Origin: Calliopum simillimum
Taxonomy: Eukaryota; Arthropoda; Insecta; Diptera; Lauxaniidae
Reading direction: 5' to 3'
DNA: 64,000 nucleotides
Assembly (NCBI GenBank): GCA_951812925.1
Contig: OX638372.1
Location: 64,497,407 to 64,561,406 of the forward strand
The translations under genes were made by a program, and so were the position numbers. The notes below the pieces were generated by a model. That model ran no database searches and was not told the origin of the DNA. It worked only from the letters and a program-made list of their open reading frames with translations. Positions 1-64,000 of the stretch are shown here, piece after piece (the stretch's first letter is position 1; every line of letters starts with the position of its first letter).

Positions 1-70
1 AGAAATTTCGTCTATCAGGTCAGAGTTCCACAACATTCTTGCTCTGAAGTGCAGAAAATACTGTTGTCAG

Positions 71-1131
71 CACTGATGTCGTTTTGAAAAAAATCTCGGT
101 ACTCATTTTTCGATTTTTGGGGAGTATTTTGTGCTATCGGGGAGTACAATGCTAACATCTTCGTTTTCTTACTGGCTAACCATGGCTGTCAGTATAAAAT
201 TAGGTTTTTGTGACAGTATTTTAAAGTGAAACTTCTTTGGCCGCGGTGGTGTAAAATTTCAAGACCGCGAGACTTTTTTCGATCCAATTTTTGCGATCCA
301 TTAGTTCTGTAATTTTTGGAGACATTGGCGATTCCACTTCGTATCTTTATTTTCCAACTGGAATTGACAATATCTACAAAACTTACAGAGAACTTAATTG
401 CAGATTCAAAATCTATATATAAAGCTTGACAGTTAAAATTTTAAACAAAAAATTTTTTCCATATTCTGGACCACTTTTCGATTTTTAAAATGGTTTGGGA
501 TGCATCTTATATTCTCTTAGATACATTAAATTTTGGTGCTGTGGAAACGCAATTCCAAAAAATTTTAAAATTTCTGTTTTCGGTCTATAATGGCTTATAT
601 ATTTTCTTTGTATATATCGTTTGAAAGTTCATATATGTTTCTAATTATCATAGAATCATAAAATCGATTGAGTTGTTCTCGAGTTAAATTTATATTTTAA
701 AGGCAAACTCGATATTTTTGACAATTTTGACGTTCTTGCTTTGAAGACTTAGAAGGTAAAGAAAAGTCTGTTTTTTTTTTTACTTTTAAATTCTTGATGT
801 GGAAGGTATAAAGAAATTAAGAAAACCTCCAAAATTTATAAAAAATGTTTCAAAAGTACGAGGCTTCGAGCATGCGGCGTAAGATGTAAAAATTTGAATT
901 TTTACCGAAATGTCGACCACTCTTCTTCTTATGAATAATATTTGAAGGATTATGGCGTTCTCGAAAAATTTTTGAACAGCCTTACTAAACAATATTGAAA
1001 ATTTTTTGCATTACACATATTTTGTGTTTGAAAAATTGCTAAGAAGTACCAAGTATTGAAAAGTAGCACAAAAATGAATTAGGGGAGTATAGGAGTAAAA
1101 TACTCCTATAGGAGTACAAACGACATCACTG
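71..1131. mobile_element. hAT-like non-autonomous DNA transposon
   Basis: The ends are inverted repeats: CACTGATGTCGTTT at 71 and, read from the other end, CAGTGATGTCGTTT at 1131. The flanks are a perfect 8-bp direct repeat, GTTGTCAG, at 63-70 and 1132-1139. An 8-bp duplication with CA-starting ends is the hallmark of the hAT superfamily. Subterminal GGAGTA/TACTCC motifs occur at both ends (about 112-148 and 1082-1115). No transposase-like reading frame is visible inside; the short frames there look accidental. It would need a transposase from elsewhere. Confidence 0.8.
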
Positions 1132-1139
1132 GTTGTCAG

Positions 1140-2330
1140 ATAGTATAATATATATAATTCAATTTCAAGTTGAATGAGAACAAACAATAAAACCAAGAAA
1201 TTAGTTCATCTCCGTGACTAAAAGTCCGAGATGTCCAATATTTGTAGATCCAATAACAAATATTTCGTCCATTTAAGTCAAGCATGCTCTATTTCGGCAA
1301 AGAAAAAGAAAATTCTTCTTTATATATAAATTTTTCAGTTAACACCCTTAGGATAATTTAAAAATAAAACCCACTTTAATTTCCCAATTCGAACATTAAC
1401 GCTAATTGCTTTTTAACTACCATGTTTCAATGAATATTTAAAGTCATAAAAAAATAACGCCAGGTATTTGTGTGTGTCACCTTTTCAAAAGCTGAATGTC
1501 CTATCAACTGATTTATTTACCTTCAGCAGCAAGGAGGTCAGAAAAGAAATAAAAAAATCAAAAAATTTAAAAATTTAATTCATGCGACATAAAAGCACCC
1601 CCTCCTCGCAAAGCAAGTGTATGCGCATATTAAAATTTTATCAAAATTTTACAGCTTACACCCGCGAAATTACCAACCTTAGTGAGAAAGCCTTTTAAAA
1701 TTCCACACAAATGAGGTTTTCTACAATAAAAATAAACAAAAACACCAAAAAAAAAAAAAAAAGACCAAATTGCTCTTAACTGGACTTACCAGAACTCTGT
1801 TGCTGTTGACGATGTTGTTGATGAAATTAAAGTTGCTGTTACCGCTACAACGGCCTCAACTTGTGTGTTGACTTTTGAGTTGCCACCAAAAATCATGGCT
1901 CGCTCGTTTTCATGCCCACATACAGGGCCTTAGATTTTTTATAAACATTTAAAGGCTTAAAGATCGTAGGGTGTATTTTTAATGTAAGAATATAAATTAT
2001 GGGAACAAGAGATGTGATATCTGATGTTTTTCTTACACACATAAATACCTACCCAGCAAACATTTAAAATGGCGGAAGAATCGCATTTCGGTAACGGTTT
2101 GTTCGGAAGAAACTGTTCGGTAGTTTCAAATCATTAAGAGAATCTATATATAAATACGTGAACAGTTTTTTTTGTCTCCCTTTTGCGAGCTAACCATTTG
2201 ACCGATTTTGGATTTTTTTATATGATAGATACTGTGGTGTAGAATCCACGAATCCAAAAATTATCCTCATAAGTTGCCATTAAGGCATTCAAAAACAGGA
2301 TCAAAGTTTCCCATATAATTACAACAACAA
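1140..2330. other. AT-rich stretch, nothing recognised
   Basis: No gene or transposon ends seen. It contains an A-run near 1744-1762, a patch of CTGTTGC/GTTGTTG repeats around 1797-1830, and a short imperfect hairpin built on AACAACAGCAT / ATGCTGTGTTGTT at about 2324-2360. Confidence 0.4.
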
Positions 2331-2461
2331 CAGCATGCACAATGTTATGCTGTGTTGTTAAGAAAGTGAATGACACAGTGGAGTGAGAGAAATTTTGTTG
2401 TTGTTGTTTTTTCCCTTGCTTGCACGAAACCTGTTTCGTTGCGCTCTGTCGACGTTCTGCA

Positions 2462-2880
2462 CCGATATTTTGGATGTTTTTCGATACATTTGGACTTTTA
2501 TCGATATTTTGGATGTTTCTCGATACTTTTGGACTTTTATCGATATTTTGGATGTTTCTCGATGCTTTTGGACTTTTACCGATATTTTGGACTTTTTCCG
2601 ATACTTTTGGACTTTTACCGATATTTTAGATGTTTCTCGATACTTTTGGACTTTTATCGATATTTTGGATGTTTCTCGATACTTTAAGACTTTTATCGAT
2701 ATTTTGGATGTTTCTCGATACTTCTTGATATTTTGCATGTTTCTCGATGCTTTTGGACTTTTACCGATATTTTGGATGTTGCTCGATACTTTTGGACTTT
2801 TACTGATATACATACCGATGTTTGTCGATACTTTTGAGATCTTTTCGATATTTTTGGATGTTTTCCGATATTTTTTGGCA
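2462..2880. repeat. 39-bp minisatellite
   Basis: Around ten tandem units of about 39 bp, each made of two sub-halves that both begin CGATA (CGATATTTTGGATGTTTCTC then CGATACTTTTGGACTTTTAT). The 39-bp period equals 13 codons, so several frames on both strands stay open by chance. These frames are low-complexity and have no start context or relatives that I recognise, so I do not call a gene. Units decay towards the right end. Confidence 0.9.
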
Positions 2881-2884
2881 TAAG

Positions 2885-3285
2885 CACTACACCAATTTTT
2901 ATGTTATTCGGTTTTAAGATATACTGAGCCTGCTGCATATAAAAAATGTTGCTACGACTAATGAATACTCAATGTTCTGGCTTTGATTTTTACCAAACGG
3001 TACTCGGAAGAAGTGTATCTATCTCAAAGTAAAAGGCCAAATTTTGGCCACCGGCGATACTAGTCAAGATAAATCAGCGAACGACTCCCCAAAATATATC
3101 CGCAAATAAACTCTAAGAAGAATCCGCAGACGACTTCTCAAGAAAATTTTTTATAAAAAATTGATAAATATTTTTCAAATGATTTTTTTATAAAATTTTC
3201 TACTTTCAAAATTAAATTGTTATTTTTATCAATGACTATAGTATAGTATAGTCACTATACTCTTCGATTTAGGTATTTAAAAAAA
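2885..3285. other. AT-rich stretch, nothing recognised
   Basis: No coding signal. A TATAG/TATAC-rich patch lies at 3235-3262, immediately outside the left arm of the foldback-like repeat. Confidence 0.35.
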
Positions 3286-3895
3286 TGTTGGAAAAAACTT
3301 TTATGTATTTGACAAATTTAAAGACTATTTTTAGAATGGGAAAACGATGGGATCTATTTTTTTTTTAATTTTATAAATAACAAAAAAGGTGATCGAATAC
3401 TAAAATGTTCTTCGCGTCGGAAGAGGGTAAAAATGTTCACCGAGCCCTACTAACTTTACCTCTCCAATATTTCTCTCAAAAGTACTAGCTCTTTTTTTCC
3501 ACCCTTTAGGGGGCACCCAATCAAAATTTTGATAAAAATATCAAAAAATTCCTCATTGCCGGGAGAGAGCAAAAATGTTCACTCACTAGTTTTTTATCTT
3601 CAACATTCAAATTTACTAACCCCTTTTATCCACCCCTGAAGGGGGCTTCAATACAAAATTTTGATAAAAATATAAAAACAAATTCTTCATTAATGGGAGA
3701 GGGAAATATGTTCACCGATCCTCATAAAATTTTCCTCTCCAATTATTTTCTCCAACATATTAGCACTTTTTTCCACTAATTAAGGGGGCTTACATACAAA
3801 ATTTTGATAAAAATATCAAAAAAAATTCTTCATTGGAAAAATTTTCACCGACCCCCATTAATTTTTCCTCCTGAACATTTTTCTTGAACATACTA

Positions 3896-5194
3896 AGGAC
3901 TGCGTTCGATAAAATTGTCCCACACATTTTATCCAATAACTTGTTTCCAAATTACTCAATTCAAAATTTTTTTTCGCAGTAGGCTTTGAATTGAATGTAC
4001 CAAAACTATGATTTTCAAATTTTGTCCCTAGTCAGTCATATTTACTTAAAAATGGCAAACGAGCTATAAGTTCAAAGACTATAATAAAAATTTTTGAAGA
4101 CCACCCGGGGTAGACTACCAATAGAATTGCTCGGAAAAGCTAAGTTAATGTGAAATTGGTATCAAGAGTTCTGAAAAAATTTAAGGAAGACTTGGATGTG
4201 CTTCGAAAGCCAGGTTCCGCGAAAGAAAAAGGCATTCGTGACCAAATTAAAAAGAAGAACTTCGTCACAATTTTGAAGAGAACCCCAACATTTCATGCAG
4301 AAAACTGGCACAGAAGGTAAAGTGTTCCGAGTTTTTAGTTCGCAAGGCCAAAAAAAGAGGTTAGTTTGAAGACATTTAAGGTACAAAAAGTTTCTGACAG
4401 AAATGCTATGAAGAACACGAAAGCAAAACACCACGCCATAAAATTAAAAATTAATTTTTTTTCCATAAATTCAAATGCTGCATCATGGACGACAGAACGT
4501 ATGTCTTAGCCGATTTTACTCTGCGTCCAGGCCAAAAATTTTTCACTGTCAACTAGCGGAGGAATGCAGACGAAAAGCCTAAGTCAAAAAAGCAGTCAAA
4601 ATTTCCTCGTAAGTTCTTGGTTTGGCAAGCACACTGCAGTTGTGGCAAAAGGAGCAATTCTTTTGTAACCACTGGAACAGTAAACTCCGAATTCTATATT
4701 AAGGAATGCTTGGAAAAAAAGTTTAAGCCTTTCCTACGAAAGCATGAAATTTCCACTTTCTTTTGGTCAGACCTAGCATGTTGTCATTATAGTAAATTGG
4801 CCTTGGAGGGGTACGCAAGAAATAATGTGATTTTGGTGCGTCGTGAAGCAAATCCTCAAAACTGTCCAGAACTCTGGCCAACTGAAAGATACTGGGCTTT
4901 GGTCAAAAGGAAATAAAGGCAATAAAAAAAGTTGCCAGGGATGCTAAAAATTTTTGAGAAAAGTTGTGTTCAGCAGCTAGAAAGTTATCAAATAATACCA
5001 TAAAGTCCTTAATCGAAGGAGTGTCAGAAAAGTTACAAAAAAATTGTAAAGAAAAATATTATTAAAATTCTAGATACGTTATAAAAATTGTAATAAAATG
5101 GTGGTTCAAGAATGAGTCTAACTTTTAAAATCAGACTACTAGTTCCAGAGATTTTTTGAATTTTGTATGGGACAATTTTATCGAACGCAGTCCT
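3896..5194 (+). mobile_element. Tc1-like transposon, 1.3 kb, inserted in the foldback-like repeat
   Basis: Terminal inverted repeats of about 26 bp begin AGGACTGCGTTCGATAAAAT at 3896 and end as its complement at 5194. The flanking dinucleotide is TA on both sides (3894-3895 and 5195-5196), the expected Tc1/mariner target duplication. The element separates two parts of the surrounding inverted repeat, so it arrived later. Its transposase is broken (see next entry). Confidence 0.85.
4100..4919 (+). pseudogene. Tc1-like transposase, broken
   Basis: Three stretches in shifting frames look like one Tc1-type transposase. At 4165-4235 a helix-turn-helix-like piece reads KFKEDLDVLRKPGSAKEKG. At 4270-4430 a second DNA-binding piece contains CRKLAQKV, CSEFLVRKAKKR and KTFKVQKV. 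From 4617 to 4916 a 99-residue open part carries the catalytic region with FWSDLACCHYSK (second Asp) and NCPELWPTERYW (third acidic residue, Glu). The first Asp region lies in the disrupted part near 4480-4520. Frameshifts and stops separate the parts, so the gene is dead. The family assignment rests on these motifs and the TA-flanked inverted repeats. Confidence 0.75.
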
Positions 5195-5840
5195 TATTCT
5201 CATTTTTTACGCCTTAAAGAGCCTCCCATACAAAATTTAGATAGAAATAATCAATTTTGTATGGGAGACATACAAAATTTAGATAGAAATAATCAATTTT
5301 GTATGGGAGACCCCTTAAGGGGTGCATAAAAGTGCTAGCATGTTCGAAAAAAGTTAATGGGGCTATGCGAACATTTTTCTCCTTTCCTGGCAATGAGGAA
5401 TTTTTATGATATTTTTATAAAATTTTTGTAGGGGCGCTTCATAAAGGGGTGGAGAAAATGGCGTAGTACAGTAGACCCCGCTTAATTGACTTCCCCGGAT
5501 AATTGATCTAAAACAAGCCTATTGAAACTGTCCTCATTGAAAAAGGCACCCAAATCCCCTGTTAATTGATTCCCGCTTAATTGGTTTCCCCGGATAATTG
5601 ATAGGAAGAAAATGGTTTCCAAATGAAAAATACATGTAAAATACCCCTTTCTGAAGATCAACTATAAAAAAAGAACAAAAAATATAACGACTGAAAAATC
5701 TAAACAGTTTTCAATACAGCTCAATAAAAATTTTAATCCTACAAACTAGCTATGGCAAAGGCAAAACCGTTAAGGTGTCGTCTTTCGTAAAGTCCATGGA
5801 GAAAAATCTTCAGAAAATGTTAAAGGTGAAAATGATTTCA

Positions 5841-6600
5841 ATAACTTAGTTCTTCCCGGATTATTAAAGGGTTTTGAGCAAACTGATATTTTAAACATGT
5901 CATTCATTTGAAGCGTAAACAACAATATTTTTTTTCACTCAAATATGTCGAATTTTGCGCCTGGAAAAGTGTTTTTGCGGGGAGTTCTTCTTCATTACTT
6001 TAATATGAAGAAAACTGATGCCGAAGTCATTTTTGCATCGGATCGTGACTGGGGATGAAAAATGGATCCATTACGACAACCCGAAACGCATACATTCATA
6101 TGTGAAGCCCGGACAACCAGGACCTTCCCAGCCAAAGGCAAATATCCATGGTGCTGTAATGCTCACAGGTGACTTCTATGAAACACAATTGATAAGTTTA
6201 AATAGAGTCATAGCCGAGAAACTACCGGAATATGCGACCAGACACAGTCATAATTTTTCAACATGACAACGCTCGGCCACATGTTGGAAGACCGCTCAAA
6301 AACTATTTGGAAAATATTGGATGGGAAGTTTTGGCTCACCCGCCTTATAGCCCGGACCTTTCCCCGTCCGGATATCACTTATTTCGGTCTATGCAAAACA
6401 GAACACGGCATCAGAAATTGGCTTGATTCATTTTTGGCCTCAAAACCGGAGCAGTTCTTTCGGCGCGAAATCCATATGTTACCAGAAAGATGGGAAAAAG
6501 TAGTGGCTAATGATGGACAATACTTTGAATAATACTATTGTAAGTTTTTCTTAAATAAACGTTCAAATTTTGAAAAAAAACCGCACGAATTAAGTTATAG
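5841..6600 (+). mobile_element. Deleted mariner element nested in the pogo-like element
   Basis: The right end, about 6570-6600, reads CCGCACGAATTAAGTTAT after an A-run. Its complement resembles ATAACTTAGTTCTTCCCGG at 5841, giving a diverged inverted repeat pair around the transposase remnant. Length is about 760 bp against the usual 1.3 kb, because the middle of the transposase is deleted. Exact ends are tentative. Confidence 0.6.
5945..6532 (+). pseudogene. mariner transposase with internal deletion and frameshifts
   Basis: The ATG at 5945 opens MSNFAPGKVFLRGVLLHYFN, a typical mariner N-terminus, but after about 27 residues the frame jumps (near 6020) straight to SFLHRIVTGDEKWIHYDNP. The helix-turn-helix segment and linker, which should lie between, are gone. 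The catalytic part follows in three frames: first Asp in TGDEKW, second Asp in FQHDNARPH (about 6250), and the third-Asp box YSPDLSPSGYHLF (about 6345-6385), where the family has Asp in place of Gly. The C-terminal LPERWEKVVANDGQYF ends at 6532. Deletion, frameshifts and a lost catalytic residue make this a dead copy. Confidence 0.85.
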
Positions 6601-7559
6601 AGTCTATAACTATTCTATAATATAGACCATACTATATCCAGAAAAGCAGATGGCGTTAAAGGTTTTAAGTAGTTTAAATCACGTCTGTTGCTATTTTATT
6701 TCTAATGCCATTAGAAATTGTAAAAAAATTTAAAAATTTGACCCTCAATAATTTTTTTTCCCGCACACAATTACAAAATTGTCCCAAAATTTTTCTATAG
6801 AAGTAGCCGTTAGCGAGATATTTGCAAAAAAAACTGATTTTCGCAACCTTTTCAGGCCGGTCATGTGCTTAGGCATCCGATTCAGCACGGCAGACTGATG
6901 GACATATCCTAAGCTATCGATTCCCATATACATATCCATTACACCTAGTGTTTTTAAATTTATATGCTCTGCTTTTAGTCTACTACTTAACTACGCACAT
7001 ACCCGAATTTTGTATTAATTTTCATTATTTTATATTAAGGTGAATTGAAGTTCCCTTTATGTACCTAATGCACTTTTTAATGTACAATATACAAACATAT
7101 TTGATATCTTCTTATGGAGCTTATCACTTAAAGAAATTCTTAAGGCTTTTATCACATATAAAAACCATTAAATTAAAACTAAAATCGCCGAATGCTTATT
7201 TTTTCTATGCTTAATTGACTCTTTCGATCAATTATCCGGGATTCTTCTAATTGATCAGTCGGATCAATTAACCGGGCCCCGCTTAATTGATTCCCCGGTT
7301 AATTGAACCGAAAAGTTTGCATTTTTCATGAAGTCAATTAAGCGGGGTCTACTGTATATGTAAGAGAAATGTTGGAGAGGAAAAATTAATGGGGGTCGGT
7401 GAACATTTTTACCATCTGTCGGTAAGAGGAACATTACAGTGTACTATCACTTACTTTTTTGTTAATTAAAAAATTTTAAAAAAAGAGATCCAATCGATTG
7501 CCCATTCTAAAAATAGCCTTAAAATTTGTCAAACACTTTTAGGTTTTTTCTATTTTTTT

Positions 7560-8800
7560 CTTTTTTAAAAATCGAAATGTATAATAATTACACTAGTTTA
7601 CAAATGATTAAAAAATTTCCCATTGAATGCCATTATTCATTTTATATGTAAAATGGGCTGCTGATTCCGAAAATCACATTATTTTTTTTTTCTTTCGTGT
7701 CGTTTTCGAGATATCGGTCATTTTTGGACCACAATAAAAAAAGATAGTTCCACTTAAATACAAAAATCTCAAGAACCAATGTTTATGTTTAAACGTGTTA
7801 TATGTCATATTAAAGGTAATAAAATTACCTATAAATGATATTGGTTGGTTTTTTAGTTTCGGAGGAATAAATTGATTTCTAAAAAAAAAATTACTTTCTT
7901 CCGAAAAAATTAAAAAAAAATCAAAATCAACTGCACACAGTGGGCTTCTACGTGTTTTGAGTTTGACTTTGTTGACGACAAAATCAGGATATGGGGATGT
8001 GTTCGCACACATTTCAGGATTATAGAACTGCTTCAAGTAAAATCGGAGCTGATCGGTTTCGTAAGTTACAACGAATTACATGTTTTTTTCTTTTATACTG
8101 TGCAGTAAATAATTAATTAGTTCCCTATGAAGGAAAAACTGATAAGCAACTCCTTACATTTTACTCTCCTCAACATTTGTTTCTGAAATGTCCGTTCCTT
8201 ATCTCAACCTCCTAGGGGGGCTCTCATACAAATTTACCTGAAAATGTAAATGTAATGCCTTTTTAAAATGATCATAGCTTTGTAATGGAAAATAACACGA
8301 GCTCATTTTTTAACTCATTGAGAAGACTAAGAATAGTACTAAACAATGCAATTAATATAAAATAGCATAAAAATTTCATTCGTCCTATATTTAACCCCAA
8401 ATATAGCCAAAAACCGATTTTTAGCCCTTTTTCAACTTTTAAGGTTAAGATATTTTGGAGAAAAGAAAAGATATTGATGTAATTCAAATTGAATTTCAAA
8501 GAAAAACAATGGATCTTTCATCTTCTGTATCAGGTTTTATGACCTACAATTATCTGGTCTTATTATATAACATCAGAAATTATGAAAAATCGTCATTAGT
8601 TTTTTTTTATATGTTAGAATATCCCAAAAACTATATGCGATAGAGCAATTCTGTGACCGGATTCAGGCTTAGATTTGACAAATTCATTACAAATGAGAAC
8701 TTTAGTCTTAATTTCTTGTGATTTTTAAAGGTTTTTGGCCAATTTGCAAAAAAACCCCTTTTCAAAATTGCAAACTACTACCAATGGTTTGATTTCAGAA
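7560..8800. other. AT-rich stretch with one repeat copy
   Basis: Holds an inverted, diverged copy (about 7925-8105) of the repeat found at 9801 and 13305: it reads CAGTGGGCTTCTACGTGTTT and, further on, GAGCTGATCGGTTTCG. The rest is AT-rich without coding signal; the short frames at 8272-8643 have no features I recognise. Confidence 0.5.
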
Positions 8801-8805
8801 CGCTG

Positions 8806-9775
8806 TTTTTATACCCTACACCCAGGGTATATTCACTTTGTCCTTCCGTTTGTAACGCAGAGAAGGAGGCGTGGCAGGTATAGAAAAGTGTATATATTCT
8901 TGATCAGCGTCACCTCCTGAGTCGATATAGCCATGTCCGTCTGTCTGGCTGGCTGGCTGGCTGGCTGGGTGGCTGGCTGGCTGGCTGGCTGGCTGGCTGT
9001 GTGTTGAAATACACTTTTTGGGAAAACTGAGCAAGATAATTCAATGAAATTTGGCACACTGCCTCCGTCGTCAAAGTTAGCTCGGGGGATTGAAAATGAG
9101 CAAAATCGGTCAACGGACACGCCTACCGCCCATACAAAAATTATATTCAAAATGCAATTTTAGGAGTATTTTTCACGACAATGCAACCACAATACATATA
9201 AGTACTACGAATTGTAAGCGCAAGCTCCGACAAAAAACTGAGCGAATTCGTACAAGAGGGCGTGGCACCTCCCATATAAGCAAAAGCTTCAAAACGCTAT
9301 ACTGAAAGCGTTTTTTGAGATATTCGACCCAAATTCGACTCAGACACTTAAAATTCTAAATGAAAGCTCTCAGCAAAAATTGGGTGAAATCAGACTAGGG
9401 GCGTGGCACCTCCCATATAAGCAAAGGATTCAAAATGCTATACTGAAAGAGTTTTTTGAGATAATCCAACTAAATTTCACTCTGACACTAAAAACTATAA
9501 ATGCAAGCTCTGAACAAAAACTGGGTGTACTCGGACAAGAGGGCGTGGCACCTCCCATATAAGCAAAAGCTTTAAAACGCTATACTGAAAGCATTTTTTG
9601 AGATAATCTAACTAAATTTCACTCTGACACTAAAAACTATAATTGCAAGCTCTGAACAAAAACTGGGTGTACTCGGACAAGAGGGAGTGGCACCTCCGTT
9701 ATAAGCAAACTTTCCAAAATACTGCAGTGTAGGGTATTTATTTTTTGGCCAGGCCAAAATTTACACCCTTACTAG
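8806..9775 (+). mobile_element. DINE-1-like Helitron, copy 1 (near full length)
   Basis: The 5' part (ATACCCTACACCCAGGGTAT, then GTATATATTCTTGATCAGCG, GAGTCGATATAGCCATGTCC) matches the conserved start of fly DINE-1/INE-1 elements as I know them. A (TGGC)n microsatellite follows, then a GGCGTAGGTG-type block on the complement and three diverged direct units of about 160 bp, each with GGGCGTGGCACCTCCCATAT. The 3' end has the Helitron pattern: a short hairpin TTTTGGC-CAG-GCCAAAA (9743-9759) followed about 12 bases later by CTAG (9772-9775), then T. No coding capacity. Confidence 0.8.
8942..8998. repeat. (TGGC)n microsatellite inside the DINE-1-like element
   Basis: About fourteen TGGC units with one GGGTGGC interruption near 8968. 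It sits where fly DINE-1 elements carry variable repeats. The SQPASQPA-like frames on the minus strand are products of this repeat, not genes. The copy at 33459-34229 has only a few units at the same place. Confidence 0.9.
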
Positions 9776-9800
9776 TTCTTAGATTCCATTCGTCCTCACG

Positions 9801-10660
9801 AATAATTTTGCGTGATTTCGTGTTGTATCCAAGACATTTTGATTTAAACTTTTTTGTTACTGTACAGTAGATAAAAAACCATGTAATTGGCTGTAACTTC
9901 GAAACCGATCAGCTCCGATTTTACGTGAAGTTTTATAATCCCGAAATGAGTACAAACACATCCCCATACCACGATTTTGTCGTCAATAAAGTCAAACTCA
10001 AAACACGTAGAAGCCCACTGTGAGCATAACGAAAATTGGGCGTTGTTCAATAATTGCCACGCCCACTTTTTACTAAAATAAAAATATTGGTTAACAACTC
10101 AGGCACAAAAAAAAAAAAATGGAATGAACTTTTTATTTCTTATATGCAGTCTTATGTACTTTTTGACACTGAACCCGTCTTCATCAGCAGAACTATCATT
10201 ATACCTGCAGGTTTTTGAAATATCCTTGATTGAAGTTGAAGAAAACGATGTGATCAGTCTTACAGCGTAGCTACAAGGAAAGGTGAAATTCTCCTCCTTA
10301 CCAAAATATTCTTTCGAATTTTTCTAAAAGGTCTCTTACTTTCCGGGTTAAGATTGTTTGAAGATATTTTAGCCCCCATACAGAAGACGGAATACTTTGG
10401 GTATGTGGCATATCCGATTTATTTATTTTAGGGCATTCTATTTCACCAAAAAAATTTGGAGTCTTTGATATTTTTCTATACCATTCGATATTTTCCGAGT
10501 TTTTTCTTATTATTACTCTCATCGGTTAATTTATCATTTTGAAAGAATGAAAATTGGAGGTGAAAAGATACGAATTTCATCACAAAAAAATATCTATGAA
10601 TAAAAACATCGATTAAAATAATAAGATCAGATTATTGACCGAGCAGGGATCGGTCTCCAG
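9801..10660 (+). repeat. Interspersed repeat, copy A
   Basis: Nearly the same sequence as 13305-14990 in the same orientation. Shared blocks include TTGCGTGATTTCGTGTTGTA, GAAACCGATCAGCTCCGATT, AAACACGTAGAAGCCCACTG, ATTATACCTGCAGGTTTTTG, TTTCCGGGTTAAGATTGTTT and GACCGAGCAGGGATCGGT. Copy A lacks the 787-bp retrotransposon fragment that interrupts copy B. Family unknown; no coding signal seen. Confidence 0.8.
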
Positions 10661-10664
10661 GTAC

Positions 10665-12120
10665 TCTGGTTTTTATGTTATAAAAGGATTTTGCAAAGTT
10701 CTGCACCAATAAAGTTGATATTTTATATTTTTTTCTATTTTTTTCTATTTTTTTATTTTATCGGCCATTTTAGTAAGAAAAGGTCTTTTTAAATTATCCC
10801 TTTACAATTTGTTTTGAAGTCCTTGTTAAATTTCCTTTGTATTGTGTATTTGTCATAACAACTTTTTAATTTGAGGTCGGAAAAAAATACTTTTTTATGT
10901 AACACACGGGTTACTCGCCTGCGTTGCGCTGCGTATGGTGTGCGCGCTACACGCGCTGCCCTTTATCTACTGGAACTTTCAAATTCGTCTTTTCACTGAA
11001 TATATACTTTTATGTAATGTCGCAGAAAACGTAATAAAGGAGTATGCGTTAAGTTTTTAAACTAAATCCTGTAAAACTGTCAAACTCGCAAGAGAAATAA
11101 AATTACGCTCTATTTCTGGAGAATCGTTATAAGATGGTGCGCCGCTGTGTGTTGACAATTGCTTTTTTTGCTTCATACAAATTGAACCAGTTTAAAATTT
11201 AAATTGTTCTCACAAATTTTTCAAAAATTTTTTTTTTTCATGATTTCACATAGGAATTACAAGTTTTGATTTATGTTATTCTGAAAAAGCTGCCATTTTG
11301 TAATAAAAAGAAAGTTAATAGCATTTTGTAAAGAATTTCATTTGTTGAAGATGCTGTTTGACATATGGGCATATCCGATAAAAGGTCAACCATATTGGAT
11401 GTGCTATTTATTTTAAAGAGTGATCTAAAAACCCAAATAAACTGACATTCTTGTTGATTAATATAGTTTTGCACTAAGCACTTCGTCATTTTGGATACGC
11501 TATTTTGTTGTTCAAAAAATTTCAGATTCCCAAAAATTTAAAAAAACCCATGTACCGACTTCGGTGGATAAATTTCTCAGATTCCTTATAAGCAACATCA
11601 AAAACACTCAATACCCTTTACTCAGAAGATCGACGTGGCGAATTTTGGGTTGAATGTGTAATCTGACGTTCTTAGAGTCATGAAAAATGTGCCGAATGTG
11701 GAAGTGACATTTTTATATGCAGCTTCTGTACCAAATGGACTATATGGTCCATATTACACCACACTTTTTTTTATCTTCATTTTGAGTATTTTCAGTTTTT
11801 TAATTTTTTTTTTTCTTTATCCTGATGAGATATTTATCAAAAAGTGAATCAGAATAAAGGTAAATTGTTTCCTTTACTGAATGACATAAAATTAATTGTT
11901 TTGTTTTATGTATTTCGGGTGTTATTTAAAAAAGAAAGATGGGTGGTCCATATTTGCCTCCTTTGCCCTACAAATTCATCGTAAATAATTAAAGAAATTT
12001 ATTTAAAATATTCTCATTTAATAAATTAAGTTACCATTATGCATGAGAATTGAATTATCTTGCTAAATCTAATCAAATTAGTTCCAAGGTTTGATTGCAA
12101 TTACAATTTGGGCGCATAAC
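10665..12120. other. Upstream region of the serine protease gene
   Basis: AT-rich and without recognisable coding sequence. A short GC-rich island at about 10905-10975 (TGCGTTGCGCTGCGTATGG, then GCGCGCTACACGCGC) stands out against the background. The last few hundred bases (11650-12120) presumably include the control region of the protease gene, but no binding site can be named. Confidence 0.4.
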
Positions 12121-12125
12121 AATGC

Positions 12126-12160
12126 TATAAAAGCTCCGCATTTTACCTACCACCATCAGT
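12126..12160 (+). promoter_or_regulatory. TATA box and initiator of the serine protease gene
   Basis: TATAAAAG at 12126-12133 is followed by TCAGT at 12156-12160, the fly initiator consensus. The A of the initiator (12157) lies 31 bases from the start of TATA, the expected distance. This gives a 5' leader of only about 36 bases before the ATG at 12193, which suits a strongly expressed small digestive gene. Confidence 0.8.
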
Positions 12161-12192
12161 AGTTGTGTGTACAAGCTGCAATTGATTTTGTA

Positions 12193-13128
12193 ATGAGGTT
12201 CCTTATTTTTGTTTTCACTCTAATCTTGGCTGCGGCCTCCGCTTATGAAAAGGTGCTTCCTCTGAAGGATCATAAATTTGAAGGCACAGCTATTGGGGGT
12301 CGCATAACGAATGGACAAAAGGCTTTGCGTGGACAGTTTCCATACCAAGTTGGTCTTTCACTTCAAGCCTATGGAGATGAAACATTCTGCGGTGGTTCCA
12401 TCATCGGCGTTAATTGGGTTGTGACAGCTGCTCACTGCACCGATGGGTATGTCAAACATTATATTATTTGTATAGTTTTACCAAATATATATGATGGTCT
12501 TCCATTAGCATGCACACAGTGTATGTTTATGCGGGCAGCACTCGTCTCTTTGGTGGTCAGGTTTGGGTTTCTAAAGCAATTCACCAACATCCGGGCTATA
12601 ACAGTTATAATTTTGACAATGATATTTCCCTGATCTGGGTCTCAGGATTCCCATTGAATTTTGATATCAATATCATTAGAATGCCAGCACGCAATGGCTT
12701 ATACGATTCATATGATGGAAGGACCGTTATTGTTTCTGGTTGGGGTCGTACCTATGATGGTGAGCTTTTAGTATATTATTCTTAAATAAGTGCTTTAATA
12801 AAGTTTTTCGATTTTTCTTTTACTAGACTCTCCACTTCCTGAAAACTTACAATGGACTCGTCTATCTGTTATGAGCAACCGCGAATGTGCAGACTACTAT
12901 GTCAAATATTTGATTCGGGGTAATGTTATTTGTGTCCGTACTCCCGGTGGACAATCTACTTGCCAGGGTGATTCTGGTGGCCCATTGGCTATTGAGGGAC
13001 AAAATCTTTTAATTGGTGTAACCTCCTTTGGTTCTGATGCTGGCTGTCAGTCTGGTAGCCCTGCTGGTTTCACACGTATCACCAGCCATTTGGATTGGAT
13101 TGCTGGCATTACTGGTATTTCCTATTAA
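12193..13128 (+). CDS. Secreted chymotrypsin-like serine protease (S1 family), three exons
   Basis: Exons 12193-12446, 12509-12759 and 12827-13128; introns of 62 and 67 bp have GT-AG ends (GTATGT...TTAG and GTGAGC...CTAG). They encode 268 residues. Residues 1-17 form a signal peptide ([17 protein letters not shown]), followed by a pro-segment and an activation site GGR|ITNG at 37/38. Catalytic residues: His81 (TAAHC), Asp123 (DNDISLI), Ser218 (GDSGGP). The residue six before the Ser, the base of the S1 pocket, is Ser212, and Ala is found at the position equivalent to 226, so chymotrypsin- or brachyurin-like rather than tryptic cleavage is expected. The ending GYLDW-like [13 protein letters not shown] resembles fly Jonah proteases. 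Six cysteines pair as in the family. I chose ATG 12193 because it starts the signal peptide and lies 36 bases after the initiator. Likely a gut digestive enzyme (inference). Confidence 0.92.
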
Positions 13129-13696
13129 CTTTTTTAAGTTTATAAAGCGATATAAAAAGAAAAAAACATTAAAAAAAAAAACGCTTCATAGAGAAATGAC
13201 CGTAATTATTTTGTTATCTCCTCTGCAAAGCATATACATATTAATATATAAAATTTTAAGAAGATCCCACAACGGTAAAATGACTCTAAGGAGATCCAAC
13301 AAAAATAATTTTGCGTGATTTCGTGTTGTATCCAAGACATTTTGATTTAAACTTTTTTGTTACTGTACAGTAGAAAAAAAACCATGTAATTGGCTGTAAC
13401 TTTCGAAACCGATCAGCTCCGATTTTACTTGAAGCAGTTTTACATTCCTGAAATGAGTACAAACACATCCCATATCACGATTTTGTCGTCAATAAAGTCA
13501 AACTCAAAACACGTAGAAGCCCACTGTGAGCATAACGAAAAGTGGGCGTTGTTCAATAATTGCCACGCCCACTTTTTACCAAAATAAAAATATTGGTTAA
13601 TAACTCAGGCACAAAAAAAAAAAAAAAAAAATGAAATGAACTTTTTATTTCTTATATGCAGTCGTATGTACTTTTTGACACTGAACCCATCTTCTA

Positions 13697-14483
13697 ATAA
13701 TAATCGAGTTTAGCTACTGCAGCTAATAGCCTTCTTAGCCAATTAGCAAAAAAGGCTATAAATCAAATTTAAAGCTTTTTATAAAAATATCTGAAATAAG
13801 GGATAAAAAACCATGCAAGTTAATATTAGTTTTATTTTGTTTTATATCCCGTAGCTTTATCACACTTTCACAACATACCCCTTTAGCTTATATGCACATA
13901 AGTATGTAAGAATATATCCATACACCTGCATATAAATGTTCATACAATCAAAGATGGGATGTTTGAAAAAATTTAACCCAGCATGCTGTTTGGCTCGGAC
14001 AAAACACTAACAAAAACCATGCATTACGCAAAATATGACAAAAATATTATACTAACTGATAACAAAGACAGTTAACTACGGTTATTTTTCAATCTAAGTT
14101 TGAGTTGACCTTTTGACAAGTTAACATTATAAAATTCACAATTATTGACAAGGGTTGTCATGCGATTAAAAGGAGCTGAAAACATATAGTTGGTTCTGCT
14201 AACCGGTTGATAAAATAGTTGCGGAGAATTACGATCGCTTCTCCGATTAATATTGAAAAAAATATAGTTTAAGAGCTCTGGAGCAGTAAGGGACTCAGTG
14301 ATAAGTTGGTGCAAATAAAGAATATCTGCATTATCTCTTCTTCATTCTTTTAAGTAGCTTCAGACGATCCTCATAAGGAGGAAGGTTTGAAGAATCAACC
14401 CAATTCAGGCCATTCAGAGCAAATCGAATGAAGTTCTTTTGGATTCTTTCGATTCTATCAATATGAACGTTATAAAATGGTGA
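13697..14483 (-). mobile_element. 5'-truncated non-LTR retrotransposon fragment
   Basis: The segment is present in repeat copy B but missing at the same place in copy A, which marks it as an insertion. Read on the minus strand it begins inside a reverse transcriptase C-terminus at 14483 and ends at 13697 with a short ATT-repeat tail (ATTATTATTA). Copy A keeps about nine bases between the joins that copy B lacks, so the insertion seems to have removed a few bases. Confidence 0.6.
14072..14480 (-). pseudogene. Non-LTR reverse transcriptase C-terminus (jockey/LOA-like), fragment
   Basis: The minus strand from about 14480 reads FYNVHIDRIERIQKNFIRFA and, further on, LPPYEDRLKLLKR, the conserved region after the reverse transcriptase palm in jockey-type elements. 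After a stop at about 14330 the frame 14314-14072 continues with LITESLTAPELLNYIFFNI and SRTNYMFSAPFNRM, again family-typical. So the gene is 5' truncated and carries at least one in-frame break. Clade is uncertain. Confidence 0.65.
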
Positions 14484-14999
14484 CTATCATTATACCTGCA
14501 GGTTTTTGAAATATCCTTGCTTGAAGTTGAAGAAAACGATGTGTTCAGTCTTACAGCGTAGCTACAAGGAATGGTGAAATTCTTTGTTATTAATGGCGTC
14601 GAATAGCCACACTCCTCCTTACCAAAACATTCTTTCGAATTTTTCGAATAGGTTTCTTACTTTCCGGGTTAAGATTGTTTGAAGATAAGATATTTCAGCC
14701 CCCATACAGAAGGCGAAATACTTTGGGTATGTGGCATATCCGATTTATTTATTTTAGGGCATTCTATTTCACCAACAAAATTTTAAGTTTTTGATATTTT
14801 TCTATACCATGCGATACTTTCCGAGATTTTTTTTATTATTACTCTCATCGGTTAATCATTATCATTTTGAAAGAATGAAAATTGAATGTGAAAAGATACG
14901 AATTTCATCACAAAAAAATATCTATGAATAAAAACATCGACTAAAATAATAAGATCAGATTATTGACCGAGCAGGGATCGGTGTCCAGGTACTGATCTT

Positions 15000-16620
15000 T
15001 AATTAGAGTATTAAGAGAAACTTCATTTAGTCGCGCTGAAGTTTTGTAGCCCAAAACTCGCATGGAAGACATGTTAGTTCATAGCGAAGATGTTTGATTT
15101 TACGAAAGAGTGTTAAGAAAATTCTTTTTTATTCGTCTGAAAGAGTTTTAAGTTTGACTTTGTAATTATCTTGAGTTTTGAGCAATCTTCTGATATTCGC
15201 GGAAAATGTTTATCGCGGAACGCTCGAGTGAAAGAGATATATATTCAATCCAAATATGTGGAAAGATTCGAAGATCTTCCAATTGTTTGCGAGGTACATA
15301 CATAAGCCTCTCTCCTTCCTTAACCCAAACTGTGGTTCTTTTTAGTGACCCCACCCGTTTCCCAGTCCCTAATTTTAGAATACTGATTTGATTTTTTGAA
15401 GATTTTAACGAAAACTGCTAATATCTAAAAAACAAATATTTATTTCTTGTTTCGTTCTATATAAAATATATGAATGCACATGTATACTTACTGGATAAAT
15501 CTTATCATCTTCAACTTATAATGAAATCACAACAGAAACAGTATCTATTTCGAAAAAAATACTTCTTTTCGTTCTTTTATATTAAAAAGTTAAGTTTCTT
15601 CAGAATTATTTTTAAAGGTTTGAAGGTTTAGTTTTAATTTTATAAAAGTTTATTTCAAAATCTTATTTAAATACTCATACACACTAAAAAATTAAAATTT
15701 ACTTTTGTGACTCTTGATTCCCTTTTATATTAATTTTAAACTATTTTGGTATTAAATTTAAAATTTTTTACAAAAATGTTTCAAATTTATTCCAAAAAGG
15801 TTTAAATTAATACTTTTTTTGTCATTGTTCCATATAAATACTTTTTCTTATTAAAATTAAGCTATAATTTTTACTGTGTACAAACAAATGGTCATGAAAA
15901 GGTCTACTTACTTTCTTATTCAATTTCCGATTTTTATATGAATAACAATTTTAATCTTAGCTCAAACTAATTAATTTCTGCATTAACAAAACACGACACA
16001 AAATACTGATTAATATTTATGAAAACACAATGAAACCAAAAGTCAACTTAGCAAGCCTACTCGTGGATATTAGATAATTGACTTAAAATAGCAATTGGTG
16101 TCATACAAAGGATACTCCCAATTTAAATAAATCCGATTATTTTATCCGCATGATTTATGGTTTGCTAAGTTTTTGAGCTTAGTGGGTGATAAGTTGCATA
16201 ATAACGTTCACAGGATATTGCAACCAAAGTCCATGAGGATGCGGCAACGGATGTAGCTGTAAGAAAAACAAGAAGATAATAACAAATGAGTATGAATTCG
16301 TAAGCGATAAGCTTGAAAGGGATATGGCTTAAGATATACCACTTAGCTTAAAGAAACTCATAAGCAAAGCAAAGTGAGGACAGGAAAAATTTAATACACA
16401 TTTTGTATAAAAACAAACAATAAATGACAGAGGGTTGCATCACTATTGTTTTTTAATATAAATTCTTTATCAAGTTAAAGGTGGCTACTTATAAAATTTC
16501 ACTGTAATCTGATATTAGTGCATTCAAAAATATTGCATGGAAGCTAGACACAATTGTTCTTACTACACGTAATATCAACTGAGTGTGTGATAATTTTTGT
16601 TCACTTGACGTAACATATTG
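15000..16620. other. AT-rich stretch, nothing recognised
   Basis: No transposon ends or coding signal found. Overlapping short frames on both strands at 15166-15391 mirror each other and show no domain. Confidence 0.35.
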
Positions 16621-16623
16621 AGA

Positions 16624-16742
16624 GGATTCCTGAAAACGTGTAAAAGCCTCGAAAACCTCGTAAACTCGTAAAAGTTGTCAAAATCAATACAAAATTTGAT
16701 AGTTTTACGAGTTTACGAGGCTTTTACACGTTTTCATGAATC
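16624..16742. repeat. Compact palindrome (MITE-like hairpin)
   Basis: GATTCCTGAAAACGTGTAAA at 16626 returns as its complement at the right end (TTTACACGTTTTCATGAATC). The arms are about 55 bp and nearly perfect; the left arm carries one extra GAAAACCTC block. It lies directly beside the left target duplication of the transposon at 16751. Confidence 0.75.
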
Positions 16743-18423
16743 GCCTTATTACACTGTGCAACAAATTTTGGGTCACTAAATCTTTCCCGAATGAAACCAA
16801 CGGGAAATGAAAATAGACTATCAGTAGGCAAAAACCCCCAAAGGGTTTTTAAAAGTTAGCTCGTATTGTTAAGTTCTAGCCTTTCAAAGTTGGGATGTTT
16901 TAGGACAAATTTTCCCATATATATTTTACATGTAGTAAATCAATATAAAAATTAAACAATTTGTATTAAATATTTATGGCCTTAGATATTTAAATCTATT
17001 AATTTTAATAGTTTTTGGGATTTTAATTTCTTTTTTGTTCTATCTTTTCCAGTTTTTATGAGCGTTTTGTTTGCTATTTTCTCTAAAAATCGTGTATTTT
17101 TAACTATATATTTTTTATTATACATATTAAATTACAAAGCTTTGCAGATGATTTCTAGGTAATAACAAGGCTTTTTATACATGTTTCATTAAATCAATTC
17201 TAATGAATGGTTTCATTCCCCAATGAAATTTTTAATTAGGTATGTGATTTTTTTCATTAATTTAAGCCCAATCGTTATGAAAGTATTAATGAATAAAATT
17301 CATTATTTGTGTGAAAATTTTTCCGGAAACTACTATGGGCCACTGCTTGTATCTTGATTGGACAAAGGGGCGTAACACCTCCCACATAAAAGTACATTTT
17401 CAAACAAGTACTTTTTCAAAGTAAGCACTTTTTTCAAAAAATCAAAAAATGTGCTTTTTTTTAAAAAAAGTATATTTTTCAATAAAAATCGTTTTGCAAT
17501 AGAAAACATTAATTTTCAATTCCCTGTCGAAAAGGGGTCGTGTCCGCCAAAAAGTTTTACCCCTGGCATATCCAGCGTTGAAATCTTAATCAATGTTAAA
17601 TTTTCATTATATTTGTTTCAAAATTTTTATTCAGTTTAACAAAAAAATTCAATAATTTTAGAACAAAAAATGTAAATAAAAAAAATCACTAAAACTTTTA
17701 GCATATTAACCTCGAAATAAAATTTTTTTCATTGATTTAATGATTTTTTAATGAAACTATGAATGAAAATATTTAACAAAATTAAAAATATAAATGAGTT
17801 TTTGTTCAGTTAATTAACATTTTCATTAAATCAATGAGTTCTATACGATCTATTACTGCTTTGAAGAAAAATTATATCAGTCTATGAAGGAGGTTAAGCA
17901 ACGTTTTGAAATAAAGTTCTCAGGAAAACCCAATTAAAAATTAAAAAGATATGTATAAAAAAAAACAAGACTGCAATTGGATGAGCTGTAACTAAAATAA
18001 GCTGGATTTATTCGAAATTTATGCTCAACTTTTTAATGAGTGCATTTCAATATTTTTTTAATTGCTCTAGCTAATCGATTCTTATTACTCCATTCATAAT
18101 TTCTCTTTCTTCACTTACAATTTTTATATAATTTTTATCCCACAAGAAAAATATTTGTTGTTAGTGGATACTCTTCAAGAAAAAATCATTTACATGTTCT
18201 CTTAAATCGTTAAATCTCTTAACTTTTTCTCTTTTACTTTATCAACATTCAAGGTCAACTTTGTGATATTTTTTCTTATTGTCTTTTTTAAAAAAGAAGA
18301 AGATAAAGTTTTGCTAAACCGTTTTTTTTGTGAATTTTTTAAATTAATAAAGTGAAAAGAAATTTTTAAATAAGTTTAATAAACTGAAGAAATATTTTGT
18401 ATTAATTTAATAACGTTTGTAAA

Positions 18424-20002
18424 ATGGCTTGCAAAATAAACAACTTTTGTTACGTTTGTGGCCATTTCACACCAAAAATGTCGAAACATGGTTCTTTTAC
18501 AGAAGAATTTATAGCCGCTTACGAAAAATATTTTAACCATTCCGTTATTTCTAATGTACCATGGGTTCCAAAAGTTGTTTGCAAAAACTGTTATACTAAT
18601 CTAATAAGTTGGATGAGTCGAAGAATTAAAAAAATGCCTTTTGGAGTGCCGATGATCTGGATAAATCCAAATGGACATGACCCCTCAAATTGTTATGCTT
18701 GTGTGAATTCCGAAACTGGTATGAACAAAAGAAAAATGAAAAGTAAAATTTACAAAAGCGTTCCAAGTGCTCAAATTCCAATGGAACACTCAGAAAATGT
18801 TCCAGTCCCGAAACCTCCAAGCCCGGACGTGACATCAGGGATTACGATAATAACTGATTTAGATGAAGCTTTATCTATTTTTGCGCCTGAGCCCACTAAG
18901 TCAAACGATCCTATACTGATAACACAAAACCAGATGGATTTTATTGTTGCAAAGCTTGGATTGTCACAACGCAAGTCAGAAGAACTAGCTAGATTTTTAA
19001 ATACAAATCATCTCTTGGCAAGTGGGACAAAAATTTCAGCATACAGACATCGACAAGCAACTCTGCAAGAATGTTTTATTGTAAATAACGAGCAAACAAC
19101 TGCTTACTGCACGGATGTCGAAAAACTTATGTGCAAAATGGACATTCGCTACAATGCTGATGAGTGGAGACTATTCATTGATAGCTCCAAAAATAGTTTG
19201 AAAGCTGTGTTGCTTCATCAGACAAACTCAAAACCTTCGGTACCAATTGCCTACAGTGTAGACACGAAAGAGACTTACGAGTCGTTAAAAACTATTCTCC
19301 AAGAAGTAAATTACAACAAACATCGATGGAAAATATGCTGTGACTTAAAAGTAGTGGCAATTCTTCGAGGGCTGCAATCAGGATATATTAAATACATGTG
19401 TTTTTTATGTGACTGGGACTCCAGATATTCGGGTGACCAGTATACAAATCATTCCTGGAAGTGTAGAGAATTGAGCAAACACGCTAATGCCAACGTCATT
19501 GAGGATCCTCTGGTACCCCAAAACAAAATTTTGTTACCTCCTTTACATGTAAAACTTGGTTTAGTGAAAAGCTTTCTAAAAACTGTGGCTAAAGGAGAAG
19601 AAGTTTATACTGTTTTAGCACAAATTTTCCCCCGACTTTCAGAGAGTAAATTAAAAGAAGGTAAAAACATTAAATTAACATATTTTACTTCACTAAAATA
19701 TTATATATGTAAAAATGTAAAAAAATATTATATTGCATATTGCTTTTCATCCTCTAGGTGTTGTAAATGGCCCAGACATTCGAAAACTTATCAAAAATCA
19801 AACATTTGATAATGTCTTAAACACAAACGAATTGCTAGCTTGGCGTTCCCTCAAAGATGTTATAAATGGATTTTTGGGAAAAAAGAGGTCTGAGGACTAC
19901 CAGAGCTCTGTTAACACGATGATGAATGCTTTCTCCAAACTACGTGTTAACATGTCGTTAAAAAAATCATTTTTTTTTTTATTTATTTCTTTATATAGTT
20001 GA
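18424..20002 (+). CDS. Transposase-like protein of the unclassified transposon, C-terminus missing
   Basis: Exon 18424-19660, intron 19661-19757 (GTAAAA...CTCTAG), exon 19758-20002; 493 residues. Residues 1-105 form a cysteine-rich N-terminus (CYVC at about 9, CKNC at about 55, FGVP, then CYAC at about 83), probably zinc-binding. A central part reads DEWRLFIDSSKNSLKAVLLH, IAYSVDTKETYESL, WKICCDLKVVAIL, then YMCFLCDWDSR and LLPPLHVKLGLVKSF. Asp residues in FIDSS and CCDLK are candidate catalytic acids (inference). I remember this architecture from uncharacterised insect and hydra repeat proteins. In those the region MSLK is followed by a long part with HSHLDFF, which is absent here; instead a T-rich tail reaches a stop at 20002. 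So this copy is probably deleted at its 3' end and non-functional, although the rest is open and the intron is intact. Confidence 0.65.
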
Positions 20003-20110
20003 AAGTCTTTTTGGGTGTACAAAATAATTGTGTGGTAAAAAAAAATTTGTGGTGAAATAAAAATATTTGTGGTGAATAAAATGTTTGAGGTGAAATAAAA
20101 ATTTCAGGCG
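20003..20110. repeat. Short tandem repeat downstream of the transposase-like gene
   Basis: Three to four diverged units of about 25-28 bp with TTTG(T/A)GGTGAAATAAAAA between about 20030 and 20108. It lies where the missing 3' part of the gene would be expected. Confidence 0.5.
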
Positions 20111-20906
20111 ATTTACAAATATTATTCAATTACAGCCGTCTGCTGAAAGATTTTGTAAATCAGTGGGCCCTTTAACAAAGGTGTACTCAATATTTGTCCA
20201 ACAGTAAGTTCAAACTTGGTGATATCGCTTAACTATGTTCGGCAATAATGTTCATAAGAATACGATAAATAAGTTTTGTGAACATATTATGCCAAAAAAA
20301 TATTTCCTTTCTAGAGGTTTTTTAAAAAAACACTTAAAAAAATTAATTTTTTCAAACTTTTTTCAGCATAACTTGCAGGGACACGTTTTTTTTCGCTAAC
20401 AACATATAACAATATTGTAGTCACTGTAAATCTGAACAACTTTTGTGAATATACCAATACAATCTGATTGTGTCTAAGCACTCTAAATAGCTCATATAGA
20501 CCACTATAACGCACAAAATGGTCAAAAACACGCTAACTTCAAGAGGCTATAAAAATTGAATAAGAGCTAACTTCGGAAAACCCTTTGAGGGTTTTGATAT
20601 ACTAATGGTCTACTTTCATTTCCCGTTGGACTCATTCGGGAAATTTTTTCTTGTTGCACAGTGTTATTAGCCTATTTACATTTTACAAAAACAGTTTCTT
20701 CTACTTTTTTTGAGAAACTCAATTTTATTTTTAAACCGGTACGTAAAGCAGATCTTGGAACAATATGTAACTCCAAAATATACGGGTATGTTTTAAGTAT
20801 TTAATTTTTTCACTTATATTTTTATTTTAAAAGTGATGTCATATCTTAATGAGTTTAAATTTATGTTTTTAGCCGGTTACCGTACAAAATCCTTACTTCG
20901 TAAATG

Positions 20907-21300
20907 GGGATAATGTCCGAAAATTTTTCGGCCATAATCATGGTCATGGGGCTTATGTCCGCAAATTTTTCGGACATAATCCCAATAGGGGTTATGTCCG
21001 AAAAATTAAATTAGGATTGAACAAAATTTTTGCAATAATCTATTTAAAAAATTTATATAGTGTTGGATGTTATAGACTGATCCGCGGCTGAGGGCCGCCG
21101 CGGAAACGGTATTGGCATTTTTGGGAGTTGTAAATCCTGAGCTGCGGCTGTAGTCAATAACAAAATATCGTTATGGGGACTATGTCCGTTTTTTCCTGGG
21201 GATTATGTCCGAAACACTTGCGGACATAATCCCCATTTTCCGAATTCCTGGCGTCCGAATTCCTGGCGGAATGGGGATTATGTCCGTGGGGACTATGTCA
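20907..21300. repeat. Cluster of GGGGATTATGTCCG motifs in both orientations
   Basis: About nine occurrences of GGGGA(T/C)TATGTCCG or its complement at about 20907, 20949, 20972, 20988, 21176, 21199, 21223, 21272 and 21287, often paired as hairpins around TTTTTCGGAC. Probably a MITE built from multiple copies of a terminal motif. No target duplication was fixed. Confidence 0.65.
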
Positions 21301-21304
21301 CGGC

Positions 21305-22110
21305 ACGTTTTTAGCCATTGCTAAAAGGTTACTTTTGCCTTGTTATATAATTTCCTAAATAAAGAGAAAGAGGTATTTTTTAAACATTTAGTTATAGGTG
21401 TCTGAAAAACCAGACGTGAAAGCGCATTATTGAGGCATGATTTGGAAAATATGTGCCAAATAGCTATTTATTTTATGTCTGTTAATTTATACTTAAATAC
21501 GTTGAAACTCAATTTTTAAAATATAGATTGAAAAACACAAAATCAAAATTCAATATCCCCCGCAACTCCCCCCACGTGTTTTAAATAAAAAGTGCTTGCA
21601 CCCAAAATGTTTTTTCGGGAAAATATGTAGAATGACTCTAGGATGAAACATATGTAGCCCTTTTTACAAAGTGAATGGCACTTTTTCAAACCAGTGCCGA
21701 AAACGCCATTTTTTAGCACGTACTAAAACCAACAAAAAATTTTGACTAAAACGGATACAAAAAATTACCATGCAGAAAGTTTTCTGCTTATTCGTAGATT
21801 AAAAAACCGTAAACTGGAAAACTTCATCTAAGTAATTTCGTTTACGAGATATTGCATTTTTACTTAATTTTTTGACTTTCTATTAAAAAATTAAATTTTT
21901 GCGAACTAAAAAAATAATGTAACAAAACTAGTTAGTTCTAATGTATTTTCTGATGTTAAATCCGAATCTCATCTTGGAATTGCTTTATCATTTCTGAATT
22001 CTGAGATATTTTAACCTGAAATTTTAGCATGTACGGGTTTTCACCCCTTTTGAGGTTATAAATATAACAGGATCAGGTAATTGTTCACCATAAAACTGGA
22101 TAAGGTTTTT
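21305..22110. other. AT-rich stretch, nothing recognised
   Basis: No coding signal, no transposon ends recognised. Confidence 0.35.
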
Positions 22111-22114
22111 AAAA

Positions 22115-22989
22115 GTAGAGTAGAACGGGGCAATGTCGTGCACTCAACTTTGACATGCTCGTAAAGCCGTAGATCTCAAGCGAATGCGATGAGTAAGCAT
22201 CCGATCGAAAGATAATTTCGTTGGTTACATCCATGTGTAACTACATTTGCGTAGCAAGAAATTGTGTTTGTGTAAGTGAAGAAAAAGAAAATGTGCACGA
22301 CATAACCCCACAAATTTTGAGTATAGTAAAGGTACCAAAATGTGTGAGAAATGATAGGTAGTGGTTCTATTAGAGGAGATTTAGCACTATCATGTATTTA
22401 TTCATTATTATACAAGTGTGAAGTACATAATATGTTGTGTAGAGTAGAACGGGGCAATGTCGTGCACTTAACTTTGACATGCTCGTAAAGCCGTACATCT
22501 CAAGCGAATGCAACGAATAAGCATCCGATCGAAAGATAATTTCATTGGTTACATCCATGTGTAACAACATTTGTGTAGCGAGAAATTGTGTTTGCGTAAG
22601 TGAATGTGCACGACATTACCCCAATGGTCGTTTTAAGGTCAACTTCGATAGCTCGGTGAAGCCCAAAATTTTTTTGGAAATCAAATACTTCTTTTCTTTG
22701 GCAGGATATTTCGTTTCAGAAAACACTTACCTGGTATATTTTCCCGCAAGGAAAATTATTTTTCTGACCCGATGAACAAACACTTTTATCGTCCCGAAAG
22801 CGTGCGTTTTGAAAAAAAGGTGACTCTGTAGAGACGAACTGGTGAAAATTGCTAGTATTATATGCATAAGCTCAGTAGGTCAGCAGGTCCCTACCTTACG
22901 AACAGTTGGTAAATCATTCAATTCCTTGGGTTAAAACAGCCAGTGCACGACATTACCCCCTGCACGACATTACCCCGTTCTACTCTACT
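22115..22989. mobile_element. MITE-like element with TAGAGTAGAACGGGG ends
   Basis: The left end reads TAGAGTAGAACGGGGCAATG and the right end is the complement (CATTACCCCGTTCTACTCTA, ending 22989). A second copy of the left end and the following 180 bp lies inside at 22439-22622. CACGACATTACCCC-type motifs occur five times. A TA dinucleotide flanks the ends, but an exact duplication could not be fixed. No transposase. Confidence 0.65.
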
Positions 22990-23970
22990 ATACTTTTTCT
23001 TCAAAATTCACTTTGATTTATATCGATATCATTATTTTTCTCCGAAATATCGCAACCTAAATAAAGTTTAAAAAATGCACAAAAGACGCCATTGGCAACA
23101 TTGGTTGATTTATACAAAAAATTGCTAAAAATGATGAAATCGTATAGCAGCACGGCGTATTTCATTTTTAAAATCTTTCGAGGAATTTAAAATGATGTAA
23201 ATTACAAAAAAACTTGCATAATACGAATTGTTGCATGTACTAAAATGTTCAAAAAATCATTACTCGTATACCATAAAAGGTACCATGTTCATTTTAAATT
23301 CATGTGAAAGGTGGTTTTGTCTTCTATTCTAGAAAAATATTATGAAAGGTCGAAAATAGGTGCTATAGCGTTTTTTGTGTTTAGTACTGAAATAGTAGTA
23401 AATTTACCACCATTTACAAAAAAATTTACTGTGGCGCATAGCGTGATTCAATACCTTTCTAAAAATACCTTTCCAAACATGAAAATGGGTTAAGAAATGT
23501 TCCAGTTATGGGCCATTTTGTGGTCAGAACTTTTTTTTCAAATTTTCAAAAAATCATAACTTCAAAGCCTTGAGACATACCAATTTTCCTTCTTTTTCAT
23601 ATGAAAGATTGTTTTTTTCTTTCCGAAAAATATACTTTAGATGGTAAAAAATGTGTACCTGTACACATTTTATGTAGTTTAGTACTAAAATAGTAGTAAA
23701 TTGATGACTTTTTATCAACTACAAAAAATTTAGCTTATTAGCCTGATTCAATACCTTTCCAAAACAGGTCTAAGCATGAAAATCGGTTAAGAAATGGCCA
23801 AGTTATTGACAATTATTTGAGGAGATTTTGTTCATATTTTACCGATTTTTCCACTTTTTGCACCCCTCCACAAGCCACAAAAAAAATTGCAAAATTTTCT
23901 TTTTGCCATTTCTCAAAGTTTAGGCATGAAACAAAACCACACGGCGCGCCGAAATCATGTTTTTAATGTG
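22990..23970. repeat. Diverged tandem repeat of about 290 bp
   Basis: Two similar stretches, about 23340-23510 and 23620-23810, share TTTAGTACT(G/A)AAATAGTAGTAAATT, TGATTCAATACCTTTC and AACATGAAAATGGGTTAAGAAATG-like parts. A distant relative (CTGATTCAATATCTTTCC) occurs at about 60755. No coding signal. The part 22990-23300 shows nothing recognisable. Confidence 0.5.
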
Positions 23971-23976
23971 TAGATA

Positions 23977-24924
23977 CTAGGCATGCGCTTATTTTACGAT
24001 TTTCTGATTTTCGTTCATGCCGCCCCCTGAAATCCTTCTAATGGTCATAAAAACAAATACTATGAAGTTTCACGGCGATCGGATAACGATAACCCGGCCC
24101 GCAAGAGAGGTCAAGGTCAAGTTGAGGTTTCAGGCAAAAAATAATGAAAATTTTTTTTAAACTTAATTAAATTAGTCAAAGCATAACTTTATCTTATAGC
24201 AAATTGAAATACCTTTCCGACAAGCTATAATTGTTTAAAATCGGGTAATAAAAACGAATTCTATGAATTTTTCTTTTATAGACATTAGTAAAATTGCCGC
24301 AAAATGCTATTCTACTACGTATAGTATTTTGCGGCAATTTTGCTAATGCCGTAAAAGAAAAATTCATATCGATACGTCCAACGTAAAAGTTGGTAACTCG
24401 AAAATCGTAGTTTTTAGTTATGAGCATTTTTGTATTTCAACTTTTTTTTTTTTGTATGAAAACCTATATAAAATAAATTTAGGTTGTGATTTCAAAAACA
24501 GCTCCCAGGCCTTCAAATTTCAAGCTAGAGGTACCAAAATTTGACACAAGATAGAACCAAATGTGCAGATTACGAAAAACGCTGTCCCGTAAAAAGTTGG
24601 TAACTTGAGTTACCAACTTTTACGTTGGATGTATCGATATAATTCTTATTTATTACCCGATTTTAAACAATTATAGCTTGTCGGGAAGGTATTTCAATTT
24701 GCTATAAGATAAAGTTATGCTTTGACTAATTTAATTAAGTTTAAAAAAAATTTTCATTATTTTTTGCCTGAAACCTCAACTTGACCTTGACCTCTCTTGC
24801 GGGCCGGGTTATCGTTATCCGATCGCCGTGAAACTTCATAGTATTTGTTTTTATGACCATTAGAAGGATTTCAGCGGGCGGCATGAACGAAAATCAGAAA
24901 ATCGTAAAATAAGCGCATGCCTAG
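23977..24924. mobile_element. Long-arm palindromic MITE with a hairpin inside
   Basis: Arms of about 270 bp (23977-24250 and 24652-24924) are nearly perfect complements, starting CTAGGCATGCGCTTATTTTA. The flanks are TAGATA on both sides (23971-23976 and 24925-24930), a 6-bp target duplication. The left arm is interrupted at about 24256-24366 by a second near-perfect hairpin (GAATTTTTCTTTTA... with loop at ACTACG). An inner inverted pair (CCAACGTAAAAGTTGGTAAC at 24378 and its complement ending at about 24629) continues the palindrome. No coding sequence. Confidence 0.85.
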
Positions 24925-24929
24925 TAGAT

Positions 24930-26700
24930 ACGTTGTCCGATAAGGTTTTGTAAAATTAATTTTTTCAAAATACCTTCGGCTTCGTCCGGTAAATTAAAAA
25001 GTTTTAATAAATCGGTAACAATTATTTCGATTTGAATGATTTTTGTTTTTTGGATAGGTAGATATATTTCCTAGTAAGGTTGTAACGAACCTTTTTGCCA
25101 ATAGCCGGGGTATAGCCGTCGGAGCCCAGGGTTCGTATACAAATATTTATTCCCCACCGCCGAAGGAAACACTTTTCACACTGTGCACTGGTTTTTATTC
25201 TTCACAATTCACTTTAACCTGGAAACACTGTTGAAATACCTAGGATATACACACTTAGGAATACGGGTGATGAATGGACGGTGAATGGATAAAATGAATA
25301 TGGTGGGAGAATAGTTCAACCAATCCAGGAGTCGTGTCACCACTGCCTCCCTGTGGACTTGTCGAGTCGCGACACCGCTGCCTCTGATTATCTCTTGGTA
25401 AACCGTACTTGTCCGTCTGATTAGTCTCGCGAGAACCCGTGACACCACTATTTTCTCGCGTCAGGTCTGGAATTTATTCCGAAAAGTACAAGCCTACAGT
25501 CTCAGTCCAAGTCCACTGATAAGTCTGTATCAGATTTTACTTGAAAATTGTCGTTTAGTCAAAGGATGGTTGAAACATTCCTGGAACAGGTCTTACCTCG
25601 ATGCCGGCTAAGTAACAAAAGAACGATCCCATCACCGGAACTTACATTCCACCATTCCATTTACATCCACGATCAGCTGTTTCCTTTTCATCGACATCAT
25701 TTGACAGTTGGCACTCACTGCTTTGGGACCAGGGTTGCTGCTGCACGCGATAATTCTACAATTCTCGCACAACTGTTTACCAAACAGTTGCATGACTGTT
25801 TGGTGATCCCGTTTGATGCGATTGTCCTAAAACTATCTACTTACAAAAAAATCCTTAGGTTTTAAGTTAATTCTAGACGTATTTAACTAGAAATTCATTA
25901 CTTATTTTAGCATTGATTAGTTCTTAAAATTATTAATACTTTAAATACAAGTAATTATTGAAAAGATGTGGATACAAATGAGGCTTCCGATTTGTGTCCT
26001 CACAAGGTCATGTCATATGCACTTTTCCAAAATTCCTTCGGTAACTTCCGCATATTAAAAAATAAATTACACCTCGTTACCTAACTTTCGGTACGTTCCG
26101 AGGTGACAACGGTTTGAATAAAGGAAACAATTCAATAGAATACGATATTTGAATAATAAAAAAAAATCATAAAATCTTTTTTAGTTTTTTGATAACCCAG
26201 ACGTTGCTGAAAGTATTTTTGAAAAGTTTATATTATAAAACTTTACTAGAAAACATATGTATCCACCAAAAAAAAACGTACCCAAATCGGTTCAATGTTT
26301 CTCGAGTTATTAAGATTTTTAATATCCCGGACGAAGCCGAGGGAATTTAAAAAAAAAATAAAGGTTACAAAACCTTATCGGGCAACGTATTTAATCATTA
26401 ACAAAAAAAAAATCATTCGAATCAGTTCAGTGTTTCCCGAGTTATTAGGATTTTTAATGTCCCGGACGTTGCCGAAAGACTTTTGAAAAAATTTTATAAC
26501 AGGACTTTACTAGGCAACATACCTATCTACAAAAAAAAAATCACTCAAATCGGAATAATGTTTCTCGAGTTATTAAGGTTTTTAATATACCGGTCGAAGC
26601 CGAAGGAATTTCAAAAAAAACAAGTTTTTAAAAACCTGAACGGATAACGTATCTACCCACTAAAAAAGAAATCATAAAAATCAGTTCATTAGTTTTCGAA
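24930..26700. repeat. Inverted repeat arms around a solo LTR; right arm is a tandem repeat
   Basis: The right side (about 26180-26700) holds four diverged units of about 125-130 bp, each with CGAGTTATTA(A/G)(G/A)ATTTTTAAT, CCGGACG(A/T)(A/T)GCCGA and CAACGTAT-like parts. The left side (24925-25075) has the same unit inverted (CCTTCGGCTTCGTCCGGTAA, GATACGTTGTCCGATAAGG). The MITE at 23977 sits in the left arm and an LTR-like segment in the loop. Probably another foldback-like repeat. Confidence 0.6.
25081..26004 (-). mobile_element. Probable solo LTR, 924 bp
   Basis: Starts TGTAACGAACC at 25081 and ends CCTCACA at 26004 (TG...CA), flanked by AGGT on both sides (25077-25080 and 26005-26008), a possible 4-bp duplication. 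Base composition is distinctly less AT-rich than the surroundings. On the minus strand an AATAAA lies near the 3' end (about 25146-25160) before GGTTCGTTACA, the layout of a polyadenylation signal in an LTR. No internal retroviral genes. Family not determined. Confidence 0.5.
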
Positions 26701-26704
26701 TAGT

Positions 26705-28245
26705 AGAATTCTGAAAATTTTTCGCTTTCGATTTTTCGAGCTTGAGCCCACAGAAAAGAGGTCAACAAGATTTCTTTTCCAAAAAGCGGTGGCTTAATTT
26801 TTTTCTTGTTCAATTACCTATAAGCCCCCATCATTGAAATCTTTCTACAGTGCGTCACTAAGAGGGCAAAAAATATAGATATAAAAAACACACTTTGGGA
26901 CCACTGTGCGCCGTAACCATGTACCAAATTTCAGCGAAATCGGAAGAGGTGTGGCAGATCTTTTTACGCTAGGCATGGAATGGCTGAATATGTTTAATTT
27001 TATTTTTGCATTTTTAAAGGGGGGGGGGGGGGCACAATCGTGTAAGAACTTGAAAAGAGGGGCGCTACCAAAAATGGTTGAGAACCTCTGTTCTACTACA
27101 TACTTATTATACACATTCACTGCCATATTTTCAAAGCACAAAATTAATAGCTTATTTAACAATTATCAATTATAAAAGCAGTTTTTTGTAGCATCTCATA
27201 AAAAGGGCAAAAGCTGAAATACTTGGCAATAAACTCTATTAAACTCACATTTCATTAATGTCGCCATGTTTATTAAATTTTTGGGGTTCTCATAAAGCCA
27301 TTTAAAAAACTTTTGCAATTTAAACAATTTACACAAATGCGTATTTTCTTTTTTCTTATATTTCGTTGAGAAACCAGCACACTAACCAAGGGTCTTCCAG
27401 TAGAGACGTAGATAGGACAACTGTCGAGGGTAGGTTGGACAAGCTCTGTGCACATATCAAAATAAAAAAAAAAAACGATACTACTACGTGTTTTTGCTAG
27501 GAAATTGCCAATTATCGTTGGAGGGGCCAGAGCTACTTAATCACCCTCTATAAGCACGCCTCTTGCTTCTGCTGCATGGAGGATGGTTGGTTTTATTTTG
27601 CTTGATGTGGGCGCTGTTTGTCATTCGAGTATAATTTACTTATGCTGATAAGGATTTCTTACAAAACTCGAGAAAAAAACTCTTTGTGCTTTAGTTTAAT
27701 AAACAAATAAAAACTGTAAACAGATTTATGTGGTTTTGGTCCAAAATTGCTACAGAAAAGATTCGGTTCTTTTTTTCAGCTGAAAATATTTGTTCGCCAA
27801 GCTGTACCTACTTTTTACTGAAACTAAAACCAAATACATTTTCTTCCAATATAAGTATCTATGTAATGTTTTGCAATATGGCAGCATAGAAACTGAAATT
27901 CGATTTAAATTTTTCCACCTCTCCCAGAAAAATACATTATCAGCTCATACTGCTTAACACGTTGTTGTAAATAAGAAAGTTACAACTTTGAAACTACGAG
28001 TTTTCTTCAACATCTTCATTTTATTAAGTACTGAATACAAGCAAAAGCTCAATCAAACAATTGCTGATACCTGAGAAATTGACAGAACTCTTGAGAAAAA
28101 AAATTTGTTCAAAAGGAAATCAAATGCAATCAATTTGTGAAATGAGCGCAGAAAAAACACTATTACACCAAGAAAAGCAAAAAACTTGTTAAATAAATAC
28201 AAAGATAAGACGGAAAATAAGTAAAATTGAAAATCTGAACTCAAT
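26705..28245. other. AT-rich stretch with a G14 run
   Basis: A run of 14 G lies at 27019-27032. CGCTAGGCATGGAATGGCT at about 26967 recurs at about 60898, so this part belongs to a dispersed repeat. No gene recognised; the frames at 26845-27175 on both strands are mirror shadows of the same repeat. Confidence 0.4.
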
Positions 28246-28249
28246 ACTA

Positions 28250-29088
28250 CACGTATTCACGATGAGGAGTAACGTCCTGAGTAACAGAGTAACAGGGTAA
28301 CGGTGCACAATCCCAACAACAAAATAGAGTTATTCACGATTGGAGTAACGAGCTGAGTAACAGGGTAAAATTGCACTCGGTTACTCTGAATAGTGAGCAT
28401 ACTCAATACTTTGCACGTAAGTATATTTGGTTTTTGTTTCTCAAAATAATTTTAGCTAAATACAAAAAAAAAAAATAATTTTTTGAAATGAATATTTTGC
28501 TCTCAATCAAATTTTTATTTTTGATGAACGAAAATTGCCTCTCAATCATAAACAAGTTCAAACGTTTCTATAGAAATAGAAATAGTAAAAAAAAGGCAAA
28601 AGTGTGAGATTATTTTACACTAGAAAATAGCTTGACTAAAAGGGTTAAAGAGTAACAGAGTAACTAACGTATATTTTGTTGTTGTGGTTGTGCACTGTTA
28701 CCCTGTTACTCTGTTACTCAGGACGTTACTCTGTATCGTGAATACCCCTAATGTACTCTCTGTTACTCTTTTACCCTTTTAGTCAAGCTGTTTTCTAGTG
28801 TAAAATAATCTTACACTTTTGCCTTTTTTTACTATTTCTATTTCTATAGAAACGTTTGAACTTGTTTATTATTGAGAGACAATTTTCGTTCATCAAAAAT
28901 AAAATTTAGAATGAGAGCAAAATATTCATTTGAAAATTTTTTATATTTTTTGATTTCAGTTACAGTTATTTTGATAAACAAAAAGAAAATATACGTTCAA
29001 AAGTATTGAGTATGCTCACAATTCAGAGTAACCGAGTGCACTTTTACCCTGTTACTCAGCTCGTTACTCCAGATCGTGAATAACTCTA
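28250..29088. repeat. Long GTTACTC-rich palindrome with overlapping inverted ends
   Basis: Outer arms 28325-28663 and about 28762-29088 are complements over some 330 bp (TAGAGTTATTCACGAT... with ...ATCGTGAATAACTCTA). The loop (about 28671-28745) is itself the complement of the 75 bp just outside the left arm (28250-28324). Terminal ATTCACGAT/ATCGTGAAT motifs occur four times, at 28251, 28331, 28735 and 29073. GTTACTC/GAGTAAC recurs more than a dozen times. Likely one MITE inserted in another copy of itself; a transcript would fold into long double-stranded RNA. Confidence 0.8.
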
Positions 29089-29278
29089 TAGTAATAATGT
29101 TTGCGTTCTCCCTATAACGAGAAAGTGTTTGAAAATGAATACTTTAGTAAAGACCAAACTTAAATTGAACGCTTTCTTTTGATTACATTAACCCTAAATT
29201 ATCAGCCTTCAATACAGATACGTTACACATCCGCGCGAAAATATTTGAAAAAAAATTTTTCAACGTTAAAATTCAAAA

Positions 29279-29490
29279 CTAGTTTGGGTGTAACCTTTGG
29301 CCTGGCCGAACACCGAGTTCACCCAGTTTTTGCTCAGAGCTTGCATTTATAGTCTCTAGTATTTGAGTGAAATTTCGTTGGATTATCTCAAAAAACTCTT
29401 TCTGCTTAGCATTTTGAAATTTTTGCTTATATGGGAGGTGCCACGCCCCCTTGTCCGATTTCACCCAATTTTTGTTAAGAGCTTGGATCT
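29279..29490 (-). mobile_element. DINE-1-like Helitron, copy 2 (3' end only)
   Basis: On the minus strand this ends CTAG (29279-29282) followed by T, with the hairpin TTTGGC...GCCAAA just upstream, then GGGCGTGGCACCTCCCATAT at about 29430-29450. The similarity stops near 29490, so the 5' two-thirds are missing. Confidence 0.75.
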
Positions 29491-29494
29491 GTTA

Positions 29495-32400
29495 TTTTGT
29501 AATCGTTTGGCTGTTATAATTTACACCTCATAATGGGCAAAATTTCTCATAGCGCGATGGAAGGAAAATGGCATATTTTTGGAAAAAAAAAATTTCATTT
29601 GTAACTGAGTTCAGGCAAGTGGTCTTAGTTCGGCTTGGGTCTTTTTTGGTCTTTTCTAAAACAGGCCGGTCAAAAAAATATGAAATATAAGTGAATCGGA
29701 TTTCAGAACATATCTGAATATTCAAAAATCAAAATTCTGAATGGATATAATGCGAAGTTCTTGTCTTAAAAAAGCGGTGCCTTACAAGTTTCGCTCACGT
29801 GCGCCGCTGAGAGTCGGATCGCTGTATGGTATTATCAGATGAGGTAAAGTTATCCAAATCACTTTTTTTCCTGTTCTTGTGGTCTTAGCAAAAAAGACAC
29901 AAGCTTGCTGGCTGCCAGAAAAACATTCATTAAAAAAAAATAACCAAAATGTTGACTTTTCAAAATTAATTCACTAAGGCAACCCAAATCACAATATTGT
30001 TCTTTGTCACTTGACAGGTTGTTGTTTGCTGCAGCATGGTTGAGTTGTTGAAAGATTAATGATTAAACAGAACTTACAAATAAAGGTAAGACAGTTCAAA
30101 AAGGGAGTAAGAGAGTTCATCTTAAGCAAAAATCGTTTCCATTTTTGGATGTGCTAGAAAATTTAAATTAAATTACGAACAAATTTGTGGTTAACCTTTT
30201 TGCGTTTTTAGGTGGTCGAATAAAATCATTTTTAATTAATGTTTAGGTTCATAAGCAGCATTTCAGGCCAATGTTTTTTTTTTTTTTTTTCTTTGATATG
30301 TTGTCTTGTAAGTATTAATTGTGGTGATTTTTAAAAAACAACCTAGACTTAAAATAGGTAAAACAGTATGGACGAAGACATCTATAATCGTCGTCTTCGT
30401 TCTCCTATAAATCCTAGAAGAAAGAAATCACTTGCGATGACTTTTACTTTGATTTCACGCGGGTCAAATTTGAAAATACCTTCAAACTTTAAGTCGTTAT
30501 ATTTTGCAAGACTTATAAGCAACACGCAAAAAAATTATCCGGAAAATTGATTTTCTAATAGCATAAAGTGATAATAGTCTCATCAAAAACTACGGTTTGT
30601 ACAAGTTTTTTTTTTTTCGATGAGGCTCAAACTTATTTTCCGCCACTGTTTTTACTCAATTAACCTTTTTATTACAAAAATTAAAAAAAAAAAAAAATGT
30701 TGACATTTTTGGTACGATATGGGTTAAGTATCACACTTAAAAAATTCTTAAAAACAAATTATTTTTATTCCTTTATATTCTCCTACGTTTAACACTAGAT
30801 TTATCAATTTTAAGCTTACAGTCTGCTTAGATTCGGAAGATTTTTTTTTAACGAGTAGTAGGTAAAGGATATATTCCCCCTTTTCAGCCCCTTGGAAATC
30901 GCCCTCTCATTACTTGGACATACAATAGCGAAGCATTTCATCAAATCTTATAATTTGCGTCAAGTAGCGTTAGTAATATGACAAATTATGTTTTCGTAGG
31001 CAAATATTGTAAGAGATATAATGAATTTATTTTTTTGAGGGCGTGGCTCCACCCATTTTTCCGGTGAACATTATTTATCCTGATGATTTTTACATATTTA
31101 CCAAATCCCATTTATATGTCTACGGGAAAGGGTTTCAGAGATATGATTAGTAGATGTTTTGGAGGGCGTGGCACCGCCCACTTTTTTGCATATAACTTAG
31201 TCTTTTTTTGTACTAACACAATGTAACAACTTCTTTAAAACAAGGTCTAGTTTTTATAAAGTAGATTTTCGTTTATTTATAAAAGATACCTCAGAATTTT
31301 TAACATTTTCGAAATCAGTGGGGTCAAATTATTGGAAATTGATACCCATTTAAAATCCGACCACTCCCTAACTTTGTATGGGAGGTAGGCGTGTCCGTCG
31401 GCGGATTTTGTTCGTATTCACAGCTCTATTGTTACTATTACGACCGCCGTTCCATACAAACCCTCCAATTGTGCGCCGTACGAAATTTTTTTTTATTTTT
31501 AACAAATTTTACTGAACGTAAACTGTAAAAAATACGGTTTTTCTTTACGGGAGCACAGTTGCTTAAGCAATAAGTAGAAATAACTGTGATTTTCAATGAA
31601 TTTTTGAGGTTTAGTTTTTTCCGTATATTTCAATGAAAATTGATAGATGCTAAACAACATTTCCGTATCGTCGCTCATTTGTAAAACGGCCTTGATTGAT
31701 ATTTTTTTTTAAATCCAGTTTATTACATATTCCTGAAGACCAACCATAAATACACCTTACCCCAAATAATTGGAACAAAAAAATTTCCATTAGGGCCGTT
31801 GTATAAGTGAGCTTCGATATGCTGGTCGAAAAATGTTCGCTATTGTATATGCAAGTGGCATTTCGACGACCATGATCATTTCTTTTTATTAAAGCAGTGT
31901 ACACAAAATATTTGAAGTCACAAAAAAAACTTAATTTTTCGGAAAAGTTTTTTGCTTTTCGATGCCTTAATTACCTTGTTATTTTGCAATTTCAAAAATA
32001 ACTCCATCAATTTTCGAAACTCTCCAGTGATCGAGTTGTCTTTATATCCAAAGTTATACACACAAGCATATATTTTTGAAAATGCAAAAAAAAGAACAGT
32101 TTTTGATTTATAAAAAATCAGACCTCTTTCACAAATAATGGGGGTCATCGTGAATAAATATTCCTGGGGAGTTTTCTCAAACTGCCGTGCACTCTCTATA
32201 GTAGTTTAAGAAAATTTCCTTGGAATCTTGATTCACGATAGCCCCCAATATGTTTTCCATAATTGAAAGACGTTTTTAGTAGGTAATATTAATTGATGGT
32301 ATTTTTCTTAAAATCTTGTTTCCAAGAGTTTGATTTGATTTAAAATGGGTTATGCATTTTTTCTACCTCATACATTTGAATTTGAAAATTCAGTAGTTTG

Positions 32401-32895
32401 ATTAATTGATTGATTGCACATAAATATCTTTTGCGAAAAGAGAAATTCAAATTCTTTTCTGCTGCAAATGCATTATTTATCCAAGGAAAAACTTTAACCT
32501 TTTGAAATGGGAATGCATAATATTAAATATCTGCAGACATCAGCGATAAATGCTGAGTTGTGTAGGCAAGAATTTCAAGTATGCAACTGCATATTTTGAA
32601 TCTGTTGTCTTTGTAATTGTCTGTTGAACTTTTCTTCTTTGGCCAACCGTGAATTAAACTGGAGCAGCTTGAGATTGTTATGGTTAAAGTTTTAAGCATT
32701 TGCATTGGATGAAAAATTTCAACTACATAACTCAAACTTAAAAATATGTCAATTATAATCAATATAAAAAAACATTTAATGAATACAAGTAAACATCCAA
32801 TTATCTCTGTTGAATTCAAATAAGAGCACAAATAGCTTAACAAAATGACAACTCATTGTCCATAGCTCACAATAATCACCATGTAAAGAAAAATC
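29495..32895. other. Mostly unrecognised AT-rich sequence
   Basis: Contains two diverged repeats with GGGCGTGGC(T/A)CC(A/G)CCCA at about 31038 and 31165, and a fragment GGGAGGTAGGCGTGTCCGTC at about 31379 that matches a DINE-1-like internal block. A T-run lies near 30270-30291. The frame 30368-30550 (60 residues, MDEDIYNRRLRSPINPRRKK) has a plausible start but no feature that I recognise, so it is not called. Confidence 0.35.
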
Positions 32896-32897
32896 CG

Positions 32898-33019
32898 GGG
32901 TCGAATCAGTCAGTCAGTGACCGTACAACTCGTGACGTAAAGTCATGCATTTTCTAATGCGAAATACATGATTTTACGTTACGAGTTGTACGTTCTTTTA
33001 TGCGGCAATTCAACCCCAA
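32898..33019. repeat. Short hairpin with pre-miRNA-like dimensions
   Basis: GGGGTCGAAT at 32898 pairs with ATTCAACCCC ending at 33019. The inner stem CGTACAACTCGTGACGTAAA at 32923 pairs with TTTACGTTACGAGTTGTACG ending near 32994, around a loop of about 20 bases. May be a small MITE or a small-RNA hairpin. Confidence 0.6.
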
Positions 33020-33455
33020 CCCTCGCAATCCTACTTTTAGGTATGAAATATAGAAATTGTTGAGGCTTTTAAGGCAATATACTAAAACTATCGTTTGAAG
33101 ATCGATCATCAAATGGCAGAGTTTCTCAAAGAAAGACAGAGAGGCGACCTCTATTTAAAAAAAAAATTGCATTCTTGATACGACTTAATGTACATAAAGA
33201 AACGTCGAAGTGAACAATTTGCAATTCCGAGCGTGTAGGTGGTATTCAGAACAAAAGCTATTGCTACTTATTAGTTTATGAACTGCACTGAGTGTGTGTG
33301 TTAAAAGGAAGCAGGACAACTGGAGCGATAATTTTACGAAAATGTCATAACAAGAATAAATGTCAGAAGCTGATTGTGACAGCTGTGCTATCTCGTTGCA
33401 CCCAATAAAATTAAATAAAATTATTACATTTATAAGTTTGAAGAAAACAAACAAA
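33020..33455. other. AT-rich stretch, nothing recognised
   Basis: No coding signal or repeat ends seen. Confidence 0.3.
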
Positions 33456-33458
33456 AAA

Positions 33459-34229
33459 CTAGTAAGGGTGTAACCTTTGGCCAGGCCAAACATTAAATAC
33501 CCTACACTGCAGTATTTTTGAAATTTTGCTCACATGGGAGGTGCCACGCCCCTTGTCCGAGTTCGCCCAGCTTTTGCTCAGAGCTTGCATTTGTAGTCCT
33601 TTGTGTCTGATTGAAATTTGGTTGGATTATCTCAAAAAACTCTTTCAGTATAGCATTTTGAAACATTTGCTTTTATGGAAGGTGTCACGCCCTGTTGTCC
33701 GATTTCACCCAATTTTTGTTGAGAGCTTTCATTTATAATTTTTAGTGTCTGAGTCAAATTTGGTTCGAATATCTCAAGAAACGCATTTAGTATAGCGTTT
33801 TGATGCATTTGTTTATATGGGAGGTGCCACGCCCTATTGTCCGAATTCACTCAGTTTTTTTTTTCAGAGCTTGCGCTTACAATTCGTAGTATTTATGTGT
33901 ATTTTGGTTGCATTGTCGTAAAAAATACTCCTAAAATTGCATTTTGAATATATTTTTTGTATGGGCGGTAGGCGTGTCCACTGATCGATTTTGTTCATTT
34001 TCAATTCCCCGAGCTAACTTTGACGACGGAGGCAGTGTACGAAATTTCATTGAATTATCTTGCTCAGTTTTCCCAAAAAGTGTATTTCAACACACAGCCA
34101 GCCACCCAGCCAGACAGACGGACATGGCTATATCGACTCAGGAGGTGACGCTGATCAAGCCACGCCTCCTTCTCTGCGTTACAAACGGAAGGACAAAGTG
34201 AATATACGCTGGGTGTAGGGTAAAAAAAA
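33459..34229 (-). mobile_element. DINE-1-like Helitron, copy 3 (near full length)
   Basis: Reverse-oriented copy of the element at 8806. The 3' end is CTAG (33459-33462) with hairpin TTTGGC-type just inside. Repeated GGTGCCACGCCC blocks lie at about 33540, 33680 and 33824. The conserved 5' block is at 34090-34229 (GGACATGGCTATATCGACTC, GGACAAAGTGAATATACGCT, GGGTGTAGGGTA). The CAGCCAGCCACC stretch at about 34097 is a much shorter version of the (TGGC)n of copy 1. Confidence 0.8.
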
Positions 34230-34234
34230 GTTAT

Positions 34235-34825
34235 ATTAAGACTTAAAGCTGGTTTTTCTTTTCGGAAAATCCTACTTTCATAAACAAGTGTGGTGACACT
34301 GTCATGAGAGCAAAGGAGGCACAATGCAATACAAAAAGGATAAGCAAATAAAGTTTCATCTTTTTGTGTGGGTGTTTGCAGATATTCATTAGATTATCCT
34401 CCTATTTTGTATGCACACAAAAGTGAAGTAAAATTTTTTCTAGTTTATTATGGTACACAAAAAGGATATTTACTTAAGCATATTTGTGTTATCCTTGTTG
34501 ATTTGTGAATGATGAAAGAAAAAAAAAAACAGCACAAAGCTATTTTCCTCTAGGGAAAAACAAGCTTATGGTGCACTACAGGGTATTCTCAAAATTTTTC
34601 AGTTAGTGCACAGAATTTTAAAATTATACACATCATTGACTTGTCATTTACTTACTAATTAGCAATTGTAATCGTCACTACTTGTCAGTTACCGTTGAAC
34701 TCTTAGACAATCTGGAGATCTTTGCCGAACTAAATAATCAGACTCAATTAGTAAAAGACAAAACATATGTGCTTGGTCGGGGACCTAATTTATAGTTTTC
34801 ACTATATATACAATTTCATGGGTAT
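34235..34825. other. AT-rich stretch, nothing recognised
   Basis: No coding signal or repeat ends seen. Confidence 0.3.
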
Positions 34826-34829
34826 TCCT

Positions 34830-35414
34830 TTTGATAAGACTCCGCTTCGGCTGCTGCTGCTACGGTGATTGTAGAGACGCTCTTAGCCCATTCGGCATAC
34901 ACACGATGGCAATGGAAAGTCTCTGGCGATGATCATGAGTCTATTCCTCAGACCAGGAGTCGCTGTAGAAACCTATAGTCACTTTGGAAGTCGCCTGATA
35001 TGAGCTTGAATCGTTGCTGTTGGCGACGATGACACTTCGAAGGGAAGCTATGAAATGGCTTTGCTTTTACGTGAGCAGTTAAGAAATTTGCATAAAAAAA
35101 AGCACCCAAAACACTTTGTTTTAAGTTAACTTTACTTTTATTGACAAATAAACTTTATAAAATTAAAAACTAATAAGAAAAAGTACAACTAAAAAGAGCT
35201 GCAGTTGTTTTAGCTGTGGGTTATAATCAACGAGTGAAGTTTTTCCCAACTTGATCTTTAGATTCGCTAAAACGTCAAGCTAAGAATTGTGCTGAGCAAT
35301 TGTCAGCCATTCATGTTGCATACGAGTGAGCGAGACGGTTACACTCGCTAGTGCTAAAAATCGGTATACATACTTATTTCAAGTTTTGATATTTGACTGT
35401 AACGAGTAGTTACA
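34830..35414 (-). mobile_element. Possible BEL/roo-type solo LTR
   Basis: On the minus strand it begins TGTAACTACTCGTTACAG at 35414, a terminal palindrome like the one that opens the BEL LTRs of this window (TGTTTACGTGGAAACGTAAA). It contains CCGTCTCGCTCACTCG (compare CCGTCTCGCTCGCTC in the BEL LTR) and a TATAAAG / CAATAAAAG pair near 35135-35160. The 3' limit is not clear; a weak duplication candidate is GATCG (35415) with GATCA near 34930. No internal genes. Confidence 0.4.
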
Positions 35415-35671
35415 GATCGTGCGGTTGGGTAGTATTGCCGTTTACCGAGTAATAACAATTAAATTTGAGGATTTAGAGTTTACGCATTTCCCCGCGTAAA
35501 CAATATGTTTCACGAATTGGGAGAGAGAATCATTTGGGACTATGAGAATATTGAATAACCAAATATTTATTTATTCATTTGATAAATTTAGTCTGTTAAT
35601 GATAAAAAATAAAATTAATAAAAATAAAAACGAAATTTGCTTTGAAATCAGAGAGTCAGCGAGAGTCATCT

Positions 35672-35903
35672 GCAAATGTTAAAAGGGCGGAAGTCAATAA
35701 AAGAGCAAAAGTAATGTCATACACATTACGTTCCAAATAATCGGTTGTTTGACTGATATAATTTTTCAACTCAATTTCATAAATTCCAGGCTATCAAGTA
35801 AATTTTTTGTGAAAACAGACATCAGTTTCATTAATTTCTAGCAAAATGTCTGGCATTTAATTTACTTTTGCGCTTTAGTGACTTCCGCCCTTTTAACATT
35901 TGC
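35672..35903. repeat. MITE-like inverted repeat
   Basis: GCAAATGTTAAAAGGGCGGA at 35672 returns as its complement ending at 35903. The arms are about 42 bp with two mismatches and a small gap. Total 232 bp. No target duplication found, no coding. Confidence 0.7.
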
Positions 35904-35909
35904 CGATTC

Positions 35910-36830
35910 ATATACATAGTATGTACGAGTAAAATTTCACTCAATGCTGCCCAAATATTACAAATTTTAAAGAGAATTTCACACATTAGTGAGAGAATTA
36001 AACATATTGCGGAGTAAAATTTCTTTACACAGTATTGTATAAAATTCCACATATTTTTATTTAGAAAGTAATTCTTTGGAGTTGAAAATAATCTGAAATC
36101 CTAAATATTGTTAGCGCATCTTTTAAGTAAGAATGCCCCAGCACAGACAAGATGATTATATAATCTGTTCAACAGCTCCTACACCATAATTACCATAAAA
36201 CTGTACAAAATTTGACATAAGCTGCGTAAAAACATAGCAAATATTACTGTGTGAAAATTAAACAGAGAAACTTAGTAAAATATTACTTTAAATAGTCATA
36301 GCATCCATGCGTAGGAGGAAAGTTTTACCCATTGCTGAGAAAATTGTTCTCATTGCTGAACATAGTTTCTGTGAAACTTTAGACAGTTTAATTTAGAACT
36401 TTGTAGTGAACTTCCACGGAGTTAAGAAGTCGAAAAATCATCGTTTGCTTTCCTTTGAAAATTCTTAGTCAATAACAACGAAATTAACAACATGTCATCA
36501 ACAGTCACCCTGTAAAAATAAAAAAATGTCAGAGATTTAGCTGAAACAAGGTAGGCGACAGACTGTTAGAATATCAATGAAACAAAGCCATGTACCACAT
36601 GATGTCCGGTACAGAGCTGCCAAATGTTTGTGTAATGTTTCCTCTTTGTGTTTGCTTTGTTTTGTTTTTCCGCCATGAAGAATAAATGCTCTTGGATTAC
36701 AGTTAGATGACAAACACTATGACAATGCAGAAAAAGCACAACAGAAGAGTGGAAAAATTTGTTGTTTACAGTGTTGTAACCAACAAAATTAGAAAAACTA
36801 ACAAATTTTGAAAAAAAAAAAAATTAACTT
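35910..36830. other. AT-rich stretch, nothing recognised
   Basis: No coding signal or repeat ends seen before the target duplication at 36836. Confidence 0.3.
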
Positions 36831-36851
36831 CAGTGTACTATGGGAATTTTA

Positions 36852-37495
36852 CCCCTGCGGGTAAGGGGTCAGAATATGCCCGAGGTAAGCATGCCTGTCG
36901 TAAAAGGCGACTAAAAGCGGGTGACCAGCCAGGGTGTGGAAGGGTGTAGCGTTGGACAGCGTTGCGCCTCGAAAGAAAAACCCACAATGCCCGTAACTGG
37001 CACTGACAAGGCGAGTCGATGCCGCCTTAAAATAAGCATCTTGTCGAAATCCTGAAGCGTCTGATCCAGAGTGGGCGGCTCCCAGGTCAGCGTCTGTTCC
37101 AGATTGGGCGGCTGAAATTAAAAGTGAATTTGGCCACTATATTTGCAGCGCTTGCCGGATCCAGCTTTAAGCTTATAACTTAATGCGTGGGGCGTTGCCG
37201 AGAAGATTATACTAATGAAGCATGGATCGAAAAACGATGGGAAATAACTCTCCAAGTGGTACCCACCAGAGTGTGGTTAATCCACCTGCCTCGGCAGCAT
37301 GCACATCGGATTTGGAGGTGCAAGAAACATGCATAGTTAGGAATAATTCTCCTATAACTGGAACCAATATGGTTTCTCAAAATTTTAAAATCCTTTCGAT
37401 GAAAACTCGAACACGCATCGGCTCTTGGAATGTCCGAACTCTAAATGAACAAGGCAAAATACACCAAGCCGTTAGAGAACTCCACAAATTCAACA
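36852..37495 (+). mobile_element. 3'-truncated RTE-like non-LTR retrotransposon with perfect 16-bp duplication
   Basis: The insertion is flanked by TACTATGGGAATTTTA at 36836-36851 and again at 37496-37511. Inside is a GC-richer leader (GGGTAAGGGGTCAGAATATG, GTCGTAAAAGGCGACTAAAA), then the start of an endonuclease frame. It stops abruptly with no A-tail or terminal repeat. Ordinary dead non-LTR copies lose the 5' side; this one kept the 5' side and lost the 3' side. Confidence 0.85.
37222..37495 (+). pseudogene. N-terminus of an RTE-like endonuclease/reverse transcriptase ORF
   Basis: The ATG at 37222 opens a frame whose last third reads TRIGSWNVRTLNEQGKIHQA and VRELHKFNI, the first strand and helix of the apurinic-like endonuclease (the WNVRTL motif). 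The frame is cut at the insertion boundary; the few codons after it come from the duplicated target. Upstream 70 residues are low in recognisable features. Only about a tenth of a normal ORF remains. Confidence 0.75.
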
Positions 37496-37514
37496 TACTA
37501 TGGGAATTTTAAAC

Positions 37515-38040
37515 GAATTTTTGGAAAAAAAGTAACTGATGGGTGAAAGAAGAAAAAGAAATGTTTTTAATTCGAAAATGATATATTAACTTTCATACCA
37601 CAGCGTTCCATAATTCCAATTTTTTATTAATGCATGCTTCTTGAATTTATCTACTGTTTTTTATTTCCAATCTAAAGTTAAAAATTAAAATTAAATTAAA
37701 GGAAAAACGAACAATTGGAGTGTTTTATTATGTTTCAAATATTTTGCTGAAAATCGTTTTTGCTTCTTTTGCAATAATTTAATTAATGTTGCCTTTTGTA
37801 TTAATTTTAAAACAAAAACATTTTTATATAGGCACTGTTCCATTGTGTAAGTGCAAACAGACCTTGAAATAACAATTGATTTTCACATGATGCGTAGGGT
37901 AGTTTCAATTTTTCTTTTATTTTCTTTATGTTCCACGCAACACCGATAATATAGCTTTTTTTGCAACATAATAAATGAGTCAAGGACATTGTTGCCAATT
38001 TATGTATACCTATATATGTACGGTGACCAACCGTACTGTA
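37515..38040. other. AT-rich stretch, nothing recognised
   Basis: No coding signal or repeat ends seen. Confidence 0.3.
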
Positions 38041-38042
38041 TT

Positions 38043-38196
38043 AGTTATCCCTCTGGTTCCCTCACTCTTCAAACATGGCATTTTTGAATACTTTTGCATT
38101 TCTTCGCATTCAGAATAAACAAAATTGAACAGTGAAAAAATGCAAAAGTATTCAAAAATGCCATGTTTGAAGAGTGAAGGAACCAGAGGGATAACT
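38043..38196. repeat. Near-perfect 154-bp hairpin
   Basis: AGTTATCCCTCTGGTTCC at 38043 runs into CACTCTTCAAACATGGCATT and TTGAATACTTTTGCATTT; the complement of all this follows and ends at 38196, with one or two mismatches in about 62 bp of arm. The loop is about 30 bp. The frames on both strands across it are shadows. Confidence 0.85.
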
Positions 38197-38199
38197 TCT

Positions 38200-39090
38200 T
38201 GTTACATACCCAGAACAGCACAACACAATTGCATAAAAGTAACCGAAAAAAAAAAACTAATAAAAATCCCGAGAACATCCGAAAAGAAACAAAACCCAAG
38301 GTTGACAACCAATGCTTGGTTTTCTATACCTTGAGTATATTTAAGTTCCATCTTAATTATTATGAATGAATTTTGTGTCTCGAAAATAAAGAATTTGGTT
38401 ATTTTAAATTTATAGGTTTTATTCAAGTTTTTCAAGATATCTTGAAAACCAAAAATGGTAGAAGAATGTAAGTGCCATTTTCGGAATCAGTATCGCAAAA
38501 CCGTCTAGGAAAGTGAAAACTGAACTGTGTAATTTTTCTTATTCGTTTTGTAGACAAGAACGCAATTGTTACATAAAAAATTGCAAATTTTACACTTACA
38601 ACAAAAAATGCAAGAAAGCCGTCATAACTGGAATAAAGAGGACGTGCTTTACTATCACTGTGCAAGTTTTCGAGAAAAAAAAAGATGGTGTTTTTGAGAA
38701 AATTTGCATTTTTATTTAAAATATAAAAGTCAATTTTAAGGAAAGTGAGGGTTAAAAAAATTATTTTTTCCCATATTACGTAAAAGAATTTCATGGAGCA
38801 TCAACTACATTTTAATTCATGTAAAAAAGTTGAAAAATAGAGAAATGCGGTTGAAAAAACCGAACGCACTTCATGATTTTTTCAAAGTAAATTTTCGGCA
38901 AAATTCCTACAAAACGCCATAAAATCTCCAATTTTGGTCCAAATAAAAAAAAAAAAAAAAAAAAATACGTGTTGCCTTATTTTGATTGGAAAAAAATATT
39001 TTGCTAGTTTGAAGTTGATACGCAAACCTAAGTGCACACTCACCGTATGAATTGAAATGGAATCAGTCATATACCAAATCTCATTTACCT
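38200..39090. other. AT-rich stretch, nothing recognised
   Basis: An A-run of about 19 lies at 38947-38965. No coding signal; frames on both strands at 38432-38794 are mirror images without features. Confidence 0.3.
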
Positions 39091-39250
39091 GAGTCAAATA
39101 TTTTCAGGGATACGTGGTGTGGAGCTGCCCATTATTTATTGGGTACTATTTACTCAAGTATTGACCATATTTGTTCTAAATCTCATCCACCTATGTCAAA
39201 TAGTTTCAAAGATTGGATTGATTGTTTCCTTATTATCATATATATACCTT

Positions 39251-39547
39251 TGTTGAAGTAACAAGCTTTTATGTTACTTATTTCTTGGCGAAAAATAAAA
39301 CGCAAAAACTCAAACTTTAAGTACATAAGCTTTATTTACAAAACGACCGATTGTCGTGGTAAAAATTAATGAACTGTAAGCGCGAGTTAAACAAGAGAGA
39401 GAATATTCTATTACACTCTCTTTTATACTAAAAATAAGCTTTTTAAACAGTTAAATTTGCAAAATAGAGAAATAAAATTTAGTTCAATATTTTTAAGTAT
39501 TGAAAAATGATCAAAATTAATTTAAGACTTTAGTTGCTCTCCAAACA
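39251..39547 (-). mobile_element. Probable solo LTR, 297 bp, copia-like
   Basis: TGTTGAAGTAACA... to ...CTCCAAACA interrupts the left arm of the composite between modules that are contiguous on the right. Flanks are ACCTT (39246-39250) and ACCGT (39548-39552), a 5-bp duplication with one difference. On the minus strand a TATAAAAG (near 39420) and an AATAAAG (near 39330) give promoter and polyadenylation signals in the expected order. Confidence 0.55.
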
Positions 39548-39927
39548 ACCGTTTTTCCGACCATTAACAGCTTGAGGGCACGGTCAAATATGTTCCGATC
39601 GGGACCAAATTTTTTTCGCTTGGTTTCTATATCAAGGAGACTTAAATAAGGACCGGAAAAATTACTGCTTCTATACCTACTTAGTACCTTAAATTGGTTT
39701 ACCATAATCAAATCAAATCTTATTCATAAGTGTAAAATAGTTTCAAAGATTTGACAAATTTGTTATTTTTTTTAAGAAGAAGGAGGCGTGGCCCCCTCCC
39801 AATTTTTATTAAAAATTTTTTTCCCAGTGCCAGTTACATAAGCACCGAATCTCATTCCCCTCAGTCGAATATTTCCAGAAAAACGACGAATTTCGGATGG
39901 ACAAGGCACGGCATCGCCCATTTTTTT

Positions 39928-40132
39928 TGTATATGTATGTATTCTCCTTTAACTCCTAGGAGGAACATAGGGCCAATATGAGATGTTTCCATTTGTTTCC
40001 CTTGCGATGACTTTGATTTCTTGCCACGACTTTCCCAATTCTTGTATTTCCTTTTCCAGTTGGTTTTGGGTCTACCACGTCCTCTACTGCCTTGTGGATT
40101 CCACTCAAGAGCCTGGCGACAAACTTGGTTGT
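39928..40132 (-). pseudogene. RTE-like reverse transcriptase C-terminal fragment with 3' tail
   Basis: The minus strand reads SHNQVCRQALEWNPQGSRGR then GRPKTNWKRK, the conserved C-terminal end of RTE-like ORFs in insects. It finishes with CTATGTTCCTCCTAGGAGTT and an ACATACAT-type tail at about 39930. The fragment interrupts the composite repeat. The same 3' tip occurs alone at 61359-61406. Normal length of such a protein is over 900 residues; about 60 remain. Confidence 0.7.
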
Positions 40133-41215
40133 GAGAACTGATTATTTCAATTAAAGCCCCATTTTTTCTTATAAATAGCGTTTTTCCGACCTTCAACGGC
40201 CTGGGGGCACGGTCACTTACACCAATAGGAAACTTTTTAGCCCCTGGGAGCAAAGTTTTTTTCATTTTTAATTTTTCCCATATACGTATAACATATGACA
40301 GGTCTAATGTATATCTATGTATGTATGTTGAAATCAAAAAATTAGGAAGCAGTTCTGATAAAATTGGTTAAAATAGAATGAGTTGTATATGCAATTATTT
40401 AAGTTTGTTTCCATGTGCCATATTTAATACCATAAAGGGGCACATAAAAAATACCTATCATATACGTTTCTTACGTGAATCTATTTTTTTTTTTTTTTGT
40501 ACCAAAGATATTTCGATGAAATTTTAAAATAAAAATGATTCACATTTTTTTGTGCATTCTAACTTTGACGTTGATTTTATAAACAAAGTTTATCAACAAA
40601 GTGATACAAATTTTTTGTTGTGTGACAACATATTGCTGTTGCTTAAACATTATAAATGATTGTGTAAAATTCTTTAAGCATACAACCTGAATGACACCAA
40701 TTTGGCTTTTGATATAAAAAACAAATTAAACTTTATTTAAATTTTGTTACTGACAATTAGGACAGTTAAGTGATTTTTGAATGCCAAAAATTCCGAAATT
40801 AAGTCTTAACTAACCATTTCATGCCTAGCGCAACACAATTCGGCTTGACTCTCTCTGATTTCACTTAACTCAATGAAAATGGCAACATTTTTAATATTTA
40901 AGGGAATTTTTTAAGGGTGGAGAAAATACCCAACCCGAACTATACTGTTTTATGAAATTGTCCATAACTGTCATCCTTTAGTCTAAAAGAATACAATTAA
41001 GTACTAGTACTTTTTAGGTGCTAAGTTTACAAAGAAAGATCAATTGCCTACTTTTCAGATCTCTTAAAGTTTTGTCCAGGTAAGAAAAAAAATTTACCTT
41101 TTATTTGAATTCAAAACTAAAATGTTATCTCTAAGGGTTTAAGAATAAGAGTTTTTGAACAATTTAAAATATTCTCTCGACCTATGTACATATTGATACG
41201 AAATTTCCTGTCTCT

Positions 41216-41622
41216 TGTGACGATAATTTCAATCTCTTACAGTTTTCTGAGTTCGATCACTGGATTGTGTAGCAATCAAAAAGACACACTTTATTTAATT
41301 ATAAAATGCTTTGTTTTAATTACAAACGTTTATTTTTACACGGTACAATTATTTATTTTACTATTTATTTACATTCAAACTCAATATTACAATTAGCACT
41401 TTATTTACTTTCAATGGCACTGTGTGTACAACCTTTTCGCTTTATTGCTTAAAATCAACTGTCTTTAGCTCTCATGAACAGCTCCTTTTATACCCATATG
41501 AACGTTCTAGAATTGTGTTAGCAAAACAACTGGCAACATATCGTTGATTCCCTTTATTGACATCTCGAACTGTCAAGTATTTTCGTGAAGTTTCTTTTCA
41601 TTTGTTCTTATTTTTCGTCACA
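41216..41622 (-). mobile_element. Probable solo LTR, 407 bp
   Basis: TGTGACGA at 41216 and TCGTCACA at 41622 form matching ends (TG...CA). On the minus strand TATAAAAGGAGC (near 41490) and several AATAAA boxes (41280-41400) follow in the order of an LTR. The segment is absent from the matching place of the left arm. No clear target duplication (TCTCT against ATAAA), so the boundaries are less certain. Confidence 0.5.
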
Positions 41623-42578
41623 ATAAATTAGTCCAATCATATGTTATATGGCAAAAATTAGAAATTGTGAAAAACCTTACTCCCAGGGACTAAAAAGTGT
41701 ACTATTGGTGTAAGTATCAAGCATAAAAATTTTGGTTCTGATCGGAAAATATTTGATCGTGCCCCCAGGTCGGAAATGTAAAAAATATTTGGCTTTAATC
41801 GAAAGAATTAATCCTATCTTTGAAACTATTTGCCATAAGTAATTACGATTTGGTACGTATATGAATATTACTTGAGTGAATTGCATTCAATAAAAAAATG
41901 GCCGATGCCACTCCCGCTCTACCCGAAATTCGTTCTGAAAATATTGGACTCAGGGGAATGAGATTTGGTACATACTTATGTAATTGGCACTGAGAAAAAA
42001 ATGTTTAATAAAAAATGGGTCGGGGCACGCCCCCTCCTTCTAAAAAAAACTAAATTTGTCATGTCTCTAAAACTATTTTTTTCTTTTCTTATTTTTGTTT
42101 CTTTGGTATAGAAACCTAGCAAAAGAAATTTAGTCCTAATCGGAACATATTTGACCGTGCTGCCAGGCCGTTGAAAGTCAGTAAAACGCTATTTATGTAT
42201 ATGAAAATAAGGAGACAATCAATTCTATCTTTGAAATTATTTGACATAGGAGAAAGAGTTTAGTACTTATATGAACAATACTTGAGCAAAGAGTATCCAA
42301 TAAAAAAATGGGCAGCGCCATGCCCCCTCCACCTGAACACGGTCAAATATTTTCCGATCAGGACCAGATGCATTGTTCTTAAAGAATTTAATGGTTGCCT
42401 TGCTTAGCCAAATAACTTAAAAAAAAAGATGTGTTCTTTTTGAATCTTCAATGTCTTACGTTTTCGTCATTCTCAAGTTAAAATGTATTAAAGTGCGCAC
42501 TTTTCTTTTATTGGTTCATGAATTTATTTATGAAATTCGAATTCTAGCGAGAACCAAATACGTGAAGAAATAACAAAG

Positions 42579-42720
42579 CGTCGCCCGAGTTCTCATTTGC
42601 CCCATACGCATATTTGTTAAAAAAACAAAAGTAAATAACTTGCGTTTGTTTCGACAAAAGATATATTATTTTGCTTTTTTAACGAATATGCTTATGGGGC
42701 AAAAGAGAACTCAGACGACG
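42579..42720. repeat. 142-bp hairpin
   Basis: CGTCGCCCGAGTTCTCATTT at 42579 pairs with the complement ending AAAGAGAACTCAGACGACG at 42720. The arms are about 60 bp with six or seven mismatches. Possible 4-bp flanking repeat AAAG. Likely a tiny MITE. Confidence 0.75.
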
Positions 42721-42724
42721 AAAG

Positions 42725-45290
42725 AACAAAAAACAAAAAAAAACATTGTATACTTGTGTGCGCTTTTAAAAGGCAACCACTGTCTGCTGTTGTTGACTAT
42801 ATGCTTATCCTTGAAGGAATATATCATAGCAAACTGCCACTTATTATACTCAAGGACACAAGAGTACATCAGTCAAAAGTTACGCATACATGAAAACTTA
42901 TGACAACTGCGTGGCAGGCGCAAAGGGTAACATCACAGAACTTAACATTTTTCCATGTCATCATTTCATCATCCATTGTCATTTGCAGTTTATTTAAATG
43001 AACTTTTGCGGTGTGACAGGTAAAATAGCTGGGCATTCTTATTTTAAGAAAACATAAGGTCAAAATCACAAAAAAGTAAACCAGGAAAAATTTTTTTGTT
43101 TCCAGTTTTTTAAATTTTTTTTGCATGTGTCGAAAGATCATGTTTTGTACTATCTAGTGTTAGGAGGTATTTTTATATATGTGGAATAAAGTGGCACTCC
43201 CATTGTTTTTTCCAAGTGAACAAAATATAAAAAAAAATATAAAAAATTCAGAGCTCTGGAAAAAAGGTAAGAACCGCTAAATTCAATTCACGTGGTGTTT
43301 TATGTGCTAGTTATGTGAAATTATACCATTATATAAATAAATAAATAATAAAATGTAAAAAAAAATGTGTTGGTTAGCCGATTTTATGACAATTAAAACA
43401 GCCGCACTTTAAAGGTAACGTGGCAGATACAAAAAGAAAAAAGTTTTTAATGGCACTTTAACCGCTATCTAATTTGACGGCAATTGCATTTCTGACGAAC
43501 AGACTATGAATACATCTTGACTACACTTAAGTTTTAGCATTTTTTAGAAGCCTTCTTTCTCTAAAAGACCATAATATGTGTGTAACGTGACAGAGATTTG
43601 TCACAGTAAATTTTATATTTTGTTTTTTGATTTCAATCACCAATTTGTTGCACAGGATCGCCTCACCAAGGCTGAAATGAATAAAAATTACACCGAAAAG
43701 CTCAAAGAAGATGTAACATTTGAGCAATACAAGAAGAAAAGAGCCGCTGCCATGCGATCGTACAACTTAATAAGTGAAAAAGTGGGCGTGGCACTTATTT
43801 AATTTCACCTTTTTTCCACCCACCGTATGGTATTTATATTCGCCATCCTTCCATTAATTTTCATCAAAATCGCTCGCATAGTTTGTGAGATATGTATTAA
43901 AATCTAAAATCATGAAATCATTAATCCTTTGTATGGCGTTGAAAAAACCCTTTTTTGTAATAGCCTATATCTCGTAAAAAACTAATACAACCTAAAAATA
44001 GCGTCAAAACGGCTTCTTGTGAATACAGTTGGCTATCCAAATCCATTGAAAAAAATCAATGATACCCTTTTCTGCTTTTGTAATGTAGCTTTAAGTAGAA
44101 CCCAAAACAGTGATTTTTTCATTTTTGAGCAAGGATAACTCAGGAACCAGACGTGATAAAAAAAAAACCAAACTCAGATTCGTAATAAGCAGATCTAAGT
44201 CCATCATAAACGGATATAAAAAAACTAGCACGGAAAACCATGGTAGGCCTGGATGGGGGGTAGGGGATTTAAAAAAAATGGACCGTCGCAGATTCTGGCA
44301 TCATCCTATTTTTTGTAACTTGGAGTCCTACCAATAAGAATCTAGGCCCAGATTGCGGTTCTCATATTTTTTATACTCAAGTCCGTCTGGCGCCTAACCT
44401 AATGGGAAACTTGGGTAAAATGAAGCTTAAGGCAGGTTTACCGAAGTAGGCATACATAATTTAATGCTCTTTTTCATTCTATTTGTTGTTACGAACATTC
44501 ACAAGGGTATGAATTCATTTTTTTATACAATTTTTCAGACGGTGTAGCGTGGCAGATTTTGAATGTCACGTGGCAGAGACAATATTTTTGCTCTTAAATC
44601 ATTTCCACATAAGCTTAAAAGACCATCATGAATGCAGTTCTCTTAATTCATCTTTCATTTCTAACAGATAAAAATTTGTGATCGATCGGTTGGGTAGAAG
44701 CGCAGAATTTTCGATGAATGTAAATATGTGCACCTCTAAAATGACTTCCAAATTTGTGTCACGTGGCAGAGAAGTTTGACTGCTAATAACACGAAAACCA
44801 CACAATTTATAATAATTCTTTGTTCGAAGGAAATGTGTATCTCAAGAAGCTTAGTAATATAAAATTCTTAAATCATGAACATTTCACTTATTTAACATAG
44901 ATATGACCGAAAAACAGCGTACGAATGTCACGTGGCAGATTTTGAGATTGACCATATGAATTTTTCTCTTTGCATAATCGATTAAGATTTGGGTTGACAT
45001 CTCCTTTTTTATGAAAATTGGCGAAAAGTTAGTATTTGACGTACGCATAACTGTGGTAAAATGATTTTTTGAAGTCCGATCCAACTTTTAGATACTTGTA
45101 TGCAAATTCATAGCTCCTTGGATTTTGATCCGATTTTAATGAAATTTCCAAAAAAAATTCATGAACAATTCGAAGCATTTTATGCCTTGTACACTTTTTT
45201 CGTAAGACCAGAGTTCGCCTTGTGGCCGAAATAAAACACAAAAAGCTTTTAATATTCTTCGCGCTCATTCTGTCCCCATACCAAAATTCA
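42725..45290. repeat. Unrecognised region with recurring CACGTGGCAGA motif
   Basis: G(T)(A/C)(A/G)CGTG(G/A)CAGA occurs at about 43420, 43583, 44545, 44568, 44757 and 44927, spaced roughly 170-190 bp in the right part, which suggests a decayed tandem repeat. One unit with GTGGGCGTGGCAC at about 43782 is related to the array at 45300. A frame at 43653-43802 (after a possible splice acceptor TTGCACAG) reads KAEMNKNYTEKLKEDVTFEQ then YKKKRAAAMRSYN, lysine-rich and perhaps a remnant of a repeat-borne protein; I do not recognise it with confidence. Confidence 0.45.
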
Positions 45291-45299
45291 CCAAAGTCA

Positions 45300-45820
45300 A
45301 TGCCGTTAGCGTGTGGCACCTGCCACTTAAAAACATAAAGGTCATATTCTCATTCCTTGGTGTATACCTTATTTTAAGAAAGTCAATGTAGTGGTTTAGC
45401 AGTGAAAATGTTTTTCCATTTAGGGGCATGGTACCACCTATCATAATGTTCATGTCATTATTCCTTAATCCTCTCTCTGTACCTAATTTCGTGAAAATTG
45501 CTGCATTGGCTTAGCCGTGGGGGCGTTTTTTTCATTTAGGGGCGTGGCACCGCTCACTGAAAAACATAATGCTTATGTTATCGTTCCTTCGAGCATACCA
45601 TATCTCCATACCAAATTTATTGAAAATCGCTGCAGTGGTTTAGCCGTGAGAGCGTTTTTCATTAAGGGGCGTGGCACCGCCCACTGAAAAACATAATGCT
45701 TATGTTATCGTTCCTTAGAGCTTACCATTTCCCTATACCAAATTTCGTAAAAATCGATGCAGCGGTTTAGTCGTGAGAGCGTTTTTTGTTTAGGGGCGTG
45801 GCACCGCCCACTTATAAAAA
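45300..45820. repeat. Tandem repeat of 112-127 bp with GGGGCGTGGCACC
   Basis: Units begin at about 45312, 45423, 45540, 45666 and 45793. Each carries GGGGCGTGGCACCGCCCACT, CATAATGCTTATGTTATCG, ATACCAAATTTCGT and GTTTAGCCGTGAGAGCG. Similarity rises from left to right; the last complete units are nearly identical. Confidence 0.85.
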
Positions 45821-45824
45821 AGAT

Positions 45825-46490
45825 ATAGTCCTATGCACAACTCCTTCTTACAATCTTTCCAACAAAAAAATAATCAATCAAATCGGTTGAAATTTAGGTA
45901 TAGAAACAGGGACTGAATCGATTTTGTTTGCCTATTTGTATATAGATGCCTACCTCTTGAGTACACAAAGAATTTTGCGTTCAGCGGGCGTTCAAAAGCC
46001 AAAAACATTCATCTAGCGTCTGAATCCCATCTTGACTCATACATCATTTCAAAGCTTATAAATTATGCTTTGATTCAAAGTACTTTTAAAAAAAGCTAAG
46101 GGGGGTTTTTTTAAAAAAAATTAAAAAAATATTTTTTTGATAACGGATTTGTATTCATGGGGCCCCCTAAAATATATATGTTATATCAAAAAAGTTTGCA
46201 ATTTTCACACCGTGGTTGAAAATGGGTTAAGGAAACTGACAACAAAAAAGTTCAAACAAATAATCACTAGAGGCTAATTTACGTGCAGTTTTTGGAAAAA
46301 ATTCGTCTCAGCTTAATGCAACTTATTAAATCGCATTTTCTCAGAGACCGTTCATCCGATTGCGTTGAAACATTAGGAATTGGTTGAACATGCCCGCGAA
46401 GATTTCTAAGAAAAAAAAAAAAAGTTGTCAGGGTGCATATTAAGGGTGGCCCTCATACAAAAATTTGTCAAATTGCATTTTCTCAGAGAC
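45825..46490. other. AT-rich stretch, nothing recognised
   Basis: Contains two related pieces with GCATTTTCTCAGAGAC (about 46335 and 46476). No coding signal. Confidence 0.35.
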
Positions 46491-47001
46491 TGCTTAACCC
46501 ATTTTGAACATTTGTACGATTTTTCGTACAGCAACTTTAAAAATTTATAACAAAATAATAGGAAATAAAAACTGAAATTTTTATTCATTGAAGTTATATT
46601 TAGTTAATTGCCTATTGGAAAAAATTGCAATATTAAATTTTTCCTATTTTTTATTATAAATTTTTTTTATTTGAAAAATTTCTCTTTTTTAGAGGTTCAT
46701 GATAATGAATAAATTATAAATGAGATTACAATTTTTTTAAACGTTTAAACTTTGCTTTTACTAAAAAAAGAATAAACTACATTTTTATATCTTTTTTTTT
46801 CAAAAAATATTTATTCGTGTAAAACTGAGCAAATTGCAAAACTAGTGAACGAAAAATCGAACACTGGTCCATTTCTGCGGAAACGCTACTTGATAATACA
46901 TTATTGGTTTTTATGTTAAATAAATTGTTCGTGGTACATTTTTTAGTTTCGTTAATAAAAATTTGAAAAATTTTAATGAAAAGTGTGAAAAGAAAAGTAA
47001 A

Positions 47002-48134
47002 ATGTCAAGTCGTCGATATTTGAATGCAGCGGAACTGGAGCAGATAATTGAAAATTTGGGTGATGATAAAATGGGCCCAATAAACACCTGAAAAGTTTGG
47101 CAATCTTACTGATGAGCAACACTTTCATGAAAATATAATTGCCGAATATGACCCCAGTATGCATTCAAGAAGTTGCATGCCATGTAGAAATCGAGAGTGA
47201 TCCCAAAGATCGCAGCTCTTGGGCAATACGTAAATATAGCACCATTCAAAAGCTTACAATCATTTGAGCAAACCAAGCTGTGTACAGATTTTGAAGCTTA
47301 AAAAATGCGTTTCCTGAATATTCTTTTGATGTCCGGTTATAGGAATGTTCAAGCTATCAATGATAATAAGAGCAGTAAGCCTTTACAAGGACGACCTATT
47401 TCCATTCGACTCAAAATGACTGTTGAAAGAAAGAGGAAACATTTTTAAAAATTACCCCTACTGAATAAAAATTTTAGTAAGTTCAGCATTTTTAGCACTC
47501 TTGAAAAATATAAATTAGAGGCAAGCCCATATGATTTTCTTACAAATTATGGTGCTTTAGTTCATCCGAAGGAAATATGTACCAATCCTATCCTTATTGA
47601 GATGGTGGTAGCTACAATAAACAAATTGGACTGGGTGATGATATGGTTTAGCAATATTGTTTATTGTTGAAAATCCTTGTGATCTCGATGTATACTTTGG
47701 TCATTTTTGAAGTGGAGTGACAAAAAAAAACTTACAGTCCTTACAAACCATCAAACTATAGAGTCAATGGCACATACAGCCCGATTTCATAAGGAATAAA
47801 AATAAAAGGTCTCAGTAGAAATAACACAGACAATATATCATTACAACCATTATATGGGTGATGTGGACATTCACGATATTGCGGTATAAAATTATTATTC
47901 AGCTATACGGATTTGATAGCGCTTTAGTTAACGCATTGAAAAAAGCAGCTTCATGTGCTGACGTCCCAATTTGACCTTATGAAGATGGTATTAGAAGAAC
48001 TTCTTCTCGTCCAAGACGATGATGAAGAAGAGCAGCCAACTGGATTACCAAAAATTAACGGAAAGCATTTAGTTATCAGGGATGCAGATTCACGTATATG
48101 GTATAACAGGAGTGTATATGTGCAGATAGTGTAA
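47002..48134 (+). pseudogene. piggyBac-like transposase, heavily decayed
   Basis: The ATG at 47002 begins MSSRRYLNAAELEQIIEN, the usual N-terminus of this family, with a stop after about 29 codons. Traces follow in changing frames. YNHYMGDVDIHDIAV at about 47845-47890 is the conserved NKYMGGVD box near the third catalytic Asp. FGFDSALVNALKKAA follows at about 47910. A Cys-poor remnant of the C-terminus ends at 48134 (DADSRIWYNRSVYVQ), where a zinc finger normally lies. Many stops and frameshifts: an old, dead copy inside ends that are still recognisable. Confidence 0.7.
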
Positions 48135-48196
48135 TAAACATATCCAACCAAAATGTTTTACCCAATACCCACCTCATACTTAGCATCTCCATATCT

Positions 48197-48355
48197 CATG
48201 GGCGTAACCAGAATTTTATTTGGTGTGGGGGGGATTTTAAAATTTCCGAGATAGGTTTTCGTATGCAACTTTTGAAAATAACTCCCCATGTTTATAAAAA
48301 TATGAATTTTGGGAGGGGGTTTTAGCCCCAAAAATACCCCCTGCCTACGCTACTG
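48197..48355. mobile_element. Small MITE-like insertion in the piggyBac-like element
   Basis: CATGGGCGTAACCAGAATTT at 48197 and CCCTGCCTACGCTACTG at 48355 form an imperfect inverted pair of the CAG(GG)GCGTAGCCAG type seen in hAT-like MITEs. G-rich interior (GTGTGGGGGGGA, GGGAGGGGGTTTTAGCCCC). No clear target duplication. Confidence 0.45.
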
Positions 48356-48705
48356 ATAAATATTTATCTTTTTAAAATATAATAAAGGAACAAAACATAT
48401 TTTTAATAAAATCTCTACATTTAAATCATATAATCGATTTTTTCTTTAGAAGTTTAGTACAAATATGATTTTGCAGATATGGACCACTGCACGATTTTTC
48501 GTACAGGGCGTAACTTTTAAAAGGGGCGGGAACAACAATTTTTTTATTTTATTTTTGAAGTGAGGAAGCTTTAACTACTAATTACTCCAAAAATCTTCAA
48601 AAAATTCCAAGCGGTTCTGGTACCTGTTCAAAATGGGTTAATCGATTCACCTGAAATTTACTTCAAATCATCCTTAAATTAAATTGCATAGGTTAGGCTA
48701 TACAC

Positions 48706-49318
48706 GAAGGTTTCCGAAGATCACCCGAAGGCTTCATGATCAAAACGAAGAATATCTGGATATACTAGAGAGAAAACATCTGTGGCACACTACCAACAAT
48801 CCTTAACTGATATTTTTCTCTGACACTCGAAGGTCCTTGAAGGTCACCCGAAGGTTTTACAGTCAAAACGAAGAATATCGAAGTATTCGAGAGGGAAAAA
48901 GTCTTTAAAAAAATTTTAATTAACAGTTTCCCGTGACACTCAAAGGTTGCCGAAGGTCACCTAAAGGCTTCATAGCCAAAACGAAGAATATCTAGGCATA
49001 TTACAGGCAAAACATCTGTGGCGAACTATCAACAAGCCTTAATTGATAATTTTTTGGAATAATCGAAGGTTCCTGAAGGTCACCCGATGGTTTCATAGTC
49101 AAAACGAAGAATATCAAAATGCACTACAAGAAAAGCATCTATGGCGAACTATCAACAAGCCTTAATTGATAATTTTGTGGAATAATCGAAGGTTCCCGAA
49201 GGTCACCCGATGGTTTCATGGTCAAAACGATGAATATATAAATGTACTACAAGAAAAGCATCTTTGGCGAACTATCAACAAGCCTTAATTGATGGATTCC
49301 TGGGACACCCTAGCTAAG
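48706..49318. repeat. Tandem repeat of 113-123 bp, five units
   Basis: Units start at about 48706, 48829, 48942, 49065 and 49188. Each contains CGAAGGTTCCCGAAGGTCAC, CAAAACGAAGAATATC and CGAACTATCAACAAGCCTTA. It begins directly after the piggyBac-like element and ends just before the Helitron remains. Confidence 0.85.
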
Positions 49319-49631
49319 CTATTCGGAATTTTTAAGATGGTTTGAATCGAAATTGACTTTCCTTCAATAACAAAATGGGCGGAACATGCCCCTTTTCCAT
49401 GCATTTCATGGTAAAAGGAATCAACATTGGTTTCGTAATCTTCCAAACGCTTATTTTTTACATTATTCTCAGTGAATTTGTGAGTAGAGTAGATTTTTTG
49501 AATTCATTCGAAATTTTGATTGCTGATCAACTCTCAAAAAATTTAAATTAATTTTCAATGCCATTTGTTAATCAACGCTCAACATATTTAAATTTATTAT
49601 CAAAACATTTCAACGCAATTTCTGTGCAGTT

Positions 49632-50565
49632 ATGTCTCCCAAAAAACGAGCGCTCGGTCGTTTTACGTCTCAAGCACGACAGAAAAAGGCAAAACGAAAC
49701 TCAGAAACAAACGAACAACGAGAAGCGAGATTGGAATCCGACCGAGAGCTTCATGCTCAAGCGCGTTCATTGGAAACTAACGAGCAACGAAATGCAAGAT
49801 TAGAAACCGACCGAGAACTTCATGCTCGAGCCCGTTTATCGGAAACAAACGAGCGACGAAATGGAAGATTGGAATCCAGCCGTGAAGTTCATGCTCGAGC
49901 ACGTTCATCGGAAACAAACGAGCAACGAAATGCATCGTTCATCGGAAACACACGTGCAACGCGAATCCAGACTGCTTACCATCCGAATGTACACTGCTCG
50001 AGCAAGACGAACTACTCACGCTGACTTATATCCCAGTGCATTCCATTAAGAATGAATCACCAGGAATGTGCTGTGCTGGTGGAAAAGTTAAATTACCAGA
50101 ATTACATCTACCACCCGAACCATTAACAAAGTTGGTATCAGGCGACACGAGCGAATCAAAACATTTTTTAACGAAAGTACAAGGTAAAATATATCATCAT
50201 GCTGGATCATTACTACCATTGCCAGATACGGACCATAAATTTCTTCAAATTTATTTCATGGGAAGCACAGATGAACAAATAGATCAACGTTGTCGATACA
50301 ATACGGGCACTAGACGAGAAGTTGTCGCTGCATTACAAACTTTATATCATCAACATAACGAATTGATTCAATTGTTTAGAACTGCCCTTGACAAAATGCC
50401 AGCAGATGAGTACAGAGTTATAATAAGAGCAGATAAAACACCTGTCGGACAACACGAAAGACGATACAATGCACCAACAATTGACGAAGTGGCGATCGTT
50501 ATAGTTGGCGAAGAATTTAACGCATGTGATATAATTCTTCATCGCAGAAATGGTAATGTTCAGCG
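49632..50565 (+). pseudogene. Helitron Rep/helicase N-terminus, broken
   Basis: The ATG at 49632, just after a possible acceptor TGTGCAG, opens MSPKKRALGRF followed by five diverged 23-residue repeats of the type ETNEQRNARLETDRELHARA (about residues 24-115), an N-terminal region known from insect Helitron proteins. The frame shifts at about 49935 and again near 50040, where HADLYPSAFH is followed by NESPGMCCAGGKVKLPELHL. After SGDTSESKHFL a stretch is missing before KVQGKIYHHAGSLLP and FLQIYFMGS. The part to about 50560 (VIIRADKTPVGQHERRYNAP, IDEVAIVIVGEEF) lies before the Rep catalytic domain. Rep HUH and helicase domains are absent, so this is a truncated dead fragment. Family assignment is firm from these conserved stretches. 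Confidence 0.8.
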
Positions 50566-50885
50566 AGTCGCAAATATTTTTTTTTTTTTACAGAATGAAC
50601 TCCTTAGTAACAAATTAAAAACAAAAAATTTAAATCATTAAAAGAAAACATTTATAAATTAAAAAATAAATTAAAAACAAATTAAATTTTAAAAAAATCA
50701 TTCCCATTGATTTATTTTTATACTAAGTCAGAAAGATCAAAAATAAGGTAGAGCTCGCAAACTATCGATAGTGGACGATAGTTTGAGATGGTTTAAAATG
50801 AAATTAACTTTTCCATAATACAGTGGTATAAATGAACGCTATTATCTATATCTTATAAGCTATTGGGAATGAAAAAACAAAACAA

Positions 50886-50917
50886 ACATGCCTAGCGAAG
50901 CGGGCAGGGAAGGCTAG
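50886..50917 (+). mobile_element. Helitron-type 3' terminus
   Basis: CATGCCTAGCGAAGCGGGCA forms a short imperfect hairpin (GCC-TA-GC loop GAA GC-GG-GGC), followed by GGGAAGG and CTAG at 50914-50917, then T. Hairpin plus CTAG|T is the Helitron ending, and this type of stem is familiar from autonomous insect Helitrons. It probably closes the element whose gene fragment is at 49632-50565; the 5' TC end was not found. Confidence 0.55.
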
Positions 50918-51016
50918 TTTCCAATAAAATATTGGTAATAAAAATGTGACAAAGAAATTAATTACACTGTACAACAAAATTTTTTGTAAATCAGGCGAAG
51001 AAGTTATTAGAATGGT

Positions 51017-51628
51017 TGTTTACGTGGAAACGTAAACCCTTATAAATAAAAGAAAAATGTATCGTGTTTATACGGATACATAAAACCACCCCTTGTAAAT
51101 CTTTACAAAAATCCATGTTTTTCATCTAAACGATGGCAACCCTATCCGTCTTCAGTATTTGGTACCTGACTGCCGAAAGTATAGCCGTCTCGCTCGCTCT
51201 GGTGTAAAAACCATTGCTGACAACTTTCGATCAGTTTTTTGATCGACGAATACAGAAAAATATTCTGTCATTCGTTGAGTACAAAAGCAAGCTGCAAGCA
51301 GCAAATTTTGCTAAACTTATATAAAATAGATTTCTAAAAAAAAAAAAAACTAAATTAAATTAAAAAGTAAGCTTAAAAATAAAGTGCTGCCCACAAACTT
51401 ACAAACACAAAAAGTGTTTTATTGTTTTATTGCTCTAAAGTGGAGCCAAGGAACTTGTGATCCAGACGACGTGTCAAGAGCGGTCTCCGTAGAAGACCAG
51501 GGATTTTTGCTTCTCCCGTCGAAGGGGTACTCCATCGCCGCCTACAGTGGGCAGAACAGGTATTGTCACCGTTGAAATACTCAATATTTTAAAATACAAA
51601 AAAAACAAGTTTGGTGCCCGACCAAACA
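51017..51628 (+). repeat. 5' LTR of the BEL/Pao element
   Basis: 612 bp, TGTTTACGTGG... to ...GACCAAACA. It opens with a palindrome (TTTACGTGGAAACGTAAA). Promoter-like TATAAATA at about 51042 and TATATAAAA at 51318-51326; AATAAA at 51378-51383. Against the 3' LTR it differs by four substitutions (at about 51127, 51173, 51365 and 51530) and one extra A in the run near 51598. The 63-codon frame inside both LTRs is not a gene. Confidence 0.95.
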
Positions 51629-51630
51629 TT

Positions 51631-51648
51631 TGGTCCTTCGGCCTCCTT
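51631..51648 (+). promoter_or_regulatory. Probable primer-binding site
   Basis: TGGTCCTTCGGCCTCCTT starts two bases after the LTR end with TGG, the complement of a tRNA CCA end. The matching tRNA cannot be named from the sequence alone. Confidence 0.5.
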
Positions 51649-52182
51649 GTGCCAGACCCATTTATTTAAAAAAAAAATTTTTTAATTTTTTACGGCATAC
51701 GCCATATTTTATTACCCGCGAAATTTGTGCGTGTGTGTGACCTTTCAAGTTGTTGAAGGTTACCACAAACCCTCGTGTTTTTTTTTACATAACTCTTTTT
51801 GTATATGTGTGTTTAACCTGTGTGTTGCTGAAGGTTAACACAAACACTCGTGTCTTATAGTTTAACCTTTAATTTGTTGAAGGGTAAATAAAATAACTCA
51901 ATTTTGAGTAAACTTCAGGATCGTTGAACGTTAAGTAAAATATCGTGAATTATTTGACAACAGTGAACAAAGTTTTTGAAATTTCGGTTGGTAAATTGGG
52001 TTTTAAATTTGAACATCAATTTTTGAGTTGGCTCTGCGCAGTTTCTCGTGACACTTTTCTTGTTTTTTCTTCGGAAATTTTTTCTTACAATCGTTGTAAC
52101 GTTTTGATCACGTACACAGTGCTTCACCCATAGATAAGTTTTTGATCGTTTTGTGTGGATTTGAACTTCACTTTAATACAAT
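51649..52182 (+). other. Leader of the BEL/Pao RNA with repeated hairpins
   Basis: Four diverged copies of a small stem follow each other: GACCTTTCAAG/TTGAAGGTTAC at about 51741, GTTTAACCTG/CTGAAGGTTAAC at about 51815, GTTTAACCTT/TTGAAGGGTAAA at about 51861 and a weaker one near 51908. They alternate with CACAAAC.CTCGTGT. They may serve packaging, dimerisation or start-site choice (inference). Short upstream frames occur. Confidence 0.55.
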
Positions 52183-55100
52183 ATGGATACTTTATTGAAA
52201 AAATTGGCTTTCCAAAAAGTGTTAATTTTAAACTTCAAAGCAAATACGCGCAAAGTAGGGCAAGCAAATTTAGGAAAAGGCACTCTAGAATCGCGTCGGG
52301 ATCTCCTCAGTCAGTATTGGTTAAAATACGAGACACTGTTCGGGGAGCTTTCAATGACCCATACGAATGAAACTGAGGTAAAAGCTTTGATAGCTGATGG
52401 TGAATACTATTCTGTGGAGGGTGTCTATACTGACACGATGGGTGAGTTAAGAGACATGCTTGCAGCGCTTGAACCACCACAAGTACCACCACGTGCACCG
52501 AGTGCAAACTCGTCAATATTCGACCAAACTGCAATTATTCCTGCATTGACAAATTTGCCGAGAATAAAAATTCCGCCATTTAATGGCACGTATTCTCAGT
52601 GGTATCCTTTCAAGGATCTCTTTGTCTCAATAGTCACTTCTAATAGTTCTTTAACTAATACCCAAAGACTTCAGTATTTGAAAGACAGTCTTACGGGAGA
52701 CGCTCGTCATGCATTAGACAATATCACCACCACAGAATCTAATTTTAAAACCGCTTGGGATCTGCTAGAGCGTAAATACGATAATAAGCGAATAATAATA
52801 AATGCTTATCTCACAGAGATTATGAATTTAGCCCCAATTTCAAAAGAATGTGCATCAAGTTTGAGAAAACTTATTGATGGGATTTCATCTGCAGTCCGTG
52901 CTTTAGAGCAACTTCAGCGTCCAGTTGAGCACTGGGATGATTGGCTAATTTTCATTACGGTTCAAAAACTTGATCCGTCTACGCGAAAAGCTTGGGAGCT
53001 TTCACTTAAGACAGACTCTGATGTTCCAGCTTTTAAAGAATTAACTCGTTTTTTGGAAAACCGCACTCAATCCCTTGAAGTCTTGCAGTGTTTTGGAGAT
53101 GCCAAGTCGGATAAAAAGGCACATTCAGAAGTAACTCCTAAGCGCGTAAACCCATTCCGATCGTTTCACAATAATGTTGAAGTCCCTAAATGCGTGTTAT
53201 GTAATTATACACATCCACTACGTTTTTGTTCCAAATTCCTTAAACTTAGTGTTCAAGATCGATTTTCCTTAGTGAAAAAACATCAGTTCTGTATAAATTG
53301 TTTAGCTTTTTCTCACGAGTTGAAAGACTGTAAAAGTTCGTACACTTGTGCTAAATGTCAAAAGAAACACAATACACTGTTGCATAAAGAAAATGCATCA
53401 ATGGGTCAAAATGTAGCAAACAATAAAAGTTTTTTAAATAATAAAAGTTTTTCAAACAAACCCGCATTTCAAAACAAAGGTGACAAGGCACACAGTTCTG
53501 CTGTCACTTATACCTCTACCATACAGTCCACTACAGAAAAACCGACTTCGTCGGAAAAATTATCTACGACAACAAACCCTATGGGTACAGTAAACACCCA
53601 GTTTACGTCAGCCACTAAAAAGGTTATCCTTGGAACGGCTTTGATTGATATTTATCATTTGGGTTCAACTTATAAGGCTCGCGCCTTGATTGACCCTGCT
53701 TCTGAATGCAGCTTCGTGTCAGAACGCATTCAACGCTTGCTTAAGCTTTCGACGAAACCCATTTCAGCCCAAGTTACGGGACTGAATGGGACAGTCAATA
53801 CTCTACCGAATATGATGGCTTCTTTCCATATTGGTTCTAAGTTATATCGAAAAGATCCAATCGAAATCATTGCTCTGGTTGTCCCAAAAGTGACGCAAAA
53901 TTTACCATCGCTTAATTTTGACGTCTCTAATTTTTCAGAGATGCCTAACTTTGCATTCGCTGATCCGAACTTTAATCGAAGTTCAGTTGTGGATCTACTC
54001 ATCGGTGGCGATTTATACCCTTCAATACTTCTTGGTGGGGTTCAAAAAGACGTTTTTGGATCTCTCATAGGCCAAGAGACCATTTTTGGATGGATCCTTA
54101 CAGGACCAGTGCCAATACAGCATCAAATGCTCCCTTTAAAAGTTGCTTCACATTTCACAGAGATTTCTCTGAATGAACAACTTAAAAAATTTTGGGAAAT
54201 TGAAGAAATCCCAGAAAAATCGTCAATCTCCAAAGCCGATGAAATTTGCGAGCAAATTTATATCAACACAACAAAACGGAATTCGGATGGTCGATACGTT
54301 GTTGATTTACCCTTCAAGCTAGAATTTCCAGTCTCTAAATCTTTAGGCCAAACAAAATTCATTGCTAAAAGCCAGTTTCTTCGAAACGAAAAACAACTCT
54401 TCAAGAAACGTGAACTTAAGTCTCAGTATGACAATGTTATATTAGAGTATTTAGGACTTGATCACATGGTTGAAATTGACCCTAATAGTTTTCAAGAAAA
54501 TGTTTCTTATTATTTACCTCATCATGCTGTGCTAAGACCAGATAGCGCTAGCACAAAACTTCGTGTTGTTTTCAACGCTTCGTGTCCCTCTTCAAACTCA
54601 AATAGTTTAAATGATGTCCTATACACTGGACCAGTACTCCAAAATGATTTAGTCTCACTTATTCTTAAGTGGCGATTATTCGAATTTGTCTTTAATGCTG
54701 ACATTCAGAAAATGTACAGACAAATTTTGGTTAACCCTGATCAAACTGCCTTTCAAAGAATTATATTTCGAGCAAACCCAAACGAAGAGCTAAGAGAGTT
54801 TGAATTAAAAACGGTAACGTTTGGTGTAAACTGTGCACCCTACCTAGCAATTCGTACGTTAATAAAGTTAGCTGATGATGAACAGCATCGATTCCCTTTG
54901 GGCTCAGAAATTTTACGTGAACACATGTACGTTGATGACGTATTGGCTGGATCTCACGATCTTGTGTCAGCAAAAAATTGTCGTGATCAACTAAATAATA
55001 TTTTACTCTCAGCAGGGTTTGAATTACGAAAGTGGACATCGAATTCAAAAGAACTACTTTCTGACCTTCCTCGAGATCATTTACTAAACACTGAATTTCT

Positions 55101-57483
55101 TTCTTTGGAGGACAAAAGTTTAGCGAAAACCCTTGGAATTCGCTGGAATGCAAAGCATGACTTCTTCTATTTTAATGTTCAGCCCCTTGAATATAAACCG
55201 AATTATACTAAACGCGAAGTTTTGTCTACAATCGCAAAATTGTTTGACCCGGTAGGTTGGCTTTCGCCAATTATTATCACAGCAAAGATAATTATGCAGC
55301 AGCTCTGGCTGGAAAAAACTGATTGGGACGAATGTATTAAAGTCCAATCACTGCAAAAGTGGCACTCTTTTATCGAAAGTTACGATAAAATTAATGACAT
55401 TTCATTACCACGATGGGTAAATTTTTCACCCGCAAGTAAAATTGAATTTCATGCTTTCTCAGATGCTTCTGAAAAAGCATATGCAGCTGCAGTCTACATT
55501 CGAGTGGAAACTCAAAACTGCATTTTTACTCACTTACTTACTTCAAAATCGAAGGTATCACCAGTCAAAACGATTTCTCTGCCCAGACTGGAGCTGTGTG
55601 GCGCAGTTTTGCTGGCAAAACTGGTCAGCTCTGTGATCCCGCAATTAAAGCTTAATAATTTTTCAATATTCAAATGGACGGACTCGACAATTGTGCTTTC
55701 ATGGTTGCAAAAACCTCCATGCACCTGGAAAACATTCGTGGCAAACAGAGTCACTACCATAATTGATAAGTTGGGCATTGAAAATTGGGCTCATGTTGAT
55801 ACCCGGGACAACCCCGCCGATCTAGCAACCCGGGGGCTATCTCCTTCGGATCTTAAAAGTAATGAACTGTGGTGGAATGGTCCTTCTTGGCTAAAACTTC
55901 AAAAATCTGACTGGCCAAAACCTTCACTTGTGGTTAAAAATGGCACTAACCTTGAAATCAAACTCGTCAAGTCTTTCATTACTAGCTCGGCGGTAAAAGA
56001 AGATATTTTGAATCGTTTTTCTTCCTTGCCTAGAGCTATTCGAGTCATCGCATATATGTTCCGATTTTTTAATCGCACTCGTCGAACTGTGAATTCATAC
56101 TCCTCTGATAAGATTTCTTCTGAGGAACACAAATTTGTTAAAATGAGACTTATAAGAGTGTCTCAGCAAATTTACTTTCACACTGAGTACTTTCATTTAC
56201 TTAATAAAAAACCCATTGAATCTAAAAGTTCTTTGCTAACTTTAACTCCGTTTCTGGATAGAGAAAATATCTTAAGGGCAAATGGTCGCCTTGCATCTTC
56301 TCCAGCTTTAAGCTACAATGAAAGGCATCCTATTATACTCGCGTACGAGAGCCGTTTTTCCCGAATATTCGTAGAATTTCTTCATAATATCACTCTTCAT
56401 GGTGAAAATCAGCTAGTTCTTCGCCTAGCTCGTCGCGATTTTTGGATACTTAAGTTAAAGAATTTGATAAAAACTTGTATCCACAATTGCAAGACATGTG
56501 TCATCAACAAAAAGCGTTACCATGGTCAAGTTATGGCTGCCTTGCCTCCTGAGCGCGTAACCATAGCGCGTCCTTTCACTAACACAGGCGTTGACTTTGC
56601 GGGACCCTTTGACATAAAGAGTTTTACTGGTAGATACTGTAAAATCACCAAAGGATATGCTTGCCTCTTTGTCTGCTTCTCTACAAAGGCCATCCATCTG
56701 GAACCTGTAAGTGATCTGACGTCCCAGTCGTTTTTAGCAGCTCTTTCGACATTCGTGTCCAGGAGAGGCTGTCCTGAAAATCTATACTCAGATAATGGCA
56801 CAAACTTCGTGGGCGCAGCAGGAATGCTTAAAAAAGACTTTAAGCTGTTTCTACAGACAGCAAGGGACGACACCGTTGCAAAGTATGGCTACCACCAACT
56901 TTCATGGCGCTTTTTACCGGCCTCAGCACCTCACATGGGCGGCTTATGGGAAGCCGGCGTAAAATCATTTAAAAAGCACTTCAGAAAAATCACTGGACAC
57001 CTGAAGTATACATTCGAAGAATTTGCCACGGTACTCGCGAGAATAGAAGCTTGTCTCAATTCGAGACCACTCAACGCTGCGTCTGAGAACGTAGCTGATT
57101 TGGCTGTGCTGACGCCAGGACACTTCCTAATTGGCGCCCCATTGTTGTCTCCAGCAGAACCAGAAGACACAACTTCAACCATCAGCATCTTGAACCGCTG
57201 GCAGAGGGTCAAGGCCACAGCCCAAGAGTTTTGTCGTCGTTGGAAGGACGAGTACCTGAAAGAGCTACTAAAGCGAACCAAATGGAAGGTCGCAAAAGAT
57301 GATCTAAAAGTCGGAGACCTCGTTGTCATACGTCATGAATCACTCTGTCCTACAGAGTGGAAGCTCGGTCGCATCACAAAAATCTTCCACGGCTGCGATG
57401 GAAAAGTCAGGGTGGCAACTTTAACAACAAATTCGGGTGAGATCACACGACCGATCCATAAGCTCGTAGTGATTCCCCAATAA
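52183..57483 (+). CDS. gag-pol: BEL/Pao gag-pol polyprotein, 1766 residues, intact
   Basis: One open frame from the ATG at 52183 (context CAATATGG). DUF1759 gag domain about residues 120-270 (IPPFNGTYSQWYPFKD). Three zinc knuckles at 337-401: C-x2-C-x3-H-x4-C from C337, C-x2-C-x4-H-x4-C, and C389-x2-C-x3-H-x4-H401. A17-type protease about 480-645 with D504 in LIDPAS and a closing FGWILTGP. Reverse transcriptase about 760-990, with RVVFNAS at about 794 and YVDD at 916-919. RNase H about 1085-1235 with FSDAS (D1094) and WTDST (D1167). Integrase zinc finger about 1390-1450, core with D1471 (GVDFAGP), D1537 (YSDNGTN) and E1590 (GGLWEAG); C-terminal DUF5641-like domain to the end. Gag and pol are in a single frame with no stop or shift, so protease cleavage must free the parts. 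It supplies particle, replication and integration functions. No broken catalytic motif was seen. Confidence 0.97.
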   Translation: MDTLLKKLAFQKVLILNFKANTRKVGQANLGKGTLESRRDLLSQYWLKYETLFGELSMTHTNETEVKALIADGEYYSVEGVYTDTMGELRDMLAALEPPQVPPRAPSANSSIFDQTAIIPALTNLPRIKIPPFNGTYSQWYPFKDLFVSIVTSNSSLTNTQRLQYLKDSLTGDARHALDNITTTESNFKTAWDLLERKYDNKRIIINAYLTEIMNLAPISKECASSLRKLIDGISSAVRALEQLQRPVEHWDDWLIFITVQKLDPSTRKAWELSLKTDSDVPAFKELTRFLENRTQSLEVLQCFGDAKSDKKAHSEVTPKRVNPFRSFHNNVEVPKCVLCNYTHPLRFCSKFLKLSVQDRFSLVKKHQFCINCLAFSHELKDCKSSYTCAKCQKKHNTLLHKENASMGQNVANNKSFLNNKSFSNKPAFQNKGDKAHSSAVTYTSTIQSTTEKPTSSEKLSTTTNPMGTVNTQFTSATKKVILGTALIDIYHLGSTYKARALIDPASECSFVSERIQRLLKLSTKPISAQVTGLNGTVNTLPNMMASFHIGSKLYRKDPIEIIALVVPKVTQNLPSLNFDVSNFSEMPNFAFADPNFNRSSVVDLLIGGDLYPSILLGGVQKDVFGSLIGQETIFGWILTGPVPIQHQMLPLKVASHFTEISLNEQLKKFWEIEEIPEKSSISKADEICEQIYINTTKRNSDGRYVVDLPFKLEFPVSKSLGQTKFIAKSQFLRNEKQLFKKRELKSQYDNVILEYLGLDHMVEIDPNSFQENVSYYLPHHAVLRPDSASTKLRVVFNASCPSSNSNSLNDVLYTGPVLQNDLVSLILKWRLFEFVFNADIQKMYRQILVNPDQTAFQRIIFRANPNEELREFELKTVTFGVNCAPYLAIRTLIKLADDEQHRFPLGSEILREHMYVDDVLAGSHDLVSAKNCRDQLNNILLSAGFELRKWTSNSKELLSDLPRDHLLNTEFLSLEDKSLAKTLGIRWNAKHDFFYFNVQPLEYKPNYTKREVLSTIAKLFDPVGWLSPIIITAKIIMQQLWLEKTDWDECIKVQSLQKWHSFIESYDKINDISLPRWVNFSPASKIEFHAFSDASEKAYAAAVYIRVETQNCIFTHLLTSKSKVSPVKTISLPRLELCGAVLLAKLVSSVIPQLKLNNFSIFKWTDSTIVLSWLQKPPCTWKTFVANRVTTIIDKLGIENWAHVDTRDNPADLATRGLSPSDLKSNELWWNGPSWLKLQKSDWPKPSLVVKNGTNLEIKLVKSFITSSAVKEDILNRFSSLPRAIRVIAYMFRFFNRTRRTVNSYSSDKISSEEHKFVKMRLIRVSQQIYFHTEYFHLLNKKPIESKSSLLTLTPFLDRENILRANGRLASSPALSYNERHPIILAYESRFSRIFVEFLHNITLHGENQLVLRLARRDFWILKLKNLIKTCIHNCKTCVINKKRYHGQVMAALPPERVTIARPFTNTGVDFAGPFDIKSFTGRYCKITKGYACLFVCFSTKAIHLEPVSDLTSQSFLAALSTFVSRRGCPENLYSDNGTNFVGAAGMLKKDFKLFLQTARDDTVAKYGYHQLSWRFLPASAPHMGGLWEAGVKSFKKHFRKITGHLKYTFEEFATVLARIEACLNSRPLNAASENVADLAVLTPGHFLIGAPLLSPAEPEDTTSTISILNRWQRVKATAQEFCRRWKDEYLKELLKRTKWKVAKDDLKVGDLVVIRHESLCPTEWKLGRITKIFHGCDGKVRVATLTTNSGEITRPIHKLVVIPQ

Positions 57484-57697
57484 ATTTATATTTATATATA
57501 TTGTTCCTTATGACTTTGTTGAAAATAAATGCTTTGTAACCTATAAACACTCTCTTTTTGAACTATACAGAAATAATTTATTGTTTTAAACTCACACAAA
57601 AACACACTCAACAGAATAAAATATATCACAGGTGAACGTAATAATTAACACCGTTGGAATCTTTATCTGTCTACACCAGTCGAATTTATAAACAGCC
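57484..57697 (+). promoter_or_regulatory. Spacer between gag-pol and ORF2 with polyA-like box and splice acceptor
   Basis: AATAAA at about 57523 follows the gag-pol stop by some 40 bases. Further on, CTTTATCTGTCTACACCAG (about 57660-57678) is a pyrimidine-rich acceptor 19 bases before the ATG of ORF2, which has a good start context (CAGCCATGG). This suggests that ORF2 is made from a spliced subgenomic RNA, as retroviral env genes are. The donor is not identified. Confidence 0.45.
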
Positions 57698-58570
57698 ATG
57701 GCTCCAGTTACCAAAAAATGTTCTTCGGCCTCGTGTCATTGTTGTCGCAACCAAAACAAAAGCGAACATAGGACCCGTACTTCCCACATTGAGCACAAAA
57801 ACACCAAACACGCCGTTCGACATGTTGCATGTGGCATCTGCAAAAAGGATCACCGTCTATCAACATGCTACAAATACCGTGAGATGAATTTGACCATGAA
57901 GTACGAAACGGTCATCAGCATGCATTATTGCATCAATTGCTTGGCTCGGTCTCACAACATTAAAAACTGTATCAGCCATGATAAGTGCGCAATTTGTCAC
58001 GCAAAACATCATACCAGCCTGCATGGTCATCCTCGTGTGATTGCGGCTGCACATCAAGATTCACGTGATACTCGGTCTACCAACCAAATCAGAATAGCAT
58101 GCTCTAACCAGACTCTGTTACCTACAGCAACACTAAATTTGTACTTTGATGGTGAATACCAGACCCTCAGGGTGCTTATAAATCCAGCAGTAGCAGTAAC
58201 AACAATTGCCTCCGACATTGTGAAAAAACTGAAGATAAAACTTATCTACGTTGAGTCTCAAAGATTATGCAATATTGTGGTTGGCTCCAAAATAAATCCA
58301 AACTTTAAACTGGAGATAAGCGCTCTAATTAGCAATGAGCTTCCAAAAAGGATCTATCAAAAAGATCTTCCGGACGGCGCCAGAAGAGCGTACAACAACA
58401 TTATGCTAGCTGACCAAAATTACACATCTTCATCCAAGATTGACATGATCCTCGGTGCCGATATTTACCCGCGGATAATGAAATCCGGATGTATGCCTTC
58501 GGAAAATGGAAGAATGTTGGCGCAAAATACAGTTTTCGGCTGGATTGTGTCTGGTCCATGTGGACTATAA
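57698..58570 (+). CDS. Extra BEL ORF2: zinc knuckles plus pseudo-protease, 290 residues
   Basis: Residues 1-44 hold a small Cys cluster (CHCC at 13-16). Zinc knuckles follow with the same three-part spacing as in gag-pol: C45-C48-H52-C57, C78-C81-H86-C91, C97-C100-H104-H109. Residues about 143-288 match the A17-type protease of pol: LRVLINPAVAVTTIA, then KIDMILGADIYPRIMKSG (248-264) and QNTVFGWIVSGPC (276-288). The protein ends there, at the point where pol goes on to reverse transcriptase. N162 stands where pol has D504, so cleavage activity is not expected. No gag DUF1759 part, no membrane segment, no signal peptide, so it is not an envelope protein despite its env-like position. Possible roles are RNA binding, assembly modulation or dominant interference with Gag/protease (inference). 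Open frame throughout. Confidence 0.88.
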   Translation: MAPVTKKCSSASCHCCRNQNKSEHRTRTSHIEHKNTKHAVRHVACGICKKDHRLSTCYKYREMNLTMKYETVISMHYCINCLARSHNIKNCISHDKCAICHAKHHTSLHGHPRVIAAAHQDSRDTRSTNQIRIACSNQTLLPTATLNLYFDGEYQTLRVLINPAVAVTTIASDIVKKLKIKLIYVESQRLCNIVVGSKINPNFKLEISALISNELPKRIYQKDLPDGARRAYNNIMLADQNYTSSSKIDMILGADIYPRIMKSGCMPSENGRMLAQNTVFGWIVSGPCGL

Positions 58571-58813
58571 AATATCTTGTATTACATATGAATTAAAATG
58601 TATATGACCCAAGAAATGAATTATAGCTCTAAGACCCTTATCAAACAATGTATATAACTATATACCTCCAACCATTTATGAATAAAGAAAATGAATTATG
58701 TTGAATATTTTGATCTTTATTGACCCATGTGTATACGCATGTTTATCTAAACTCTCAAATTTCATTCAGTGAGTAATTTTAGTTTCTTCACACTTTTACT
58801 TATTCTTTTTAGT
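58571..58813 (+). promoter_or_regulatory. Spacer between ORF2 and ORF3 with polyA-like box and strong splice acceptor
   Basis: AATAAA lies at about 58681. The pyrimidine tract TTCTTCACACTTTTACTTATTCTTTTTAG ends at 58812 (given here in parts: TTTTACTTATTCTTTTTAG), and one base later comes the ATG of ORF3. This is a strong acceptor placed directly at the start codon. Confidence 0.5.
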
Positions 58814-59560
58814 ATGTCGCAACAGGTACAAAAGCGCGATCGCCTGGCGTGCCCCATGTGTAAGCAATACCATGGACTTCGATCTTGTGACCGCTTTCTG
58901 ATGTTGAAACGTGAGGATCGGTCGCAAGTGGTGCTCATCAATGGGCTGTGCAAAAACTGTCTCGCATACACCCATAAGACGGAGCGATGTCCGAGCAAAA
59001 GCAGATGCCTTGAGTGTCAACAAAAACACCATACTTTGATACACGACAGACTCGCTATTGCCCACCAATTCGAAAAGCTACTGGATTCTGAATTTGTGTA
59101 TTTGAAAATGACAGCAAATGTCATTGTGAATGATGGCCCTGTGCTGCGAGCGCTCATCAATCCAAACCAGGAAACATCCACCATAACAATGGCGAAAGTC
59201 CGAAGCATGGGTATTCCTTTAATTCAAGCGGCAACAAGCGACGCTGGGACTTGTCATCTTGCGCTAAGTTCCTTTCAAAACCCTAACCAGGGTCTGACCG
59301 CATGCTTCAGCGTGCTGAAGGCTTCCCATGGGAAGCTACCGCTTGCTCGTGCCAACCGAACTGGCATCAACCAATTTTTTAAAAACTTGTGTCCAGCAGA
59401 CCGTTATTTTTATAAGCCCCTTGAGGTTGACATAATACTCGGGAGGGACTTGTATCACAAGGTGATTAAAAGCGGAAAGCGGTTCATACCTGGAGTGCCT
59501 ACGGCGCAGGATACCCTCTTTGGGTGGACATTTACGGGGCCGTGCCCTCGTGAAAATTAA
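58814..59560 (+). CDS. Extra BEL ORF3: zinc knuckles plus pseudo-protease, 248 residues
   Basis: I take the ATG at 58814 (MSQQVQKRDRLACPMC) because it directly follows the splice acceptor; the frame extends 15 codons upstream to 58769 without family similarity. Zinc knuckles: C13-C16-H20-C25, C46-C49-H54-C59, C65-C68-H72-H77. Protease-like region about 98-243: VLRALINPNQETSTIT with N116 where pol has the catalytic Asp, EVDIILGRDLYHKVIKSG (204-221) and QDTLFGWTFTGPC (232-244). It ends at the protease end like ORF2. ORF2 and ORF3 share this architecture but differ in most residues, so their split is much older than this copy. A second acidic position (D205/D211 region) is kept in both. No transmembrane segment. 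Function unknown; likely nucleic-acid binding. Confidence 0.87.
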   Translation: MSQQVQKRDRLACPMCKQYHGLRSCDRFLMLKREDRSQVVLINGLCKNCLAYTHKTERCPSKSRCLECQQKHHTLIHDRLAIAHQFEKLLDSEFVYLKMTANVIVNDGPVLRALINPNQETSTITMAKVRSMGIPLIQAATSDAGTCHLALSSFQNPNQGLTACFSVLKASHGKLPLARANRTGINQFFKNLCPADRYFYKPLEVDIILGRDLYHKVIKSGKRFIPGVPTAQDTLFGWTFTGPCPREN

Positions 59561-60058
59561 AAAAAAAATGGCGTGTCAAATTATAATAATCTAAGTATAT
59601 ATAAGTACACATCGTAGTTAAAATGAATTTCTTTTGTTATTTTTTATAAAAGCCAAACGGCAACGTAAAAAAAAACCATTAATTCTCTTTAAATTTTTGT
59701 ATCTCACTCTGAATTTAATAATTTTCAATATAACTTTCATTTAAATTTGAATTTAATAAGTTAATTTTCTCGAGCAACTTTTCCCAAACCTTTGGTTAAG
59801 TTGCCATTTTTATCGTTGTATTACATTTTGTATCAACTCTATTTTAGTATTTATCTTATACTTTATTTTAAAATGTAAGCCTTCTAAATACTATTAACTT
59901 TATATAATTGATTTTTTTACAAACAAAAAAAAACCTTTGTTTTCAGAATAAACACTTACTTGTACACATGAAAAACAAAAAAGATACTCTTCTTTCCATT
60001 ACAAAGGAATACACAGGAAAGCAAGCTCTTTGTTGCAGATACTGCAAGGCGGGCAGTA
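59561..60058 (+). other. 3' non-coding region of the BEL/Pao element
   Basis: AT-rich, no frame with features. The last bases before the 3' LTR include GCAAGGCGGGCAG (60045-60057), a short purine-rich stretch in the position of the plus-strand primer. Confidence 0.6.
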
Positions 60059-60669
60059 TGTTTACGTGGAAACGTAAACCCTTATAAATAAAAGAAAAAT
60101 GTATCGTGTTTATACGGATACATAAAACCACCCCTTGTAAATCTTTACAAAAATCCATGTTTTTCATATAAACGATGGCAACCCTATCCGTCTTCAGTAT
60201 TTGGTACCTGACTGACGAAAGTATAGCCGTCTCGCTCGCTCTGGTGTAAAAACCATTGCTGACAACTTTCGATCAGTTTTTTGATCGACGAATACAGAAA
60301 AATATTCTGTCATTCGTTGAGTACAAAAGCAAGCTGCAAGCAGCAAATTTTGCTAAACTTATATAAAATAGATTTCTAAAAAAAAAAAAAACTAAATTAA
60401 ATTAAGAAGTAAGCTTAAAAATAAAGTGCTGCCCACAAACTTACAAACACAAAAAGTGTTTTATTGTTTTATTGCTCTAAAGTGGAGCCAAGGAACTTGT
60501 GATCCAGACGACGTGTCAAGAGCGGTCTCCGTAGAAGACCAGGGATTTTTGCTTCTCCCGTCGAAGGGGTATTCCATCGCCGCCTACAGTGGGCAGAACA
60601 GGTATTGTCACCGTTGAAATACTCAATATTTTAAAATACAAAAAAACAAGTTTGGTGCCCGACCAAACA
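60059..60669 (+). repeat. 3' LTR of the BEL/Pao element
   Basis: 611 bp, same ends as the 5' LTR, four substitutions and one A-run length difference from it. Followed by the duplicated ATGGT. Confidence 0.95.
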
Positions 60670-60674
60670 ATGGT

Positions 60675-61340
60675 GATAGGTGATGTGACGTAACAGCCAA
60701 AATGCTATTTCTCTAATTCTATAGCAGACATCATTATAATACAGGTATATTGTGTCTGATTCAATATCTTTCCAAAATTGGTCAGGACAGGAAAAGCGCT
60801 TAAAAAATCTCCAAGTTATAAATAATTTTGTAAAGCAGTATGTATTTGTCGATATTTGCCGATTTTTGCCATCCCATGGTGTAACCAAATCTTGTTACGC
60901 TAGGCATGGAATGGCTTGGTTGTATACTAAATCGAAAATTTCTCCGGATTGCATCGTTGGTAAAAAAATACTTTTGGAATATTGTTAACGATTTAAAAGC
61001 ATATGCCCAATTGATTTCGGATAGTGCCTTGGCTGAGAAATTTTAAATGTTTTAGTTGTAGTTTTTTCTGAATCCTTGGATCCTGGTGATTACAAAAAAT
61101 GCTTTGAAACAAAAACAATTGCTATTAGGAATTCCACAAAGTTTGCAGATCCTTTTTTTGAAACTTTTGATTCTTTGAGTACTTTTTTCAATTTAAATGC
61201 AATATCTTTTGAACCACACAAGGTTTTGCACAAATTAAATTGCATTGCTATATTCCGCATTAAAAATAATTTATTAACCCTATGCGAAAAATCGAACGAC
61301 ATGGAGCAATTCTGAAGCCGGATTCAGAAGAATAAACATG
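60675..61340. other. Dispersed-repeat DNA
   Basis: CTGATTCAATATCTTTCC at about 60755 is related to the repeat at 23480 and 23740; GCTAGGCATGGAATGGCT at about 60898 matches 26967. No coding signal. Confidence 0.45.
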
Positions 61341-61358
61341 AGCAAGTGCATCGAAAAT

Positions 61359-61406
61359 TGATTGGCCCTATGCTCCTCCTAGGAGTTAAAGGAGAATACA
61401 TACATA
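61359..61406 (+). mobile_element. 48-bp RTE-like 3'-tip insertion
   Basis: Flanked by CAAGTGCATCGAAAAT at 61343-61358 and again at 61407-61422, a perfect 16-bp duplication. The insert is only the RTE-like 3' end (GGCCCTATGCTCCTCCTAGG, AGTTAAAGGAG, then AATACATACATA), the same tip as in the fragment at 39928-40132. Confidence 0.85.
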
Positions 61407-61422
61407 CAAGTGCATCGAAAAT

Positions 61423-62685
61423 GGTCATTGCTTACATATAAACACGCACAAATCCATTAGTATTTATGAGTTCCATATAAGTAGCTCACAATGATGTTAA
61501 TGTTGGGGACAAGTGGTTTCATGTTGGTTTGATGCTGAAGCTTAGCACGTATATTAGTGTGTGTCTTAGCATATAAGTAAGGGCTATGGATGTCAATGTT
61601 TTTGTCTTAGTTGTTGTTATTTTGTTGTTCTTGTGGTAAAGATTGAGGTTAAACTTTGGAAGTAGTGTGGGCACCTTGTTTTTACTGCTAAGTAAATAGT
61701 CTGAGGATTTCAGTGGATAATGTGGTTTTATTTGGAATGAATGATTTGCAATGCACTCAGGACAGCGGATGTATTTTTTAAGTAGTATTTTTGTTCTTTT
61801 TTTCAGTCATTGCTATTTTTGCATACCATTTTGAATATGATTTAGTTTTTAGTATGTTCCATTATTTTGTTTGCTTTGTTTTTATTCTTTTATTGCAAAT
61901 CTCCCTGAATGTTCTTATTGGAATATCCTTTAACGCTAACACACCATTTTCTTTCATACAAATGCCTAGCTTCTTTTTGTTCAATTTAGTAATTAAAATG
62001 CTGATATTTTATAGCAATAACAACAGCTGTCCAAGGTTATGTCTTTTGTATTCAATTTTTCAGTTTTAATTCCTTTATTATCATTCTGAATTTATTATCA
62101 TTACTATTCATGATTCTTTTTTTTTTATATTAGAAGGAAGTAATTTAGATTATTTAAATCAACAGTCTGTATTTATTATGATTTCTGCTAAATAAGTAGT
62201 TTTTAAGATGTTTGTTTAGAACACAGCGCCAAGAAAACAAGCAATTCTCCCTTTGTATATCACTGGTTTCAACTTGATATATAATATTACTTTCGCTGCA
62301 ATTGTTTCCTAGAACTTCAATATTGAAACAAACATTTTGTTGGCTAAAATTTAATTTAATTTTAGAATTTTCATGCAATTTTCCTTTTAAAGTTCTAAAT
62401 ACTCTACAGAGCAATAAAAATAACTTTGGTGGCAACTATTGTAGCATGTTGTGATATGCTACTTTAAGTTTATAAGCTTTAATAATAAGAGTTTCCAGCA
62501 AAACAATCTGTAACAGAGTGGAGTAAACAATATTTTTTAAGATGCGGGGATTGCCTTTCAAGTTTCTGCAATATATTACCCCTAGTGTTCTTCGATGAGA
62601 AATTGTATGACAGTTGAAAATTTTAATATTTTAACGATATATTACTTGAGACGTTATACTTTCAACTACGATAGCTCAAAAACAT
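61423..62685. other. AT-rich stretch, nothing recognised
   Basis: No coding signal or repeat ends seen; a T-run lies near 62117. Confidence 0.3.
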
Positions 62686-62689
62686 GAGA

Positions 62690-63200
62690 TTTTAATGCCT
62701 CAACCGCTTCTTCGGGTGATGTTAATCATTGTCAACGCATCTGATTTTTGATTCTGAAAAACAAAAAGAAGTCATTGGGTCCTAGTTCAGAACTGAAAGG
62801 CAAATGACCTATCAATTCGATCTTTGTTACTGCTCAAATACTCGTTTATTTCAGCCGATACGTTGTCTCTGTGCAAAATGAGTTGTCATTTTGGGTTGGG
62901 TTCTTTTAATTTATCGAAAACTTCTGGCAAACAAGTGGTCGTTTACCACGCTGAATTAACGGTCTTTTGGTTTTTAAGTGTAATAGTAGTAGCTATAAGA
63001 CCGGTTTTTGTGAAAAAAACATGCCACAATTTTCTTCGCATAGCTTCGACATCGCACAACTTTTGTTTGATTTTCTTCAAACGGAAGGACCCAAACAGTT
63101 GATCAGCTTTTTGTTTTTGGTTCAAATCCAAAACTTCACCTTAGAAAATGGTATACACGTTTTTGGAAGAAGCTCCGATGATTTTTTTAAGAGTGTGACG
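62690..63200 (-). pseudogene. mariner transposase fragment
   Basis: Minus-strand traces in order: RRKLWHVFFTKTGLIATTIT at about 63050-62990, LKNQKTVNSAW, then TCLPEVFDKLKEPNPK after a stop, LILHRDNVSA (second catalytic Asp, about 62870), NKDRIDRS, and PNDFF (third Asp, about 62770) followed by SPEEAVEAL near 62700. This is the catalytic half of a SETMAR-type mariner transposase. Stops and shifts show it is dead. Inverted ends were not found. Confidence 0.7.
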
Positions 63201-63204
63201 TATA

Positions 63205-63675
63205 TTAAGTTTTATTTTTTCAAAAATGGTCTTTTTGGAGACTTTTGGCTAATGCGAGGGGGCGATGTGGGCGTGGTGAACCCAAGGTAATCGTAATACA
63301 TGAATGATAGCCAACATTCCACAGATCAGATATGTATCAGCAAGTAATTTTTAGAGTTTCTAGTTTCATAGAAATCCATATTTTAGTTTAGGGGTAGAAA
63401 ACTACCCCACTGGGCCAATATGGGTTAAGTCGATTTTTGATCGGAATACAAAACAAAACTGTATATGATTTTACACAATTTTGTCGTGTTTTGAGCTTAA
63501 GTCGATTTCAGCAGTTTTTTTCTTCTACCACAGATCTAAACGTTTTTGATGTTAAAAGAAAAAACAAATGTTAAAAATTTTAAAACTGAATTAAAAATAA
63601 GTAACTTTAATTTTTGAATGATTTTCTTTTCGAATCAATAGAACATAGTTCAAAAGTAATATCTTAATAAAAAAA
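63205..63675. other. AT-rich stretch, nothing recognised
   Basis: No coding signal or repeat ends seen. Confidence 0.3.
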
Positions 63676-63679
63676 AAAA

Positions 63680-63795
63680 CTAGTAAGGGTGTTACTTTTG
63701 GCCTGGCCAAACATTAAATACCCTACACAACAGTATTTCGAAAATTTTGCTTATATGGGAGGTGCCGCGCCCTCTTGTCCGAATTCACCCAGAAT
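63680..63795 (-). mobile_element. DINE-1-like Helitron, copy 4 (3' tip)
   Basis: On the minus strand it ends CTAG (63680-63683) followed by T. The hairpin TTTGGCCAGGCCAAAA-type lies just inside and GGAGGTGCCGCGCCCTCTTG at about 63758 marks one internal unit. Similarity stops near 63795. Confidence 0.75.
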
Positions 63796-64000
63796 TATTT
63801 GTACCACTCTTATTTGAAGCCTTAAGTTTAAATTAGAAACTGACTTGTTGTCATCGTTAGTTTCACGCAAATAATAAGGCTGTAAGAAATTCCTTTTGCT
63901 TTTGTTGCATACCACAAAAAAAATGCTTTTGTGGTAAAATTCTTGCCGATTTTTCTTTTGAACATATTCGCGTTTTTGGTATTAAATTTAATGGTCGAAG

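Follow-up and report, generated by a model that had tools for sequence, protein, structure and literature searches.

A BEL/Pao element of Calliopum simillimum with two accessory genes that join zinc knuckles to a protease-like domain lacking the catalytic aspartate and the flap

Overview

The window analyzed in this study, a stretch of 64,000 nucleotides from the genome of Calliopum simillimum, contains a complete LTR element of BEL/Pao type in which gag-pol is followed, in the env position, by two intact accessory frames, ORF2 and ORF3 (Table 1). Each encodes three zinc knuckles and a retropepsin-derived domain. Beyond what the initial annotation had noted, the catalytic Asp of this domain is replaced by Asn and its flap is lost in both frames, and both losses are shared by five database proteins related to ORF2. 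We lean slightly toward the view that dipteran BEL elements carry an ancient, undescribed class of genes, represented in the Calliopum element by two diverged paralogues, that arose when a copy of a nucleocapsid–protease (NC-PR) module reached the env position and became a flapless scaffold that no longer cuts and has RNA-binding knuckles. Its products may act as a cofactor of the genomic RNA or may switch the protease of the element.

Table 1. Positions within the window of the features of the Calliopum element.
Feature	Position	Strand	Basis
Target site duplication, left, ATGGT, 5-bp	51012..51016	.	flank read
5' LTR, 612 bp, TG..CA	51017..51628	+	blastn self-comparison
gag-pol frame, 1766 aa: DUF1759 capsid, NC, PR, RT, A17, integrase, DUF5641	52183..57483	+	ORF list and Pfam
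gag-pol zinc knuckles, three, 12 ligands	53191..53385	+	ligand check
gag-pol protease, active-type; catalytic Asp is residue 504 (LIDPAS); flap segment present	53617..54111	+	alignment and model
ORF2, accessory gene, 290 aa	57698..58570	+	ORF list, BLASTP, database relatives
ORF2 zinc knuckles, three, residues 45-109	57830..58024	+	ligand check
ORF2 flapless pseudo-retropepsin domain, Asn162 for catalytic Asp	58109..58561	+	alignment and model
ORF3, accessory gene, 248 aa from ATG	58814..59560	+	ORF list, BLASTP
ORF3 zinc knuckles, three, residues 13-77	58850..59044	+	ligand check
ORF3 flapless pseudo-protease domain, Asn116 for catalytic Asp; approximate limits	59096..59548	+	homology
3' LTR, 611 bp	60059..60669	+	blastn self-comparison
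Target site duplication, right, ATGGT, 5-bp	60670..60674	.	flank read

The Element and Its Gag-Pol Frame

The element spans 51017–60669 (9.65 kb), and its LTRs agree in 607 of 612 columns, with four mismatches and one gap. Together with the 5-bp target site duplication at the flanks, this near identity marks the copy as young. No second copy was detected in the window by tblastn with the three proteins or by blastn with the LTR, and nothing in it matched Rfam families or was recognized as a tRNA gene. Both the LTRs and the whole element fall within the size limits given for Belpaoviridae, which are 0.2–1.2 kb and 4.2–10 kb, respectively (PMC8742986).

The single, intact gag-pol frame shows the PR-RT-RH-IN order and the domains of BEL/Pao elements, with Pfam matches to DUF1759, RVT_1 (below the cut-off), Peptidase_A17, Integrase_H2C2 (below the cut-off), and DUF5641, in this order; RNase H and the integrase core have no Pfam match of their own. 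The protease block had been labeled "A17-like," a label that has to be dropped because the Peptidase_A17 match (residues 1009–1168) falls behind the reverse transcriptase and outside this block, which is retropepsin-like.

Immediately upstream of the element (49632–50641) lie two frames of 130 and 201 aa, the first of which includes a coding stretch of 69-bp tandem repeats. They presumably resemble a protein of Helitron type in its N-terminal region; Pfam gave only weak matches for the 201-aa frame searched alone. The element may adjoin, or be inserted in, an older transposon. Elsewhere in the window, a direct repeat of 207 nt occurs at 48700–49265 in three overlapping copies, two of which are 77% and 75% identical to the first, and a 461-aa open frame at 18424–19809 weakly resembles zf-AD, at an E of 0.0046 that does not reach the cut-off.

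Two Accessory Genes Derived From an NC-PR Module

Consistent with the initial annotation, an intact gag-pol is followed by two intact frames of 290 and 248 residues, both starting with ATG (ORF3 reaches 263 aa from an upstream GTG), and each carries a three-part zinc-knuckle block in which all 12 ligands are kept. In BLASTP, the element's own NC-PR aligns with ORF2 at 25% identity over 306 aa (E 3e-31) and with ORF3 in two segments, one in NC (73 aa, 41% identity, E 6e-17) and one in the PR tail (56 aa, 38% identity, E 2e-10), while ORF2 and ORF3 are 30% identical to each other over 254 aa (E 7e-30). These alignments and the conserved zinc ligands support the proposed derivation of both genes from a gag-pol NC-PR module. 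Pfam assigns no domain to ORF2 and chance-level matches only to ORF3 (E 0.14).

The two frames had also been described as ending in FGW..(S/T)GPC where pol continues into reverse transcriptase, and this proved correct: ORF2 ends two residues beyond FGWIVSGPC and ORF3 four residues beyond FGWTFTGPC, and gag-pol passes through FGWILTGP into reverse transcriptase without a stop. With its stop at the PR/RT border, the module is equivalent to the end of a Gag-Pro, and this feature, like the intact NC knuckles, would suit minor virion proteins that replace or supplement NC, with the protease-derived domain inert. However, the capsid domain DUF1759 was found by Pfam in neither ORF2 nor ORF3, so that such proteins would need to be recruited into particles, and we consider a purely structural role improbable.

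Both proteins are basic. Kyte–Doolittle means over a 19-aa window reach maxima of 1.47 in ORF2, 0.89 in ORF3, and 1.19 in ORF3 read from the GTG; as had been stated before, neither protein has a membrane-type hydrophobic segment. On hydropathy, the membrane-spanning or signal segment of an env gene is thus absent, which rules against env identity. A decayed env-like gene, or chance ORFs without function, would be in keeping with the position after pol, which is the env position, but this origin is very improbable in view of the clear NC-PR homology, the conserved ligands, and the missing hydrophobic segment; chance ORFs in particular are contradicted by the homology and the kept ligands. Together with the database relatives described below, these features speak for conserved genes and against chance passengers, and by sequence ORF2 and ORF3 look like real accessory genes more than debris.

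Relatives in Other Flies

When ORF2 was compared with about 5.8 billion proteins, five matches were obtained at 40–49% identity, two on contigs and three from tephritids, the latter (40–44% identical) being LOC125779389 (Bactrocera dorsalis), LOC128922577 (Zeugodacus cucurbitae), and LOC129250352 (Anastrepha obliqua). All five share the Asn for Asp and the absence of the flap. The tephritid proteins could be host genes. With ORF3, two gag fragments were the only matches and no close relative appeared, whereas a profile of the set gave 22 matches. Relatives with DNA were not found in the viral contig or genome contig collections. The initial annotation was aware of no described precedent for the layout: among the matches listed, we found no description in the open-access literature of a layout with knuckle–pseudoprotease genes, although for Bactrocera, Zeugodacus, and Anastrepha the databases already contain ORF2-like proteins, each entered as "uncharacterized protein."

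The sole basis for the layout in another species is P0012 of Musca autumnalis, a gene model with predicted exon joins. It matches gag at residues 104–254 and the integrase C-terminus at 204–357 (41% identity to gag-pol 1589–1733; this BLAST range overlaps the gag match), and its NC-PR follows the integrase tail at 384–615, which is the order of the Calliopum element. The Musca NC-PR is flapless like the other accessory sequences, yet it keeps the Asp (DSG), and the model ends before FGW. In P0012, a transposon has probably been mistaken for a host gene during annotation. Among the flies concerned, Musca belongs to the calyptrates and Anastrepha to the acalyptrates.

Loss of the Catalytic Aspartate and the Flap

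The catalytic motif LIDPAS of gag-pol reads LINPAV in ORF2 and LINPNQ in ORF3. We aligned 19 rows, comprising eight accessory and 11 gag-pol rows; the latter are the element's own and ten outside rows, so labeled from gag and/or pol sequence that adjoins the module within one protein, as judged from Pfam or by inspection. Asp is present in all 11 gag-pol rows and Asn in seven of the eight accessory rows, the exception being the Musca row. Between fixed columns, the flap stretch measures 16–18 residues in every accessory row (16 in ORF2 and 18 in ORF3) and 28–29 in the nine gag-pol rows that run through it, so that roughly 10–13 residues are missing from ORF2 and ORF3. The alignment-free spacing from the Asp or Asn to a later hydrophobic-Gly motif differs likewise, being 92–95 in the accessory rows (8/8; 92 in ORF2 and 95 in ORF3) and 102–106 in the gag-pol rows (9/9). 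P0006 (17 residues) and P0007 (27), which end within the flap stretch, are excluded from the flap and spacing counts. A Cys adjoins the gap in all eight accessory rows and in one of the ten gag-pol rows having a residue there. A GIG-like, Gly-rich motif is characteristic of the retropepsin flap, and the missing stretch is taken as the flap on account of its position after the active site, this motif in the gag-pol rows, and the models.

The predicted model of ORF2 shows a retropepsin-like beta fold. Its nearest solved fold is the retroviral-like protease domain of Ddi1/Ddi2, with 7–13% identity in the aligned part (Ddi1 rows), and the dimeric M-PMV D26N protease is among its structural neighbors. 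Sequence searches of the PDB gave 11 weak matches for the NC-PR profile (E 0.04–0.94), retroviral nucleocapsids among them, and two weak matches for ORF3; in BFVD, 14 matches were obtained at E <= 0.001, several of which are named aspartic proteases. Because ORF2 and ORF3 lack both the catalytic Asp and the flap hairpin of active retropepsins, proteolysis is not expected of them, and a protease dead by sequence should not cut.

Retropepsins act as dimers in which each half gives one Asp. The pseudo-protease might pair with the protease monomer of Gag-Pol into a one-Asp dimer while the knuckles compete with Gag for genomic RNA, and such trans-dominant self-limitation or timing would delay maturation, limit copy number, or exclude rivals. 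The Asn in both ORFs, where the dimer needs an Asp from each half, and the M-PMV D26N neighbor are in line with this mechanism, for which p22/p18 of Ty1, a fragment of Gag reported to disturb the function of particles (PMC8458377), offers an analogy. Heterodimers are doubtful, however, at about 25% identity to the own NC-PR, and the Musca protein is flapless yet has the Asp, so that flap loss may precede Asp loss, something that a simple dead-monomer inhibitor would not require. We regard self-limitation as rather unlikely, yet rank it second, behind the cofactor role proposed below.

Descent of the Accessory Genes

The tree includes the same 19 rows. Of the 22 profile matches, P0018–P0023 were omitted by eye as missing NC or most of PR, a rule that was applied unevenly since P0017 (no NC) and P0006 and P0007 (most of PR missing) were retained. 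The eight accessory rows fall on one side of a branch with support of 70/55, which changes to 90/87 without the Musca row, to 68/48 without ORF3, and to 86/78 without ORF3 and two short gag rows. ORF2 groups with its five relatives (99/96), and its nearest kin are therefore proteins of other genomes. The accessory rows and the own NC-PR also lie together on one side (67/83), which makes the own lineage a possible donor.

A recent, joint transfer of the own NC-PR to both genes, tested as a group of ORF2, ORF3, and the own module, was rejected (AU p 0.0004), as was, with caution because of long branches, a closest pair of ORF2 and ORF3 (p 0.0086). Thus, of the tandem capture or duplication proposed initially, the NC-PR origin stands, but not a copying of the own module into both genes or a nearest kinship of the two. 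Grouping of the own NC-PR with ORF3 (p 0.20) or with the ORF2 set (p 0.14) was not rejected, and the tree is therefore compatible with two separate origins. The tree weakly favors one older duplication or capture (70/55), and the flap loss and the Cys common to the accessory rows speak for a single origin. Individual placements are uncertain because of the long branches of ORF3 (3.7) and Musca (3.5). Most simply, the history would comprise one old copying event, an early loss of the flap, a later change of Asp to Asn, and an old split between ORF2 and ORF3.

Selection on the Accessory Genes

Agreement between ORF2 and ORF3 at codon positions 1, 2, and 3 is 0.47, 0.50, and 0.29 over 240 codons (0.26, 0.26, and 0.245 in shuffled pairs), and the corresponding values against the own NC-PR are 0.41, 0.54, and 0.30 for ORF2 and 0.36, 0.52, and 0.28 for ORF3. 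When random mutation of ORF2 was simulated at rates that we chose, the frame was open in none of 400 runs at 48% amino-acid identity and in one of 400 at 70%. Predicted-protein databases, too, favor open frames. The codon comparison indicates long purifying selection on the ORF2 and ORF3 proteins since their split, which does not imply that selection acts on the Calliopum copy at present.

The two genes might also have been captured long ago, either from a different BEL element or from host DNA, and now be chance cargo of a recently amplified copy. Their deep divergence from the own NC-PR would fit, and with LTRs this similar, a young copy would still look intact. Yet the codon-position signal and the full-length relatives in other flies need selection, though perhaps outside the element, and we consider such cargo quite improbable.

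Expression Signals

Splice sites were scored simply, with consensus weights. The best acceptor-like sites of ORF2 (57679) and ORF3 (58812) rank 37th and 36th among 405 AGs, and about 8% of positions in the element score as high or higher; among 313 GTs, the best donor-like site before 52400 (51884) ranks seventh, and the third-ranked (52442) lies inside gag. An AATAAA is present between ORF2 and ORF3 at 58681–58686, and others within 57484–60058 are at 57524, 57615, 58291, and 59947. The motif at 58681–58686 might terminate an ORF2 transcript, but it is expected often in AT-rich DNA. A bacterial-type scan of 57484–58814, which has little meaning for an animal, gave four promoter-like (4.9 in shuffles) and three terminator-like hits (1.0 in shuffles).

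Proposed Function

The reading that we favor most, short of thinking it probable, is that ORF2 and ORF3 belong to a dipteran BEL/Pao lineage as long-standing, genuine accessory genes and encode basic, RNA-binding cofactors of the element. Both would be made in trans, probably from a subgenomic RNA in the manner of env. The zinc knuckles would hold the genomic RNA of the element, and the pseudo-protease could serve as a scaffold for dimerization or partner binding, perhaps docking on Gag-Pol. The outcome might concern the export, packaging, or translation of the RNA or the assembly of particles, by analogy with CERV of Cer1, a different protein. As ORF2 and ORF3 are old and diverged, their roles are probably split. 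Against this cofactor reading, zinc knuckles alone do not imply specific RNA binding, the Asp is kept in the Musca row, ORF3 matched two gag fragments only, the acceptor-like sites before the two genes do not stand out, and support for a common origin of the accessory rows is weak.

Homology and function are unclear for the env-position genes of many LTR elements, plant ones above all, according to excerpts of PMC10309623. The origin of ORF2 and ORF3 can be read: a copied nucleocapsid–protease module that lost catalysis and flap and kept fold and knuckles. If the function holds, they would exemplify an element that builds a regulator from its own parts, provide a natural pseudo-retropepsin for study, and account for a set of fly proteins that lack an explanation; the question of self-limitation becomes testable in an animal LTR element.

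Comparison With Known Systems

In the available portions of the texts, neither zinc nor duplicat- occurs in a metazoan BEL/Pao survey (PMC3118150), and neither zinc nor protease in two papers that treat extra ORFs in plant elements (PMC7264820, PMC11963269); the excerpted Troyka paper gives a general list of proteins added to LTR elements (PMC12440569). The ICTV profile of Belpaoviridae describes gag, pol, and an optional env-like gene of unknown function (PMC8742986). The Calliopum element resembles these BEL/Pao elements (Semotivirus) in its LTRs, its gag-pol with capsid, NC, PR, RT, and IN, and a slot for an extra gene after pol, but fills this slot with two NC–pseudoprotease paralogues without a hydrophobic segment.

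As far as the excerpted source goes, elements of the MDG1 group (412 and others) likewise are insect LTR elements without env that carry two accessory genes, sORF1 and sORF2. These are small genes upstream of gag, sORF2-like proteins having 63–107 aa and sORF2 being a transmembrane, fusogen-like protein (PMC11952523), whereas the Calliopum genes lie behind pol. For Ty1, excerpts describe p22/p18 as acting in copy number control (PMC8458377; PMC4599808). Similar to this Gag-derived product, which acts in trans on its parent element, ORF2 and ORF3 may act in trans; p22, however, is identical to the C-terminal half of Gag with a capsid-like core, whereas ORF2 and ORF3 are separate, diverged genes without a capsid domain.

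LOC125779389, LOC128922577, and LOC129250352 share with ORF2 the domains, the Asn for Asp, and the lack of a flap, but are known as predicted proteins. The retroviral-like protease domain of Ddi1/Ddi2, which resembles the ORF2 model in fold, is an active host protease domain.

In the sections available, the Cer1 element of C. elegans (Ty3/gypsy) is reported to carry in its env position the non-env gene CERV, which is needed for export of the genomic RNA and whose product shares part of its N-terminal half with gag and has a GTPase-like domain without catalytic residues (PMC10309623). Although CERV belongs to another element family, has other folds, is spliced to gag exons, and is not reported there to contain a knuckle–protease module, it is nearest in idea to ORF2 and ORF3, being a non-env gene in the env position with a part shared with gag and a domain without catalysis.
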